Shown in pieces: positions 1-64,000 of a stretch of DNA of 64,000 nucleotides; within the stretch, counting starts at the first letter, position 1; each line of letters starts with the position of its first letter. A model generated the notes under the pieces. The model did not search any database. It saw only the letters and a program-made list of their open reading frames with translations, and had not been told where the DNA came from. Made by a program: the position numbers and the translations under genes. This stretch comes from Stigmatella aurantiaca (lineage in GTDB: Bacteria; Myxococcota; Myxococcia; Myxococcales; Myxococcaceae): assembly GCF_900109545.1 (NCBI RefSeq), contig NZ_FOAP01000001.1:186001-250000 (forward strand), written 5' to 3'.

Positions 1-1163
1 ATGCCCGGGGCCAGCACGTCCATCGCCGCGACGGTCTTCCCGTCCTCGTTGATGCGCATGTAGAAGGCCTTGATCTTCTCCGGGTAGTTCATGACGACCA
101 CAGGCCGGCCCACGTGCTCCTCGGTGAGGTAGCGCTCGTGCTCGGTCTGCAAGTCATTGCCCCACTCGGGCGTGTACTCGAACTTCTTCTTCTTGGCGTT
201 CTTCAGGATGGTGATGGCGTCCGTGTAGTCGATGCGCTCGAAGCTGGAGTTGATGAACTTCTCCAGCCGCTCGGTGACGCCCTTCTGCACGCGCTCCTCG
301 AAGAACTTCATGTCCGGGGCGCACTCATTGAGCACCGCCTGGAAGACATACTTGAGGAAGCGCTCGGCGAGCGCCGCGTCGTCGTTCAGGTTGGCGAAGG
401 CGATCTCCGGCTCGATCATCCAGAACTCGGCCAGGTGGCGCGTGGTGTTGGAGTTCTCCGCCCGGAAGGTGGGGCCGAAGGTGTACACCTTGGACATGGC
501 CAGGCAGTACGCCTCCACGTTGAGCTGGCCGGAGACGGTGAGATAGGCCTCCTTGCCGAAGAAGTCCTTGTGCCAGTCCACCTTGCCCTCGGGCGTGCGG
601 GGCGGGTTGAGGGCATCCAGCGTGGAGACGCGGAACATCTGCCCGGCGCCCTCCGCGTCGCTGGCGGTGATGATGGGGGTGTTCACCCAGAAGAAGCCCT
701 CCTCGTGGAAGAAGCGGTGGATGGCCTGCATCGCAGAGTGGCGCACGCGGGTGATGGAGCTGAAGGTGTTGGTGCGCACGCGCAGGTGGGCCACCTCGCG
801 CAGGAACTCCAGCGTGTGCTGCTTGGGCTGGATGGGGTAGGTGTCCGGGTCATCCACCAGCCCCAGCACCTGCACCTCGTCGGCCTGGACTTCGAAGGTC
901 TGCCCCTTGCCCTGGGACTGCACGAGGGTGCCCCGGCAGATGACGGAGGCGCCCGTGGTGAGGTGGAGCACCTCCTTCTCGTAGTTGGGCAGCGTGTTGG
1001 GGGCGACGACCTGAATGGGATCGAAGCACGAGCCATCGCTCACGTTGACGAAGCTGATGCCCGCCTTCGAATCCCGGCGCGTGCGCACCCAGCCCCGCAC
1101 TTCCACCTTGTCCCCCGCGCTCACCGCACCCGCGAGGGCCTTCTTCACACTGATGACCTGCAT
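1..1163 (-). CDS. asnS: Asparagine--tRNA ligase (3' end outside window)
   Basis: Class II aminoacyl-tRNA synthetase that charges tRNA-Asn in the cytoplasm. About 387 N-terminal residues lie in the window and the C-terminus runs off the left edge. The ATG at 1163 follows an AGGGAGAG ribosome site. An OB-fold anticodon-binding domain starts near residue 18 ([16 protein letters not shown]). Class II motif 2 ([21 protein letters not shown]) lies near residues 230-250. The truncated end reads [19 protein letters not shown], typical of AsnRS rather than AspRS. The first gene rightward is on the other strand, so the start region is a divergent promoter area. Confidence 0.95.
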
Positions 1164-1353
1164 GGCGCTCTCCCTGGCTTCCTGCTCCCAGCCGGAGCAG
1201 CGAGTTAGCCGTGCGCGGGCCGAAGGACAAGGCCCGCGTGGGAACTCCCACCAGGACTGACACCCGTGTCAGGGCATCCCGGGGGCCGAAGGCCCCGGCG
1301 TGACGAAGTTCCAAGGGTTATCGCTGGCACTGGAGTTGCTCAGGGGACCGTGC

Positions 1354-1905
1354 ATGCGCAAGGCACTTCGAATCCTCCTCCTCGTCGCGGGCTGTACCGT
1401 GATGATGGCGACCTCCCAGATCGATGACATGGGCAGACGCTCGGCGTTCGTCACGCTGGGGGCGGGGGAGGCCCAGACCTTCGCGGTCCAGGCGCACCCG
1501 ACGAAGGCTGTCGAACTCCAACACCGGCTTCATGTGAGGTTCTCGAGCGATTGGAAGGGCGGGGAGGGGGCCTGGGTGGTGGGGCTGGTCTCGAAATGGG
1601 GCGCTGGCCCGCTCCAGGTCACCCCCCAGGACACCTTCACCGTGGGGCAGGAGCTGAGCGGCGGGTGGCGGGTGGCCTTCGTGGCCCAGGTGCCCTTCGA
1701 GACGCGCTCCGGCGATGGCTGGGAGCTGCCCGAAGGGGATGCCCTCCTCACGCTGTACGCCCCGGAGCAGGCGCTGCTGGGCGAGCTGGAAGTGGACCTC
1801 AAGGCCATGGAGGCCCAGTGCAAGTGTGACGTGTACGCGGGCGTGAGCCCGCAGGCCGGCTCCTTCGTGCCGGGAATGCCCGCGGATGGCGGCGATGGGG
1901 GCTGA
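1354..1905 (+). CDS. Putative lipoprotein, unknown function
   Basis: A 183-aa secreted protein of no family I recognise. The ATG at 1354 is preferred because AGGGGA lies just upstream and the protein then begins with a short signal peptide, MRKALRILLLVAGCTVMMA, with a possible lipobox (LVAGC). The mature part is soluble and beta-rich in appearance. It carries a CKCD motif near the end and a Gly/Asp tail. Its stop lies inside the start of the next gene, so the two are probably translationally coupled as the first members of a three-gene operon (1354-2742). Confidence 0.7.
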   Translation: MRKALRILLLVAGCTVMMATSQIDDMGRRSAFVTLGAGEAQTFAVQAHPTKAVELQHRLHVRFSSDWKGGEGAWVVGLVSKWGAGPLQVTPQDTFTVGQELSGGWRVAFVAQVPFETRSGDGWELPEGDALLTLYAPEQALLGELEVDLKAMEAQCKCDVYAGVSPQAGSFVPGMPADGGDGG

Positions 1906-2377
1906 GCCCACAGGCGCCTGCCCCCGGCTCTTCACCCGGGCGCTGCCCGTGGCCTGCATGGGGCTGGTGGCCCTCAATGACCACTGGCTCAAGGGCTCCG
2001 GGCTGCTGCCCGGATGGCTCACCGGAAAGCTGTCGGATGTGGCGGGCCTCTACTTCGCGCCGCTGTTGCTCGCGGAGCTGTCGCTGCTCGCGTGGCCTGC
2101 CTCCGGCCCCCCGGCCGTGCTGCGCCGGGTGGTGGTGGCGGCCCTGGCCGTGGGCGGGGTGTTCACCGCCATCAAGACCTGGCCCGCGGCCGATGCGCTG
2201 TACGAAGCGGGGCTCTCCGCGCTGTGGCGGCACCCCGCTCGAAACACGATGGACCCCACGGACCTCCTGGCCCTGCTCGTGCTGGGGCTGGCCGTGGGGG
2301 CGGCCTGGCGAAGCATGGATCATGACGAGGCCCCGGCGCTTCCCGCCGGAGGTCAGGGCAAAGGAGCTGGACGATGA
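1886..2377 (+). CDS. Small integral membrane protein, unknown
   Basis: About 163 aa with four hydrophobic segments: the LPVACMGLVAL region, the LYFAPLLLAELSLLAW region, VVVAALAVGGVFTAI, and LLALLVLGLAVGAAW. It is therefore probably an inner-membrane protein. The start is uncertain. ATG at 1886 and ATG at 1895 both lie inside the preceding gene and neither has a clear ribosome site, which fits coupling to the upstream lipoprotein. The stop overlaps the ATG of the next gene (ATGA at 2374). I do not recognise the family. Confidence 0.65.
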   Translation: MAAMGAEPTGACPRLFTRALPVACMGLVALNDHWLKGSGLLPGWLTGKLSDVAGLYFAPLLLAELSLLAWPASGPPAVLRRVVVAALAVGGVFTAIKTWPAADALYEAGLSALWRHPARNTMDPTDLLALLVLGLAVGAAWRSMDHDEAPALPAGGQGKGAGR

Positions 2378-2742
2378 ACAAGCGGATGCCGGGAATCCTG
2401 GCCATGGTGGCCCTGATGGGCTGTGGCGGCGACGAGCGGGCGAGGGCCGTGTGCGCGGGGCTGAGCGATGGCGCGTTCAAGCACTACGAAGAGGCCCTGG
2501 CCCCCTGTGTGAATGCCTCGGAGGATGCGGGTTTCTTGAGGCGCTACACGCGCAATCTCGACCGGTGCGAGGACACGCTCGGCCATCATTGCACGGAGAG
2601 CGATCTCAGCCAGATCGAGCAGTTCGGAGAATGTCTGAACGCGATTCCCCAGTGCGTGCCCAGCAGCCCAGACGCGTTCTTGCAGGCCACCGAGAGCTGC
2701 CAGCAGGAACTGGATGACGTGCGCACGCAGTGTCAGTGGTAG
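2374..2742 (+). CDS. Cysteine-rich lipoprotein, unknown
   Basis: A 122-aa protein starting MNKRMPGILAMVALMGCGG, a lipoprotein signal peptide with lipobox (ALMGC). Apart from the lipidated cysteine the mature chain has eight cysteines, enough for four disulfides, in a small helical-looking domain. Its ATG overlaps the stop of the preceding membrane protein by four bases (ATGA). It is therefore the third gene of the coupled lipoprotein-membrane protein-lipoprotein operon. No known family was recognised. Confidence 0.7.
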   Translation: MNKRMPGILAMVALMGCGGDERARAVCAGLSDGAFKHYEEALAPCVNASEDAGFLRRYTRNLDRCEDTLGHHCTESDLSQIEQFGECLNAIPQCVPSSPDAFLQATESCQQELDDVRTQCQW

Positions 2743-2763
2743 CCGTCTGCAGAGACCTGGAGC

Positions 2764-3669
2764 ATGAACCAACTTTTGGCGATGCGGGCTTTCGTGCGGG
2801 TGGTGGAGACCGGCTCCTTCAGCCGCGCCGCGGACCAGCTGGCGCTGCCACGCTCAACGGTCAGCAAGCTGCTGGGTGATCTCGAAAAGCATCTCGGCAT
2901 CAAGCTGATGCATCGAACCACCCGCGCGGTCGCGGCCACGCCGGACGGGCTGGAGTACTACAGCCATGCCATGCGGCTGCTTGCCGAACTGGACGCGGTA
3001 GACAACGCGGTGCGCGGCAAGAGGCTCAAGCCCAGCGGACGCCTGAGAATCGATGCGCCCGTCTCTTTTTCCACCTGCCTGCTGATCCCTGCGCTGGCGG
3101 ATTTCCGTCGCGAGTATCCCGGCATCAGCATCGCTTTGGGCATCAGCGACCGAACCGTCAATATCGTGGGCGAAGGCGTGGACTGCGTGATCCGCGCGGG
3201 TGGACTCGACAGCATGACGATGAGGGCGCGCAAGGTCGCTGACCTTCAGTACGTCACCTGCGCGTCCCCCGCCTATCTGGAGCGCATGGGCGTTCCCTCG
3301 TCTCCCCTCGACCTTCAGGACCACCATCTCAAGGCAGGCTACTTCTTTGCCGCGACGGGCAAGCCGGAGCCCTTGCTCTTCGAGCGTGGCGCCGAGCGGC
3401 ATGCCATTGGCAACTGCGCATTCTCGACCAATGAGGGGAACGGCCTGCTGGCCATGATTCTGGCGGGCCTGGGCATCGGGCAGCACCTTCGGCGCATCGT
3501 GCAGCCTTATATGGACGCTGGCGAGCTGGTGCCCGTGCTGGAAGGCTGGTCCCGGCCCGCCCTTCCGCTTCATGTCATCTATCCGCCCAACCGGCATAAA
3601 AACACGAGGCTGCAGGTGTTCATCGATTGGGTGATTCAGACCTTCAGGGAAGAAGCCAGCGTGGCCTGA
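2764..3669 (+). CDS. LysR-family transcriptional regulator
   Basis: A 301-aa regulator. The N-terminal winged helix-turn-helix (residues 1-60, MNQLLAMRAFVRVVETGSFSRAADQLALPRSTVSKLLGDLE) is typical LysR. A periplasmic-binding-protein-like effector domain spans about residues 90-295 (RLRIDAPVSFS..., closing VIYPPNRHKNTRLQVFIDWV). This matches the CrgA/DmlR-type subgroup. GGAGC precedes the ATG. Third positions are slightly less G/C-biased than in the neighbours. It converges on the RidA-family gene with only 3 bases between the stop codons, and a TGTCCA-N6-TGGACA palindrome upstream of that gene is a candidate binding site. Confidence 0.92.
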   Translation: MNQLLAMRAFVRVVETGSFSRAADQLALPRSTVSKLLGDLEKHLGIKLMHRTTRAVAATPDGLEYYSHAMRLLAELDAVDNAVRGKRLKPSGRLRIDAPVSFSTCLLIPALADFRREYPGISIALGISDRTVNIVGEGVDCVIRAGGLDSMTMRARKVADLQYVTCASPAYLERMGVPSSPLDLQDHHLKAGYFFAATGKPEPLLFERGAERHAIGNCAFSTNEGNGLLAMILAGLGIGQHLRRIVQPYMDAGELVPVLEGWSRPALPLHVIYPPNRHKNTRLQVFIDWVIQTFREEASVA

Positions 3670-3672
3670 GAC

Positions 3673-4071
3673 TCAGGGAACGATGGCGGTCACGCGGATT
3701 TCTACCCGCATGGTGGGATCTCCCAGCGCAGCCACCCCCAGCGATGTCCAGATGGGGGCATGGTGGGGCATGTAATGGCGGAACAGCTTGACCATGGTCT
3801 CGTTGACCACAGGCGGGAAGCTCACGTGATAGGAGTTGACGTGGACGACGTGCTCCCAGCCCGCCCCCGCGGCCGCCAGGGTGCGCTCCACGTTTCGGAA
3901 GGCTTGGGCAATCTCCTCGGCGAGCGAGTCAGGGAATTCCCAATGGTCATTCCAGCCGCCCTGGCCGGAGGTTTCCACCCGGTCTCCGATTTTCACGGCT
4001 TGCGAATAATGCATTCCCTTGAGCTGGCGTTCGCCATAGCCGGGGGTGACAAAAAACTCGGGCTTGGTCAT
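3673..4071 (-). CDS. RidA/YjgF-family protein
   Basis: A 132-aa single-domain protein of the RidA (YjgF/YER057c/UK114) superfamily. Members hydrolyse reactive enamines/imines or act in related small-molecule steps. Recognisable parts are YSQAVKIGDRVETSGQGGW, the central helix IAQAFRNVERTLAAAGAGW, and the C-terminal strand TMRVEIRVTAIV. I chose ATG 4071 because the family fold begins there (MTKPEFFVTPGYG) and AAGAAGGAAG lies upstream. The conserved arginine of true RidA deaminases (RSCVEV context) appears replaced in the WTSLGVAAL segment, so deaminase activity is doubtful. It is likely controlled by the convergent LysR gene. Confidence 0.88.
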   Translation of the reverse strand: MTKPEFFVTPGYGERQLKGMHYSQAVKIGDRVETSGQGGWNDHWEFPDSLAEEIAQAFRNVERTLAAAGAGWEHVVHVNSYHVSFPPVVNETMVKLFRHYMPHHAPIWTSLGVAALGDPTMRVEIRVTAIVP

Positions 4072-4157
4072 GGTCTTCCTTCTTGAGTTCCGCGTGATGC
4101 GGATGACAAGGCTAATGGGCTGACCATGGGAGCAACAGCCCTTGTTTCTGCCATGAC

Positions 4158-4175
4158 TGTCCACGAGCATGGACA
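4158..4175. promoter_or_regulatory. Palindromic candidate LysR operator
   Basis: TGTCCA-CGAGCA-TGGACA is a perfect 6-bp inverted repeat with a 6-base spacer. It lies 87 bases upstream of the RidA-family start codon in the gap after the YD-repeat lipoprotein gene. Position and symmetry suit a LysR-type recognition site, and the convergent LysR gene at 2764-3669 is the obvious candidate regulator. Binding is inferred. Confidence 0.4.
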
Positions 4176-4271
4176 ATTGACCGAGAGTGCCTGAGGCGGC
4201 GAAAAGCACCCACTTGTTCACAGCGCTGATGGCCGCCAGCAGAGGTGAGGCGGGCCGGGGCGGCGTTGGCC

Positions 4272-5561
4272 TCACTCGCACTCGTATTTGAAGTCGCGAC
4301 GCACGGGGCCCTCGTCCATGCCCGGTGTTCCCGAGTACTCCTCGTGTTTGAGCCGTCCTTGGGCATCGCGCTCGTGAGTGCGCCGGGCATCCACGACGCC
4401 ATCACCGTTACTGTCCCACTCGTCGAGCCAGACGATCTTCGTACCACACAGGTACGTGAGCCGGCGGGTGGTGCGAACCTGGGTGGTTACCCGGGGATCG
4501 GAGGGATTGCTCCCCGAGGGCTGGGTGAAGTCCTTGCCCAATCGCTCGAGCAGGAGCAGACCCGAAGCATCGTAGTAGAAGGTGTTGATGAACTCGTGGT
4601 CGTAGACATAAACGCCCTTCTTTTCCCAGATGCGAAACAGACGTCCGGCTGAGTCGTAGGAGCTGACGGTGTGCCGATTCGATTCGAACCCGTACTCCTG
4701 CTCGTCCACGAGGTTTCCCCTGTCATCGTACTGGTGCGTGAAGCTTGCGTCATAGTCGTTGTCCCAGGCGTCCTCGCGCACCTTGCCATTGGGCCAGTAG
4801 GTGAAGGTCTCGCACCGGGCGACCTCCATGTCGCAATTCGGATGGCTGTCGATGGCCACCAACTGACCCGCCGCGTTGTACTGGTAGAAGATGGGCGTGT
4901 GTCTATCGCTCGCAGGCCGCCGGTCGATGCGCTCAAGCCGGCCATTCGCGTCACGGACGTACTCGTACACTACCGAGTCCTCGGGCGGGAACGAGAACGT
5001 GTCGGTGCGCTTCTGGATCCGGCCCTTGGCGTCGTACTCCCACGCGCTCTGTTCCCAGGATGCAAGCGGCGGCTCCTCGATGCGGCTGAGCGTCTCGCGG
5101 CCGTTCTCGAAGGTGTGGCGCTCAAGTTTCTTCAGCGAGCCATCCGGCTGGTAGGTGCGCAGTTCCAGCAGGCGGCTGTCGGCGTCATAGCGACCCACCT
5201 CCCGGTGCCCGTCTGCGAAGACCGAGGTGCCCTCGCAGGCCGTGGCCCGCCTGGGAGGAACGCTTCCCGTCCACGGCACGCAGGCCACGGGAGACAGGGT
5301 GGGCTTGCCGTCCAGGCCCGCGCTCACGGGCGGGACGTCGCCAGGAGGGGGCAAGGGCTCCACCTGAGGCACCGTGGGCTCCGTCTCAGGGTTCTCCGGT
5401 GTCTCCGGCGGCATCTCGCCCGTGGGAGGGGAGCCTGCGGGGGGCTCGGCGGGGACAGGAGTCTCCTCAACGGGAGGCGGGAGGGGATCCTCGCGAGTCG
5501 TTCCACAGCCCGCTAGGACGGCACACATCACCCAACCCACCCAGCCCCGGTACCCGCGCAT
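4272..5561 (-). CDS. YD/RHS-repeat lipoprotein
   Basis: A 429-aa protein with lipoprotein signal MRGYRGWVGWVMCAVLAGC. A Pro/Glu-rich spacer of about 60 residues follows (roughly 25-85), probably reaching away from the membrane. Then come about seven YD-type repeats (YDADSRLLELRTYQPDGS, YDAKGRIQKRTD, YNAAGQLVAIDSH, YDDRGNLVDEQEY, YDSAGRLFRIWEK and others). YD repeats build the beta-cage of RHS and teneurin proteins. This short array has no core cleavage motif or toxin tip, so a surface binding or structural role is more likely than a polymorphic toxin. GGGGGG precedes the ATG. It is divergent from the 5782 gene. Confidence 0.8.
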   Translation of the reverse strand: MRGYRGWVGWVMCAVLAGCGTTREDPLPPPVEETPVPAEPPAGSPPTGEMPPETPENPETEPTVPQVEPLPPPGDVPPVSAGLDGKPTLSPVACVPWTGSVPPRRATACEGTSVFADGHREVGRYDADSRLLELRTYQPDGSLKKLERHTFENGRETLSRIEEPPLASWEQSAWEYDAKGRIQKRTDTFSFPPEDSVVYEYVRDANGRLERIDRRPASDRHTPIFYQYNAAGQLVAIDSHPNCDMEVARCETFTYWPNGKVREDAWDNDYDASFTHQYDDRGNLVDEQEYGFESNRHTVSSYDSAGRLFRIWEKKGVYVYDHEFINTFYYDASGLLLLERLGKDFTQPSGSNPSDPRVTTQVRTTRRLTYLCGTKIVWLDEWDSNGDGVVDARRTHERDAQGRLKHEEYSGTPGMDEGPVRRDFKYECE

Positions 5562-5781
5562 GTGATTCCCCCCCGATCTGACTGGGCGTCAAACTGCTCA
5601 CCCGGAGAGCACATGCCATGGGACTGGAGTCGCGTGTCTGCTGGGTAGACAGGCACTCCGGCAACCGGACCCAGCCGTCGAAACTTCCAGTCCCCCACGC
5701 AACCTCACATTTCAAATCCCGAGAATTGAGAGTAACCTCGGTCCTGACTCGACATCGCTTCGAGTACGAGGGGGAGATGCC

Positions 5782-7701
5782 ATGAGCTCAAGACGCGTGA
5801 GTGACGGTGGAGCAGCAGAGGCGGGGCGGGCGGCAGCCGAGGCCTCGCGGCGCACTGCGGAAACGGCACGGCAAACCGCGGTGCCCTCGACGCGCCAAGC
5901 CGCCGAGCCCGCGCGCCGGACGGCAGAGCCCCCGCGCCCGCAGTCCTCCTTCGAGCCCTCCGCCCCGAAGAACACGCTGCGCTTGGACGGCCAGGGGGGC
6001 GCGCCCGCCTCGTCGCTGTTCAACGAGAACAGCAAGGACGGCAGCGTCAACTGCCTCGACAAGGCGGCGGACTGGGTGAGCAAGAGCTCGCCGGAACTGC
6101 AGAGCCGCTCGGAGCTGGTGTTCCTCAAGGACTCGCGCGTCGGCGCCGAGGGGCAGTCGGGCCATGTGGTGGTGCGCCAGGGCGAGCGCGTGCTCGACCC
6201 GAGCAGTGGCAAGAGCTACAGCGACATGAAGTCCTACCTCCAGGAGCAGCCGCACTACAGCGAGGCGGGCTCCCTTCCTGGAACGGCGGCCGCGAAGGTG
6301 TTCTCCACCGAGGCGGGCTCGCCGGAGCGCGCCCGCGCGCTGGCCGACGCGAAGGTGTCTCCTGAACTCCAGCGGATGATGGTGGCGGACTCGCCCCCCG
6401 TCACGGGCGATGTCCCCAACGCCGCCACCGCCGAGGGACACGACATCACCATCCCGGGCCAGGCTGGGCCGGTGTCTGTCGAGCTCAGCGATACGCTCGA
6501 AAAGGACGTGAAGAGGGAGGACGGGTACGTCACCGTCTCCATCACCGCCGAGACGTCCGTGTCCGCGTCGGGCGAGGTGGAGTTCAACAAGGCCAAGGTC
6601 GGTGCCTCCGTGGAGGGCAGCGTCGAGGCCGGCAAGAGCATGACGTACGAAGTGAAGATGAAGGAGGAGGACTTCGAGAAGCTCAAGCGCGGCGAAATCG
6701 CGCCTCCGCACCCCCTGAACCCGGAGACGATTCCGGACGGCACCTCCATCAAGATGGAGCAGAGCCAGTTCACCGGCTACGGCCTGGACGTGGGCCTGTC
6801 CTACCACGCCGCGGAGCTGGGCATCTCCGGCGACGTGAAGCAGGGCCAGGGCATGTCCATCGAGGTGAGCCGCACGGGCGACAAGCTCCAGATGACGGCG
6901 GGCCCCACCGAGTTCATCGAGAACAACGGCAAGGTGAGCCTGGGCGTCGGGCCGGTGTCGGTGAGCATGGGCCGCTCCGACACGCTCAAGGAGTACAAGC
7001 TGCGCACCGCGGAGTTCGACCTGTCCTCCCCCGCAGGGAAGGAGGCCTTCGAGTCCTTTGCCAAGGACGGCCGCATGCCGGAGAAGGAAGGCCCGGGCGT
7101 CTCCAACACGCTGCGCTTCGACAAGATCAACTACGAGTCGACGGGCGGCAAGGTGGGGCTGGACATCGGCCCCATCAACCTGGAGACGGACGGCACGACG
7201 AACACGGGCGAATACCTCATCACCCACCACCCGGACGGGACGAAGTCGGTCACCTCGGACATCACCTATGGCGGGGACCACCCGGACATCACCATCGAGC
7301 AGAAGTACGACAAGGAGGGCAAGCTCATCCCCGGGTCCGAGAAGTTCGCCATGAAGTTCGACACGACGGACGACAACGCCCGCGAGCTGCTCGTCTACTC
7401 GTTCACGGGCGACGAGGCGAAGGCGAAGGCCGCCCGGGAGAACGACGAGCCCATCACGCTCAACCTCACCGCCGGCGATGTGAAGGAGCTCCAGCGGCGA
7501 GCCCGGGAGCAGCCCATGAGCCACATGGGCCTCGGCGGTCTGCTCTCCGACTACGACGGCAATCCGGTGGACCCGCTGATGGCGGTGCGCAACATGGCCA
7601 TCTCGCCGGCGTACAACGAGTTCCGGCTCGCGGAGAGCTACTTTGGCGTATTCATGGACGGAGACAAGCAGCCCCTGCCCGGTGAGCTGAAGATCGGCTG
7701 A
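5782..7701 (+). CDS. Large protein with possible Cys-His-Asp papain/transglutaminase-like domain
   Basis: A 639-aa protein without signal peptide or membrane segment. Residues 1-60 are low-complexity Ala/Arg/Glu/Thr/Pro. Residues 85-160 contain Cys91 (SVNCLDKAADW), His128 (GQSGHVVVRQGE) and Asp139 (RVLDPSSGKSYSDM). This Cys, His, Asp order and spacing recall bacterial transglutaminase-like or papain-fold cysteine peptidases; that is my reading of the motif, not a confirmed match. The rest (170-639) is beta-rich and charged, with repeated segments such as VGPVSVSMGRSDTLKEYKL and IGPINLETDGTTNTGEYLI that suggest internal duplication. The ATG has a strong GGGGGAG site. It is divergent from the YD-repeat lipoprotein. 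Exported effector, toxin or structural protein are all possible. Confidence 0.75.
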   Translation: MSSRRVSDGGAAEAGRAAAEASRRTAETARQTAVPSTRQAAEPARRTAEPPRPQSSFEPSAPKNTLRLDGQGGAPASSLFNENSKDGSVNCLDKAADWVSKSSPELQSRSELVFLKDSRVGAEGQSGHVVVRQGERVLDPSSGKSYSDMKSYLQEQPHYSEAGSLPGTAAAKVFSTEAGSPERARALADAKVSPELQRMMVADSPPVTGDVPNAATAEGHDITIPGQAGPVSVELSDTLEKDVKREDGYVTVSITAETSVSASGEVEFNKAKVGASVEGSVEAGKSMTYEVKMKEEDFEKLKRGEIAPPHPLNPETIPDGTSIKMEQSQFTGYGLDVGLSYHAAELGISGDVKQGQGMSIEVSRTGDKLQMTAGPTEFIENNGKVSLGVGPVSVSMGRSDTLKEYKLRTAEFDLSSPAGKEAFESFAKDGRMPEKEGPGVSNTLRFDKINYESTGGKVGLDIGPINLETDGTTNTGEYLITHHPDGTKSVTSDITYGGDHPDITIEQKYDKEGKLIPGSEKFAMKFDTTDDNARELLVYSFTGDEAKAKAARENDEPITLNLTAGDVKELQRRAREQPMSHMGLGGLLSDYDGNPVDPLMAVRNMAISPAYNEFRLAESYFGVFMDGDKQPLPGELKIG

Positions 7702-7732
7702 GACGGACCCGCTGGCGTATCTGTCGAGGCCG

Positions 7733-7758
7733 CTCTCCACTTCAGGAGGGGTGGAGAG
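7733..7758. terminator. Possible hairpin terminator
   Basis: CTCTCCAC and GTGGAGAG form a perfect 8-bp stem around a 10-base loop between two convergent genes (stops at 7701 and 7781). There is no clear T-run, so it is a weak candidate. Confidence 0.35.
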
Positions 7759-7780
7759 TCAACCTTGGGTGGGCCCGTGC

Positions 7781-8782
7781 CTACTTCGGCAGTGGAACGC
7801 GGCGGACCTTGAAGGGCAGATCCGCGGGCGGGGAGTTGGGGAGGGTGATGGCCGAGAGCTGTCCCTCGGACACCCAGGCGCTCTCCTCGGCGATCACCAG
7901 CGAAGAGGGCTCGTCCAGCCCTTCCTGGATCCGCGTCACCGTGCCCCGGTTGTCCGCGAGCGCGATGTGCGACACCGCCTTGCCGTACTGCTCGGCGACG
8001 ATGAGCCCCCGCCCGTTCACGTATTGCAGTCCGTCCGCGCCCAGGAGCGCCTTGTCCAGCGGGATGGCTTGCAAGGTTCCCGCGGCCCCGGCCGCCGTGA
8101 TGGGGATGCGGAAGAGCGTCCCTTCGACCGTCTTGACGGCGTACAGCGAGGACTGCCCATCGTAGGCAAGCCCGTTGAGGCCGAACTGCCCTTGCTCCGG
8201 CGCCAGCTCGGTGGCTCGGATGAACACCTCGGCGGACTCATCGTGCTCTCGCCGGTCCGCCTTCACGCGGATGATGCGCCCGAGCAAGGAGTCGCTCGCG
8301 TATAGGTTGCCGGCCGAGTCCTCGGTGATCTCATTGCAGAACCCCGCCCCGGAGCTGCCCTCCACCGGGAAGGTGTGCCGGTGGACCGCCTGGGCCGTCT
8401 GCCGGTCCACGGCGATGAGCTGCGGCGCATCCGTGGTGCCGTACACGTTGCTGCACAGCCACAGGTACTTCTGGTCCCGCTGCACATGCAGGCCCACCAC
8501 GCCCGTCACGATGGCCTTCGGCGCGACGAAGTCCTCGGCCTGCGCGCTGCCCGGCTTCACCTGGATGATCTGCCCCGTCATCACGCTGCCGATGTAGAAG
8601 GTGTTGTCCGCGGCGGCCGCGATGCCCTCCGGGTAGAAGTCATTGCCCGGCAGGACAATCTCCATCACCCCCGTGCGTGAAGGAGGCGGGAGGGGCTCCT
8701 CCTCGTCCGAGCACCCCGCGGCGCTCAGGCACGCCAGGGTCACTGCCACACTCCGTAGGCTCAAAGCGTTCGACGTCCTCAT
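7781..8782 (-). CDS. SMP-30/NHL-type beta-propeller lipoprotein
   Basis: A 333-aa protein starting with a lipoprotein signal (MRTSNALSLRSVAVTLACLSAAGC) and an acidic/proline linker. It then has propeller-like repeats of the SMP-30/gluconolactonase/NHL class: YPEGIAAAADNTFYIGSVMTGQIIQVKPG, NEITEDSAGNLYASDSLLGRIIRVK, LNGLAYDGQSSLYAVKTVEGTLFRI. Such proteins bind or hydrolyse small molecules or simply form scaffolds. No specific substrate is suggested. It lies 93 bases downstream of the AraC regulator on the same strand and may be its target or co-transcribed. Confidence 0.8.
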   Translation of the reverse strand: MRTSNALSLRSVAVTLACLSAAGCSDEEEPLPPPSRTGVMEIVLPGNDFYPEGIAAAADNTFYIGSVMTGQIIQVKPGSAQAEDFVAPKAIVTGVVGLHVQRDQKYLWLCSNVYGTTDAPQLIAVDRQTAQAVHRHTFPVEGSSGAGFCNEITEDSAGNLYASDSLLGRIIRVKADRREHDESAEVFIRATELAPEQGQFGLNGLAYDGQSSLYAVKTVEGTLFRIPITAAGAAGTLQAIPLDKALLGADGLQYVNGRGLIVAEQYGKAVSHIALADNRGTVTRIQEGLDEPSSLVIAEESAWVSEGQLSAITLPNSPPADLPFKVRRVPLPK

Positions 8783-8875
8783 GGTTGCTCCCGTCTGGGT
8801 TGGGTTGCGACGGGGAGCAATGTGCCCGGCGAGGCCGCGCGCGTTCTTGAAGAATCTTGCGGTGGAAGGGCGGGC

Positions 8876-9709
8876 TCAGGCGCTCCGGGCGTAGCGGCGG
8901 GGCGTCATCCCATAGGAGGCCTTGAAGCTCCGGGCGAAGTGGGCTTGATCCGCGAACCCCAGCGAGTAGGCCACCTCCACCGCGGGCACCCCCCGGCGCA
9001 GCAGCGGCAGCGCGCGCCACAGCCGCAGGCGTTGCTGGTAGGCGTGCGGAGGCAGCCCGGTGTCCCGGGCGAAGACCCGCGCGAGGTGGAACTTGCTCAG
9101 GCCCACGGCGCTCGCCAGGTCCTCCAGGGACACTCCCTCCGGAGCGTTGGCGTGCAGGTACTCGCGGGCGCGGCGAACCGCTCGCACCTCGGAGCCCAGG
9201 GGATACAGTGCGGGGCTCCCGCTGCGCCGCAAGAAGACGTCCACCATGGCTTCCACGAGCCATGTTTCCCACTCGAGCGGGGCGGCGCCCTCCCAGAAGC
9301 GTTGATGGAAGCGCAGCAGGCTGTGCGCGGCGCGTGCATCCGCGAAGGCGGTGACTTCGCCCGGCAGGGGACTTGGATGGCGGGAGGTGCCTTCGATGGC
9401 GCGCTCCAGCACGGCGGTCTCCAGACGGAGCCCGCTCAACACGGGCAGGTGGCGCGGATCGCTGGAGGCCGCGTGGAGCGTGTGGGGCGGCACGAAGAAG
9501 AGGGCACCCATGGGGCCCGCTCCCTGGGTGTACAGCCCGGACTCCGTCTCCGTGGTGACCACGCCCTCTTGGAGCAGGCCGAGCTCCCACCGGGTGTGCA
9601 CGTGCATGTCAGCGGCAAAAGGCTTCCCCTCTGCCCGGAAGAGCTCGAACCCGGTGGCTTGCTGCCAAGGGGTCTTCTGCTCGCCGTGTGTGCAATCCCT
9701 CTGCCCCAT
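8876..9709 (-). CDS. AraC-family transcriptional regulator
   Basis: A 277-aa regulator. An N-terminal cupin-like AraC-binding domain contains MHVHTRWELGLLQEG and ALFFVPPHTLHAA. Two C-terminal helix-turn-helices cover about the last 100 residues (VSLEDLASAVGLSKFHLARVFARDTGLPPHAYQQ and VAYSLGFADQAHFARSFKASYGMTPRRY). The start at 9709 is preferred over an upstream in-frame one because GAGGAGGAGG sits just before it. It is divergent from the giant kinase at 9925 and upstream of the NHL-type lipoprotein. Confidence 0.93.
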   Translation of the reverse strand: MGQRDCTHGEQKTPWQQATGFELFRAEGKPFAADMHVHTRWELGLLQEGVVTTETESGLYTQGAGPMGALFFVPPHTLHAASSDPRHLPVLSGLRLETAVLERAIEGTSRHPSPLPGEVTAFADARAAHSLLRFHQRFWEGAAPLEWETWLVEAMVDVFLRRSGSPALYPLGSEVRAVRRAREYLHANAPEGVSLEDLASAVGLSKFHLARVFARDTGLPPHAYQQRLRLWRALPLLRRGVPAVEVAYSLGFADQAHFARSFKASYGMTPRRYARSA

Positions 9710-9856
9710 GCGCTGTGCCTCCTCCTCACGAGCATAGGAGAAATTCGGCCATGGAACCCCCAGACGAGGCCCTGGGCTCAAGAGGGCTCCGGGCTCGCGG
9801 TAGAGACGCCGTGTGCGCATCCGGGCTCCGTCGAGTACCCCCAGCGAGCGAAGACC

Positions 9857-9862
9857 TATACT
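9857..9862 (+). promoter_or_regulatory. Candidate -10 element (TATACT)
   Basis: TATACT stands out in GC-rich surroundings in the divergent AraC/kinase gap. Initiation about 7 bases on would give a leader of about 55 bases before the kinase ATG at 9925. The -35 match is poor, so activator dependence is possible. Confidence 0.3.
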
Positions 9863-9924
9863 CTGGTGCGCTGGCGCGACGACGTCATGGGGACCGGTGT
9901 GCTCGCCGACGAGGGTGCTCGTTC

Positions 9925-12900
9925 ATGTTGGATATTCCAGGGTACAGGGTTCTCGGCACCCTCCGGGCCACGGGCTCGAACGCGCTGTTCCTGGCGGTGC
10001 GAGAGGCCGATGGCCTGCCCGTCATCATCAAGACGCCCATGGCGGCCTCTCCGGGCCGCATGGAGAGCGAGCGGTACCGGCGGGAGTTTGGCATCCTGCA
10101 ACGGCTGCGGGACGTGCGGGGGGTGGCCAGGCCCTATGCCTGCGAGCGGCTCGGCGAGCGGCCCGTGCTGTTGCTGGAGCGGGTGCAGGGCCAGACCCTG
10201 TCCGAGTCCACGGCGGCGGGGCAGCCCCTGGAGCTGTCCCGGTTCCTGAGCCTGGCCCTGTCGCTGGTGTCCACGCTGGGGGAAGTCCACTGCCGCAACG
10301 TCATCCACAAGGACATCAAACCCTCCAACATCATCCTGGAGCCATCGGGGGAAGGGCGGCTCATCGACTTCGGCGTGGCCACGCTGCAGCAGGTGGAATA
10401 CCTGGACGCGGCGCCGACGCACTTGATCGAAGGCACGCTGGCGTACATGTCGCCGGAGCAGACGGGGCGGATGAACCGGGTGGTGGACTACCGCACCGAC
10501 TTCTACTCCCTGGGCGTCACCTTCTACGAGCTGCTCACGGGGCACCGTCCCTTCCAGGGAAAGGACGCACTCGAGTGGTTTCACGCCCACATGGCGCAGC
10601 AACCGAGGCCTCCGCACGAGCTCAACCCGCTGGTGCCCCAGGTCCTGTCCGCCGTCGTGCTCAAGCTGATGGCGAAGACGGCCGAGGAGCGCTACCAGAG
10701 CACAGAGGGCCTGCGGGCGGACCTGGAGCGCTGCCGCGAGGCGTTGGGCCAGGACGTGCGGGAGCTGTTCCCGCTGGGCACTCAGGACACGCCCAGCCGC
10801 TTCCAACTGCCGCAACGGCTCTACGGGCGTGAAGCCCAGGTGTCCACCCTGCTGGAGGGCTTCGAGCGGGTGGCGCGCACGGGAAGGCCGGAACTCTTTC
10901 TCGTCAGCGGGTACTCGGGCATCGGCAAGTCCTCCGTGGTGCATGAGCTGCACAAACCCGTGGTCCAACGCCGCGGCTTCTTCCTGAGTGGCAAGTTCGA
11001 TCAGTTCCAGCGGGATATTCCCTACGTCTCCCTGGCCCAGACGCTTCGGGGCCTGGTGCAACAGTTGCTCGCGGGAAGCGAGGAGGAGCTGGCCAGGTGG
11101 CGCCAGCGGGTAAATGAAGCCTGGGAAGGTGCGGGTCAGGCGCTCGTGGATCTGGTGCCCCAGCTCGAAGTGCTGGTGGGCCCCCAGCCCGCGCTCCAGG
11201 ACGTGCCGCCCAGTGAGGCCTCGCGCCGCTTCTACCGGGTGGTCCGCCAATTCCTCTCGGTGTTCGCCACCCTCGAGCAGCCCCTGGTGGTGTTCCTGGA
11301 TGACCTGCAGTGGGCGGACCTCGCCAGTCTTCAGCTGCTTGCTCAAATGCTGTCCCAGCCCGAGTCCCTCCCGGTGCTGTGGATTGGCGCCTACCGGGAC
11401 AACGAGGTGAGCCTCACGCACCCGCTCATGCCGGTGTTGGAGGAGGTGCGCAAGGCGGGCGCAAGCGTGACGGATATTCACCTGGAGCCGCTGAGCGTGG
11501 CGCAGGTGGAGCACCTGGTGGGCGACACGCTGCCGGGGGCGGGGAGGGACGTGGTGGCGCCCCTCTCGGCGCGGGTGCACGAGAAGACGGGGGGCAATCC
11601 CTTCTTCCTGCTGCAGTTGCTGGTGGCGCTCCACCAGGACGGCCTGCTGGTGCGCGTGCCCGGAGAAGGCTGGCGGTGGGATGCCGAGGGGGTGCGCGCC
11701 CGGGGATATTCGGAGAACATCGTCGGCTTCATGGTGGGCAAGCTGCGCCAGTTCCCCCCGGGCACGCAGGACTTGCTGCGGCTGGCCGCGTGTGTGGGCA
11801 ACCACTTCTCCCTCCAGCTGCTGGGCACCCTCGCCCACCAGGGAGGGGGGGGGGACGTGGAACAGGGGCTCGAGCCCGTGCTCCAGGAAGGCCTGCTGGT
11901 GCGCACGGGCCCGGAGCAGTACCGCTTCCTGCATGACCGCATCCAGCAGGCGGCCCTCTCCCTTCTCTCCGAGGCCGAGCGCGGGGCGCTCCACCTGCGC
12001 ATCGGCCGCCTGCTGCTCGAGAGTTTTGCCCCGGGACAACTGCGCGAGTCGCTCTTCGACGTGGTGAGCCAGCTCAACGCGGGGGCGGCGCTCCTGGAGG
12101 AGCCCGCCGAGCGCCACCAGCTCGCGCGGCTGAACGCCGAGGCGGGTGACAAGGCCCGGGCCGCGGTGGCGCTCCCGCGCGCCATCACCTACTTCTCGAC
12201 GGCCTTCACGTTCATTCCCGGAGACCCGTGGGAGACGGACCCCGCGCTGGCCTTCAAAGTGAGGCTCGAACAGGCGCGCTGTGCCTTCATGCACGGCGAC
12301 ATCGCCGAGGCGCGCCGTCTGGCCGAGGAGCTCCGCCCCCGGGTGCGCACTCCTCCGGACATCGTGGCCGTCTATGGCCTGAAGCAGGACATCCACTTCG
12401 CCATGGGGGAGGGCGAGGAGGGCATCACCTGCATGCTGGACTGCCTGGCCCTGCTGGGCATTCCACTCTCACGAGAGCCCTCCCGGGAGGAGGCGGTGGC
12501 TGCCCATGAGGAGGTCTGGGCCTTGCTGGGAGCGCGTCCCATCGAGAGCCTCATCGAGATGCCCGCCATGACCGACCCGGACATGAAGCTGTCCGTCGGT
12601 GCCCTCTTCAAGCTTTTCTATGCCGCGGGCTCCATCAACCAGAACCTGCACATCATCACCCTGAGCCGGATGGTGTCCCTCACCCTCCGCTACGGCTTCG
12701 TGGATGCCGTGGTGAGCGGATATGGCTGGTTTGGTGTCATCACCGGCTCGTACTTCCAGCGGTACCGGCAAGGCTTTGCCTTCGCCAGACTCGCTCTCGG
12801 GTTCATCGAGCGGTACAATCTGTCCACCAGCCGGGCGGCGGTTCTCTTCAGCACGCAGTTCATCAGCTGTTGGACCGAGCCCCTGGCCCATGCGCAGGAG

Positions 12901-15198
12901 CTCTCCCTCAGCGCCCTCCACCACTCGCTTCAAGTGGGCGACATCATCACCGCTGCCTTCAGCAACCTCTATAGCGTCACCAATCGCCTCGCCATGGGGC
13001 ACAACCTGGAGGAGGTCCACCAGGAGTCGCTCGTGCGCGGCGAGTTCTTGCGCAAGACGGGCTTTCTGGATCCCCAGGAGTGGCTGCTCCCGGTTCAGCG
13101 CTACGTGCAGCAGATGCGCGGGCACACCCTCTCGTTTGGCACACTCGACGGGGAGGGTTTCGAGGAGCGGTCCTTCGAGGCCGGGATGCCCGGGCGCAGG
13201 ATCGGCACGCGGTGCTTCTATTGGATCATCAAACTCCAGTCGCACTTCATGTGCGGCGCCTACGCGGAGGCCCGGGAGGCCGCGGACAAGGCCCTCGAGT
13301 TCCTGTGGACCATCAGTGGCCAGCTCCCCCTGCGCGAATTCCATCTCTACCGGGCCCTGACCCTGGCCGCGTGCTTCGAGGACGCTCCGCCCGAGGAACA
13401 GCAGCGGTGGCTCGAGGCCATCCAGGGTCATCAGCGGCAGCTCGCGGCGTGGGCGGAGAATTGCCCCGAGAACTTCCACGCGCTCGAGCGGTTGGTGGCC
13501 GCGGAGCTGGCCCGCCTGTCGGATCGGCCGGACGTGGCGACACGCGCCTACGAAGCGGCCGTCCGCTCGGCGCGAGAGAGCGGGGCCACCCAGTACGTGG
13601 GCCTGGCCAACGAGCTCGCCGCGAACTTCTGGCGCACGCAGCAGTCACCCACCGTCGCTCATGCCTTCGCACGCGAGGCCCGGGCGGCCTACCGGCAGTG
13701 GGGCGCCCTGGGCAAGGTGCAGCACCTGGAGTCCCTCTGGCCCCACCTCTCCTCCTCCACGGACGCCGGGGAAGCACTGACCACCAGCAGCACGGATTCC
13801 ACCCGCATCGACGCGCTCACGCTCGTCAAGGCCCAGCAGGCCGTCTCCGGTGAGATCGAACTGGAGCGGCTGGTGAAGACGCTGCTGCATGCGGCCATCG
13901 AGAACGCGGGCGCCCAGCGCGGCGCCCTGTTGCTGCCCGACGGGGACACACTGGGGGTGGCGGCCACCTCCGATGCCCCTGTGGGTGGGGACGCCCCCGC
14001 GCTGCCCTGGACGCTCCTGTCCTACGTACGGCGCACCCGCGAGCACGTGCTCATCGGCGATGCCTCCAAGCCACACCCCTTCGCGTCCGATGCCTACCTG
14101 GCACACCACGGAGCGCGCTCGGTGTTGTGTCTGCCCCTGCTGAGAAAGGAGCAACTCTCCGGGGTGCTGTACCTGGAGAACAACCTGGCGGCCAATGCCT
14201 TCAGCCCCATGCGCATGGCGCTCCTGGAACACCTGGCCTCCCAGGCGGCCATCTCCATCGAGAACGCCCGGCTCTATGAGGACGTCCAACGCGCCAAGAC
14301 GGAGCTGCGCCGGGCGAACGAAGAGCTGGAGCAGCGGGTGGAGGAACGCACGCGCGAACTCAAGCAGGCCCAGGCCCGGCTGGTGGATACAGCGCGTGAG
14401 GTGGGCATGGCGGAGGTGGCCGCCAACGTGCTGCACAACGTGGGCAATGTGCTCACCAGCGCCGTCGTCAACATGGAGGGGATGCGCAAGACCGTGGGCT
14501 CGCTGCGTGTGGGCCGGGTGAAACAGACGGCGGCGCTCCTCGTGGAGCAGCGGGAGAACCTGACGGACTTCCTGACGGGCAACCCCCGGGGCCGGCACCT
14601 GCCGGACTACCTCATGGCGCTGGGCGGATCGCTGGTGAAGGAGCAGACGCGCCTGATGGAGAACATGGATGCGATGAACCGGCACATCGAGCACATCCGC
14701 GCCATCGTCCAGGTGCAACAGACGTATGCGAAGAGCTCGCTGATGACGGAGGAGTGCGAGCTGCCCCAGCTCATCGACGACGCGCTGCGCATCCAACTGG
14801 CGGCCTTGCAGCGCCATGGGGTCACCGTGCACCGGGAGCTGTCGGCGGTGCCGCGGGTGAAGGCGGACAAGCACAAGGTGCTGCAAATCCTCATCAACCT
14901 CATCAGCAACGCCAAGCATGCGTTGGACCCGAAGCCCGAGGGCCAGCGCAACCTGTGGGTGCGGCTGTGGGTGGAGGGGCCGGTGGTCCGCATCCAGGTG
15001 GTGGATGATGGCGTGGGCATCGCTCCCGAGGTGAAGGGCAAGCTGTTCTCCCATGGCTTCACCACGCGCAAGGACGGCCACGGCTTCGGCCTGCACTCCA
15101 GCGCGCTCGCGGCACAGCTCCTCGATGGCCGCCTGACCATCGAGAGCGAGGGACCGGGAAAGGGCGCCGTCTCCACGCTGGAGCTTCCGCTCCATTAG
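9925..15198 (+). CDS. Ser/Thr kinase - AAA ATPase - GAF - histidine kinase fusion
   Basis: A 1757-aa cytosolic signalling protein combining eukaryotic-like and two-component modules. The kinase domain covers about residues 5-270 with VIIK, HKDIKPSNII (near 127-136, HRD changed to HKD) and DFGVA (near 149). An AAA/STAND-type ATPase follows with P-loop GYSGIGKSS near 329 and DDLQWAD. A long helical repeat region spans about 600-1290, then a GAF domain (about 1295-1450), a coiled coil, an H-box-like VLHNVGNVLTSAVVN (near 1500) and a C-terminal HATPase (LINLISNAKHAL, GHGFGLHSSA). This architecture is known in myxobacteria and cyanobacteria. The ATG is chosen at the kinase N-terminus; GAGGG lies upstream. 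A run of ten G lies within the gene at 11845-11854. Confidence 0.93.
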   Translation: MLDIPGYRVLGTLRATGSNALFLAVREADGLPVIIKTPMAASPGRMESERYRREFGILQRLRDVRGVARPYACERLGERPVLLLERVQGQTLSESTAAGQPLELSRFLSLALSLVSTLGEVHCRNVIHKDIKPSNIILEPSGEGRLIDFGVATLQQVEYLDAAPTHLIEGTLAYMSPEQTGRMNRVVDYRTDFYSLGVTFYELLTGHRPFQGKDALEWFHAHMAQQPRPPHELNPLVPQVLSAVVLKLMAKTAEERYQSTEGLRADLERCREALGQDVRELFPLGTQDTPSRFQLPQRLYGREAQVSTLLEGFERVARTGRPELFLVSGYSGIGKSSVVHELHKPVVQRRGFFLSGKFDQFQRDIPYVSLAQTLRGLVQQLLAGSEEELARWRQRVNEAWEGAGQALVDLVPQLEVLVGPQPALQDVPPSEASRRFYRVVRQFLSVFATLEQPLVVFLDDLQWADLASLQLLAQMLSQPESLPVLWIGAYRDNEVSLTHPLMPVLEEVRKAGASVTDIHLEPLSVAQVEHLVGDTLPGAGRDVVAPLSARVHEKTGGNPFFLLQLLVALHQDGLLVRVPGEGWRWDAEGVRARGYSENIVGFMVGKLRQFPPGTQDLLRLAACVGNHFSLQLLGTLAHQGGGGDVEQGLEPVLQEGLLVRTGPEQYRFLHDRIQQAALSLLSEAERGALHLRIGRLLLESFAPGQLRESLFDVVSQLNAGAALLEEPAERHQLARLNAEAGDKARAAVALPRAITYFSTAFTFIPGDPWETDPALAFKVRLEQARCAFMHGDIAEARRLAEELRPRVRTPPDIVAVYGLKQDIHFAMGEGEEGITCMLDCLALLGIPLSREPSREEAVAAHEEVWALLGARPIESLIEMPAMTDPDMKLSVGALFKLFYAAGSINQNLHIITLSRMVSLTLRYGFVDAVVSGYGWFGVITGSYFQRYRQGFAFARLALGFIERYNLSTSRAAVLFSTQFISCWTEPLAHAQELSLSALHHSLQVGDIITAAFSNLYSVTNRLAMGHNLEEVHQESLVRGEFLRKTGFLDPQEWLLPVQRYVQQMRGHTLSFGTLDGEGFEERSFEAGMPGRRIGTRCFYWIIKLQSHFMCGAYAEAREAADKALEFLWTISGQLPLREFHLYRALTLAACFEDAPPEEQQRWLEAIQGHQRQLAAWAENCPENFHALERLVAAELARLSDRPDVATRAYEAAVRSARESGATQYVGLANELAANFWRTQQSPTVAHAFAREARAAYRQWGALGKVQHLESLWPHLSSSTDAGEALTTSSTDSTRIDALTLVKAQQAVSGEIELERLVKTLLHAAIENAGAQRGALLLPDGDTLGVAATSDAPVGGDAPALPWTLLSYVRRTREHVLIGDASKPHPFASDAYLAHHGARSVLCLPLLRKEQLSGVLYLENNLAANAFSPMRMALLEHLASQAAISIENARLYEDVQRAKTELRRANEELEQRVEERTRELKQAQARLVDTAREVGMAEVAANVLHNVGNVLTSAVVNMEGMRKTVGSLRVGRVKQTAALLVEQRENLTDFLTGNPRGRHLPDYLMALGGSLVKEQTRLMENMDAMNRHIEHIRAIVQVQQTYAKSSLMTEECELPQLIDDALRIQLAALQRHGVTVHRELSAVPRVKADKHKVLQILINLISNAKHALDPKPEGQRNLWVRLWVEGPVVRIQVVDDGVGIAPEVKGKLFSHGFTTRKDGHGFGLHSSALAAQLLDGRLTIESEGPGKGAVSTLELPLH
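11845..11854 (+). repeat. Homopolymer of ten G inside kinase gene
   Basis: Ten consecutive G encode Gly-Gly-Gly plus the first base of the next codon in HQGGGGDVEQG, near residue 640 of the giant kinase. It is in frame as given. Slippage by one base would truncate the protein before GAF and the histidine kinase. Confidence 0.8.
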
Positions 15199-15279
15199 GG
15201 GGGCCTCCTCCGCTTCATTCCTCCAGCGGTCCTTCCTCTTGAGGCGCAGCCGCGCCCGCGCCGTGCGCGACATGCAGGC

Positions 15280-17850
15280 TCAGGCGACCTGGATCAGGGG
15301 CTGCGTCTCCGCTGTCCTCGTCGGCTCTTTCGGGGCCTCCGCTCCGAACAAGACCGTGAACTCTTTCATCTCCAGCAGACTCTCGCCAATGTGCTCGCCG
15401 AGCGCCCGGTAGCTCTCGAACTGGTGCTCGGTGAAGAACTGGTCCGCGGTGGACTCATGGGGGAACTTCGGCTGCGCGGCGCGGTAGTCGCTGATGACCA
15501 GGTTCTCGTCCCCCGTGACGGAGGACTTGATGTAGACGAAGGTCCCTCTCAACTCATCGCCTCCCGTCGCCCGGCCATAATGAATGGTCCCGATGGTGAT
15601 GTGCTGCGATGGCATGCCCCCTGGCATGGGGCGGAGCTCGTCGAGCTTCAGCTCGATTCGGACCCCAAGATCGATCCACGCGTACCGCATCAAGGTGTGG
15701 AGACTGGGGAATTTCATGTCCGGATCCGCCTCGCCATCAATGGCGATGATGACCTTGCAGCGGCGGCGCAGCAGCTCGTACACCCCCAGGTTCTCCAGGT
15801 GCCCCCCGTCCGAGACGTTCACATACGGCCCCGAGGCATCTAGAAAGCCGGACGCCTCGCACAGGAGATGCAGGGCCCCAGGCCCCGACGGCCATCTCCA
15901 GGAGGCGGTCCCCTTGTCGACGACGCGCCGCGGGTTCGGCACCCAATAGCTCAACCGCGCGTTGAGCATCGCCATCAGGAACCGGAGCTGGTTCAGGTTC
16001 AGCGTGCCCATGTTGGGCGCGGCGGCGGCTCCGGAGATGGCCATGGCCGCGCCCAGGTTGATACGGGGATCCACCTGCTCAAGATCCGCCGTTGGGCAGA
16101 AGCCGGTGTGTGGGCTGCCACAGTAGTTCTTGCTGAAGATGAAGAAGTCGGACTTCCGCCCGCGCAGCTCCAGTTCCGAACTCCCATGCAGGTTCAACGT
16201 CGCGTTCACCAGATGGTACGGCGCGGCAGAGCCTTCCCCTTTGTTGTTCAGCTCGGAGAGCTTGAGCTCATCTGTGGACTCGATGGATTGATCGACAGGC
16301 CGCACCAGGTACAGCTTGCTCAGCCGGTCCCTGTAGAAGCCGTGGAGTGATGTGGAGTTGATGTCGAGCAGCAGGAGTGTCAGTAACGCCCACACCACGG
16401 CCAGCGCGAGAACAGGGAGGTCCCTCTGGGGCCAGAGTTCGGGCCTGTAGTGGGTGGTGATCCGCAGCGTTGCGTCAGTCAGGAACGTCTTTTGTCCGCC
16501 CTTCAGGTGCCAGAAGTTGGGGACGTTCTGATCGCTTGTGCAGCCGCCTTCGTCCTGAAGCATACAGGGGTTGGGCAAAGGACATCCCTGCTGCCCGTCA
16601 GCCATTGTCCAGATCAACCACCCCTCGTCCAATCTGCCGAGCTTGATCGCGCAGTAACCGTTTTCCCTATTCACCTCGTGATTGAACAGCTTGGTGAACT
16701 CCCCTGGGACCATGACACCCTCAGTGCTGCGCTGAGGGGGAGCCATGCGAAGCAGCTCTTTGTAGGAGGGATGGATGGAGGGCGACTCGATATAGTACAT
16801 GCACAGCAGCACGTAGGTGGCGAAGATGACACCAGGGCCAACGAGGCTGAGGGCATACAGCGTGAGCTTTCCCCGGGCCAGCTCCCAGACGCGCCGGAGC
16901 TGCTTCCACAGCAGCACGCCTACAGCTCCGAGCCCTCCCATCAGTAGGAGGACCCACCGCAAGAACGCGGTGCTCAGTTCTCCCAGCACCTTGGCCAGGG
17001 TGTCGTCCAGCTTCCAGGGGATCTCGATGGCCCAGACCACGACGGACGTGATGGGGGCGAGCAGGGCGGCGAAGAGCACCAGCCCGAAGAGCGCCGAGGC
17101 TCCGAGCTCGATCCTGTTCCGCTCCTTCCACCCGAGCACATGGCGGAACCGCCGGGAGAAGAGGGCGAACGACAGCACTGCCGCCGCGAGCAGGACAGTC
17201 CCCCCTGCCACAAGCGCCTGGATGAAGCCTGTCCCAGGCAGATGATAGCTCAGTTTGTAGAGGAGCTCGGTGCCGAAGACCGCCAGCAGGATCCACGGAA
17301 ACACCAGCGCGATGTTGAGCAGCAGCCCTCGGGCGACCTGAAACGGGAGCCGGAGCTGGTCAAGCAGCCCTCCCGGGCTCAAGTAATTGCTGCCATTGCG
17401 CAGGTGTTGCAGGAGTGGCGGCTCGTTCTGTCCCAGGGGCTTCTGCAGAGGAAAGGGCGCATGCTCCGCGCCAGGGGTTCCCAACAGGGAACTCAACAGC
17501 GCGCCCGTGTATCCTCCCCCCGACACGGTGGAGAGGTAGTCCACCTTCTCGAACACGGTCATGCCGTCGGGCAACACCGTTCCGCCGTTGGGCCGCAACC
17601 GGCAGGCGAGTGCCTGGATCACGCCCAGACTGAAGGTGGAGGAGCGGATGCCTCCGCCGGAGAGCGCCAGCCCCACCAGCCCGTGCTTTGGGGAGGGCTG
17701 CGCTCCGCTCTCCCCGGTAGGGGCAGGGAGGCCCAGCACCCGCCGCCGGATCTTGATCTCCGTGAGTTCGGAGGCATAGATGTACGGCGGAAGTTGATGA
17801 GAATGATTGGGTGCGCCAGTTTTCACAGGTTCAAGCTTGTTGTGGGTCAT
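15280..17850 (-). CDS. Membrane-embedded patatin-like phospholipase
   Basis: An 856-aa patatin-family protein, predicted lipid acyl hydrolase using a Ser-Asp dyad. Oxyanion loop SGGGIRS is at 64-70 and the nucleophile elbow is STVSGGGYTG with Ser110 (the first Gly of GxSxG is replaced). The catalytic Asp is in VSDGGHLENLGVYELL near the C-terminal third. Unusually, about 350 residues with five to six hydrophobic segments sit between Ser and Asp (LLLNIALVFPWILLAVFG, LVAGGTVLLAAAVLSFALF, ASALFGLVLFAALLAPI, WVLLLMGGLGAVGVLLW, VLALAVVWALLTLLLLD). This anchors the enzyme in the membrane. The ATG follows GGGGAGGATCC. Confidence 0.88.
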   Translation of the reverse strand: MTHNKLEPVKTGAPNHSHQLPPYIYASELTEIKIRRRVLGLPAPTGESGAQPSPKHGLVGLALSGGGIRSSTFSLGVIQALACRLRPNGGTVLPDGMTVFEKVDYLSTVSGGGYTGALLSSLLGTPGAEHAPFPLQKPLGQNEPPLLQHLRNGSNYLSPGGLLDQLRLPFQVARGLLLNIALVFPWILLAVFGTELLYKLSYHLPGTGFIQALVAGGTVLLAAAVLSFALFSRRFRHVLGWKERNRIELGASALFGLVLFAALLAPITSVVVWAIEIPWKLDDTLAKVLGELSTAFLRWVLLLMGGLGAVGVLLWKQLRRVWELARGKLTLYALSLVGPGVIFATYVLLCMYYIESPSIHPSYKELLRMAPPQRSTEGVMVPGEFTKLFNHEVNRENGYCAIKLGRLDEGWLIWTMADGQQGCPLPNPCMLQDEGGCTSDQNVPNFWHLKGGQKTFLTDATLRITTHYRPELWPQRDLPVLALAVVWALLTLLLLDINSTSLHGFYRDRLSKLYLVRPVDQSIESTDELKLSELNNKGEGSAAPYHLVNATLNLHGSSELELRGRKSDFFIFSKNYCGSPHTGFCPTADLEQVDPRINLGAAMAISGAAAAPNMGTLNLNQLRFLMAMLNARLSYWVPNPRRVVDKGTASWRWPSGPGALHLLCEASGFLDASGPYVNVSDGGHLENLGVYELLRRRCKVIIAIDGEADPDMKFPSLHTLMRYAWIDLGVRIELKLDELRPMPGGMPSQHITIGTIHYGRATGGDELRGTFVYIKSSVTGDENLVISDYRAAQPKFPHESTADQFFTEHQFESYRALGEHIGESLLEMKEFTVLFGAEAPKEPTRTAETQPLIQVA

Positions 17851-18118
17851 GGATCCTCCCCGGCGCTACGCCTTGGGTTTGAATCAAGACGGATAGGCTT
17901 GCTCAAGGTACCAAGGCGGGCGTGCTCAGGTTGTGTGCGAGATCACACCGGCTCTGTGAAGCCGTGCATAGACAGGGGCTTGGTGGACGCGATTGCGTTG
18001 GCCGTGCTCACCGCGTGATCGCGAGGGCCCCCTCCTGACCCAGCGCACCCGGCGAGTTCCCAGCCCGAGCTGGCGGACTTAACACTACGCGGTAATAAAG
18101 CTGTCGTGGAAGTGGCGC

Positions 18119-18392
18119 TCAGGCCTGGAGCGGCTGCTTTTGGGTCCTGTGCCCCGGCAGGGAAATGAGGATATCATTGGCAGGTCCCGGCTCTCCATCA
18201 CGCCACTCGATGAGCACCCAGAGGGGGCCCTGCTCGCGTTGAGGCACACTCGCGGCATTCACCTGTGGAGCCCGTGTCGACTTGGACTCGGTGCGTTCCT
18301 CCTCCTTCGATGAAGATGCTCATCATGTCGTAGGACGCCTGGAGGTCCACGGCTTTCTTCAGCTCCTTCGGCCCAACCGTCTCCTTCGGCAA
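18119..18392 (-). pseudogene. Small frameshifted gene downstream of DUF3465-like gene
   Basis: Reading left from TTG 18392 (AGAGGA six bases upstream), one frame has coding-like third positions and reads KELKKAVDLQASYDMMSIFI to about 18308. After that its codon bias collapses. The +1-shifted frame then takes over with good bias, reading KEEERTESKSTRAPQV... and ending GPLWVLIEWRDGEPGPANDI, LISLPGHRTQKQPLQA, stop at 18119. The switch falls at a GGAGGAGGA stretch. One extra base there would explain it: a real frameshift mutation, a sequencing error, or a programmed shift. Joined, it would encode about 90 aa of no recognised family, 34 bases behind the upstream gene. Confidence 0.4.
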
Positions 18393-18426
18393 CTGCGTCC
18401 TCTTCGACGTTCGAAGGGCGTGAGGG

Positions 18427-19089
18427 TTACGCGTAGGTCTGGCCGTTGATGGTGACGTAGCCCGCCGGCGAGTGGGTGAAGTGCAACACGGCGGGGCCTC
18501 CGCCATGAGCATGGTCTGCGGGGATGTACTCGCCCTGGACCTCGAGCTGCTGCCCGGGCTGGAGGGGAATCTCCCGGGGCAGGCCCGCCGAGTCTTCGGC
18601 ACTGGCCACGTTCATGGCCAGGTGGATGCGCGGATCGTTCGCATCGAAGTTCTCGGGGTGGGCCACCGCCAGGACGTTGACGATGCGGGCCTCGGCATAC
18701 TCGTGCAGCCCGTTCCGGGTCTCGTGCTGAGGCACGCCATCGTACGCGTCGATCACCACCACGACGCGGATCTCCGTGGTGTAGGGCGGCCGGTTGGGGA
18801 CGGTGGGCAGCTCCTGGGCATCGGACTGCGGAGCCTGAGCCGCACCCTCCGAGGCCGACTCCGGCGCGTGCGCCTGGACGGTCTCCATCACCGCTTGCAG
18901 GCGGGCTGCTCCCGTGGGGAGCAAACGCAGGGGGAGTCCGTTCCGTCCCAGAGCGACGCTGTTGCTTGTCTGCGCCGGAGAGGAGTTGGCCTGCGGGGCC
19001 TGCGAGATGGAATCGGTGGGAGTGATCATGTGTGGAGTGAGTCCTGTCCTGGCAGCCCAGGCTTCTGTGTCCTGGGTGATACGAAGCAT
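18427..19089 (-). CDS. DUF3465-like domain protein
   Basis: A 220-aa protein. Residues 1-105 are low-complexity, rich in Ala, Gln, Pro and Ser, without a signal peptide. The C-terminal part (about 110-220: HEYAEARIVNVLAVAHPENF, LPREIPLQPGQQLEVQGEYI, GGGPAVLHFTHSPAGYVTING) resembles DUF3465. In that family a small OB-like domain ends in the pattern GxxVEVxGEY...LHxTHxxxGxVxxNG. The function of that family is unknown to me. It is probably co-transcribed with the small frameshifted gene just downstream. Confidence 0.6.
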   Translation of the reverse strand: MLRITQDTEAWAARTGLTPHMITPTDSISQAPQANSSPAQTSNSVALGRNGLPLRLLPTGAARLQAVMETVQAHAPESASEGAAQAPQSDAQELPTVPNRPPYTTEIRVVVVIDAYDGVPQHETRNGLHEYAEARIVNVLAVAHPENFDANDPRIHLAMNVASAEDSAGLPREIPLQPGQQLEVQGEYIPADHAHGGGPAVLHFTHSPAGYVTINGQTYA

Positions 19090-19252
19090 GCCGACGGCGC
19101 TGGGCGGGGGCTGTGAGCCGCTTCACCCCAAGTCTGTGATGCCGCTCACCCCACTCCGGTTGCCCTCGGGGTAGGGGCCGCACGTCCACCCCCGTTCATC
19201 CGGTGGCAACGGCTTCTGGATGCTCAGGTTCCCGTGCAGGTGGGAGCACGGC

Positions 19253-19280
19253 GTGCCGTCCGGCTCACACCGGACGGCAC
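19253..19280 (-). terminator. Hairpin terminator after GH92 gene
   Basis: GTGCCGTCCGG and CCGGACGGCAC form a perfect 11-bp stem with a 6-base loop, 20 bases beyond the stop of the mannosidase gene. There is no T-run, as is common in very GC-rich genomes. Confidence 0.55.
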
Positions 19281-19299
19281 CGGGCTTCGTCTCCTCCAC

Positions 19300-22200
19300 T
19301 CAGGACAGGGTGATCGCGTACACCTCGAACCGGGCGTCGTTCGGCAGGCTCATGGAGTGCACCTGCTTCGCCGGATCGAGTGCGAGGGATTGGCCGAACA
19401 AGCGCACCGGCGGTCCGTCCACGCCGCTCCCGGCCTTGATCCGGTGGGGCATGTCGAGCAGCACGCTGCTGCCGGACGGCGCGCTTCCCGCCCAATCCCC
19501 AGCGGTGACCGGCAGGTCCACCACGCTGCCATCGGTGTACCGGACGGAGACCGTCGTCGTCACGGGACCATTGTGCGACGTGGAGACCAGGTGGAGCGTC
19601 TGGTAGTTGCCTCGTGGAAGCAGGATGCCCTGGCCTCGTGCCTCCACGAAGTTGTTCGTGGTCCCGCCCGGGTCGGGCGCCGAGTAAGTCACGCCCGCCC
19701 AGGTGACGGAGCCGGCCGTGGGCAACAGGGTGGCGTCATAGCTCCAGCCCTGGCCGTCGAAGTTGCCCTCTCGCGATTGGGCAACCGTCGCGGTGCCGTC
19801 ATGGTTGCGGTCATTCGTCAGGTCCACGGCGCATTGTCCGGAAATGCCGGTCAGACAGGCGCCCGCCGGCCGCAGCTCAAGGGTCACGTTCCGGGTGACG
19901 GTGTTTGCCCCCTCCGCCGTGACGGCCACCTGGACGGGATACACGCCTGCGGGCGTGTGGGCGGGCACGGTGACGGCAAGGGGCCCCGTCCACTGCACGG
20001 GCAGACGCCGTGACGACAGTGTGAAGGACGTCGCCGGGGCTGCCCAGCCCGCCGGGACGGCCGGTGTCACGGTGATGTCCAACCCCTCGGGGGCCTGGCC
20101 GAGCACGTCCAGCGTCAGCTCGATCGTCTGGGCCTCGCTGCTGAGGGGCAGGACGGCCGCGGCAGGCCGCACGGAGGCGTCGACATGACGGCGGGAGTCC
20201 CCCTCGCCCGGATTGACCGATGGGGGCCTCGCGCTGCTCCCGGTGCCCCAGCTTGAGGGCGCGTCGCCGAGCGTATGGGCCAGCTGGCCGCCCTGGAGGA
20301 ACTCGTTCCACTCCACATAGGCCCGGGTGAGCTCCTGGCCATCGAGCGTCACGCGCTGGATGTACCGCCGGGTGTCGCTGGCACCGGGCGCCGTGAGGGT
20401 CAGCGTGCTGGCCGGACGGGTGCCGTAGGCCCCAATACGGACCACGGCGGACTCGAACTGGGGGCTGGACAGAGCAAGGAAGTTCGCGCCACTCATCGTC
20501 GGATACAAGCCGAGCGAGGAGAAGACGTACCAGGCGGACATGGTGCCCAGGTCGTCGTTGCCCGTCATTCCGTCCGGCCCCGTGGTGAACAAGGTCATCG
20601 CCGCGCGCACGACGGTGGCCGTCTTCGCGGGCGCTCCCGCCCACAGGTACATGTAGGGCGCGAGCAGGTCGGGCTCGTTGTTGGGGTTGTACGTGGGCTT
20701 GCCGTAATAATCGTAGGGTTGGGTGATCCAATCCGCGCGAGCGGTCCCGGTGGGATCCGCGAGCAGCTTGCCGTAGGCGAAGAAGGTATCCAGACGCTGT
20801 TCGGCCGCGCGCTCACCGCCCATGAGCGCGATCAGCCCGGCCGGATCCTGCGGCACCAGCCAGTGGTACTGGTGAGCCCCTCCCTCGTGGAACTGGTGGG
20901 AGGCTTCCACCGGATCATACGGCGTCAGCCACGTGCCATCGGCCGTGCGTGGACGGAACTGGCCGAGGGAGGTGTCCCACAGGTTGCGGTACCACTGCCC
21001 TCGTTCGGCGAACATCCGGGCATCGTCCTCGTGTCCGAGCCCTCGCGCCATCAACGCGAGCGCCGCGTCGGCCGCCGCGTACTCGAGTGTCGCCGAGGCC
21101 GGGTGTACGCAGTCGTTGTCCCCACCCTTGTGCGCGCAGTCGACGCCCAGCCTCAGGCCGGAGGGGATGTAGCCCCGATCGTTGTAATACGTGACGCCCG
21201 AGCGGCCGTTGTAGGGCGAATCGGAGGGAGGCGTCTGGAGCGCGTTCTTGCGCAGCAGCGCGTAGGCCTCCTGCTCATGACCCGCGAGGAGTCCCCGGGC
21301 CCAGACCTCGACGAGGAAGGGCGTCACCGGATCCCCCGTCATGATGTTGGTCTCGCTGTTGGCGAGAGACCAGCGGGGCAGCCAGCCCCCATGACGGCCG
21401 ATGGCGAGGATCGACAGCGCGACGTCCCGGGCGACCTGCGGCTCGATGACTTCCAGCAAGTGGTTCTGGGGGCGGTACGTGTCCCACAGCGAGAAGTTCT
21501 GATACGGCGTGTAATCGCTTGCCTCGTGGACCTGGTTGTCGAAACCGACGTACCGGCCGTCCACGTCGCCGGCCAGGTTCGGGTGCAGCTGCGCATGGTA
21601 GAGGGCGCTGTAGAAGGCAACCTGCCGGTCGCGGGGGCCTCCGCTGATCTGGATGGCTCCGAGTTTGCTGACCCACGCGTCATGCAGCCGGGTCCGCGTG
21701 GCCTCGAAGTCGAAGGACTCTCCGGTCTCCTTCGCGAGGTTCTTCCGGGCGCCCTCGAGCCCGGTATAGGACAGGCCAACCTTCACGATGACGTCCAAGT
21801 CCGTGGTCGCATCGAACGTCACCCAGGCGCCGTTGTTCCCAGAACCGGCTGCGTCCCGGGAGCCCGGAGTCCGGGTGGAGCCGCGCCAGGTGCCGTGGGT
21901 CGCGAAGGGCCGGTCGAACGTGGCCGTGAAGTACACCGTGTGCTGGTCCCGCCCGGCGCAGAAGCCACCCGCCCGGACGCGGCCCTCGAGGGTCCGGTCC
22001 CCGACGACGTGGATCTCCGAGTCCTGGACCGCCTGGTTGGCCTTGCCGGTGTTGAACAGGACGTTCGCGGTGGCCGTGGACGGGAAGGTGAAGCGCAGCC
22101 AGCCCGTCCGCTCGGTGGCGGTGAGCTCGGCGTTGATGCCGTAGCGCGAGAGTCCGACGCGGTAATAGCCTGGCGTGGCCTCCTCGTCGTCATGCGAGTA

Positions 22201-22629
22201 CTTCGACTTGTAGCCGTTGATGTCGACGGACTCGACGGCGCCGGTCGTCGGCATGATGGGCAACTCGCCCATGACGCCGCAGCCGACACCCGACAGGTGC
22301 GTCTGGCTGAAGCCGTAGATGGCGTCCTGTTGGTAGTCGTATCCGCCCTGTCCGCCCGTGTCCGGGCTGAGCTGCACCATGCCGAAGGGCGCGCTCGCGC
22401 CGGGAAAGGTGTTGCCGAAGTTCTGGGTACCGATGAAGGGATTGACGAGCTGGGTGGGATCCACCGGAGGAGGGGGTGGCGGTGGCGGAGGAGGAGGAGG
22501 AGGAGGTGGGGGCTCCTCCTCCCCTGGAACGTCAGGCTCCTCGCTGGGGGGCTGCGGGTCCTTGCATCCGGCGAACAGGAATCCGGCGACGGCCAGACCC
22601 ACCATGCTTCTCCTGTGGAACAACCCCAT
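19300..22629 (-). CDS. Secreted GH92 alpha-mannosidase with NEW3-like and C-terminal accessory domains
   Basis: A 1109-aa lipoprotein (MGLFHRRSMVGLAVAGFLFAGC). GH92 enzymes are calcium-dependent exo-alpha-mannosidases, usually acting on alpha-1,2 linkages of mannan or N-glycans. A 16-proline run (residues 40-55) tethers the catalytic part. The N-terminal GH92 lobe has LVNPFIGT, NTFPGASAPFGMVQLSPDT and FSQTHLSGVGCG. The catalytic (alpha/alpha)6 barrel ends with the hallmark MTGNDDLGTMSAWYVFSSLG. A NEW3-like beta domain and a beta-rich C-terminal domain (WAGVTYSAPDPGG, THxxSMSLPND) follow. ATG 22629 is preferred over 22656 because CGAGGAG lies upstream. Divergent from the subtilase-lectin gene. 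Confidence 0.92.
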   Translation of the reverse strand: MGLFHRRSMVGLAVAGFLFAGCKDPQPPSEEPDVPGEEEPPPPPPPPPPPPPPPPVDPTQLVNPFIGTQNFGNTFPGASAPFGMVQLSPDTGGQGGYDYQQDAIYGFSQTHLSGVGCGVMGELPIMPTTGAVESVDINGYKSKYSHDDEEATPGYYRVGLSRYGINAELTATERTGWLRFTFPSTATANVLFNTGKANQAVQDSEIHVVGDRTLEGRVRAGGFCAGRDQHTVYFTATFDRPFATHGTWRGSTRTPGSRDAAGSGNNGAWVTFDATTDLDVIVKVGLSYTGLEGARKNLAKETGESFDFEATRTRLHDAWVSKLGAIQISGGPRDRQVAFYSALYHAQLHPNLAGDVDGRYVGFDNQVHEASDYTPYQNFSLWDTYRPQNHLLEVIEPQVARDVALSILAIGRHGGWLPRWSLANSETNIMTGDPVTPFLVEVWARGLLAGHEQEAYALLRKNALQTPPSDSPYNGRSGVTYYNDRGYIPSGLRLGVDCAHKGGDNDCVHPASATLEYAAADAALALMARGLGHEDDARMFAERGQWYRNLWDTSLGQFRPRTADGTWLTPYDPVEASHQFHEGGAHQYHWLVPQDPAGLIALMGGERAAEQRLDTFFAYGKLLADPTGTARADWITQPYDYYGKPTYNPNNEPDLLAPYMYLWAGAPAKTATVVRAAMTLFTTGPDGMTGNDDLGTMSAWYVFSSLGLYPTMSGANFLALSSPQFESAVVRIGAYGTRPASTLTLTAPGASDTRRYIQRVTLDGQELTRAYVEWNEFLQGGQLAHTLGDAPSSWGTGSSARPPSVNPGEGDSRRHVDASVRPAAAVLPLSSEAQTIELTLDVLGQAPEGLDITVTPAVPAGWAAPATSFTLSSRRLPVQWTGPLAVTVPAHTPAGVYPVQVAVTAEGANTVTRNVTLELRPAGACLTGISGQCAVDLTNDRNHDGTATVAQSREGNFDGQGWSYDATLLPTAGSVTWAGVTYSAPDPGGTTNNFVEARGQGILLPRGNYQTLHLVSTSHNGPVTTTVSVRYTDGSVVDLPVTAGDWAGSAPSGSSVLLDMPHRIKAGSGVDGPPVRLFGQSLALDPAKQVHSMSLPNDARFEVYAITLS
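22465..22512 (-). repeat. Triplet repeat encoding sixteen prolines
   Basis: Sixteen consecutive NGG triplets on the + strand (CCN on the coding strand), including six identical ones in a row, encode the poly-proline spacer of the GH92 lipoprotein. Triplet slippage would change linker length without breaking the frame. Confidence 0.85.
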
Positions 22630-22814
22630 GAACAGAACTCCTCGTTGTGTCGGCATTGTTGAGGTGAAGTGTAAAGTACAGGAAGGATGGAGCGCCGGCT
22701 GAGAGGACGTTGGCCGCAGCTTCGGTGGCTAACGAAGTCTTTGCATCATTTTGCGCCTCGCCGGATCATCCGCCCTGAGTGCATCCCCTCATGCCTCACG
22801 AATGGAGAAACGCC

Positions 22815-24425
22815 TTGCAGAAACCTTCCTGGAAGCACCTGATATTCACCTCTGGCCTCACCGTTCTCTCCGCATGCGGAGCTCCTTCCGCTGATGCCAC
22901 CGAGTCCCAGGGACAGGTGGAAGACGCTGCCTTGACGGCCAGCACACCGGCGCCGGTGCGGGAGGGTGCTTCGGCCCTTGAGACCCTGGCCGCGGGCAAG
23001 TTCTTGAGGTCCTCCGGCGCCATCCCCGGGCAGTACATCGTCGTGCTGAAGGGCACCTCGCTCCGCGCGGCCCAGGTCTCCCAGGCCGCCCAGAAGCTCG
23101 CCCTGCCGCAGCGGGCCACCGTCACCCGGACCTACGTGCACGCCCTGAATGGCTTCGTGGCGCAGACCACCGAGGAGGGGGCCCGTGCGATCGCCGCCCA
23201 GCCCGAGGTGGAGTACGTGGTGGAGGATGGAGTCGTTCACACCACGGCGACGCAGTCTGGCGCCACCTGGGGGCTGGACCGCATCGACCAGCTCAACCTT
23301 CCGCTCAACGGCACCTATAGCTATGGCCCGACCGGCGCCGGGGTGAACGTCTACATCATCGACACGGGCATCGAGGCGAGCCACCCCCAGTTTGGGGGCC
23401 GGGCATCCGGCGATTACTCCGCTGTCGCCGACGGCAATGGCACCAACGACTGCAACGGTCACGGCACGCACGTGGCCGGTACGGTGGGCGGGGCCACCTG
23501 GGGCGTGGCCAAGGCGGCCCGCCTCCATGGCGTCCGCGTGCTGGGCTGCAATGGCTCGGGGACGATCTCTGGCGTCATCGCGGGCGTGGACTGGGTGACG
23601 GCCAACCGCATCCAGCCGGCGGTGGCCAACATGAGCCTCGGCGGGTCGCCCAACCCCGCGCTGGACGCGGCCGTCAGCAATTCGATCGCCTCGGGCGTTA
23701 CCTACGTCATCGCCGCGGGCAACAGCTACATCGACGCGTGCTATCCCTCCCCCGCGCGGGTCCCCGAGGCCCTCACGGTCGGCGCCAGCGACAGCACGGA
23801 CTCCACGGCCTCCTTCTCCAACTGGGGCCCCTGCCTCGACGTCTATGCCCCGGGGGTGGCCATCACCTCGGCCTATCTGGGCGGCGGCACCGCGACCCTG
23901 GATGGCACCTCGATGGCCGCGCCCCATGTGGCCGGTGTGGCGGCGCTGTACCTCGAGAGCAACCGCACCGCCCCCCCCGCCACGGTGGCCACGGCGATCG
24001 TCCTCAACGCCCCGGCGAACAAGGTGCGCAACACCATCAACGGCTCCACCACGCGCCTGCTCTACAGCAACCCTCCTCCCGCATGCGGCACGCTCGGCAG
24101 TGGCCAGGCACTCGCGCCTGGACAGACACTCCCGGCATGCTCTGGCAAAGCCGTCCTTGCGCATCAGACGGATGGGAACGTGGTGCTCTATGCCCAGTCG
24201 GGCGCTGTGCTCTGGAATACGGGCACCTGGAACCAGACCACGTCCACCTTCGTCATGCAGACCGATGGGAACCTGGTGCTGTATCCCAGCTCGACGAGCG
24301 CGATCTGGAACACCGGGACCTATGGGAACGGTGGGGCCTACCTGAAGGTGCAAGACGACTGCAACCTCGCCGTGTACAGCGCGGGAGGCTCCCTCCTCTG
24401 GGCGAGCCAGACCACCTGCCGGTAG
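22815..24425 (+). CDS. Subtilisin-like (S8) protease with C-terminal mannose-type lectin domain
   Basis: A 536-aa secreted serine protease. TTG 22815 is preferred: GGAG lies seven bases upstream and the protein then begins with a lipoprotein-type signal MQKPSWKHLIFTSGLTVLSAC. GTG 22779 and ATG 22794 are alternatives without a good ribosome site. An I9 inhibitor propeptide covers about 60-140 (GQYIVVLKGTSLRAAQ). The proteinase-K-type domain has Asp (YIIDTGIE, near 182), His (NGHGTHVAGT, near 218), oxyanion Asn (IAAGNSY) and Ser (LDGTSMAAPHVAG, near 365). Residues about 427-536 form a bulb-type lectin with QTDGNVVLY, QTDGNLVLY and a degenerate QDDCNLAVY, the QxDxNxVxY mannose-binding motif. A run of eight C lies at 23971-23978. 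Confidence 0.92.
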   Translation: MQKPSWKHLIFTSGLTVLSACGAPSADATESQGQVEDAALTASTPAPVREGASALETLAAGKFLRSSGAIPGQYIVVLKGTSLRAAQVSQAAQKLALPQRATVTRTYVHALNGFVAQTTEEGARAIAAQPEVEYVVEDGVVHTTATQSGATWGLDRIDQLNLPLNGTYSYGPTGAGVNVYIIDTGIEASHPQFGGRASGDYSAVADGNGTNDCNGHGTHVAGTVGGATWGVAKAARLHGVRVLGCNGSGTISGVIAGVDWVTANRIQPAVANMSLGGSPNPALDAAVSNSIASGVTYVIAAGNSYIDACYPSPARVPEALTVGASDSTDSTASFSNWGPCLDVYAPGVAITSAYLGGGTATLDGTSMAAPHVAGVAALYLESNRTAPPATVATAIVLNAPANKVRNTINGSTTRLLYSNPPPACGTLGSGQALAPGQTLPACSGKAVLAHQTDGNVVLYAQSGAVLWNTGTWNQTTSTFVMQTDGNLVLYPSSTSAIWNTGTYGNGGAYLKVQDDCNLAVYSAGGSLLWASQTTCR

Positions 24426-24446
24426 CGCAGCTCGCTCGCGGAAAGG

Positions 24447-25316
24447 CTACGGCGCGGTGGATGCCCGCTGGGTATAGACGGTGGGCATCACCGCGCGCAT
24501 GCGCGCGCCCAGCCCGACGAGGCTCTCGGAGTGTCCGAGGAAGAGCAAGCCCGAGGGGGACAAGTGGCTCAGCAACCGCTCCACGGCCTGGGCCCGTGAG
24601 GTCTGGTCGAAGTAGATGAGGACGTTGCGGCAGAAGATGAGATCGAAGCGCCCCACGACGCCGTGCCCATCATTCAGGTTCACGCGGTGGAAGCGCACCA
24701 GCCCGCGCAGCTCCGCGTCCGCCTTCATCCACGCCTCCTGGCTGCCCACGCCCCGCAGCATGAAGGCCCGGAGATAGTGTTTGGGAATCTCGTGCGCCTT
24801 TTTGACAGGGAAGCGGGCCTGCCGGGCCTGCTCGAGAATGCGCGTGGAAAGGTCCGTTGCCAGGATGTCGATTTCCCAGCCCTCCGCCGCGGGCAGGTGG
24901 TGCCGCAGCACCATGGCAAGCGAGAAGGGCTCCTCTCCCGTCGAACACCCCGCGCTCCAGACGCGGACTCGCCGCATCTCACCACTTCCAGTCGTCTTCT
25001 GCGCCCTCCAGCGGGGGAGCACCTCGCGTTCCAGGAACTCGAAGTGACGGGGCTCCCGGAAGAAGTGCGTCTCGTGCGTGCACAGCGCGTCCAGTAGCCG
25101 CACCCGCTCCAGGTCGTCCTTCTCCGCCTGGCGGAGGTAGGCGCTGAACGAGGGAGTCTTCAGCTCGCGCAACCGGCGCGCCAGCCGCCCCACCACGAGG
25201 GCCTTCTTCGCCGGAGAGAGCCAGATGCCCGCCTCACGGTAGAGCAGCCGCTGGAAACCCACGAAATCCCGCTCGGACAGCGGAGGAGGTTCGAAGAAGG
25301 CTTCGCCCTGTTTCAT
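24447..25316 (-). CDS. cheR: CheR-type chemoreceptor methyltransferase
   Basis: A 289-aa S-adenosylmethionine-dependent enzyme that methylates glutamates of chemoreceptors. An N-terminal helical CheR domain is followed by the catalytic domain with ALCTHETHFFREPRHFEFL, VWSAGCSTGEEPFSLAM (SAM site), ILATDLSTRILEQARQ, VGRFDLIFCRNVLIYFD and LFLGHSESLVGL, all CheR hallmarks. Its ATG overlaps the stop of cheW by four bases. It is the last gene of cheA-mcp-cheW-cheR. No cheB lies in the window, so methyl removal must be encoded elsewhere or be absent. Confidence 0.96.
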   Translation of the reverse strand: MKQGEAFFEPPPLSERDFVGFQRLLYREAGIWLSPAKKALVVGRLARRLRELKTPSFSAYLRQAEKDDLERVRLLDALCTHETHFFREPRHFEFLEREVLPRWRAQKTTGSGEMRRVRVWSAGCSTGEEPFSLAMVLRHHLPAAEGWEIDILATDLSTRILEQARQARFPVKKAHEIPKHYLRAFMLRGVGSQEAWMKADAELRGLVRFHRVNLNDGHGVVGRFDLIFCRNVLIYFDQTSRAQAVERLLSHLSPSGLLFLGHSESLVGLGARMRAVMPTVYTQRASTAP

Positions 25317-25855
25317 GTTTCCCCTTCAGGAGGGCCATGGGCGGACGCTTCGGGCAGGGGCTCTGCCGTGGCCAGTGCGATTTCCTGGGTGCTGAGCACC
25401 TTGTTGATGTCCAGCAACAGGACGAAGTGCCGCCCCGTCGCCACCCGCCCCATGCCCACCAGATAGTCCGCGTGCACCGGGGTGCCGAAGGAGGGCGGGG
25501 GCGCCACATCCTCGGGCGCCAGCTCGATGACCTGGCCAATCGCGTCGGCGAGAAGCCCCAGGACGATCTCCTCGCCCTCCAGCCGCACCTCCACCACCAC
25601 GATGCAACTGCGGCGGGTGAGGGTGGCCGGGGGCAGGTTCAGCTTGACCGTCAGATCCACCACGGGCACCACGTTGCCGCGCAGGTTGAACACCCCGCGG
25701 ACCCACACGGGCGCTCCCGGGACGGGCGTCACGGTGTCGTATTCGATGATCTCCTTCACCTGCAGGATGCCGAGCGCATACTCCTGCGCGGCGAGGATGA
25801 AGCTGAGGTACTGCGTGGCGGCAGACGTCTCCTCGGTCGTGTTGTTCATGGTCAC
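25313..25855 (-). CDS. cheW: CheW-type coupling protein
   Basis: A 180-aa CheW domain protein linking receptor to CheA. The core reads [62 protein letters not shown] and [15 protein letters not shown] roughly 35-residue C-terminal extension ([21 protein letters not shown]) is longer than in minimal CheW. The GTG start overlaps the mcp stop (GTGA); an in-frame ATG lies at 25849. It is translationally coupled to genes on both sides. Confidence 0.95.
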
Positions 25856-27525
25856 ACCTGGAAGCGCTTGAACTCGCGATCCTCGTCGGTGGGAGCGAGG
25901 GGGGCGCGAGGCGGGTGGTGGGCGCCAGGCCCGAGTCCATGCGCGGCGGCTTTCAGCCCGGGAGCGGATGGGCCACCCGTGAAGCGGTGCGCCATCATCC
26001 GCGAGGTGCGCTCATAGCCATCCCCCACCCGGAAGAAAGACACCAGTTGCTGCAATGCCTCTGCCTGGGCGGACAGCTCCTCGGCGGTGGAAGCGAGCTC
26101 CTCGGAGGCCGAGGCGTTGCGCTGGGTCACTTGGTCCACGTGCAGCATGGCCTTGTTCATCTGGGTGACGCCACCGGCCTGCTCCGCGGAGGCGGCCACC
26201 ACCTCCTGGACCAGGTCCGCCGTCTTGCGGATGGAGGGCACCAGCTCTACCAGCAACTGCCCCGAGCGCGAGGCCACCTTCACGCTCTGGGAGGCCAGGC
26301 TGGAGATCTCCCGCGCGGCCGTCTGGCTGCGCTCGGCCAGCTTGCGCACCTCGGTGGCCACCACCGCGAAGCCCTTGCCATGGGCTCCCGCGCGCGCGGC
26401 CTCGATGGCCGCGTTGAGCGCCAGCAGGTTCGTCTGGTAGGCGATTTCCTCGATGATGGAGATCTTCTCCGCGATGGAGCCCATGGCCTCCACCGTCTCC
26501 TTCACGGCCCGGCCGCTCTCGTCGGCATCCCGGGCGCCCTGCACGGCCATCTGCTCCATCTGCCGGCTGTGCTCGCGGTTCTGGGTGATGGTGGCGGTGA
26601 TCTGCTCAAGGCTGGAGGTGGTCTCCTCCACGCTGCTGGCCTGCTCGCTGGTCCCCTGGGACAGGCTCTGCGACGAGGAGGACACCTGCGCCGAGGCGGA
26701 TGCGAGCGTGCTGGCCCCCTCGCGCACCTCACTGATGACCTGGGCGAGCTTCTGCACCATGCGCTGCATGGCTCCGAGCAGCCGGCCCGTCTCGTCCTCG
26801 GCCGTCGAGGCGATGCGCACGGTGAGGTCTCCCTCGGCGATGCGGTCCGCCACCTGCACCGCGTCGGCGAGGGGCCGGGAGATGACCCGCGAGATGAGAA
26901 CGCTGAGCAGCACCCCCGCCAGGAAGCTGACGCCCACGACGGTGAAGATCCACCCCCGCGCGGCGGCATAAATGTCATCCGAGTCATTCGAGGCACTGCT
27001 CGATGACTTCTGGATGGCCGCCACCAGCTCCTCCAGCTTGTCGCTGGCTCGCTGATACGTCTCCTGCAGGCGGCCTTGCTCGACGGCGCGCGCCTCCTCT
27101 TTCTGGTTGGAACGTGAGAGGGCGAGGAGCCGCTCATGCTCCTCCAGGAAGTCCTTCCAGAGCTTGTTGAACTCCTCGTACATGCGCCGCTCCTCGGAGG
27201 AGGAGATGAGCGTTTCGTACTGGCGCAAGTTGGAGTCGATCGACTCCAGCTCCTGCCGCATGCTCCGCTCGTAACTGGCCATGCGCACGGCATCGGTCGA
27301 CAGCAGGTGTTGATGCTCGTAGATGAGGAAGTCCGAGGAGTCGGTGTTCGCGGTCGAAACGAGGATGATGCTGGGCATCCGGTTGTCGGTCACCACGTCG
27401 GTCGCATCGTTCATCTTGCTCAGCTGGTGGATGGCGAAAGCGCCGAGCAGGACGCTGAGCATGCTCAAGCAGAGGAAGGACACGAGCAGCTTGGAGGAGA
27501 TCTTCAAGTCGTAGAACCAAGTCAT
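25852..27525 (-). CDS. Methyl-accepting chemoreceptor
   Basis: A 557-aa transmembrane receptor. The first membrane helix is at about 12-32 ([21 protein letters not shown]) and a four-helix-bundle type sensor domain follows (about 35-185). The second helix is at about 190-212 ([19 protein letters not shown]), then HAMP ([23 protein letters not shown]). The cytoplasmic signalling coiled coil has the tip [21 protein letters not shown]...[15 protein letters not shown]. The C-terminus has a non-conserved His/Pro-rich tail without the NWETF-type pentapeptide. It lies 18 bases after cheA. The ligand is unknown. Confidence 0.95.
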
Positions 27526-27543
27526 AGGAGGAGGGAGAAAGGC

Positions 27544-29181
27544 TCAGGCTGGGAGGGCCGTGGGGGGCGTCTTCACGGCTTGTTGGAGGAGCGCGGGCAC
27601 ATCGAGGATGAGGGCGACCCGGCCATCGCCCAGCAGGGTCGAGCCCGAGAGCCCAGGCAGTCCCTGACAGAACTTCCCCAGGGGTTTGATGACCGTCTGG
27701 CCCTGGCCGAGCAGCGTGTCCACGGCGAGGCCCGCGATACCCCGCCCATGGCCGATGACGACGAGGTTTTCCCGGGCCGGAGCGCTTCCCTCCAGGCCGA
27801 AGTGCTCACGCAAGCGGACGTACGGGAGTGCGGCTCCCCGCAGGTTGACGAAGCCGGTGCGGCCGGGATGGCTCTCCTCCACGGGCAGCTCCACGCACTC
27901 GAGCACGTTCTCCAGGGGGATGACGTACGTCTGGGCGCCCACGGCGACGCTGAAGCCTTCGATGATGGAGAGGGTGAGTGGCAGGCGGAGGCTGAAGGTG
28001 GTGCCCTGTCCTGGGGTGCTCTCCACGGAGACGGTGCCCCGCAGCATCTCCACGTTGCGCTTCACCACGTCCATGCCCACCCCGCGGCCGGACAGGTCGG
28101 TGACGCGCTCGGCGGTGGAGAAGCCCGGCTCCAGGATGAGCCGCAGGAGGGCTCCGTCGTCCGGCGTCTCCTCCGGCCCGAGCATCCCCAGGGTTCTGGC
28201 GCGCCGGGTGATGCGCTCGCGATCCAGGCCCGCCCCGTCGTCGGCCACCTGGATGACGATGGTGCCCGCCTCATGGAAGGCCCGGAGGGCCAGGGTGCCG
28301 GTGGGCTCCTTCCCACGCGCCTGGCGCACCTGGGGCGTCTCCAGTCCGTGGTCCATGGCGTTGCGAACCAGGTGGTTGAGCGGATCGCGGATGAGTTCGG
28401 CGACGGTGGTGTCCACCTCCACGTCCTCGCCGCTCACCTCCCAGCGGATCTGCTTCTCCAGGCGGAGGCTCAGGTCGCGCACCGTGCGTCCGAAGGGCTG
28501 GAAGGTGCGCCCAATGGGCACCATTCGCACCTTCATCACCAGCTCCTGCAGGTCCAGGTAGAGCCGGTCTCCCTCCCGATGGGCCTCCAGCAATTGTTGG
28601 GGCGTGTAGCGGTTCGCCTGCGCGAGCATGGTGGCCAGGCGTCCGCGCGCGATGGCGATCTCCCCGGTGAGGTCCAGCATCCGGTCCAACCGGTGCAGCT
28701 CCACCCGCAGGGTGTGCTCCCGGGGCGCAGCGGTTTCAGGAGAGGGTTTGGCGGGTTCCTGTGGCAGCGCCCGGCCAGTGAAGCTCGCGGGGCGGGCGGC
28801 CTTGACCAGGCTCGCCAGGAGTCCCTGCACTTCCACGGCAGGCAAGCCCAGGGAGGGGTCGCTCGCTCGCGTCAACCCCACCCGCTCCCGGAGCCCATCC
28901 ACTGCTTGCAAGAGCAGTGAGCCCAGCCCCTCGTACAGCATGATGGCCTGCGTCTCCAGCAGGGTGAGCAGGTCTTCCAGCGTGTGGGCCAGCTCCACCG
29001 CTTCGGTCAGCCCGAGCGAGGAGGCGGCTCCCTTGAAGGTATGGATCGTGCGGAAGACGGCCTGCAGGCGCTCCGGACCGAATGAGCGCTCGAGCGCCAG
29101 CAGCTCCTGATCCAGGGTGGCGAGCAGCTCCTCGGCTTCGGCGAGGAACACAGCGTGGACCTTCTCCAACTCGGGAGTCAT
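27544..29181 (-). CDS. cheA: CheA-type histidine kinase
   Basis: A 545-aa chemotaxis kinase. The Hpt domain has phospho-acceptor His47 (FRTIHTFKGAASSLG). There is a short linker with no obvious P2 domain, then dimerisation, HATPase (NHLVRNAMDHGLE, VADDGAGLD, GRGVGMDVVKRNVE) and a C-terminal CheW-like P5 (LPLTLSIIEGFSVAVGAQTYVIPLENVLE). ATG 29181 is preferred to TTG 29214 because Hpt starts there, although no ribosome site precedes it. The proposed sigma-54 promoter would start the transcript about 6 bases before this ATG. It heads the che operon behind the NtrC-type regulator, its likely partner. Confidence 0.94.
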   Translation of the reverse strand: MTPELEKVHAVFLAEAEELLATLDQELLALERSFGPERLQAVFRTIHTFKGAASSLGLTEAVELAHTLEDLLTLLETQAIMLYEGLGSLLLQAVDGLRERVGLTRASDPSLGLPAVEVQGLLASLVKAARPASFTGRALPQEPAKPSPETAAPREHTLRVELHRLDRMLDLTGEIAIARGRLATMLAQANRYTPQQLLEAHREGDRLYLDLQELVMKVRMVPIGRTFQPFGRTVRDLSLRLEKQIRWEVSGEDVEVDTTVAELIRDPLNHLVRNAMDHGLETPQVRQARGKEPTGTLALRAFHEAGTIVIQVADDGAGLDRERITRRARTLGMLGPEETPDDGALLRLILEPGFSTAERVTDLSGRGVGMDVVKRNVEMLRGTVSVESTPGQGTTFSLRLPLTLSIIEGFSVAVGAQTYVIPLENVLECVELPVEESHPGRTGFVNLRGAALPYVRLREHFGLEGSAPARENLVVIGHGRGIAGLAVDTLLGQGQTVIKPLGKFCQGLPGLSGSTLLGDGRVALILDVPALLQQAVKTPPTALPA

Positions 29182-29198
29182 GGGTCCGGGACGCAAGA

Positions 29199-29213
29199 GC
29201 AATCCGCACGCCA
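29199..29213 (-). promoter_or_regulatory. Sigma-54-type promoter upstream of cheA
   Basis: The minus strand reads TGGCGTG-CGGA-TTGC followed by T, close to TGGCACG-N4-TTGCW. GG and GC are separated by exactly ten bases. It sits in the 96-base gap between the NtrC-type activator gene and cheA. Confidence 0.5.
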
Positions 29214-29277
29214 AGGATAAATCTGTTCAGAAGTGCGCGGAACTCCTCGCCTTGTGAAACGGAGCCATGCTCGATGC

Positions 29278-30645
29278 TCAAACTTTTGAATCTGGATTCC
29301 AGACTTTGGACGAAAGGCCCAAGCTCTTCAGGCGCTGATAGAGCGAGCTGCGGGGAATCCCCAGCCGCTGGGCAGCCCGGCCGACATGGCCTCCCTCGGC
29401 TTCCAGCACGCGGGTGATGTGGCGGCGCTCCACTTCGCGCAGGGTGAGGTGCAGCTCGGGTGCGCTGGTGGTCTCCTCGGGGAGTTCGTTGAGCATCCGC
29501 GCGATGGCGGAGCCGTTGAACTGCAAGTCCTCCACGCGCAGGGTGGAACGGGAAGAGAGGAGCACGGAGCGCTCCAGCACGTTGCGCAGCTCGCGCAGGT
29601 TGCCGGGCCAGGGGTAGGCGCGCAGGGCGGCCTCCGCCTGCGGGGCCAGCTTGAGTCCTGGGCGTCCGAGTTCACGCGAGAGCTGGGCGAGTGAGGCGTG
29701 GGCGAGAGGAGGGATGTCCTCGGGGCGCTCCCGCAGGGCGGGAATGTGCAAGGGCAGGATGCTGATGCGGAAATACAGATCGCTGCGGAATTGCCGGGCC
29801 CTCACCCGCTCGACGAGATCCTGATGGGTGGCGGCGATGAGCCGGATGTCCACCGAGCGCTCCTCCACCTCTCCCAGGCGCCGGAAGCGCCGCTCCTCCA
29901 GCACCTTGAGGAGCTTGGGTTGAACGAGGGGATCCATGTCTCCCACTTCATCGAGGAACACGCTGCCCCGGTGGGCGCGCTCGAGCAGGCCCTGCTTGCT
30001 GCTAACGGCACTGGTGAACGCGCCTCGCTCGTGGCCGAAGAGTTCCGTCTCCAGGAACTGGGGGGACAGGCCCGCGCAGTTGAGCTGAATCAGAGGCTCA
30101 TGGGCCCGGGGCCCGTGGCGGTGCAGCCAGGATGCGAGCACGCCCTTGCCCGTCCCGGTCTCTCCCTGGATGAGGATGGAGCGGTCACTGTCGCGTACGC
30201 GCTGCGCGGTGGCTTCCAGCCGGCGGATGAGCGGACTGGTGCCCAGGAAGGGGTCGAGGTCCTCCGGTGGGTTCCGGGTTCTCCGTGCCTCGTGGACGCA
30301 CTCCATTGCCCGGGACAGCACGGACCACTCCACCGGTTTGGGGAGGAACTGCTCCGCCCCAAGCTTGACGAGCTGCACGGCCCTGTCGATGGCCGCGTTC
30401 TCGGCGAGGACGATCAGGGAGGTCAGGGGGGACATCTCGCGCAGCTCGGGAAGCAGCTTGTGCACGGAGAGACCTGGCAGACGGTCATCCAGCAGCACCA
30501 CTTCCAGCGGGGCACGGCGCAGGGACTCATGCACCTCCTGGGTGTTCCGGGCCTCGAGGATCTCCCAGCCGTGCGCCTCGAGCCACCGGCGAAGGGTTGC
30601 ACGGACCAACGGCTCCGCATCAGCGATCAAACACCTACTTCCCAT
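29278..30645 (-). CDS. NtrC-family sigma-54-dependent response regulator
   Basis: A 455-aa protein. The receiver domain (1-120) has putative phospho-site Asp53 ([10 protein letters not shown]) and Lys103 (LPKP). The AAA+ activator domain has Walker A GETGTGKG (161-168), sigma-54 contact loop GAFTSA (208-213, canonical GAFTGA with Gly to Ser), Walker [13 protein letters not shown] and the arginine-finger region. A C-terminal Fis-type helix-turn-helix covers about 405-445 ([24 protein letters not shown]). It lies directly upstream of cheA on the same strand. By analogy with Myxococcus CrdA/CheA3 it is probably the output of this chemosensory pathway, and may activate the sigma-54-like site before cheA. 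Confidence 0.94.
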
Positions 30646-31388
30646 GGCGTTTCACCGTCTTCCTCGTACCGGGTCCCCGGCGAAACGCACGGGCGGCCCC
30701 CCTTCGCGCCCGGGAAGCCACCCTGGCGCGATACAGCTAACAAAATATGAACACGCGACGTGTATCGAAGAGCATGTCACGCGGAACAGGGGGGGCGCGT
30801 CCCGTGGGGAAGCGGCGGCCCTGGCCGGCGTTTCACTCAGCGCCCGGGCTCTCCGCCGCCGGGAGACTTCGGGCTGGGCACTGCGCGAGCGCAAGGTCTT
30901 CCTGCTCGCCTTGTCCCCACAACGGCGTTGGCGTCCGCACGTGGCTCTGGATGGTGCTGCATGGGAGGCTCCCCCTGAGGGTCCGTCAGGTGCGCCCGGA
31001 GTCTACCGGATCGAATCCTGAAAACACCAGAAACAGAAGCTCTCGGGGGCCAGGACGGGATACCGGGCCGAGACAGCGAGACTCAGGCCCTTGATAACAC
31101 CCCATGGGAAATTCATATCAATTCGAAAGGCCGAGGGCGTGAAGACGATTCTTGAGCGGATGAGATGTCTATTCGAGGCATCCCATCATCGCCAGGGGGC
31201 CTTTGTTCTTGTAACGCAGGTCTTGCGGTTTGGGCTTCCATGCGGCGTTCGGACTGTCAAGCCCGGCCGGCAGCGCGGACCGTGTTGCCGGCGTGGGCCG
31301 TCACGAAAGATAGACATTCTTGCCAAAGAGAGAGGAGGCTTCGCGATTTCCCTTTCGAGCCCGTCCGCACCAGGGCCTCTTCGCCACA
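30646..31388. other. 740-bp stretch without a convincing gene
   Basis: No frame on either strand combines a ribosome site, codon bias and a recognisable product here. It holds the upstream region of the NtrC-type gene, an AT-rich patch with nested palindromes near 30729-30767, and a second AT-rich patch near 31105-31130. Compositional unevenness suggests decayed or acquired DNA. Confidence 0.5.
30729..30767. promoter_or_regulatory. Nested palindrome upstream of NtrC-type gene
   Basis: CGATACA (30729-30735) pairs with TGTATCG (30761-30767). Inside lies ACACG-CGA-CGTGT (30751-30763). The enclosed 25 bases are AT-rich (CTAACAAAATATGAAC). It lies about 85-120 bases upstream of the activator start, a plausible operator/promoter. 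Confidence 0.35.
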
Positions 31389-31634
31389 ATGGCCGTGCTC
31401 CTGCTCGCCGCTGCCGGTTGTGGAGGCAATGAGCCTCCTACCCTGGCCGAGCGCACGCAGCCGGCGGCCAGCGCGCGGCCCCTGGAGACCGTCACCTTCC
31501 GCGTTGCGGCGAAGGCCGAGAGTTCATCGCTTCGCTTCTCCTGGGAGGCCAGCACAGGCACCCTAGGGGACCCGAGCCATACCGCCACCACCAGCGAGGT
31601 TGTTTGGACCGCAGCCGGATCAGGAACCACCTGA
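31389..31634 (+). pseudogene. 5' stump of a lipoprotein gene
   Basis: Encodes MAVLLLAAAGCGGNEPPTLAERTQPAAS..., a lipoprotein signal plus the start of a beta-sandwich/Ig-like domain (TVTFRVAAKAESSSLRFSWEASTGTLGD, SEVVWTA). Third-position bias is strong up to about 31618 and then stops, and the frame ends at TGA 31634 in mid-domain. An upstream in-frame TTG at 31320 could add 23 residues. The C-terminal part of the gene appears to have been removed where it meets the opposing fragment. Confidence 0.55.
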
Positions 31635-31771
31635 CGGGAGACGGGGATGAACCCCAGGCTCCCCACGGACAGGAATGGGATGGCGAGGATCCACATCAGA
31701 ATTCGCCCCACGCGGAACCTGGCCACCGAGAGCAAGGCATTGCCGGCCTGGCCCGAACCCTCCTGGCTCAT
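31625..31771 (-). pseudogene. 5' stump of a membrane-protein gene
   Basis: From ATG 31771, with GGAGCGC upstream, about 48 codons show good coding bias and read [48 protein letters not shown], ending in one transmembrane helix. Bias is lost at about 31625, exactly where the opposing lipoprotein stump begins. The rest of the gene is missing. Family unknown. Confidence 0.45.
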
Positions 31772-32019
31772 GTGCTGCGCTCCATTCCCGCCCCGTGGGC
31801 TGGCTCCTGCCAGGCGGAGGGGTCCAGCCAGCGGGGGCGTTTCACTCTTCCCTGGAGAGAAGGCCCAGCGCCAGCGGCAGCCATGCTGGGAGGGACTGGG
31901 CGTTTTGCTTTTTACGCTTGGAATGCTCGTTTTCTGATAAGGGCCGTGGACAAGGCGTCAAGTCGGCCGTCTGTGGCGTGGACGAATGGCGCTGCGTGCC
32001 TGTCTCCCCCGGAGGGACC

Positions 32020-33447
32020 ATGTCCAAAGTGCTCCACAGTGTCGGTGCCGCCGTTGCGGCGCTCTTCGTGTCCGCGCCGTCGGTGGCCGCGGCGGCCATC
32101 TGTAACAAGTATTGCGATGGCCGTGACCCTGCGCTGTCGCCGAAGGACCGCCAGCCGGTCAGCGCTTCCATCCACTCGCGGAGCATCATTCTGCACTTCA
32201 ACGATGACGACGCGATGGCCTGGGCCTCCATCGAGAACGGCAATCCGGGAGACCAGGTGTGGCTCGACCGGTCCTTTGATGGGGGCCGCACCTGGGGATC
32301 CGGCAGCAAGCTGGGCGAGGCGGCGATTCCGGGTTCGTACCGGAGTTGGCGCACCCTGATGTACAACGTGGACGACTGGAGCACCCACGGCGTGGGGGCC
32401 CTTCGCGCCTGTGGCAAGGCCGGTGACCGGCCCGAGATTGCCTGTACGTCGTGGGCCCGCACCACGTGGAACGCCTGGGACCGGCGCACCGCCGCGGCGA
32501 CCGCGCTGATGCAGTTCTACGACAACAACACCGGGCTGTTCAGCACCACCGGCTGGTGGAACTCGGCCAACGCGCTGACCGCGATCATCGACAACATCCG
32601 CGTGTCCGGGATGCCGAGCTACCGCTACGCCATCGCCAACACCTATGACCGCAACCGCTCCGCACAGGGCGGGAACTTCACCAACGACTACATCGACGAC
32701 ACGGGGTGGTGGGGGTTGGCGTGGATCGCCGCGTACGACCTGACCGGCGAGACCCGGTACCTGGACACCGCCCGGGCGGACGCCGATTACATGGCGCGCT
32801 ACTGGGACAGCGTGTGCGGCGGCGGGGTCTGGTGGAGCACGGCCAAGCAGTACAAGAACGCGATCTCCAACAGCCTCTACCTGCAGCTCAACGCCGCGCT
32901 GCACAACCGCATCCCGGGGGACACCGTCTATCTGCAGCGGGCCCGCGCGACGTGGACGTGGTTCCAGGGGACCGGGATGATCAACTCCTCGAACCTGGTG
33001 AATGACGGCGTCAACCTGAGCACTTGCAAGAACAACGGGGATGTCGCCTGGACGTACAACCAGGGCGTCCTGGTCGCGGGGCTCGCGGAGCTGTACCGCG
33101 CCACCGGGGACAGCGCCCTGCTGACCCGGGCGCGCCAGCTCGCGGACGCGTCGACCACCCACCCGTCGCTCCACGTGAACGGAATCCTCCGGGAGCCGTG
33201 TGAGAGCGGCGACTGCGGAGGGGATGGCCCCTCGTTCAAGGGGGCGTACGTCCGGGGGTTGGGGGCGCTGAACGCGCTGCTGGCCGACCGGCCCTACACC
33301 GCTTACCTGCGCCGTCAGGCGGACTCCGCGTACACGAAGAATCGCAACACCCTGGACGCGTATGGCCTGCGTTGGGCCGGAGGCCTGGACCGTACGGACG
33401 CGGCCCGTCAGCACAGCGTGGTCGATTTGATGAACGCCGCGCCCTGA
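32020..33447 (+). CDS. Secreted GH76 alpha-1,6-mannanase-like enzyme
   Basis: A 475-aa exported glycoside hydrolase. The signal peptide is about 1-25 ([20 protein letters not shown]). A roughly 100-residue N-terminal part ([20 protein letters not shown]...) is of a kind familiar in actinobacterial GH76 proteins. The (alpha/alpha)6 catalytic domain has the adjacent acidic pair in [16 protein letters not shown] (near 226-227), then [19 protein letters not shown] and [17 protein letters not shown]76 enzymes are endo-alpha-1,6-mannanases acting on yeast and mycobacterial mannan backbones. GGAGGG precedes the ATG. Sitting next to gene stumps, it is a candidate for horizontal acquisition. Confidence 0.9.
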
Positions 33448-33489
33448 ACCGGGCTCTGGTATGGGAAGGACAGGCGCCCTGTGACCGGT

Positions 33490-34878
33490 TCACCGGCGCG
33501 GGAGCCTTCCGGCCGGTGGGGCTGCTCGCTCATCCGCCACCGTCACCCAACTGCCGTGGATGCCGAACGGGACGCGCTGGGGCAACCGGACTCGCGCGAC
33601 CGGGGCTGCGCCGAAGTTGCCAGCGTCAAGGACGACGAGTTCGCTGATGTCACGCTTGCTGTCGCAGACGAGGCTGAGCAGCCAGCCGCCGTCTTCGGGT
33701 GACTGGGCACTCTTGGGAACGAAGACGCACTCGCCGGGTATCTGCCCCGGTCCGAGTTCCTGCGCCAGCGAGGTGTCCGTCTCCGAGTCGTAGCGGCGCA
33801 AGCGTGCTCCCCCCGGGACTCCATCGGCGAAGTCGAGCATCTCGATGACGTACGTGTAGCGATGGGGCTGCCCGTTGCGGCGGCCGTCGATCCGGGGGAA
33901 TTCGACCGGGCGGCCGTCGAGCTGCCGCTCGCGGGTGTGGCCAGACTCAAGGTCGATCTCCCAGCGGTACAGGTACGGCGGAGCCGCTTCGAAGCGTGCC
34001 GAGCGGATCCCCTCCAGCACAAGCGTTCCCGCGCGTTCGAACGCGTTGGCGGTGTGGCCGAGCTGGCCGGGCTCGACGTCGAACCAGCGCACCTTGCCTC
34101 CCTGGCGCGGCACCACGCCGATGCGCGCTGGGTGGGAGTCGCTCCAATCGAACGGCATCCCCGCGCTCCAGTCACGGGTCATCCGGGCGGGCGAATCGAA
34201 GAAGACCGCGTACCGCTCCGTGATGGCGAAGTCGTGCATGTAGGAGGCACCCTCCACCTCGATCTCCCTCTTGGAAATCACCCGGCCCCCCGCGTCGGCG
34301 ATGTAGTAGGTCAAATACGGACGCACCACCTGGTAGCCGAAGAAGTGGAGTTCCCCCGTCAACGGGCACCGCTTGGGGTGCGCCGTCATCGGGGTATCCA
34401 CCGCCCCGCCGAAGTCGAAGGCGCCGACGGTCGACAGCTCCCGGTCCAGTTCCATGGGCAGCGCCGCCTCGACCATCGAGAGAATGCGGCCCCCATGTTC
34501 GGTCACGTGGGTGTTCGACGTGCCGCCCCCGCGAAGCCGCCTTGCCCGGACCGCGCCCGCATCCTCGCCGGGCGCTGTGGGGCCCAGGGCCGTTCCGGTG
34601 AACTTGGCGGTCCGGACGTAGCGGTTCCGGTACCAGCGCGCCTTTCCCCCGGTGAGGTGGATCCCATGCACCATCCCATCGCCGAACCACCAATGGGGGG
34701 AGACGCCGTCCTTCGGGTTCGGGCCGTTGCGCACATACGTCCCAGCGAGCCCTTGCGGCAGCTCTCCCTCCACGGGCAGCTCGTGCGCGGTCACCTCGTT
34801 GGCGACCGGGGCGAAATGGCCCTTCAGCCAGAACGGCTCGGAAGGAGAACGGGGATCGGCCTTGCTTTGGGGGGACAT
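33490..34878 (-). CDS. Carotenoid cleavage oxygenase (RPE65/CCD family)
   Basis: A 462-aa non-heme iron dioxygenase that cleaves carotenoids, apocarotenoids or stilbenoids. All four iron-ligand histidines are visible: TAHPKRCPLTGELHFFGY (near 164), YMHDFAITERYAVFF (near 213), GHTANAFERAG (near 273) and GIHGSW (near 438). YVRNGPNPKDG near the N-terminus is also typical. The start at 34878 has GGAGAGAAG upstream. It is divergent from a MarR-family gene, with two inverted operator-like repeats in the 97-base gap, so it is likely repressed by that regulator. The substrate is not predictable. Confidence 0.93.
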   Translation of the reverse strand: MSPQSKADPRSPSEPFWLKGHFAPVANEVTAHELPVEGELPQGLAGTYVRNGPNPKDGVSPHWWFGDGMVHGIHLTGGKARWYRNRYVRTAKFTGTALGPTAPGEDAGAVRARRLRGGGTSNTHVTEHGGRILSMVEAALPMELDRELSTVGAFDFGGAVDTPMTAHPKRCPLTGELHFFGYQVVRPYLTYYIADAGGRVISKREIEVEGASYMHDFAITERYAVFFDSPARMTRDWSAGMPFDWSDSHPARIGVVPRQGGKVRWFDVEPGQLGHTANAFERAGTLVLEGIRSARFEAAPPYLYRWEIDLESGHTRERQLDGRPVEFPRIDGRRNGQPHRYTYVIEMLDFADGVPGGARLRRYDSETDTSLAQELGPGQIPGECVFVPKSAQSPEDGGWLLSLVCDSKRDISELVVLDAGNFGAAPVARVRLPQRVPFGIHGSWVTVADERAAPPAGRLPRR

Positions 34879-34900
34879 GCGCTTCTCTCCTCGCAGTTAC

Positions 34901-34912
34901 TTGAGAACTCAA
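34901..34912. promoter_or_regulatory. Candidate MarR operator 1
   Basis: TTGAG-AA-CTCAA inverted repeat followed by ATAAC, 23 bases upstream of the carotenoid oxygenase ATG. Read on the minus strand it overlaps a possible -10 (GTTATT) lying 16 bases from TTGTGG. A mirror-image copy lies at 34949-34960. Confidence 0.6.
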
Positions 34913-34948
34913 ATAACATCGCCGCTGCGGCTTCCACAAGACGTTTAT

Positions 34949-34960
34949 TTGAGTCCTCAA
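34949..34960. promoter_or_regulatory. Candidate MarR operator 2
   Basis: TTGAG-TC-CTCAA inverted repeat preceded by GTTTAT, 16 bases upstream of the marR start codon. Together with the first site it forms an outer inverted arrangement, TTGAGnACTCAAATAA read toward the centre from both sides. The site centres are 48 bases apart. Confidence 0.6.
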
Positions 34961-34975
34961 CCAAAAGAAGAGCAC

Positions 34976-35404
34976 ATGTCCGCGCACCCCCTGAGCTTCT
35001 TTTTCGACCTGAACCGGGCCCACGCGATGGCGAGCCGCCGTTTCGACTCCGCCCTCGGCTCCGTGCACGGCATTGGACTGAACGACCTGCACCTTCTCCA
35101 GGTGCTCGATCAGGCGCCCGGGCATCGGCTGCGGCGAACGGATCTGGCCCAGCAGCTCGGATTGACGGCCTCGGGCGTGACCTGGATGCTGCGGCCGCTG
35201 ACGAAGCGCCGCCTTATCACCAGCCAGGCGAGCGAGGACGATGGCCGTGTCACATTCGCGGTGCTCACCAGCGCTGGGCACCAGCTGGTGGCGGACGCTG
35301 TCCCGACCGCACGGAGGATTGCGGCCGAGCTTCTAGACCCCCAGGTCAGCAAAGAGGCGCTGACGCAGGCTGCGTCGGTGGTCGCGCGGCTGGCTCATGA
35401 CTGA
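34976..35404 (+). CDS. MarR-family transcriptional regulator
   Basis: A 142-aa winged-helix regulator. The DNA-binding part spans about 45-105 (LHLLQVLDQAPGHRLRRTDLAQQLGLTASGVTWMLRPLTKRRLITSQASEDDGRVTFAVLT) and includes the wing with the DGR motif. Dimerisation helices lie at both ends. The ATG is chosen where the MarR fold begins; AAAAGAAGAG lies upstream. It is divergent from the carotenoid oxygenase, probably repressing both through the twin operators and responding to a small lipophilic ligand. Confidence 0.92.
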   Translation: MSAHPLSFFFDLNRAHAMASRRFDSALGSVHGIGLNDLHLLQVLDQAPGHRLRRTDLAQQLGLTASGVTWMLRPLTKRRLITSQASEDDGRVTFAVLTSAGHQLVADAVPTARRIAAELLDPQVSKEALTQAASVVARLAHD

Positions 35405-35487
35405 AGGGGCTGTGGGAGATGTGCAGGGACGGCATCTCCACTCCTGGGCCTGTTTCCCGTCAGAGGTATCTCCCCACGCACATCACA

Positions 35488-36109
35488 ATGTCCCCTCAGG
35501 ACTACGCCACCGCTTTCCACCTTCTGTCCGTGAACTCCCGGCACCCTGAGACCATCTATTAGGCCGTCCGGGAGCACGTCCTTCCCTGGTTGCCTGAGCA
35601 CCCGTCCCTGCTAGACGTCGGCGCGGGGCCAGGGAAGGTCGCCCAGCGGCTCGCGCCGCACTTCGCTTCGCTCACGCTGCTTGAGCCCAATCGGGAGCAG
35701 ATCTCCGGGCTGAGGCTTGAGGGGGCAGGGATACGGCTCTCCCGAACGGTATGATCTCGTCCTCTGCTCACACGTCCTGTACCATGTGCCCACCGCCGAG
35801 TGGGGTGGGTTCATCGACAGGCTGCTGGAGCGGGTACGTCCCGGCGGATACTGCGTGCTCATGCTCGGCGCGGCCCGAGGGCAGAACTACGCGCTGCACC
35901 GGGACTTCACCCAGACGATGATCTCCAGCGAGCAGCTCATCGCCATGCTGGAGCAGAAGCGGCTCCCGCACAGGGCCATCCCGGCCATGATCGTTTTCTC
36001 CGCAGCCTCCTTCGAGGAGATGTACACGCTCTGCCGGTTCCTCGTCCTCGAGAACTGTTTCACCGCAGAGCAGCTCGCGGGGACGAGGCGCGCGCGCTCG
36101 ATGATCTGA
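35488..36109 (+). pseudogene. Decayed class I SAM-dependent methyltransferase
   Basis: From ATG 35488 the frame reads MSPQDYATAFHLLSVNSRHP and hits TAG at 35560. The same frame continues with SAM motif I (LLDVGAGPGKVAQRLAP) and the acidic loop LLEPNREQI, then breaks near 35725. The downstream part resumes in another frame as ERYDLVLCSHVLYHVPTAEW, RVRPGGYCVLMLGAARGQNY and so on to 36109. Only about 15-20 residues separate LLEPNREQI from YDLVLCSHVLYHV where about 40 are usual, so an internal deletion accompanies the stop and frameshift. Inactive remnant. Confidence 0.8.
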
Positions 36110-36209
36110 TCCTCATCCCCAAGCCGTAACCCAGCTCAGGCCCGTCCCTGAGATGCCTGCGGACTGCTGGCTGGTTCCCAGGGGAGGGGCTGGGCGGCGC
36201 TCCGGGAAC

Positions 36210-38681
36210 TCATGTGCCTTCATGGCCGCCGGGCAACGAGGCTCCCTTCCCCTGCTCGCTTGAAGCGGCCTTGGGCCAGATGAAGCGGAAGGTCGCGCCA
36301 TTGCCGGGGGTGGACTCCACCCACACCCGGCCCCCTCGCGTCTCGACGATCTTCTTGACGACGGAGAGGCCGATGCCCGTGCCCTCGATCTTGTCCCGGC
36401 TCTCGAGCGTCTGGAAGATGCCCCAGATGCGCTCGTGATACTCGGGAGCAATCCCCGCGCCATTGTCGGCGATGGCGAACTCGTAGGCGTCTCCCACGTC
36501 CCTCCAGGTCAGCTGGATTCGCGGATCAGGCCGGCTGAGACTGGTGAACTTGATCGCATTGCTCAGGAGGTTCAGGAGCACCTGCTGCAGCTTCACGCGC
36601 TCGGCGATCAGCGTGGGCGCGCCTGGCTGTACCTCCAGCTGAACGTGCGGCGCTGGAGCGAGCAGCTCCACCACTTCCTTGATCAGCGCGACGGTGTCCA
36701 CGGCCACCGCCGCATCCCGCGTCTTCCCCGCACGCGAGTAGGCGAGGATCCCATCGATCAGCGCTTCCATGCGGTGCACGCGGCCATGCAGCAGCTTGAG
36801 GTACTCCCGTGCCTCGGGGGTCAGGCTGGCCGCCAGCTCCTCCTCGAGCCAGCCGGAGAGGTTGGCGATGCCGCGCAGCGGCGCCTTGAGGTCATGCGAG
36901 GCCACGTAGGCGAACTGATCCAGCTCGCGGTTCGACTGCTCCAGGGCCTGGGTGAGGCGTACCAGCTCCCGGGCCCGCTCCTCCGCCTGTTGCCGGGCGC
37001 GCACCACGTCGGTGACCTCGACCGCATGAGTCATCACCCCGAACGCATCACCGTTCTCGTCGATGAGCGGCTGGTAGACGAAGTTGAAATACGCCTCATC
37101 GACCCGCCCGAAGCGCTCGACCCGCACGGGGACCTCGTTGCCGATGTAGGGCTCCTTCGTGGCGAGCACCTGATCATAGAGCTCGAACAAGCCCTGGCCC
37201 GCCAGATCCGGGAAGGCCTCGGCGATGGTTTTGCCGACCAGTGGCCGGTTGCCCGATACCTCTGCGTAGCGGGGGTTGGCGACCTGGATGAGGTGCGCCG
37301 GTCCGCGGGCCACCATGATCGCCGCGGGCGCCTGCATGAACACCTGGGTCAGCCGGTTGCGCTCCAGGTGGAGCTGTTGCTCCAGGCGATACTGCTGGGT
37401 GATGTCCCGGATGGTGAGCACCACGCCGAGCAGAATGCCCCCTTCGTCATGCACCGGAATGGCGCTGCCCTGAACGCGCAGCTTGTGGCCCTCGGTGTCG
37501 TAGATGCTCCACTCCTCGTTGAGGACACGCTCGCCGCGGCCCGCCCGGATCGAGGGCAGCGCCTCGGGCGGAAACGGGGTGCCATCGAGCCGTTCCTGGT
37601 GGTGCTCCCGTGCGGCGAACAGCTCTCCTACCTGCAGCCCAGGGTAGAGGGCCCGGGCCATGGCGTTGAGGAAGGTGATGCGGCCCTTCGTGTCGAACGT
37701 CAGCACCGCTTCGGCGATGTGGCTCAGCATGGCGGCCCGCTCCGCTGCCAGCCCCTCCACGCGCCTCCGGGCCAGTACCTGCTCCGTCGTGTCCACCGCG
37801 TGCGCCATGATGCCGAACACGCTTCCGCCCGAGTCCTTGAGCGGCTGGTAGACGAAGTCGAGGTAGACGTCCTCCACCACCCCGTTGCCCTTGCGGTCCA
37901 GCTTCACCAGCGCATCGTGCGCCACGAAGGGCTTGCCGGTGCCGCGCACGTTGTCGAGGAGCTCCGGGAAGCCCTGGCCCACGACCTCGGGCAAGGCCTC
38001 CCGGACGGGCTTTCCGAGCAACGGCCGTTGTCCGGTCAGCTGCTGGTAGAGAGGATTGGACACGGTGAAGGTATGTTCGGGGCCCTCCAGGACGGCGATG
38101 ATCGCCGGAGCCTGCATGAACACCTCGTAGAGGCGCTCACGCTCCGCCCTCGCCTCGGCCAGGGCCCGATCGCGCTCCATGCGCGCCCGGACCTCCTGGG
38201 TCACATCAAAGACCGTGACGAAGACGCCGCCGACCGCGCCCGACTCGTCCCGGGTGGGGTGGTAACACAGCGTGAGGTAGTACTCCTCGGGGTACCCGCG
38301 CGGTGCCAGCGGGTACATCCGCTCCTCGAAGGAGACGGTCTCCCCCTGGAAGACGCGCGGGTAGATGGTCTCGTTGATGTGCCAGACCTCGGGCCAGCAC
38401 TCCCGGTTGCTCTGTCCCAGGCCCCCGGGGTGCTTGGCGCCCATCAGCAGCCGGTAGGCGTCATTGTAGAGCTGGAAGAGTTCCGGTCCCCAGAGGATGA
38501 CCATCGGAAACCTGGAGCCCAGCATGATGCTCACCGCGGTCTTGAGGCTCTGGGGCCAGCGCTCCACGGGGCCCAACGGATGCGCGCTCCAGTCCTTCAC
38601 GCGGCACAGCGCGCCCACCTCTCCCCCGTCTGGAAAAACCTCGGCCACGGAGCTTGCGGCGGCCTTCCCGGGCATGGCCAT
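36210..38681 (-). CDS. Multi-PAS sensor histidine kinase
   Basis: An 823-aa soluble kinase with about four PAS-type sensor domains (roughly 30-165, 185-310, 315-435, 445-575). The second and fourth are very similar to each other (VFMQAPAIIAVLEGPEHTFTVSNPLY and VFMQAPAAIMVARGPAHLIQVANPRY). HisKA has YVASHDLKAPLRGIANLS (His near 594) and HATPase has LLNLLSNAIKF, ADNGAGIAPEYHERIW and GTGIGLSVVKKIVE. This is the phytochrome-like kinase subgroup. It starts one base after the stop of the response regulator, so the two are coupled and probably cognate. The kinase core closely resembles that of the 39374 gene. Confidence 0.95.
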   Translation of the reverse strand: MAMPGKAAASSVAEVFPDGGEVGALCRVKDWSAHPLGPVERWPQSLKTAVSIMLGSRFPMVILWGPELFQLYNDAYRLLMGAKHPGGLGQSNRECWPEVWHINETIYPRVFQGETVSFEERMYPLAPRGYPEEYYLTLCYHPTRDESGAVGGVFVTVFDVTQEVRARMERDRALAEARAERERLYEVFMQAPAIIAVLEGPEHTFTVSNPLYQQLTGQRPLLGKPVREALPEVVGQGFPELLDNVRGTGKPFVAHDALVKLDRKGNGVVEDVYLDFVYQPLKDSGGSVFGIMAHAVDTTEQVLARRRVEGLAAERAAMLSHIAEAVLTFDTKGRITFLNAMARALYPGLQVGELFAAREHHQERLDGTPFPPEALPSIRAGRGERVLNEEWSIYDTEGHKLRVQGSAIPVHDEGGILLGVVLTIRDITQQYRLEQQLHLERNRLTQVFMQAPAAIMVARGPAHLIQVANPRYAEVSGNRPLVGKTIAEAFPDLAGQGLFELYDQVLATKEPYIGNEVPVRVERFGRVDEAYFNFVYQPLIDENGDAFGVMTHAVEVTDVVRARQQAEERARELVRLTQALEQSNRELDQFAYVASHDLKAPLRGIANLSGWLEEELAASLTPEAREYLKLLHGRVHRMEALIDGILAYSRAGKTRDAAVAVDTVALIKEVVELLAPAPHVQLEVQPGAPTLIAERVKLQQVLLNLLSNAIKFTSLSRPDPRIQLTWRDVGDAYEFAIADNGAGIAPEYHERIWGIFQTLESRDKIEGTGIGLSVVKKIVETRGGRVWVESTPGNGATFRFIWPKAASSEQGKGASLPGGHEGT

Positions 38682-38682
38682 C

Positions 38683-39102
38683 TCAGGGCATCTCCACCAG
38701 GGTCCAGTACTTGTTGAGCGTGGCCATCACCTCCACGAAGTTGACGAAGGTGACCGGCTTGAGCAGGTAGCCGGCGACGTTGAGGTTGTAGGCGTCAATC
38801 TTGTCGCGCTCGTTGGCCGAGGTGGTGAGCACCACCACCGAGATCGTCCGCAGCTCCGGATCCGCGCGCAGGGCACGCAGGAACTCGATGCCGTTCATCT
38901 TCGGCAGGTTGAGATCGAGCAGCACCAGCCGCCGCCCCTCGGGCACGGTTCCATTGCGCAGCTGCTCCAGCCCCTCGAGTCCGTTGCCGGCCACGTAGAG
39001 CGGATTGACGATGTGGTTCTTCTGGAAGGCGCGGCGCACGTTCATCACGTCCACCTCGTCGTCCTCGATCAAAAGGATATGTAAGGGCTCGTTGCTGGCC
39101 AT
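38683..39102 (-). CDS. Rcp1-like single-domain response regulator
   Basis: A 139-aa stand-alone receiver. Acidic pocket LLIEDDEVDVMNVRRAFQKN, phospho-Asp in RRLVLLDLNLPKMNGIEFL, Thr/Ser switch VVVLTTSANERDK and Lys in GYLLKPVTFVNFVEVM. The longer beta4-alpha4 region and C-terminus match the Rcp1 group that partners phytochrome-type kinases. No output domain is present, so it probably acts by protein contact or phosphorelay. It is first in a two-gene operon with the PAS kinase. Confidence 0.94.
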   Translation of the reverse strand: MASNEPLHILLIEDDEVDVMNVRRAFQKNHIVNPLYVAGNGLEGLEQLRNGTVPEGRRLVLLDLNLPKMNGIEFLRALRADPELRTISVVVLTTSANERDKIDAYNLNVAGYLLKPVTFVNFVEVMATLNKYWTLVEMP

Positions 39103-39373
39103 GGGTTCAGTCCTCGGCGTTCTTTTCGAGCACGGCAGACGCCAGGAGTCGAGTTTTGGACACCGGCTCGTCTGCTCGGATGCACTCAGACTGTAAGCCG
39201 CGTGGGACCCGGGACTTCGGAATACTTCTGGGCCGAGAGGGGATTGTGGAGGGTGTTCTCTACTCAACCCTGCTCCCGTACAGAGCCCTCGTCTCAAGGC
39301 TCTTGATGTACCTAGGACTTGAGGACATCTGGGTGGCGCCGGTGAGGCGCCGCGACCGTCGCGGCCCCGTTCC

Positions 39374-40126
39374 ATGGACGACTTACAGAAGACGAAGGAG
39401 GAGCTCCTCGCTGAAGTCCTTGTCCTCCGTAAAGCCCTGGAGAAGAGCCACGCCGACCTCGATCAGTTCGTCTATGTGGCCAGCCATGATCTCAAGGCGC
39501 CACTGCGAGGGATCTCCAATCTGTCCCAGTGGCTCGAGGAGGATCTGGGGCCCCAACTCGGCGCCGAGCCTCGCCGGCAGCTGGAGCTGCTGCGCGGACG
39601 CGTGCAGCGGATGGAGTCCATGATCGATGGCCTGCTCGACTACAGCCGCGCGGGCCGGGTGCGCCACAAGCCCGAGCGGGTCGAGGTCAGCCGGCTGGTG
39701 CACGAGGTGATGGAGCAGCTGCCCGCCTGGGCCTCCGCGCGGCTCGAGCTCGGCCCGGGGATGCCGGCCCTCACCACCGAGCGCATGGCGCTCCAGCAGG
39801 TGTTCCGGAACCTCTTGTCCAACGCCCTGAGGCACGCGCGCCGCGAGGAGCTGGTGGTGCGGGTCGAGGCAGGGGACGCACAGGACTTCCATCACTTCCG
39901 TGTGGCGGACAATGGCCCGGGCATCGCGCCTCAGTACCACGAGAAGATCTGGGGCCTGTTCCAGACGCTCGTCGCGCGCGACAAGGTGGAGGGCTCTGGC
40001 ATGGGCCTGTGCGTGGTGAAGCGGCTCGTCGAGAGCCGGGGCGGGCGGGTGTGGGTTGAGTCGGCCGAGGGGGCAGGCGCGACGTTCCACTTCACCTGGC
40101 CCAAGCCCCAGGAGAGGCTCACGTGA
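39374..40126 (+). CDS. Short histidine kinase without sensor domain
   Basis: A 250-aa soluble kinase core. A short coiled coil is followed by HisKA with His38 (FVYVASHDLKAPLRGISNLS) and HATPase (FRNLLSNALRHARREE, VADNGPGIAPQYHEKIWGLF, GSGMGLCVVKRLVE). The H-box and ATPase core are near copies of those in the PAS kinase at 36210-38681, implying duplication. Lacking a sensor, it may take its signal from the hybrid kinase whose GTG overlaps its stop (GTGA at 40123). It is divergent from the response regulator at 39102 across a 271-base gap. Confidence 0.93.
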   Translation: MDDLQKTKEELLAEVLVLRKALEKSHADLDQFVYVASHDLKAPLRGISNLSQWLEEDLGPQLGAEPRRQLELLRGRVQRMESMIDGLLDYSRAGRVRHKPERVEVSRLVHEVMEQLPAWASARLELGPGMPALTTERMALQQVFRNLLSNALRHARREELVVRVEAGDAQDFHHFRVADNGPGIAPQYHEKIWGLFQTLVARDKVEGSGMGLCVVKRLVESRGGRVWVESAEGAGATFHFTWPKPQERLT

Positions 40127-42654
40127 GCGACTCCTCAACCCCTGAGCTGGCCGCGGAGGCTCCCGAGAGGAGCGAGAGCCTCAAGCTCCTGCTCGTCGAT
40201 GACGACGAAGTCGACCGGCTCACGGTCCGGCGGTACCTGGCCACGAGTGGCATCACGGCGGAGCTCGTGGAGGCCACCAGCGGGCTTGAGGCGCTCGAGT
40301 GTCTGAAGGAGCAGTCGTTTGATGTCATCCTCTTGGACTTCCTGCTGCCAGGCGAGGATGGGTTCTGGGTCCTGCGCGAGATAGGAAAGAGGGGCACTCA
40401 CTCCCCCGTCATCGTACTCACCGGGCAGGGGGATGAGCAGACGGTCATCGAGCTGATGAAGGCGGGGGCCGCCGACTACCTCTCCAAGGTGAAGCTGTCC
40501 GCCGAGCGCCTGGAGCAGAGCCTGCGTCAAGCCATGCGGCTGCACCTGGCGGAGCAGCAGCACCGGGCGCTCGCAGAGGTCCTGCCGCAGATCATCTGGA
40601 CGGCCAGGCCAGACGGCCGCCCCGACTATTACAACCGGCGCTGGTATGAGTACTCCGGGTGGGGGCCGGCGCAATCCCTGGAAGCGGACTGGAGCGGCGT
40701 GCTCCATCCGGAGGATCTGCCTGGCTGCCTCGCCCAGTGGAACGCGAGCGTTCAGTCGGGAACCCCCTTCGAGGCCGAGAGCCGCCTGCGGCGCCACGTG
40801 GACGGTACCTACCGCTGGCACCTCATCCAGGCCCTGCCGCTGCGCAACGCGCACGGCCGCATCATCCAGTGGCTCGGCACGGGCACCGACATCGACGACC
40901 AGAAGCGCGCGGCGGAGACCCTAAGCTTCCTGGCCGAGGCGAGCACCATGCTCACCGCCTCCCTGGAGATGTCCGTCACGCTCGAGCGGCTCTCGGCCCT
41001 GCTCATTCCCCGGCTGGGAGATTGGTGTGCCGTCTACCTGCAGGAGGATGATGGACCCATCCGGCAGGCGCTGGTGGCCCACGCGGATGCCGCGAAGGTG
41101 CCCCTGCTGCGCGAGCTGCACCGCACCTTCCCCCCGGCGGTGGGCGCTGGCTGCGGCTATCCCCGGGTGCTGCGCACGGGGATAGCGGAGCTGGTGCCCG
41201 AGCTCACTGGGCAGATGATCCAGCAGGCGCTGGGCCCCGTGGAGCAGCTGGATTCCAGTGGGCAGCTGCGGCCCAGCTCATGGATCGTCGTGCCGCTGAG
41301 TGCCCAGCTGCGCGTCTTCGGAGCCCTGCAGGTGTGCCTCGCCGGGCCGGGCCGCCGCTACACCGCGCGAGACCTCGAGTTGGTGCAGGAGCTGGCACGC
41401 CGGGCCGAGATCGCCATCGATAATGCCCGGCTGTTCGAGATGGCCAAGGCCGAGCACCTGAGCGCCGAGCAAGCCAATCGCGCCAAGGACGAGTTCCTGG
41501 CCGCTGTCTCTCACGAGCTGCGCACCCCCTTGATGGCGATGCTGGGCTGGACGCGGATGCTGCGCACGGGGCAGCTGCCTCCGGAGAAGCACGCCCGGGC
41601 GCTGGAGGCGGTGGAGCGCAACACCCAGGTGCAGACCCAGCTCATCGAGGATCTCCTGGACGTCTCGCGCATCATCACGGGCAAGATGCGGCTGGAGGCC
41701 CGGTTGGTGAACCCTCGCGAGTTCATCGAGGCCGCGCTGGATGCGGTGCGCCACGCGGCCGATGCGAAGGGGGTGCTCTTGCACTCCGAGCTGGCTCCGG
41801 ACACCGGCTCCATCAGCGGCGACACGGACCGGTTGCAACAGATGGTCTGGAACCTGCTCTCCAACGCCATCAAGTTCACGCCCAAGGGTGGACAGGTCAC
41901 CGTGCGCCTGCAGCGGATGGACGCCAGCGTGCTCATCGAGGTGGAAGACAACGGCCAGGGCATCCCCAAGGGCTCGCTGTCCCATATCTTCGAGCGCTTC
42001 TGGCAGGTGGATGGGAGTTCTACCCGCAAGCATGGCGGGCTGGGGTTGGGGCTGGCCATCGTGCGGCACCTCACCGAGCTGCATGGCGGCACCATCGAGG
42101 CCTTCAGCCAGGGCGAGGGAAAGGGCGCGCTCTTCAGCCTGAAGCTGCCGCTGGCGACGGTGCCGGTGCTGCAAGGGACTCCGCCTCCGGTTCAGCCCCC
42201 GTCGCGCGTGGGAGCGCCGCAGCTTCTCGCTCCTGATCTGGAGGGGCTGCTGGTGCTGGTGGTGGACGATGAGCCCGATGCCCGGGAGCTCCTGACCGTG
42301 GTACTGGAGAACTGCAGGGCTCAGGTCATCACCGCGGCCAGCGCTTGGGAGGGACTGGAACGGCTGCAGCGGTCCCGTCCCCAGGTCGTCATCTCGGACA
42401 TTGGAATGCCCGGAGAGGATGGCTACTCCTTCATGCGCAGGCTGCGCGCGCTGCCGGTGGAGCGGGGGGGCCAGACTCCGGCCATCGCGCTCACGGCCTT
42501 CGCGCGGATGGAGGACCGCACCCGGGCACTGCTCGCGGGCTTCCAGATGCATGTGCCCAAGCCCGTCGAGCCCGCGGAGCTGGTGCTGGTGCTGGCCTCG
42601 CTCACTGGGCGTCAAGCCCAGGTGGCCAAGCGTCTGGGGGGTACCTTGGCATGA
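40123..42654 (+). CDS. Hybrid REC-PAS-GAF-histidine kinase-REC protein
   Basis: An 843-aa cytosolic hybrid kinase. N-terminal receiver with Asp72 (DVILLDFLLPGEDGF); PAS (about 145-275: LPQIIWTARPDGRPDYYNRRW, ending GTGTDIDDQKRAAE); GAF (about 290-445); HisKA with AAVSHELRTPLMAMLGW (His near 464); HATPase (WNLLSNAIKFTPKGG, GLGLAIVRHLTELHGG). The C-terminal receiver has its phospho-Asp near 758 (VVISDIGMPGEDGYSFM). Two receivers flanking one kinase suggest input gating by another kinase, plausibly the preceding gene. The GTG start overlaps that gene's stop. Confidence 0.94.
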   Translation: MSDSSTPELAAEAPERSESLKLLLVDDDEVDRLTVRRYLATSGITAELVEATSGLEALECLKEQSFDVILLDFLLPGEDGFWVLREIGKRGTHSPVIVLTGQGDEQTVIELMKAGAADYLSKVKLSAERLEQSLRQAMRLHLAEQQHRALAEVLPQIIWTARPDGRPDYYNRRWYEYSGWGPAQSLEADWSGVLHPEDLPGCLAQWNASVQSGTPFEAESRLRRHVDGTYRWHLIQALPLRNAHGRIIQWLGTGTDIDDQKRAAETLSFLAEASTMLTASLEMSVTLERLSALLIPRLGDWCAVYLQEDDGPIRQALVAHADAAKVPLLRELHRTFPPAVGAGCGYPRVLRTGIAELVPELTGQMIQQALGPVEQLDSSGQLRPSSWIVVPLSAQLRVFGALQVCLAGPGRRYTARDLELVQELARRAEIAIDNARLFEMAKAEHLSAEQANRAKDEFLAAVSHELRTPLMAMLGWTRMLRTGQLPPEKHARALEAVERNTQVQTQLIEDLLDVSRIITGKMRLEARLVNPREFIEAALDAVRHAADAKGVLLHSELAPDTGSISGDTDRLQQMVWNLLSNAIKFTPKGGQVTVRLQRMDASVLIEVEDNGQGIPKGSLSHIFERFWQVDGSSTRKHGGLGLGLAIVRHLTELHGGTIEAFSQGEGKGALFSLKLPLATVPVLQGTPPPVQPPSRVGAPQLLAPDLEGLLVLVVDDEPDARELLTVVLENCRAQVITAASAWEGLERLQRSRPQVVISDIGMPGEDGYSFMRRLRALPVERGGQTPAIALTAFARMEDRTRALLAGFQMHVPKPVEPAELVLVLASLTGRQAQVAKRLGGTLA

Positions 42655-42709
42655 GCGGGGAAGCGCTCCGGGGCCGAGAGGCTGTCCTGAGCGTGGGCCG
42701 GGCGCCGGG

Positions 42710-43138
42710 TCAGGTCTCCTGGAGCCGGCTCCAGGCGGCGCGGTAGCGCGTGAGGCGATCGGCCTCGCGGGGGCCCACGGAGGGCAGCCGCCGGACATCC
42801 ATGTTGTCCTCCAGGTCCGCCAGCTTCACGCGGCGGGCCAGCGGGTGGGGGCGGAGGCGCTCGATGAAGGCCTCGTAGCTCTCGCCCTCGCGCTTGGTGA
42901 GGCAGTCCAGCGCGCCCAGCACCTCTTCTGGGTAGCCCAGGGCGCGCAGCCGCTCCAGCGTGTAGGGGGTGTCCTCCACCACGTCGTGGAGGATGGCCGC
43001 CATGCGCTCGGCCTCCGTCTGCAGGCGCATCATCACCCGCAGGGGGTGAAGGATGTAGCTCTGTCCCGCCTTGTCGCGCTGGCCCCGGTGGGCCTCCACG
43101 GCCAGGGCGATGGCATCTTCCAGGGTGGGCATCGGCAA
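42710..43138 (-). CDS. HD-domain hydrolase resembling small (p)ppGpp hydrolases
   Basis: A 142-aa single HD domain. Metal-binding residues are visible in AVEAHRGQRDKAGQSYILHPLRV, MAAILHDVVEDTPYTLERL and RVKLADLEDNMDVRRLP. The HRGQ, LHDVVEDT and KLADLxDN signatures are those of the RelA/SpoT hydrolase and Mesh1-type HD domains, so hydrolysis of ppGpp or a related nucleotide is likely. There is no synthetase domain. It is slightly shorter than Mesh1. It is convergent with the hybrid kinase, with the release-factor-like gene next on the same strand. Confidence 0.82.
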   Translation of the reverse strand: MPMPTLEDAIALAVEAHRGQRDKAGQSYILHPLRVMMRLQTEAERMAAILHDVVEDTPYTLERLRALGYPEEVLGALDCLTKREGESYEAFIERLRPHPLARRVKLADLEDNMDVRRLPSVGPREADRLTRYRAAWSRLQET

Positions 43139-43175
43139 CCTCCAGGCCCGGCAGCATCCCGCGCCGGGCTGCGGC

Positions 43176-43553
43176 TCACCAGAGGTCCTTCTTGCCGCGC
43201 AGGGCTTTTTTCTGGCTGTCCTGCTTCTTGCCCTCCAGGCGCCGCCGCTGGGAGCCCTTCGTGGGCTGGGTGGCCCGGCGCACCTTGGGCACGAAGGTGA
43301 GCGCCTTGAGCCCTTGCCGGAGCCGCTCCAGCGCCACGCCCTTGTTCTGCACCTGGCTGCGGCGCTCGGTGGCGGTGACGGACAGCTCGGTGGGCGGGTG
43401 GGTCAGCCGCACGCCGCTGGCCGTGGTGTTGCGGTGCTGGCCGCCCGGGCCGGAGGCGATGAAGTACTCCACCTCGCACGTCTTCAGCAGCGCCTCGTCG
43501 TCGAGCTGGAGGGCCGCCAGGGCGGCTTGTCTGCGGATGGGGGAAACGCTCAT
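43176..43553 (-). CDS. GGQ-domain release-factor-like protein
   Basis: A 125-aa protein with the catalytic class I release-factor domain only: [23 protein letters not shown] (GGQ at 37-39), then a basic C-terminus ([33 protein letters not shown]). There are no codon-recognition domains. The size and basic tail resemble ArfB/YaeJ-type rescue factors that hydrolyse peptidyl-tRNA on stalled ribosomes. ATG 43553 is chosen at the domain start. It is divergent from the peptide deformylase gene 70 bases away. Confidence 0.88.
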
Positions 43554-43623
43554 GGCGGGCCGTACCCTAGCACCCGCGAAGGCGAGGGCGGACAGGCGCC
43601 TGGGGGGTGTTAGGTTCCCGGCC

Positions 43624-44226
43624 ATGGTGCTCAAGATCGTTCAGGCGGGAGAGCCGGTGTTGCGGCAGCGCGCGCGGGAGCTGACCCCGGAGGAAATCGC
43701 CAGCCCGCAGGTGAAGCAGCTCATCCAGCTCATGCGCGACACGATGCGGGATGCGCCGGGCGTGGGGCTCGCGGCGCCCCAGGTGGGCGTGGGGCTGCGG
43801 CTGGTGGTGGTGGAGGACCGGGCCGAGTACCAGGTGGGCGTCAAGCCGGAGGAGCTGGCCGCGCGCGAGCGTCAGCCGGTGAACTTCCACGTGCTCATCA
43901 ACCCGAGGCTCGTGGTGGAGGATCCGGAGCCCGTGGAGTTTCACGAGGGGTGCTTGAGCGTCAGCGGCTTCTCGGCGCTGGTGCCCCGGGCGCGCGGCGT
44001 CCGCGTGGAGGCGCTGGATGAGCACGGGGCCCCCGTTACCCTGGTGGCCCGGGGCTGGTACGCCCGCATTCTCCAGCACGAGTTCGACCACCTGGAGGGG
44101 ACGCTCTACCTGGACCGGATGGAGCCCCGCAGCTTCACCACCGCGGAGAACCACCGCCGGCACTGGGCGGGCCGTTCCACCTCCGAAGTGCGCACGGCGC
44201 TTGGATTGCCGGAACGTTCCCCGTGA
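43624..44226 (+). CDS. def: Peptide deformylase
   Basis: A 200-aa metalloenzyme that removes the N-formyl group from nascent proteins. All three motifs are intact: [10 protein letters not shown] (46-55), EGCLS (108-112, metal Cys110) and HEFDH (152-156). A roughly 15-residue insert ([17 protein letters not shown]) lies between motifs I and II, and the C-terminus extends about 30 residues past the usual core. It is monocistronic here and divergent from the GGQ protein. Confidence 0.96.
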
Positions 44227-44389
44227 GACATCTGGGGCCGTGAGCACCCGCACGGGGAGTGGGGCGGAAGACGTGTACGGTCGCCGCCAGGAGCCCCGTC
44301 ACAAGACGACCTGTGGGGGCGTGTGCAACAGATAGGGTTATCCTCCAGAATTCGTCTGCTTCACCCAATCCCCCTTTGTCGAGGTACGC

Positions 44390-45553
44390 ATGAGTTCGGT
44401 TCGAGTTGTGCGCCGTTGGGCTGCTGCCAGCGTGGTGTCGCTGCTGGTTGTTGGATGCGGTCAGGAGATGAGCCAGGAGCAGGCGCCTCAGGCGGCCCCC
44501 GCCTCCGCGTCGCAGGAGATCGTCGGCGGTGCCAACACCACCATCGCCGAGAACCCGTGGCAGGTCTCCCTGCAGGATGGCAGCTTCCACTTCTGCGGCG
44601 GCTCCATCATCAACGAGAACTGGATTCTGACCGCGCAGCACTGCGTGAACAGCGGTGGGTCCATCTCCAAGCCGGGCCGCGTGGTGGCCGGCATCACGAA
44701 GGTCTCCGGAAGCAGCGCCGGGCAGATCCGCACGGTGGCCGAGGTCGTCGTCTATCCGGGCTACGTGGACGCGAACATTGGCAAGGATGCGGCGCTGCTG
44801 CGCCTGTCCTCGCCGCTGGACCTGAGCGGTCCGAACGCGAAGGCCATTCCCCTGGCCACGGCGGCGGACGGCTCGGCGGGCTTCCCCAGCACGGGCTCCT
44901 CGGTGCGCGTCACCGGCTGGGGCACGCTGCGCAGCGGCGGCTCCTCTCCGGACACGCTCCAGACGGTCGATGTGGCGGTGCTGACCAACGCCCAGGCTCA
45001 GTCGAGCTACCCCCAGGAGACCATCTCGGCGGACCAGCTCGCCGCGGCCGCGGCCGGCAAGGACTCGTGCCAGGGTGACAGCGGCGGTCCCCTGACCGCG
45101 CTCAAGGGCAGCACCCGCGTCCTGGCGGGCATCGTGAGCTGGGGCTACGGCTGCGCGGATGCGCGCTACCCGGGCATGTACGCCCGCGTGTCGTCCTTCG
45201 AGAGCTGGATCAACTCCACCATCAACGGGACGACGCCTCCTCCCACCGGCTCGACGCTGCTCGACAAGACCGGCCTCTCCGCCTCCACGTCCAAGACCTG
45301 GCAGCACTTCGCCATCACGGTTCCGGCGGGCGCCACCAAGCTGACCATCAACCAGTCGGGCGGCACGGGTGACGCGGACCTCTACGTGCGCAAGGGCTCG
45401 CAGCCCACCACCACCGCCTACGACTGCCGTCCCTACAAGTCTGGCAACACGGAGTCCTGCTCCATCACCAGCCCCGCCTCGGGCACCTGGTACGTCTCCG
45501 TCTACGCTTTCAGCACGTACTCGGCCCTGTCGGTCAAGGCGACCGTGCCGTAG
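44390..45553 (+). CDS. Secreted trypsin-like (S1) protease with PPC domain
   Basis: A 387-aa exported serine protease. Lipoprotein-type signal MSSVRVVRRWAAASVVSLLVVGC and a short propeptide, with mature N-terminus IVGG at 44. The triad is His84 (LTAQHC), Asp near 134 (GKDAALLRL) and Ser near 230 (SCQGDSGGPL). Asp six residues before the catalytic Ser predicts trypsin-like Lys/Arg specificity. The C-terminal 85 residues form a bacterial pre-peptidase (PPC) beta-sandwich (LTINQSGGTGDADLYVRKG, GTWYVSVYAF). GAGG precedes the ATG. A strong terminator follows. Confidence 0.95.
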   Translation: MSSVRVVRRWAAASVVSLLVVGCGQEMSQEQAPQAAPASASQEIVGGANTTIAENPWQVSLQDGSFHFCGGSIINENWILTAQHCVNSGGSISKPGRVVAGITKVSGSSAGQIRTVAEVVVYPGYVDANIGKDAALLRLSSPLDLSGPNAKAIPLATAADGSAGFPSTGSSVRVTGWGTLRSGGSSPDTLQTVDVAVLTNAQAQSSYPQETISADQLAAAAAGKDSCQGDSGGPLTALKGSTRVLAGIVSWGYGCADARYPGMYARVSSFESWINSTINGTTPPPTGSTLLDKTGLSASTSKTWQHFAITVPAGATKLTINQSGGTGDADLYVRKGSQPTTTAYDCRPYKSGNTESCSITSPASGTWYVSVYAFSTYSALSVKATVP

Positions 45554-45583
45554 TTCGTAGACCACAGGCTTGATGTCTGTCTG

Positions 45584-45620
45584 GAAGCCCCCTTTCTCCT
45601 CGCTGGAGAAAGGGGGCTTC
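45584..45620 (+). terminator. Strong intrinsic terminator after S1 protease
   Basis: GAAGCCCCCTTTCTCC (45584-45599) and GGAGAAAGGGGGCTTC (45605-45620) form a perfect 16-bp stem with a 5-base loop, followed by TGTGTTTGG. It lies 30 bases past the protease stop. Confidence 0.9.
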
Positions 45621-45718
45621 TGTGTTTGGATCTACGAAGTGGCCAGCCGCAGGAGCGCGCACTGGCACCTGGAGTGTGGGGTGTCCATCTTCCCGCCCCG
45701 TCAACCGGAGAGGGGACC

Positions 45719-46963
45719 ATGGACCGGAAGCGATGGTGGTGGGGCAAGGTGCTGGGCTTGGTGCTGTGCGTGCAGGCCGTGGGTTGTTCGTCGGACGAAC
45801 CTGCTCCCACTGGGCCGCCGGACGCGGAGGAGGCGCCTTCCGCCCCTCCCACGCCCCCCCAGGCGCAGGTGCCCGTGCCTCCCTCGCCTCCGGAGGACCC
45901 GGCGCCCGCGTCCGCGTGCGAGGGCCTCCTGCCCGAGCAGCTCGGGCCCAGCCGGAGCATCGTCGTGGATGCCCTTTCCCCGTACGCCGAATGTGGAGGG
46001 GGCACGAGTGATGGCGCGGGTTTCCTGGCGCTCATGAATTTTGGCACGCATGGCGTGCCGTCCTGGGACGTGGTCTCAGGGGAGGGGGCCGTCACGGGAA
46101 ACTGGGTAGGAGGCGGTGAGGGGGCGGCCAACCCGATGCCTCAGGCCCAGGGGTTCCTCGTCTACAGGCTTACGCTCTGGGGGGGCGTGTTGAAGGCCTT
46201 CTCCTCCTTGGGAGAGCAGCTGAACTACGAGGAGCTGACGGATAGGTATGATGACTACCCCAGCGTGGCCGCTGATCCCCAAGGGGGGGCGCTGGCCGCC
46301 GTGTGGAAGACGCGCCCGGGCAACCTCCAGGTTTTGACGTACCAGTTCTTCGACGCGGTGGGGGTGCCCCTCGGGGCGCCAACCGAACTGGGAGCGCTGC
46401 CCCTGGACGAGAACCGCGACGTCGTCGCGGGGGTGGATACGAAGGGACGCGCGCTCCTGCTCTGGCCAGAGCCTGGGGGCAGCAACTGGACCGGCCAATG
46501 GCTGAGCCGCCAGGGGGGGGCCCTGACCCAGACCTTCACGTTCCCGGCGCCCGCAGTCTCCGCGTCGTTCTGGCGGCTGGAGCCGCTGGCTGGCGGAGGT
46601 CTGGCACTGCGGGGAGGAGAGCAGTGGGTGGCGCGGTTTCCCAGTGGAGAGGCCGTGGCCCAACCCGCTCCCGCCTGGCTGGCCAGCCACCCGGGCTCCC
46701 GCCTGGCCCTCATCCGGAACCAGCAGGCCAACGTCCTCGCCTCGGCGCCCACGATGAGCGGAGCCGGGTGCCAACAGTCCCTGCTCGTCTTTGCCAGTGA
46801 CGGCACCGCCTGTGGCGAGCTTGTGTTCCCGCCGGATGGAAGTAACTGCTCCCCTCGGTCCTTGGATGTCGGACGGGATGGAACCGTCATCCAGAAGCTC
46901 GAGCTGAGCGCCCAGGCCACCCCCCAGTGCTCCTGGCGGTGGTGGCCCGGGCTGCTGCGGTAG
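45719..46963 (+). CDS. Lipoprotein of unknown function
   Basis: A 414-aa lipoprotein. ATG 45719 has GGAGAGGGG upstream and gives the signal MDRKRWWWGKVLGLVLCVQAVGC. A Pro/Ala/Glu-rich spacer of about 45 residues follows, then a roughly 340-residue beta-rich domain with repeats of the kind PSVAADPQGGALAAVWKTR, VVAGVDTKGRALLLWPEPGG and LEPLAGGGLALRGGEQWV. These are propeller-like (about one repeat per 50 residues). No enzyme motif is seen. Family not recognised. It is convergent with the di-heme oxidoreductase gene. Confidence 0.75.
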   Translation: MDRKRWWWGKVLGLVLCVQAVGCSSDEPAPTGPPDAEEAPSAPPTPPQAQVPVPPSPPEDPAPASACEGLLPEQLGPSRSIVVDALSPYAECGGGTSDGAGFLALMNFGTHGVPSWDVVSGEGAVTGNWVGGGEGAANPMPQAQGFLVYRLTLWGGVLKAFSSLGEQLNYEELTDRYDDYPSVAADPQGGALAAVWKTRPGNLQVLTYQFFDAVGVPLGAPTELGALPLDENRDVVAGVDTKGRALLLWPEPGGSNWTGQWLSRQGGALTQTFTFPAPAVSASFWRLEPLAGGGLALRGGEQWVARFPSGEAVAQPAPAWLASHPGSRLALIRNQQANVLASAPTMSGAGCQQSLLVFASDGTACGELVFPPDGSNCSPRSLDVGRDGTVIQKLELSAQATPQCSWRWWPGLLR

Positions 46964-46983
46964 GGCGGTGCCGCCCCAGCCGC

Positions 46984-49161
<2,178 letters not shown>

Positions 49162-49289
49162 GGCGCCTCCTTGAAGGGGTGTTGCGTGGGACAGCGCCTC
49201 CCTGTCTACCCGAAGGTGTCGATGGATTTAAGGACTAAACTCGAATTTCATGCTAGGGGTATTTTTCTAATCCAGGAGGGAAGCGGCAC

Positions 49290-50570
49290 ATGAAGCGGTT
49301 GATGATGGGATTGGGGCTGGCTGTGTGTTTGGGAGGCGCGTTCGAGGCGCACGCCCGGCGGGCGCCCGAGACGCTGACACTGTCGGGTAAACAACTGTTG
49401 ATCAACGGCAAGCCTTTCACCGCGAAGGGCGTCAACTACCACCCTGTGCCCCGGACGGGGCCGGGCAACTGGCCCGACGACTGGACCATGAACCGGGCGG
49501 TGGTGTTCAGCGACTTCGCGAAGATGAAGGAGATGGGCGCCAACACCATCCGCGTCTACGTACAGTACGACCGGTTGTTCCAGAACTGGGATGAGCAGAA
49601 TGATCCGTCCACGGACCCGGGCCGGGTGGACCCGGCGGTGCTCGCCAATTACCGCGCCGTGCTGGACGAGGCCGACCGCCAGGGCATCTATGTCATCATG
49701 AATTACTTCCTGCCCACGAACGCGGACCTCCGCGCGGGGCAGCAGGTGAAGTTCAACAAGGACGCGCGCACGCGGCACAAGCTGCGCTTCCGCAACATCA
49801 TCAATGTCTTCAAGAACCGCACCGAGTTCCCCATGGTGTTGATGTGGGCCTTCGGCAATGAGAACAACTTCGATTGGAACCGCGGGCAGATGACCGCCGC
49901 GGCGATGTTCGACTTCTACGGAGAGGCCATCCGCGAGGCCGACCAGCAGGCAGATGCGTCGCATCCCTACACCGTGGTGCTCGGGGACAACCCCCAGCTG
50001 GACATTCACAACAGCAGCCTGCTCAACCGGGCGCCGCTCGTGGATGTCTGGTCTGTCAACATGTACAACACGGAGCAGGGCTTCAAGAACATCATCCAGG
50101 GCTATCCGCTCAACAAGCCGCTCCTGTTCACGGAGTTTGGCTATGACGCCTGCCAGCACAACCAGGGGTGTGACTTCTCCAATCCCGAGGGCCGGGGCAC
50201 CGCGGAGGCGCAGCAGCACCAGGCCGCGTTCTACAAGAACCGCTGGGAGAACACGATGCTGCCCAACCTCAGCGCCCGGAACGCCAACAACAAGCTGCTC
50301 GGCGGCGTCGTGTTCGAGTGGAACGACGAGTGGTGGAAGGATGGCAGCGGGCCCCGGGACGTCCACAACACCGGCGGGTTCTCCAACGCGAACCTCGGCC
50401 CTGACTACTTCCTGAACGAGGAGTGGTTCGGGCTGTCCACCGCCCTGACGGAGACGCAGACCACGGGGCGGTATTACCGGTCCGCCTTCAATCAACTCAA
50501 GACGATGTGGACCGCCCCGTCCCTGCTGTCCGCTGGGGAGGCCGCGGAGGGGACTGCCACAAGGCCCTGA
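49290..50570 (+). CDS. Secreted clan GH-A glycoside hydrolase
   Basis: A 426-aa exported TIM-barrel glycosidase. Signal peptide MKRLMMGLGLAVCLGGAFEAHA. The N-terminal strand reads LLINGKPFTAKGVNYHPVP, as in the GH2/GH5/GH72 group. The acid/base is in LMWAFGNENNFDW (Glu near 191) and the nucleophile in LLFTEFGYDA (Glu near 282). VVFEWNDEWWKDG near the C-terminus is also typical. A beta-glucanosyl or beta-glycosidase activity on cell-wall glucan is plausible but the family number is not certain. AGGAGGGAAG precedes the ATG. Confidence 0.85.
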   Translation: MKRLMMGLGLAVCLGGAFEAHARRAPETLTLSGKQLLINGKPFTAKGVNYHPVPRTGPGNWPDDWTMNRAVVFSDFAKMKEMGANTIRVYVQYDRLFQNWDEQNDPSTDPGRVDPAVLANYRAVLDEADRQGIYVIMNYFLPTNADLRAGQQVKFNKDARTRHKLRFRNIINVFKNRTEFPMVLMWAFGNENNFDWNRGQMTAAAMFDFYGEAIREADQQADASHPYTVVLGDNPQLDIHNSSLLNRAPLVDVWSVNMYNTEQGFKNIIQGYPLNKPLLFTEFGYDACQHNQGCDFSNPEGRGTAEAQQHQAAFYKNRWENTMLPNLSARNANNKLLGGVVFEWNDEWWKDGSGPRDVHNTGGFSNANLGPDYFLNEEWFGLSTALTETQTTGRYYRSAFNQLKTMWTAPSLLSAGEAAEGTATRP

Positions 50571-50597
50571 AACCCGGTAGTGTCTGGCCGAGCATTC

Positions 50598-53500
50598 ATG
50601 AGCCAGGCCAAACCTGCCGGGACGGAAGTCTCCTCCTCGGAGGGCGCCTCGTCCGAGGCCCCCTCCCCCTCGTCGTCCCAGGGCGTCTTCCCCCCTACGG
50701 TGGATTCCTCGGGCATTGGGGATGCGCCCACGCTGCGGACGTCCACGCCCGCGCGTCTGGCGCCTCCTTCGCCGGGCCAGCTGCTGCCCGTGGTGGACCC
50801 CGCGTTGTATGCGCTCGAAGGGGAGCTCGCTCACGGCGGCATTGGCCGCATCCTCCGGGCGAGGGATCTGCGGCTGGGCCGGGCCGTGGCCCTCAAGCAG
50901 ATCCTCTCGCCGTCGCCGGAGGCCGAGTCCCGCTTCATGACCGAGGCGCTCGTCACCGCGCGGTTGCAGCACCCGTCGATTGTGCCGGTGCACGAGGTGG
51001 GGCGCTGGCCCGACGGCGAGCTGTTCTACTCGATGAAGCTCGTCTCCGGCCGCTCGCTGGCGGAGGTCGTCTCCGAGCTCAAGAGCTTGAAGGATCGCCT
51101 GGCCTTTCTGCCCCACGTGCTGGCGGTGGCCGAGGCCATGGCCTATGCGCACTCCGAGCGCATCATTCATCGGGACCTCAAGCCGGCGAACATCCTCGTG
51201 GGAGGGTTTGGCGAGACGGTGGTCATCGACTGGGGCTTGGCGAAGGACCTGTCGCTCGCGGACCCTCCCGCGGCCCCGGATGCGTTCTCCCCCGCGGCCC
51301 TCTCCTCCGATGGAGGATTGACCCGGGTGGGCACGGTGATGGGGACGCCCGCGTACATGCCGCCCGAGCAGGCCGCGGGCATGCCCGTGGACGAGCGCGC
51401 CGACGTCTATGCCCTGGGGGCCATCCTCTATCACCTGCTCGCGGGGGCCCGTCCCTATGACGGGGACACCTCGGATCAGGTGTTGACGCGGGTGATCAAG
51501 GGGCCCCCTCCGCCCCTGGCCAGCCTCCAGGAGTTCATTCCGAGGGACCTGCTGGCCATCGTGACCAAGGCGATGGCCCGCCGTCCCGAGGACCGCTACG
51601 CCACCGCGCGCGAGTTGGCGGAGGACTTGAGGCGCTTCCAGACGGGGCAGATCGTCGGGGCGTATGCGTACTCGCGCATGGAGCTGCTGCGCCGCTTCCT
51701 GAGGCGCTACCGGGCCGTGGTGACGGTCACGGCGGTGGCCCTGCTGGTGCTCGCCGCCGTGGGCACCGAGAGCATCCTCGAGATCGTGGCCCAGCGTGAT
51801 GCCGCCCGGGCCTCCCGCCAGCAGGCCCAGGAGCTCTCCGACAGCCTGCTGCTGACGAAGGCCCGGGACATCGTGGAGGAGGCGCCCAACGACTCCCTCG
51901 AATCCCTGCGGGGCATCTCCGCTGGATTCAAGCAGTGGTCGGCCGCGCGGGTGGTCGCCGCGGATGCCCAGGCCCATGGGTTCGCCACCGTGCTGCGGGG
52001 GCATACCCAGCACATCAATGACATCGCCTTCACGGCCAGCGGCGACTACCTCATCTCGGCGAGTGACGACCACACGCTGCGGGTCTGGGACACCCGGCTG
52101 GGCAAGAGCCACCGGCTGCTGCGCGATGACGCCCGGACCGACACGGACACGGACGATGTGTGGCGCATCCAGATGCTCCCGGGCGGCGGGTTCATCTCGA
52201 GCGGCAAGGATGGCGTGCTGCGCCAGTGGGACCTGGCCACGGGCAAGGCCAGGCTCTTCGCCACCTTGCCAGGGCCTGTCTCGGCGCTCACCCTGGGGTG
52301 CCAGGACCGGTGCCTGCTCGCCGCGACCCAGACGGATGAGGTGCTCTATTCCTGGGACCTGGGCACGGGGCAGCTCCGCACCTTTCACACGGGCGTCCCG
52401 GGCATCGAGGAGCTGCTGGCCTCGCCGCGTAGCTCCTGGGTGTTCGTGCGAGGCTACCAGGACGCCCCCTCGGCCCTGGGAGACGTGAAGGGTGGGGCCT
52501 TCCAGGTCTTGAATCAGGCCCGGTCCACCGTGGGAGGATTTTCCGAGGAAGGCTTCCTCTTCACGGTGAACATCCAGGGGGAGCTGCACCGCTGGGTGCC
52601 CGGAACCCCCGAGGGGCACCTGCTCGCGCGGGGCCTGGGCATTGGCACGGCCCTGACCTTCGTGCCGCGAACGCCCTGGGTGGTGATTGGCACCCAGGAG
52701 GGGGTGATCCGGCTGCGGAACGCCTCCACAGGCGAGGCCCGGGAGTTCCGCCAGCATGAAGGGTCCGTCACCAGCCTGGATGTCACCTCGGATGGCCAGT
52801 ACCTCGCCTCGGCCAGTGCCGACCGGACCTCGATCCTCTGGGAACTGGAGACCGGAGCGCCCCGCGTGCTGCGGCGGGCCCGGCAACAGGCCCACCTCGT
52901 CCAGTTCTCGCCGGATGACCAGCAGCTTGCCGTGGCCAGCTTCAACGGGCAGGTGCGCCTGTTCTCCATGAAGGACAAGCTCCACCACGTGCTCTTCTCG
53001 GGCGTGGGGCCCCAGGCCTCCCTGGAGCTGTCCCCGGAGGGGGATTGGTTGGCCACCCTGTCCCGCCAGGGGGAGCTGCGCCTCTTCGAGGCCCGCTCGG
53101 GAACCCTCTTCCTGAATGCGCCGGGCTTCGTCCCGGACGCGTTGAGCTTCTCCCCGGCGGGCCAATGGCTGGCCGTGGGGGGGAGCGATGGACGGGTTCA
53201 CCTGTACGAGCCTTCCACCGGAAGTGAGCTGGCCGCATTGCAGGGGCATACCGCCCGGGTGGTGGCCGTCGGCTTCTCCGCGGGCGGCGAGCACCTGGCC
53301 TCGGCGGATGAGAAGGGGGACGTCTGGATATGGGAGGCAGGGCAGGGGAAGGGCACCTTGCTGGGGACGCATGAGGCGCGGGTCTGGCAGCTCGCGTTCT
53401 CTCCGGATGGCCAGCGTCTGGCCACGGCGTGCGATGACGGCTCTGTGCGGGTGTGGGAGCTGGAAACGGGCACGTTCCGCGTCCTGTCCGGCCACACGGG

Positions 53501-54059
53501 GGCCGTGCGGACCGTGGCGTTCTCCCCGAAGCCCCTGAACGGAGATGTCCTCGTCACGGGGGGCATGGATCACCGCGTGATTTTCTGGGAACTGGAGACG
53601 GGCCAGAGCCGCTCGCACCTCACGAGCGGGGGCGGCGTCCTGGAGCTTCGCTTCTCGCCAGAGGGCACGGTGGTGGCCAGCCGTGACCAGAAGGATGGCT
53701 CCGTGAGGCTCTGGGATGGATGGACGGGTGAGCCGTACGCCATCCCCGTGCTCAGCCATCAGGCGGATGTGCTGGGCTTTGCCTTCTCCCCGGATGGCTC
53801 CCGCCTGGCGTCGGCAAGCCTCGACAAGACAGCCCGGGTATGGGACCTGGCGACCGGTGAGAGCCGCGCGCTGCGGGGCCACATGGGGCCCGTGGAGGCG
53901 GTGGCCTTCTTCCCGAAGGGGACGATGATCGTCTCCACGGGAGCCGATGGCAGCCTCCGGCTCTGGCCGGACAGCCTGCCCCTGAAACCAGAGGTCCTGC
54001 GTGACTGGTTGAAGTCCTTCACAAAGGACGAGCGGCCGCCCTTGAACTCCTGGCAGTGA
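50598..54059 (+). CDS. Transmembrane Ser/Thr kinase with WD40 propellers
   Basis: A 1153-aa membrane kinase. The N-terminal 60 residues are Ser/Glu/Pro-rich. The kinase domain is at about 75-345 with AVALKQIL, HRDLKPANIL (near 190) and DWGLA (DFG replaced by DWG, common in bacterial WD40 kinases). The single membrane helix is at about 373-397 (VVTVTAVALLVLAAVG). From about 455 to 1135 come roughly 14 WD40 repeats (SASDDHTLRVWDTRLG, TACDDGSVRVWELETG, SASLDKTARVWDLATG), enough for two seven-blade propellers. A GTG at 50580 could add six residues. A periplasmic propeller sensing a ligand or partner is inferred. Confidence 0.94.
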   Translation: MSQAKPAGTEVSSSEGASSEAPSPSSSQGVFPPTVDSSGIGDAPTLRTSTPARLAPPSPGQLLPVVDPALYALEGELAHGGIGRILRARDLRLGRAVALKQILSPSPEAESRFMTEALVTARLQHPSIVPVHEVGRWPDGELFYSMKLVSGRSLAEVVSELKSLKDRLAFLPHVLAVAEAMAYAHSERIIHRDLKPANILVGGFGETVVIDWGLAKDLSLADPPAAPDAFSPAALSSDGGLTRVGTVMGTPAYMPPEQAAGMPVDERADVYALGAILYHLLAGARPYDGDTSDQVLTRVIKGPPPPLASLQEFIPRDLLAIVTKAMARRPEDRYATARELAEDLRRFQTGQIVGAYAYSRMELLRRFLRRYRAVVTVTAVALLVLAAVGTESILEIVAQRDAARASRQQAQELSDSLLLTKARDIVEEAPNDSLESLRGISAGFKQWSAARVVAADAQAHGFATVLRGHTQHINDIAFTASGDYLISASDDHTLRVWDTRLGKSHRLLRDDARTDTDTDDVWRIQMLPGGGFISSGKDGVLRQWDLATGKARLFATLPGPVSALTLGCQDRCLLAATQTDEVLYSWDLGTGQLRTFHTGVPGIEELLASPRSSWVFVRGYQDAPSALGDVKGGAFQVLNQARSTVGGFSEEGFLFTVNIQGELHRWVPGTPEGHLLARGLGIGTALTFVPRTPWVVIGTQEGVIRLRNASTGEAREFRQHEGSVTSLDVTSDGQYLASASADRTSILWELETGAPRVLRRARQQAHLVQFSPDDQQLAVASFNGQVRLFSMKDKLHHVLFSGVGPQASLELSPEGDWLATLSRQGELRLFEARSGTLFLNAPGFVPDALSFSPAGQWLAVGGSDGRVHLYEPSTGSELAALQGHTARVVAVGFSAGGEHLASADEKGDVWIWEAGQGKGTLLGTHEARVWQLAFSPDGQRLATACDDGSVRVWELETGTFRVLSGHTGAVRTVAFSPKPLNGDVLVTGGMDHRVIFWELETGQSRSHLTSGGGVLELRFSPEGTVVASRDQKDGSVRLWDGWTGEPYAIPVLSHQADVLGFAFSPDGSRLASASLDKTARVWDLATGESRALRGHMGPVEAVAFFPKGTMIVSTGADGSLRLWPDSLPLKPEVLRDWLKSFTKDERPPLNSWQ

Positions 54060-54100
54060 TGTAGAAAGTCTCGTCACTCCAGACTCAGGAGGAGGCGGAC

Positions 54101-55129
54101 GTGAACAGGACAATGAAGGCCGCGGTCGTGCGTGAGTTCGGCAAGCCCCTGCGCATCGAGGAGGTGGAAGTGCCCCGCCCCGGGCCTGGGCAAGTCCTGG
54201 TCAAGATCCAGGCCTGTGGTGTCTGCCATACCGACCTTCATGCCGCCGAGGGAGACTGGCCGGTCAAACCCACCCCGCCGTTCATTCCCGGCCACGAGGG
54301 CGTCGGCAACGTGGCGGCGGTGGGCGCGGGCGTCACCCACGTGAAGGAAGGCGACCGGGTGGGCATTCCCTGGCTGCACTCGGCCTGCGGCCATTGCGAG
54401 CACTGTCTGGGGGGCTGGGAGACCCTGTGCGAGCAACAGCAGAACACGGGCTATTCGATCAACGGGGGCTTCGCTGAGTATGCGTTGGCCAACGCTCAGT
54501 ACGTGGGCCATCTGCCGGACGGGACGAATTTCATCGAGATCGCCCCCGTGCTGTGCGCGGGCGTCACCGTCTACAAGGGATTGAAAGTCACCGATACCCG
54601 GCCCGGGGACTGGGTGGTGATCTCCGGCATCGGAGGGCTCGGCCACATGGCGGTGCAGTACGCCCGGATCATGGGGCTGAACGTGGCCGCGGTGGACGTG
54701 GACGGCGGCAAGCTTGAGTTGGCCCGGCGCCTGGGCGCCACCGTGACCGTCAACGCCCTCGAAACCGATCCGGCGGCCTACCTCAAGAAGGAGATTGGCG
54801 GCGCCCATGGCGTCCTGGTCACCGCGGTCTCGCCCAAGGCCTTCGAGCAGGCGCTCGGGATGGTTCGCCGGGGCGGCACGGTGTCGCTCACGGGCCTGCC
54901 CCCGGGGGACTTCCCGCTACCCATCTTCGGCATGGTGCTCAATGCCATCACCGTGCGCGGCTCGATTGTCGGCACGCGGCTGGACCTCCAGGAGGCGCTG
55001 GCCTTCGCCGCGCAGGGCAAGGTCAAGGCCACGGTGAGCACCGACAGGCTGGAGAACATCAACGGTGTGTTCCAGCGCATGCACGCCGGCCAGATCGAAG
55101 GCCGCGTGGTGCTGGACCTGGCCTCCTGA
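54101..55129 (+). CDS. adhP: Zinc-dependent alcohol dehydrogenase
   Basis: A 342-aa MDR-family enzyme oxidising primary alcohols or reducing aldehydes with NAD. Catalytic zinc ligands are Cys39 (ACGVCHTD), His65 (PGHEGVG) and a Cys near 156 (VLCAGVTVY). Structural zinc Cys96, 99, 102 and 110 are all present ([15 protein letters not shown]). The Rossmann motif is GIGGLG, and the Asp after beta2 (VDVDGGK) favours NAD. GTG 54101 with GGAGGAGG seven bases upstream is preferred; ATG 54113 (MKAAVV, the start in related enzymes) is the alternative. Close to E. coli AdhP in layout. Confidence 0.94.
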
Positions 55130-55146
55130 GCCGCCTGTTGCCCCTG

Positions 55147-55180
55147 GGGAGGCCGGGAGACGCAGGCGTCCCGGCCTCCC
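55147..55180. terminator. Bidirectional hairpin between convergent genes
   Basis: GGGAGGCCGGGA and TCCCGGCCTCCC form a perfect 12-bp stem around a 10-base loop between the adhP stop (55129) and the GNAT stop (55194). There is no T-run. Confidence 0.6.
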
Positions 55181-55193
55181 AGCCCTCTCGGGG

Positions 55194-55664
55194 TCAGGCC
55201 GTGCCGGTCCAGCGCAGGTGCAGCAGCGGGAAGGGTTTGCCCTGGCCGTCCCGCTCCGAGCGGCCTTCCACGGCAAACCCCATGTGTTGGTAGAACCCCA
55301 CCGCCTGGGGGTTCTGCTCGTTCACGTCCACCGCCGTGATGCCGCCTTCGTCGAGGACGTGCCTCAACAGCGCACGGCCGATGCCCTGGCCATGGTGGGC
55401 GGGATCGACGAAGAGCATCTCGACCTTTCCCTCCGCGGTGCCGATGAAGCCCACGATGGAGCCACCCGCCGCGCGGAGGCAGACGAGCCTCACCGCATCC
55501 AGGTAGACGTCCCGCACCAGGGGCTTGAAGAACTGGATGTCCTCCTCGCCGAGGAAATGGTGCGTGGCGCGCACGGCGGCCTCCCAGACTTCCACCAGGC
55601 GCAGCCGGTCGGCGGCGCTCAGCGCCGTCAACCGTTCCGGTGTCATGGGAGGGGAGGGCGTCAT
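55194..55664 (-). CDS. GNAT-family N-acetyltransferase
   Basis: A 156-aa acetyl-CoA-dependent acyltransferase. Motif A is clear: VEMLFVDPAHHGQGIGRALLRHVLDE (Q/RxxGxG/A). Motif B follows: VNEQNPQAVGFYQHMGFAVEGRSERD. Its size and ending (PLLHLRW) resemble E. coli YjaB-type proteins. The substrate is unknown. It begins nine bases after glnS on the same strand and may be its passenger in the PilZ-ParA-glnS run. Confidence 0.9.
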   Translation of the reverse strand: MTPSPPMTPERLTALSAADRLRLVEVWEAAVRATHHFLGEEDIQFFKPLVRDVYLDAVRLVCLRAAGGSIVGFIGTAEGKVEMLFVDPAHHGQGIGRALLRHVLDEGGITAVDVNEQNPQAVGFYQHMGFAVEGRSERDGQGKPFPLLHLRWTGTA

Positions 55665-55673
55665 GGCTGGTCC

Positions 55674-57362
55674 CTACTTGCCCTTCACCTGCTCCTTGGC
55701 CCAGGAGTCCTTCAGCGTCACCGTGCGGTTGAAGACGGGCTTGCCCGGCTTGGAGTCCTTCGAGTCCACGTTGAAGTACCCCAGCCGCTCGAACTGGAAG
55801 AAGGCCTCGGGGGCCGCCTGGCCCAGCGTGGGCTCCACGCGGGCGTTGGAGAGCACCTCCAGCGAGTTCGGGTTCAAGAACGTCTTGAAGTCCTTGTCCT
55901 TGTCCTTGTCCGGGTGCTCCACGGAGAAGAGCCGGTCATACAGCCGCACCTCCGCCACGGGCGCGCTGGCCGGCACCCAGTGCAGGGTGCCCTTCACCTT
56001 GCGCCCATCCGGCGAGTCTCCGCCCCGGGTGGCCGGATCATACGTGCAGCGCAGCTCCACCACCTGGCCGTTGCCGTCCTTGATGACCCGCTCGCACTTG
56101 ATGAAGTACGCCGAGCGCAGGCGGACCTCCTTGCCGGGCGCCAGCCGGAAGAACCCCTTGGTGGGCTCCTCCATGAAGTCCTCCGCCTCGATGTACAGCT
56201 CCCGCTCGAACCGGAGCTTGCGCTTGCCCAGCTCCTCCTTGTTCGGGTGGTTGGCGGTCTCCAGCTCCTCGCTCTGGCCCTCGGGGTAGTTCTCGATGAC
56301 GACCTTGAGCGGACGCAGCACCGCCATGGCCCGGGGCGCGCGCTCGTTGAGGTCCTCCCGGATGCACAGCTCCAGGAGGCTCATGTCGATCCAGCTGTCC
56401 GTCTTGCTCACGCCGATGCGCGCGGCGAAGTCCCGCAGGGAGGCCGGGGTGAAGCCCCGCCGGCGCAGGCCGCTGATGGTCATCATGCGCGGGTCGTCCC
56501 AGCCGGACACCAGCCCCTCGTTCACCATCTGGAGCAGCTTGCGCTTGCTCATCACCGTGTAGGTGAGCTTCAGGCGCGAGAACTCGTACTGGTAGGGCCG
56601 GTCCCCTTTGATGAGGCTGTCGACGATCCAGTCGTAGAGCACCCGCCGGTTCTCGAACTCCAGGGTACAGATGGAGTGGGTAATCCCCTCGATGGCGTCC
56701 GACAGGCAGTGGGCGAAGTCGTAGAGCGGGTAGATGCACCAGGTGTCGCCCGTGCGGTGGTGGTGCGCGTGGCGGATCCGGTAGATGGGCGGGTCTCTCA
56801 GCACCGGGTTGGGCGAGGTCATGTCGATCTTCGCCCGCAGGGTGTGCGTGCCGTCCGGGAACTCGCCCGCGCGCATGCGCCGGAACAGGTCCAGGTTCTC
56901 CTCGACGGAGCGCGTGCGGTAGGGGCTGTCCCGGCCCGGGGTGTTGAAGTCGCCCCGGTACTGGCTGATCTCGTCCGCCGTGAGGCTGCACACGTACGCC
57001 TTGCCCTGCTGGATGAGCGAGACGGCGAACGTGTAGAGCTGCTCGAAGTAGTCCGAGGCGAAGAACCTCCGGTCGTCCCACGCGCCCCCGAGCCACTTCA
57101 CATCGCGCTCGATGGACTGGACGTAGTCGGTGTCCTCGGTGAGGGGGTTGGTGTCATCCAGGCGCAGGTTGCACTTGCCGCCGTATTGTTGGGCCAGGCC
57201 GAAGTTCAGGCAGATGGCCTTGGCGTGCCCGATGTGCAGGTAGCCGTTGGGCTCCGGGGGAAAGCGGGTGTGCACCCGCCCGCCGTGCTTCCCGGTGCGC
57301 CGGTCCTCCTCGATGATTTCCTGAAGGAAGTTCTGGCCTTGCGACTCGCTGGTCGTCGTCAT
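55674..57362 (-). CDS. glnS: Glutamine--tRNA ligase
   Basis: A 562-aa class I synthetase that charges tRNA-Gln directly. HIGH signature at 43-46 ([14 protein letters not shown]) and KMSKS-equivalent VMSKRKLLQ near 270. [16 protein letters not shown] and the anticodon-binding beta-barrels ([23 protein letters not shown] at the end) are standard. No C-terminal YqeY extension. ATG 57362 is used; upstream in-frame sequence belongs to another gene read in the wrong frame. It is 65 bases downstream of the ParA-family gene. Confidence 0.97.
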
Positions 57363-57427
57363 GGCCGCCCATCCTCTTGGAGCTTTCCAGCCTCGGCAAG
57401 GGGAACGAGGTTCACCCCGTGTGAATC

Positions 57428-58189
57428 TCAGCGCAGGCCTGCCCGGCGGCCCAGCTCGGCGGCCAGGGCGCGCAGCTCCTCCACGCCGGGGGAGCCCGGG
57501 CTGGTATCGAACACCACCTCGTAGCCCAGCCCCGCCTGGTTGATGGCCTCCGAGCGGGGGATCCGCATGGGCAGCACCGGCACGGTGGACTCCTGGAGCG
57601 CCCCGTCCATGGCGTCGTTGGTGGCCTTGGTGCGGCGGTCCCAGAGGTTCACCACGGCCACCAGCTCGCCGCCGCCCTCGCGAATGTCCTTCCAGGCGGT
57701 TTCGATCTCCCCCAGCCCCTGGAGCGCGAAGGCCCCGGTGGGCACGGGGGCCACCACCACGTCCGCGTGGTGGAGCACCGCCTCGGTGTAGGCCCCGAGG
57801 CTGGGGGGCGTGTCCACCACGAGGACGTCCGGCGTCCATCCGAGCGTCTTCAGGGCCCGGGGGAGGGCCTGGAGGCGGTGGCCCCACTGGAACAGCTCGC
57901 GCTCCTGGGCCGCCATGCGCGGGTGGGCCGGGGCGATGAAGAGGGTGGGGCGCTTGGCGGAGGCCACCACCACCTCGTCCAGGCGGCGGCGGGGCCGGGG
58001 GCCGAGCGCATCCCCCACGCAGGGGATGTCCCCGGGCTCCAGCCCCAGCACCAGCGAGGCGTGGGCCTGGGGGTCCAGGTCCAGCAGCAGCACCTGGTGC
58101 CCGGCATCGGCCAGGGCCGCCGCCACGTGGACACAGAGGGTGGTTTTTCCGACTCCACCCTTGATGGTGGAGAACGCGATCATCGGCAT
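57428..58189 (-). CDS. ParA/MinD-family ATPase
   Basis: A 253-aa ATPase with deviant Walker [22 protein letters not shown] (residues 7-16 region), switch I-like [15 protein letters not shown] and Walker [12 protein letters not shown]. It is an orphan ParA: no parB or parS is nearby. Such proteins position cargo such as chemosensory arrays, motility complexes or plasmids. It follows the PilZ gene by 27 bases, so a role with a c-di-GMP-responsive partner is plausible but unproven. Confidence 0.9.
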
Positions 58190-58216
58190 GACGCCCTGAC
58201 GGAAGACGGGGGAGGC

Positions 58217-58705
58217 TCAGGAGGGGATGCGGGACAGGGCCGCGTCGAAGAGGATCATCTCCAGCCGGTCCTGGTCGTACTCGGACATGCCCTCGAAGGC
58301 GAACGAGAGCCGGTAGTTGCCAATCTGCTTCTTGGAGGAGATGACCCGGGCGCGGCCGATGACGGGGTCCATGCCGTCCGGCATCCGCAGCGTGTAGCCC
58401 ACCAGCTCCTTCTCCCCGGGCGGCTTGGTGAGCACCACCGAGAAGCCCCCCTTGGAGATGTCCAGCGTCATGGCGCGCACGATGCCCGTGTTGAGGCTCA
58501 GCTCGATCTGCATGGCCTGCGCGACGCGGAACGTCTGGCGGGCCATCTCCCCGGGCCGCAAGGTCATCCCCTGGGCCGCGGTCAACGCGCGGGCGAACTG
58601 CTCGCGGGCCATGACGTAGAGCTGCTTCTCTTCGTCGTTGAGCTGCTTCTGACGGGCCCTCTTGTGGAGTGCCCGGAATTCCTGGAGCCAAGCGTTGATG
58701 CTCAT
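58217..58705 (-). CDS. PilZ-domain c-di-GMP receptor protein
   Basis: A 162-aa protein. A basic helical N-terminus (residues 1-50) precedes a PilZ domain with the complete ligand motif: RQTFR (56-60, RxxxR) and DISKGG (82-87, DxSxxG). Retention of both suggests real c-di-GMP binding, unlike degenerate PilZ adaptors. It is first gene of the run PilZ-ParA-glnS-GNAT and divergent from the S1P-lyase-like gene. Confidence 0.9.
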
Positions 58706-58845
58706 GGTCAGATGCTATGCGCCACGGACACGGAAGTGCACCTTCTCGATGGGTGCACGGCCCTGGGGTCTGGCGCTCCTTTCAGCTCTTTCCATTCTGA
58801 CGTGGGAGGCGCCGGGAGCGGTACAAAATGCGTGAAGGAGACGGG

Positions 58846-60168
58846 ATGACGTCGAAGCCGCTGCCGAAGAACAGGCGCTCGAAAGAGGAGGTGCTCGCGG
58901 AGCTGCGCACCCTGCGCGCGGACGATGCGCGGTGGAAGGATGGGCGGACCTTCAGCCTCGTCTACCACGTGGACGACGAGCACTCGGCGCTCCTCAAGGA
59001 GGCCTACGGCGAGTTCATGTCCGAGAACGGGCTGTCGCCCCTGGCCTTCCCGTCCCTGCGCCGCATGGAGTCCGAGGTGGTGTCCATGGCCGCGGAGCTG
59101 TTCCACGGCGATGCGGACGTGGCCGGGACGATGACCACGGGGGGCACCGAGAGCATCCTCATGGCGGTGAAGGCCGCGCGGCAGTGGGCCCGCGAGGAGA
59201 AGGGCATCGCCCGCCCGGAGATGATCGTCCCCCGGTCGGTCCACCCCGCCTTCGAGAAGGCGGGGCACTACTTCGACGTGGACATCCTGCACGCGGACCT
59301 GGACGCGGACTTCCGCGTGGACGTGAAGCACGTGGAGCGCCTCATCACCCCGCGCACGGCGCTCATCGTGGGCAGCGCCCCCCCGTACCCCCACGGGGTG
59401 ATGGACCCCATCTCCGAACTGGCCGCGCTGGCCCAGTCCCGGGGGCTGCTGTTCCATGTGGATGCGTGCCTGGGCGGGTTCTTCCTGCCGTTCGCGAGGA
59501 AGCTCGGCCAGGACATCCCCCCGTTCGACTTCGAGGTGCCGGGCGTCACCTCGCTGTCCGCGGACCTGCACAAGTATGGCTACGCGGCCAAGGGGGCCTC
59601 GGTGGTGCTCTACCGCGACCGCGCCCTGCGGCGGCACCAGTTCTATGCCTATGGCGGGTGGCCGGGCGGGCTGTATGCCTCGCCGTCCATGACGGGCACG
59701 CGCCCCGGGGGGGCCATCGCCGCCGCCTGGGCCGCGATGCAGTACCTGGGCGAGGAGGGCTACCTGGAGAACGCGCGGCGCGTCCTCTCCGCCATGCGCA
59801 AGCTCACCGAGGGCATCAACGCGATTCCCGGCCTGCGGGTGCTGGGCAAGCCGCAGATCGGCGTCTTCGCGTTCAGCTCGGACTCGCTCAACGTGTACGA
59901 GCTGGGCGATGCGATGGACGCCCGCGGCTGGAAGATGGACCGGCAGCAGAATCCGCCCGCGCTGCACTGCATGTTGACCCCGTCGCACGAGCGCATCGTG
60001 GAGCCCCTGCTCGCGGACCTGCGGGACTGTGCGTCGCGGCTCGCCGCGGGGGAGCCCGCCCCGGAGGGCAGCGCGGCCATGTACGGCATGGTTGGCGCCA
60101 TCCCCGACTCGAAGCAGGTGGACGGCTTCCTGATGGAGTTCCTGGACGGCGTGTTCGACCGGACCTGA
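58846..60168 (+). CDS. Sphingosine-1-phosphate lyase-like PLP enzyme
   Basis: A 440-aa pyridoxal-phosphate enzyme of the group II decarboxylase fold, closest by eye to S1P lyase. Features are FSLVYHVDDEHSALLKEAY, MTTGGTESILMAVKAAR, HVDACLGGFFLPF, SADLHKYGYAAKGASVVLYRD (PLP Lys243) and GGLYASPSMTGTRPGGAIAAAWAAM, ending MYGMVGAIPDSKQVDGFLMEFLDG. These track the eukaryotic S1P lyase order, but without the N-terminal membrane helix. The predicted reaction splits a long-chain base phosphate into an aldehyde and phosphoethanolamine. ATG 58846 has GAAGGAGA upstream; ATG 58828 is an alternative. A DUF819 gene follows by four bases. Confidence 0.9.
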   Translation: MTSKPLPKNRRSKEEVLAELRTLRADDARWKDGRTFSLVYHVDDEHSALLKEAYGEFMSENGLSPLAFPSLRRMESEVVSMAAELFHGDADVAGTMTTGGTESILMAVKAARQWAREEKGIARPEMIVPRSVHPAFEKAGHYFDVDILHADLDADFRVDVKHVERLITPRTALIVGSAPPYPHGVMDPISELAALAQSRGLLFHVDACLGGFFLPFARKLGQDIPPFDFEVPGVTSLSADLHKYGYAAKGASVVLYRDRALRRHQFYAYGGWPGGLYASPSMTGTRPGGAIAAAWAAMQYLGEEGYLENARRVLSAMRKLTEGINAIPGLRVLGKPQIGVFAFSSDSLNVYELGDAMDARGWKMDRQQNPPALHCMLTPSHERIVEPLLADLRDCASRLAAGEPAPEGSAAMYGMVGAIPDSKQVDGFLMEFLDGVFDRT

Positions 60169-60172
60169 GGCG

Positions 60173-61321
60173 GTGCGCGTGGCGATGACGGCCCTCCAGG
60201 TGGTGTTCTTCCTGCTCTTCCCCCTGCTGGCCATCCGCATGGGGGAGCGGTTCCGCGTGGCGCGGATTCTCGGCCCGGTGACGCTCTGTTACCTGGCGGG
60301 TTTCCTGTCCGCCAACCTGCCCGGGGTGAAGCTGTCCCAGGCCGCCTCGATGCAGGTGAGCGAGGTCGCGGTCCCGCTGGCCATCCCCCTGTTGCTGTTC
60401 TCCGCGAACGTGCGGGGGTGGCCGAAGCTCGCGCGGCCGTTGCTCATCTCCTTCAGCCTGGCGTGTGTCTCGGCGGTCCTCGCCGCGGGCCTCGTCGGCT
60501 GGGGCTTCCGGGGAGAGACCCCGGAGTGGTGGAAGATCGCCGGCATGCTGGTGGGGGTGTACGTGGGCGGCACCGCCAACATGGCCGCCATCGGGCGGGT
60601 GCTGGAGGCCCACAACGAGACCTTCATCCTGCTCAACACGGCGGACCTGGCCGCGGGGGGCGTCTACCTCATCTTCCTGCTCACCTTCGCGCAGCGGGTG
60701 CTGCTTCGCTTCATGCGGCCGTTCACCGCCCTGGCGCACGCCGAGCCCTTCGCGCACCCGGGGGAGTCCCTCGGCACCTGGACGAAGTCCCATCTGCGCG
60801 ACATGGCCCTGGGGTTCGGGCTCTCGGGGGTTCTGGTGGCCGTGGGGCTCGGGGCCACGCTGCTCGTGTTCCAGAAGCTGGAGGCGGGCCCCGCGTTGCT
60901 CCTCATCACCTCGCTGGGCATCGCGGTGTCCCTGTCGAAGCGCGTGCACGCGCTCGTGGGGACGTATGAGCTGGGGGAGTACGTGCTGCTCGTCTTCTGC
61001 GTGGCCATGGGCTCCCTGGCCGACCTGCGGATGCTGAGCGGGGGCAGCGTCACGCTGCTGCTCTTCGTGGTGGCGGTGATGGGGCTGGCCATCGTGCTGC
61101 ACGTGGCGCTCTCGGCGCTGTGCCGCATCGACGTGGACAGCACGCTCGTGTGCTCGACGGCGACCATCTACGGCCCGGCCCTGATTGGCCCGGTGACGGC
61201 GGCCCTGCGCAACCGGGCCCTCGTGGGGCCGGGGCTCACCCTGGGGCTCGCGGGCCTGGCGCTGGGCAATTACCTGGGGCTCGCGACAGCCTGGGGCCTG
61301 CGCTGGCTGGCGGGGGAGTGA
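60173..61321 (+). CDS. DUF819-family membrane protein
   Basis: A 382-aa polytopic protein with about ten hydrophobic segments. Characteristic DUF819 stretches include EVAVPLAIPLLLFSANVR, IAGMLVGVYVGGTANMAAIG and YELGEYVLLVFCVAMGSLADL, ending TATIYGPALIGPVTAALRNR. Function unknown; predicted transporter or permease of the inner membrane. GTG 60173 starts four bases after the S1P-lyase-like stop, with GAGGC upstream, so the two form an operon and might handle related substrates. Confidence 0.85.
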   Translation: MRVAMTALQVVFFLLFPLLAIRMGERFRVARILGPVTLCYLAGFLSANLPGVKLSQAASMQVSEVAVPLAIPLLLFSANVRGWPKLARPLLISFSLACVSAVLAAGLVGWGFRGETPEWWKIAGMLVGVYVGGTANMAAIGRVLEAHNETFILLNTADLAAGGVYLIFLLTFAQRVLLRFMRPFTALAHAEPFAHPGESLGTWTKSHLRDMALGFGLSGVLVAVGLGATLLVFQKLEAGPALLLITSLGIAVSLSKRVHALVGTYELGEYVLLVFCVAMGSLADLRMLSGGSVTLLLFVVAVMGLAIVLHVALSALCRIDVDSTLVCSTATIYGPALIGPVTAALRNRALVGPGLTLGLAGLALGNYLGLATAWGLRWLAGE

Positions 61322-61328
61322 GGCCGGG

Positions 61329-62990
61329 CTATTCGCGCGTCACCGCCCGGAGGATGAGCTCCCGGCGCTGCTCCAGCCTGCGCAGCGCCAGGGGGAGGAC
61401 GAGCCGGTAGAGCACCGCGTAGAGCCCGGCGCTCAGGGCGATCATCGCCACCGTCTGAAGCGTGGGGCCGGACTTGCCCGCGAGCTTCATCGCCCAGCCG
61501 AAGGGCATGCTGCCCAGGGCGGCGGCAACGATGCCGAGCAGCGAGGCCATGAGGGGCAGCTTGTCCCGCCGCTGCAGGCTGGCGTGGAACTTCACCGGGA
61601 AGTACAGCGACAGGAAGTTGCCCGCCGCCAGCGTGAGGGGCACCAGCGCGGCCACGGAGGCCATGGCGCACAGGAAGTCCACCCAGGAGCCGTGGCCGAA
61701 GTACACGCGGTAGAAGAGGCCCACGAGCAGCGCCATGCCCAGGCCCGCCACCCCCTGCACCAGGTTCTTGGCGCGCAGCACCTCCGCCAGGTCCACGGGC
61801 GCCGCCAGGAACACGGCGAAGCCCTGCCCGTCATAGGCGAAGGTGTTCTGCGAGAAGGTGGAGGAGATGACGATGGCGCCGTAGACGGCCAGGCCTCCCA
61901 TCAGCCACGCGTCCGCGGAGTCCCCCAGCAGGTACGCGAAGAGCGCCCGCCCGGACAGGAGCTTCAGGAGGATGGCCAGCACGAAGGGCACGGACAGGAG
62001 CAGCCGCGCCCGGGGGTTGCGCCACAGGTCCAGCGCCTCGCGCGCCACGAGCGTGCGGAACCGGCTGCCCGTCCGGGCGAAGGGGTTCCGGTCCCCGGAC
62101 TCCTTGCGGGCATGCCCCGCGCGCCCGGATTGGCGGTGGAAGCGCAGGAGCAGCCCGTACGCCACCGCCAGGCCCATCAGGGCGAACAGCCCCAGGCCCA
62201 AGGCCTCGGCCAGGGCGATGCGCACGTGCCCGTGGGCGAGCTGCCCCAGCGAGTCCCCGAAGAAGCCCGGCGGCACGCGGCTCAGCGCGATGGCCGCGTT
62301 GATGATGAGGCTCATGTCCAGCGCGTCCATGCCCCCCGCCTCGCTCACGGCCGTCAGCCACGAGGTGTCGATGGGGGGAATGAGCGAGGCGGCGAGGAGG
62401 AACAGGGCGAAGCCGCCGCCCAGGATTTCCGCGCTGCGCTTCTCCCGGAGCACGTTGAGCACGGCGTGCAGCGCCACGCGGCTCCACGCGGCGCACAGCA
62501 GCGCGAACAGCGCGTAGTTGAGGGCCGCGAGCCAGGGTGCCCGGAGCCCGTTCACGGAGGCATAGCCCAGGGCCGCCCCCGTCAGCGGCGCGTAGAAGAC
62601 GAGCGCCCGGGGCTCGAAGAGGCTGGCCACGGTGGAGGCGATGAGCAGCCGGAAGGGGGAGATGGGGAAGGCGGCGTACCGGCTCAGCTCTGAGTGGTCA
62701 TCCACCCCCGCGGACAGCAGGGGCCACGCCACCCACACCGCCGCCGTGACGAAGCACAGCAGGTTGAGCAGGAAGTAGGGCCACACGTTGCTCGAGGCCA
62801 CGGGCCGCCACCGCATGAGGCCGAAGAAGACGAGCCCGAAGAAGACCGCCGGGGCGCTGGAGAGCAGGAACGTGGCCACCGCCAGCAGCCGGTGGGGGCG
62901 CCCCGAGCCCCGGTTGAGGCCGATCTGAAGCCTCAGGCCCCACAGGAGCCCCAGGTGCCGGAAGAAGCCGGGCGCACGGGGCGGGCTCAC
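61329..62990 (-). CDS. ABC exporter membrane subunit
   Basis: A 553-aa polytopic protein with about 12 hydrophobic segments, for example LLAVATFLLSSAPAVFFGLVFFG, LLLSVPFVLAILLKLLSG and ALVPLTLAAGNFLSLYF. The polar region between halves (RARLLL preceded by FRTLVAREALDLWRN) is typical of ABC-2-like permeases. It overlaps the ATP-binding subunit gene by four bases (ATGA at 62987-62990), so it is its partner. The substrate is unknown. It is convergent with the DUF819 gene, leaving only 7 bases between the stops. Confidence 0.8.
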   Translation of the reverse strand: MSPPRAPGFFRHLGLLWGLRLQIGLNRGSGRPHRLLAVATFLLSSAPAVFFGLVFFGLMRWRPVASSNVWPYFLLNLLCFVTAAVWVAWPLLSAGVDDHSELSRYAAFPISPFRLLIASTVASLFEPRALVFYAPLTGAALGYASVNGLRAPWLAALNYALFALLCAAWSRVALHAVLNVLREKRSAEILGGGFALFLLAASLIPPIDTSWLTAVSEAGGMDALDMSLIINAAIALSRVPPGFFGDSLGQLAHGHVRIALAEALGLGLFALMGLAVAYGLLLRFHRQSGRAGHARKESGDRNPFARTGSRFRTLVAREALDLWRNPRARLLLSVPFVLAILLKLLSGRALFAYLLGDSADAWLMGGLAVYGAIVISSTFSQNTFAYDGQGFAVFLAAPVDLAEVLRAKNLVQGVAGLGMALLVGLFYRVYFGHGSWVDFLCAMASVAALVPLTLAAGNFLSLYFPVKFHASLQRRDKLPLMASLLGIVAAALGSMPFGWAMKLAGKSGPTLQTVAMIALSAGLYAVLYRLVLPLALRRLEQRRELILRAVTRE

Positions 62991-63805
62991 GCGGACTCCT
63001 TGCGCGGGGCCGCCGCCTCGCCGGGTGCCTCCCCATAGAAGGAGAGGCGGGCGTTGCGCGCGGCGGGCACGGCGATGAGCTTCTCGAAGAGGGCCTCCAG
63101 CGAGCCGGTGCCGTGGCGGCCCAGCAGCTCGCCCACGGGCCCCTGGTCCACCATCCTCCCTCCGCGGAGGATGCCCGCGTGGGTGGCCAGCCGCTCGGCG
63201 ATCTCCAGCACGTGCGTGGTGAGCAGCAGCGTCACCCCCCGGCGGCTCAGCTCCCGCAGCAGCTCCCGGATGACGCCCGCGGCCAGCACGTCGATGCCCT
63301 CGAAGGGCTCGTCCAGGAACACCAGCTCCGGGGCGTGGATCAGCGCCGCGGCGATGGCGAGCCGCCGGCGCATGCCCTTGGAGTACTCGGCCACGAGCGC
63401 GCCCGCCTTGTACGTGAGCTCCGTGAGCTCCAGCAGCTCCGCGGCCCGCGCCGCCGCCTCGTCCCCCTCCAGGCCGTACATGCGCCCGCAGAAGGTGAGG
63501 TACTGGCGCCCGGTGAGCCGCTCGAAGAGGCTCAGCTCCTCGGGCACCATGCCGATGCGGCCCTTCACCTGAAGGGGGTGCCGCACCGCGTCCAGGCCGA
63601 GCAGCTCAATCGAGCCCGCATCCGGGCCGTACACGCCGGTGAGCAGCGCCAGTGAGGTGGACTTGCCCGCGCCGTTGGGACCGAGATAGGCGTAGAAGGC
63701 GCCCCGGGGAATCTGGAGATCCAACCCGTTGAGTGCCGTGAAGCTCCCGAAGCGTTTGATGAGCCCTCGGGCGTCGACGGCCAGGGCCGTGGGGGAGTGC
63801 GGCAT
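62987..63805 (-). CDS. ABC transporter ATP-binding protein
   Basis: A 272-aa nucleotide-binding subunit. Walker A GPNGAGKST, Q-loop region MVPEELSLFERLT (Q replaced by E), signature YSKGMRRRLAIAAAL (LSGGQ changed to YSKGM, usual for ABC-2 exporters), Walker B LVFLDEPFEGID and switch His LLTTHVLEIAERL. ATG 63805 is chosen at the domain start; in-frame codons further upstream cover the adjacent gene. It is coupled to the permease gene downstream. Confidence 0.94.
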   Translation of the reverse strand: MPHSPTALAVDARGLIKRFGSFTALNGLDLQIPRGAFYAYLGPNGAGKSTSLALLTGVYGPDAGSIELLGLDAVRHPLQVKGRIGMVPEELSLFERLTGRQYLTFCGRMYGLEGDEAAARAAELLELTELTYKAGALVAEYSKGMRRRLAIAAALIHAPELVFLDEPFEGIDVLAAGVIRELLRELSRRGVTLLLTTHVLEIAERLATHAGILRGGRMVDQGPVGELLGRHGTGSLEALFEKLIAVPAARNARLSFYGEAPGEAAAPRKESA

Positions 63806-63858
63806 GGGTGGCCGGAAGTCTCGGCTGGCCGTGCCCTGCGCGGCAATCCCCCCGCGTC

Positions 63859-64000
63859 TCAGTGCATCAGGGACATTTCCGGCGGGCCGACGATCTGCTG
63901 CACCGTCATGCGCACCTTGTCCAGGTCCACCGGCTTGGAGATGTAGCCGGCGGCGCCCACCAGCTCCGCTTCCCATTCGAAGCCGTAGCCGGAGATGATG
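63859..64000 (-). CDS. Response regulator receiver (C-terminal end only)
   Basis: The last 46 residues lie in the window: ISGYGFEWEAELVGAAGYIS followed by KPVDLDKVRMTVQQIV and PPEMSLMH. The alpha4-beta5 pattern AGYISKPVD with the invariant Lys is that of a CheY-like receiver, and the protein ends just after the domain, so no DNA-binding domain follows. The N-terminal part lies beyond the right edge. Confidence 0.8.
   Translation of the reverse strand, partial: IISGYGFEWEAELVGAAGYISKPVDLDKVRMTVQQIVGPPEMSLMH

Follow-up and report, generated by a model that had tools for sequence, protein, structure and literature searches.

Conserved twin palindromes are predicted operators of a MarR-family regulator divergent from a carotenoid oxygenase gene in Stigmatella aurantiaca

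Introduction

MarR-family regulators typically bind palindromes of 16–20 bp that overlap the −10 or −35 element of a promoter (PMC7432914), and the family's usual arrangement is divergent and ligand-released, with palindromic operators (PMC5487221). The closest known design is that of SCO3205 from Streptomyces coelicolor, where two operators, O3204 and O3205, lie in a 119-nt gap between divergent genes, one upstream of each; O3204 has been footprinted, with the core TTGAACTCTCAA and a Kd of 1.3 nM (PMC3737563). In the ccoR–cco1 system of Mycobacterium kansasii, cco1 expression rises about 100-fold once the regulator is lost, and no pigment forms (PMC9861118). The MarR-like protein Saro_0803 of Novosphingobium aromaticivorans regulates nov1, the gene of a stilbene-cleaving oxygenase, and is released from its promoter by resveratrol (PMC10046596). 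CrtR, described in Corynebacterium glutamicum and through its orthologues, is a MarR repressor that binds the stretch separating its gene from a divergent one and is tied to carotenoids (PMC7432914).

Here we describe two palindromes that lie between a carotenoid oxygenase gene and a divergent MarR-family gene in Stigmatella aurantiaca and that, with the adjacent regulator, form a well-supported predicted regulator–operator pair.

Results

The DNA analyzed, called the window throughout, is a 64-kb stretch of the S. aurantiaca genome. In it, a 97-bp gap (34879–34975) separates the oxygenase gene on the minus strand (33490–34878) from the MarR gene on the plus strand (34976–35404). The gap has a G+C content of 48%, versus 67.6% for the window, and carries two exact copies of TTGAG-N2-CTCAA, TTGAGAACTCAA at 34901–34912 and TTGAGTCCTCAA at 34949–34960, with no further exact copy in the rest of the 64 kb. 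The centers of the two copies are 48 bp apart; 22 nt lie between copy 1 and the oxygenase ATG (34878, minus strand) and 15 nt between copy 2 and the MarR ATG (34976), in agreement with the initial annotation, which had described the same 48-base spacing and one copy beside each of the divergent starts. We delimit predicted operator 1 as 34896–34917 (GTTAC-TTGAG-AA-CTCAA-ATAAC), adjoining the oxygenase start, and predicted operator 2 as 34944–34965 (TTTAT-TTGAG-TC-CTCAA-CCAAA), adjoining the MarR start. The spacer between their cores (34913–34948) presumably holds, from its position, elements of both divergent promoters.

The adjacent gene encodes a MarR-family winged-helix regulator of 142 aa, which scores above the cut-offs of Pfam PF01047 (32.2 bits; cut-off 24.6) and PF12802 (31.8 bits; cut-off 27). 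The structural matches of its model (pLDDT 86.7, pTM 0.73) are MarR-type proteins, including DNA complexes of SCO3205, SlyA, MepR, and PecS. The SCO3205–DNA complex 3zpl stands second among them (Z 16.8, rmsd 3.4, 142 residues aligned), tied with other MarR entries, and because matches within 1 Z unit count as tied, no MarR subfamily was chosen from them. Nine NCBIfam regulator models, including HpaR and Saro_0803, matched at E ≤ 0.01, and none of the nine reached its cut-off, the best being HpaR with 31.2 bits against 121.2. A feature typical of MarR loci, a conserved palindrome of ~16–22 bp beside the regulator's own start, is present here at the level of conserved sequence.

A dinucleotide model of the window predicts 0.027 exact copies per 64 kb and about 4 for the whole 9.37-Mb genome, in which three places carry the motif. 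With one mismatch allowed, the window holds 2 sites against 1.00 expected, a count that was reached in 22 of 100 shuffles and is not significant. Thus, the genomic total is not unusual, and the presence of two copies in one 97-bp gap is. We considered the third genomic copy as a further target and rejected it: it straddles the junction between a spacer and a repeat in a CRISPR-like array that has 17 repeats with ~72-nt spacing (L003:850–2150; G000:C3, about 217,000) and appears to have arisen there by chance. In each of the five other genomes (12–13 Mb) that carry the same oxygenase–MarR cassette (see below), the exact motif occurs at two places, both at the cassette. A control pattern, the motif read backwards, occurs 1–3 times in these five genomes, versus 2 for the motif, and 1–3 times in all seven relatives' genomes, which are these five and the two metagenome-assembled genomes (MAGs) G100 and G101; in the window's own genome, the counts are 3 for the motif versus 0 for the control. 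Because control totals are similar to motif totals, totals say little, and it is the places that are informative. G100 has one exact place with a one-mismatch partner beside it. G101 has a third exact place (L084), which was rejected as a target and taken as chance, no oxygenase or MarR gene being recognized by eye in its frames. The decisive evidence for the predicted operators is accordingly their conservation in relatives, not counts in the window.

Among 96 family genomes, the window's own included, 71 have some MarR match at E ≤ 0.001. Close relatives of the regulator are nevertheless rare: apart from the window's own gene, these genomes hold only one, in G033 (92% identical), and none of the other matches listed exceeds 45% identity or has an E-value below 2.1e-9. 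A profile search of the phylum, which scored up to 20 first-look candidates per genome in the results considered, gave matches at E ≤ 1e-20 in 2 of 195 genomes, again counting the window's own. A scan of genome contigs, which starts from short peptide patterns and so misses distant relatives, gave seven loci: four in Polyangium (74–81% identical), one each in a Kofleriaceae MAG and a Myxococcales MAG (67% each), and one in a Caulobacter MAG (31%; L040). The last has no site near its MarR match and was left out of the group.

Five loci, that of G033 (L005) and the four of Polyangium (L034–L037), are oxygenase–MarR cassettes whose divergent oxygenase is 73–83% identical to that of the window (BLAST). 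Both palindromes are kept in all five, 47–48 bp apart. Across the six cassettes, the window's included, 20 of 20 arm positions are invariant, as against 0 of 4 central positions and 27 of 73 other intergenic positions (arms versus the other 77 positions, Fisher p = 3.6e-8, a statistic that ignores kinship); these counts rest on six loci, four of them from the single genus Polyangium.

The two MAG loci L038 and L039, with MarR genes 67% identical to the window's, still carry two sites each, 21 and 20 bp apart and directly before the MarR gene, one of the L038 sites having one mismatch. No oxygenase match lies within 4 kb upstream and 1.2 kb downstream of the MarR gene in L038, or in L039, where 249 bases upstream were examined to the contig end; the oxygenase start lies ~100 bases before the MarR start in the cassettes, and a neighbor in the same layout should thus begin within those 249 bases. 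Thus, it is the regulator that the motif follows. Loci of other genes served as negative controls. The exact motif is absent from 28 loci of other MarR genes and 28 loci of other oxygenase genes (each a subset of a longer list of matches), and the one-mismatch form occurs once in the same loci, in L010, far from the gene. A looser scan for TTGA-N4-TCAA beside the 28 other MarR matches, in which the upstream side was not distinguished locus by locus, found nothing, and a MarR profile at E ≤ 1 found no frame in 11 of the 28 other-oxygenase loci. On plasmids, four loci with more distant MarR genes (L099–L102; 4 of 14 matching records) lack the exact motif; in L101, from Streptomyces, a one-mismatch site begins 22 nt before the annotated MarR start, and in L100 such a site lies far from the MarR gene. 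Four plasmid loci with more distant oxygenases (of 92 matching records) have no annotated MarR neighbor. The sequence of the sites, their conservation, their link to the regulator gene, and their rarity elsewhere in the genomes are direct observations.

As a separate observation, the MarR proteins of two of these plasmid loci, both from Deinococcus (L099:2981–3905 and L100:2963–3905), are 44–47% identical to the window's regulator; each of their genes overlaps the end of another that encodes a small ATP-binding protein, an arrangement like that of a two-gene operon, and imperfect TTGA/TCAA palindromes are seen by eye upstream.

Alignment of 16 sites from eight loci extends the symmetry past the core, to TTRN-TTGAG-NN-CTCAA-NYAA. 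Of the 32 half-sites, 31 have T as the third base out from the core and 24 have T as the fourth; the full predicted site is about 20–22 bp. The initial annotation had noted ATAA on the side of each copy that faces the center of the gap. It is present after each copy; the symmetric flanks in relatives indicate, however, that it is one end of a longer palindrome rather than an extra element. ATAA is then part of the predicted operator, possibly overlapping the −10 regions. In the window, such an overlap is a guess, since no consensus σ70 promoter is found in the gap (best pair 7/12). L038 has a strong promoter (TTGACA, 16 bp, TATATT; 11/12); one operator lies within its spacer, and the other comes directly after its −10 element. 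In L039, TATAGT and the second operator have one base in common. The operators of the window may, by analogy, extend over the −10/start regions of two divergent promoters. The spacing between operators is ~4.5–4.6 helical turns in the cassettes and ~2 in the two MAG loci; at ~4.5–4.6 turns, contact between dimers across the cassette gap would be unexpected on straight DNA.

The presumed target is a carotenoid oxygenase of the RPE65 family with 462 aa, of which residues 22–446 match Pfam PF03055 (399.2 bits). Its best NCBIfam model is 8′-apo-carotenoid 13,14-cleaving dioxygenase (NF052295; 371.5 bits, below the cut-off of 675), and neither lignostilbene model reaches its cut-off (NF053778, 200.1 against 800; NF053780, 180.3 against 650). 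The iron site of RPE65-type carotenoid oxygenases consists of four conserved histidines. The segments TAHPK, MHDFAIT, GHTANAF, and GIHGSW align with chain 9luz_A, from a solved carotenoid 9,10-dioxygenase, with each histidine matched, and the four histidines are invariant in the six cassettes, consistent with a predicted metal site. (This alignment, the histidine comparison, and the plasmid and MAG-genome searches used a 461-aa query without the initiator methionine; the Pfam and NCBIfam comparisons and the E ≤ 1e-30 genome search took the whole frame.) The structure model of the oxygenase, with a mean pLDDT of 59.2, was too poor for use. This oxygenase is the only one of its family found in the genome at E ≤ 1e-30, and the lignostilbene model likewise gives one match at E ≤ 0.001. 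The genome also has three CrtI-family matches over the cut-off; all 14 control genomes gave matches in this search, 4 over the cut-off, and only matches over the cut-off are therefore counted. The best-scoring apocarotenoid model, the histidine segments, the three CrtI matches, and the lone oxygenase together make carotenoid breakdown plausible.

The DNA shared by the window and G033 is confined to 33513–35404 and stops with the MarR stop codon; their flanks differ. Flanks are common to the four Polyangium loci, which share only the two-gene stretch with the window (28001–42000 compared) and G033. Searches of the six remaining genomes from this genus gave neither an oxygenase match at E ≤ 1e-30 nor a close MarR relative. 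The shared stretch fits movement of the cassette, and a G+C content of 67.5% against 67.6% gives no sign of recent import; alternatively, the cassette may have been lost from the other genomes of the genus rather than transferred.

Just downstream of the MarR gene lies what looks like a decayed methyltransferase gene (35488–36109), with an early in-frame stop by eye and a C-terminal fragment (35717–36109) that matches Pfam Methyltransf_23 (27.9 bits; cut-off 27). Three sensor-kinase-like genes follow close together at 36210–42654: one on the minus strand (36210–38681) with PAS and kinase domains by Pfam, and two on the plus strand (39374–40126 and 40123–42654) recognized by eye from their translations.

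Discussion

The palindromes are, with a probability of roughly 0.88, operators of the adjacent MarR protein, acting as an autoregulating repressor that would block both divergent promoters. Conservation in relatives, the MarR fold, and precedent strongly support the autoregulated switch proposed in the initial annotation, with one predicted operator per divergent start. From the observations above we infer binding, repression rather than activation, the promoter positions, and release by a ligand. One MarR dimer would occupy each site of 20–22 bp, TTRN-TTGAG-NN-CTCAA-NYAA, site 1 serving the oxygenase promoter and site 2 that of the regulator itself, each over the −10/start region, so that bound MarR would exclude RNA polymerase in both directions. 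Once a small ligand occupied the MarR dimer, both sites would be freed together, and oxygenase and regulator would rise.

What the ligand might be is a question compatible with any account of the sites. The inducer could be the oxygenase's own substrate or product, a carotenoid, apocarotenoid, or stilbene, as with resveratrol, which releases Saro_0803 from the nov1 promoter; the nov1 oxygenase belongs to the same superfamily as carotenoid oxygenases. The three CrtI-family matches, the absence of a second carotenoid oxygenase among those found in the genome, and the higher score with the apocarotenoid cleaver model than with the lignostilbene models point the same way. Against this, G101 keeps the regulator and its sites without an oxygenase homologue at E ≤ 1e-20, and G100 has only a 31% homologue, both being MAGs and possibly incomplete, and the regulator may thus answer another signal. 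We regard an inducer of this kind as a tentative possibility, with the balance somewhat against it. The initial annotation's suggestion of a carotenoid, apocarotenoid, or aromatic inducer found no support, as the regulator occurs in two MAGs, which may be incomplete, without an adjoining oxygenase in the DNA examined, and in one of them without any homologue at that threshold. A bolder version would have this regulator represent a previously unnamed MarR subfamily that serves as a dedicated apocarotenoid sensor, its regulon being its own two promoters, within a self-contained, horizontally moved 1.9-kb cassette for carotenoid breakdown (oxygenase, twin operators, and MarR). This is speculative, and we think it unlikely to hold in full.

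Some MarR proteins activate transcription, and the sites could be MarR operators from which the regulator activates the oxygenase, or of which one activates and the other autorepresses. The gap's lack of a consensus promoter, often seen at activator-dependent promoters, would suit such an arrangement. But both sites lie near start codons, and in L038 the operators sit within and just after a core promoter, a repressing position; activation is therefore distinctly improbable here. More improbable still, a different DNA-binding protein might use the palindromes, the neighboring MarR gene being incidental. Binding by MarR is a prediction, which leaves room for another binder, but the motif accompanies this MarR gene even where no adjoining oxygenase is seen, and no exact copy turned up at the 28 loci of other MarR genes or the 28 of other oxygenases. 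That the palindromes are chance or structural (terminator- or recombination-like) repeats is scarcely credible: short inverted repeats are common, the genome total of the exact motif is near expectation, and two overlapping terminator-like sites on the minus strand at 34968–34991 (shuffle mean 0.4) lie beside, although not on, operator 2, but six loci share invariant arms, drifting centers, and a spacing constant within 1 bp. Repression by the adjacent MarR protein from both palindromes thus remains the preferred reading, and it can be set against the systems already described.

A search for literal forms of the motif returned no paper about such an operator, as judged by titles and the opening parts of abstracts, and among the matches listed for MarR with carotenoid cleavage, myxobacterial carotenoids, and carotenoid oxygenase, in a literature whose subscription journals are mostly outside coverage, nothing concerned this regulator. 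The gene ccoR resembles the window's regulator gene in being divergent from a carotenoid cleavage oxygenase gene; its product, unlike MarR, is a TetR/AcrR regulator, and the system demonstrates that carotenoid cleavage can be gated by a divergently encoded repressor. Saro_0803 acts at an inverted repeat, GCAATA-N6-TATTGC, that overlaps a predicted −10 element and is unlike the window's motif, and the window's regulator scores only 25.3 bits with the Saro_0803 NCBIfam model (cut-off 200). CrtR differs in controlling carotenoid synthesis, in sensing geranylgeranyl pyrophosphate, and in its 19-bp site with a central TTAA. SCO3205 comes nearest: it too is a MarR protein, each of the two divergent genes has a site of its own, the gene opposite the regulator carries an annotation of dioxygenase homology, and a single base distinguishes the O3204 core, TTGAACTCTCAA, from TTGAG-N2-CTCAA. 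Its dioxygenase, however, is a class III extradiol enzyme, O3204 and O3205 are less alike than the window's two sites, and the two regulators share only distant sequence similarity (3zpl, E = 1e-6 by profile).

The general design is thus already known and usual for the MarR family. To it, the present locus would add a predicted, conservation-backed operator for a group of MarR proteins that scores below the cut-offs of all nine NCBIfam models listed for it, and a carotenoid oxygenase tied to a local switch. If the ligand were an apocarotenoid, the pair could be used directly as a biosensor component, in the manner of Saro_0803 or CrtR.
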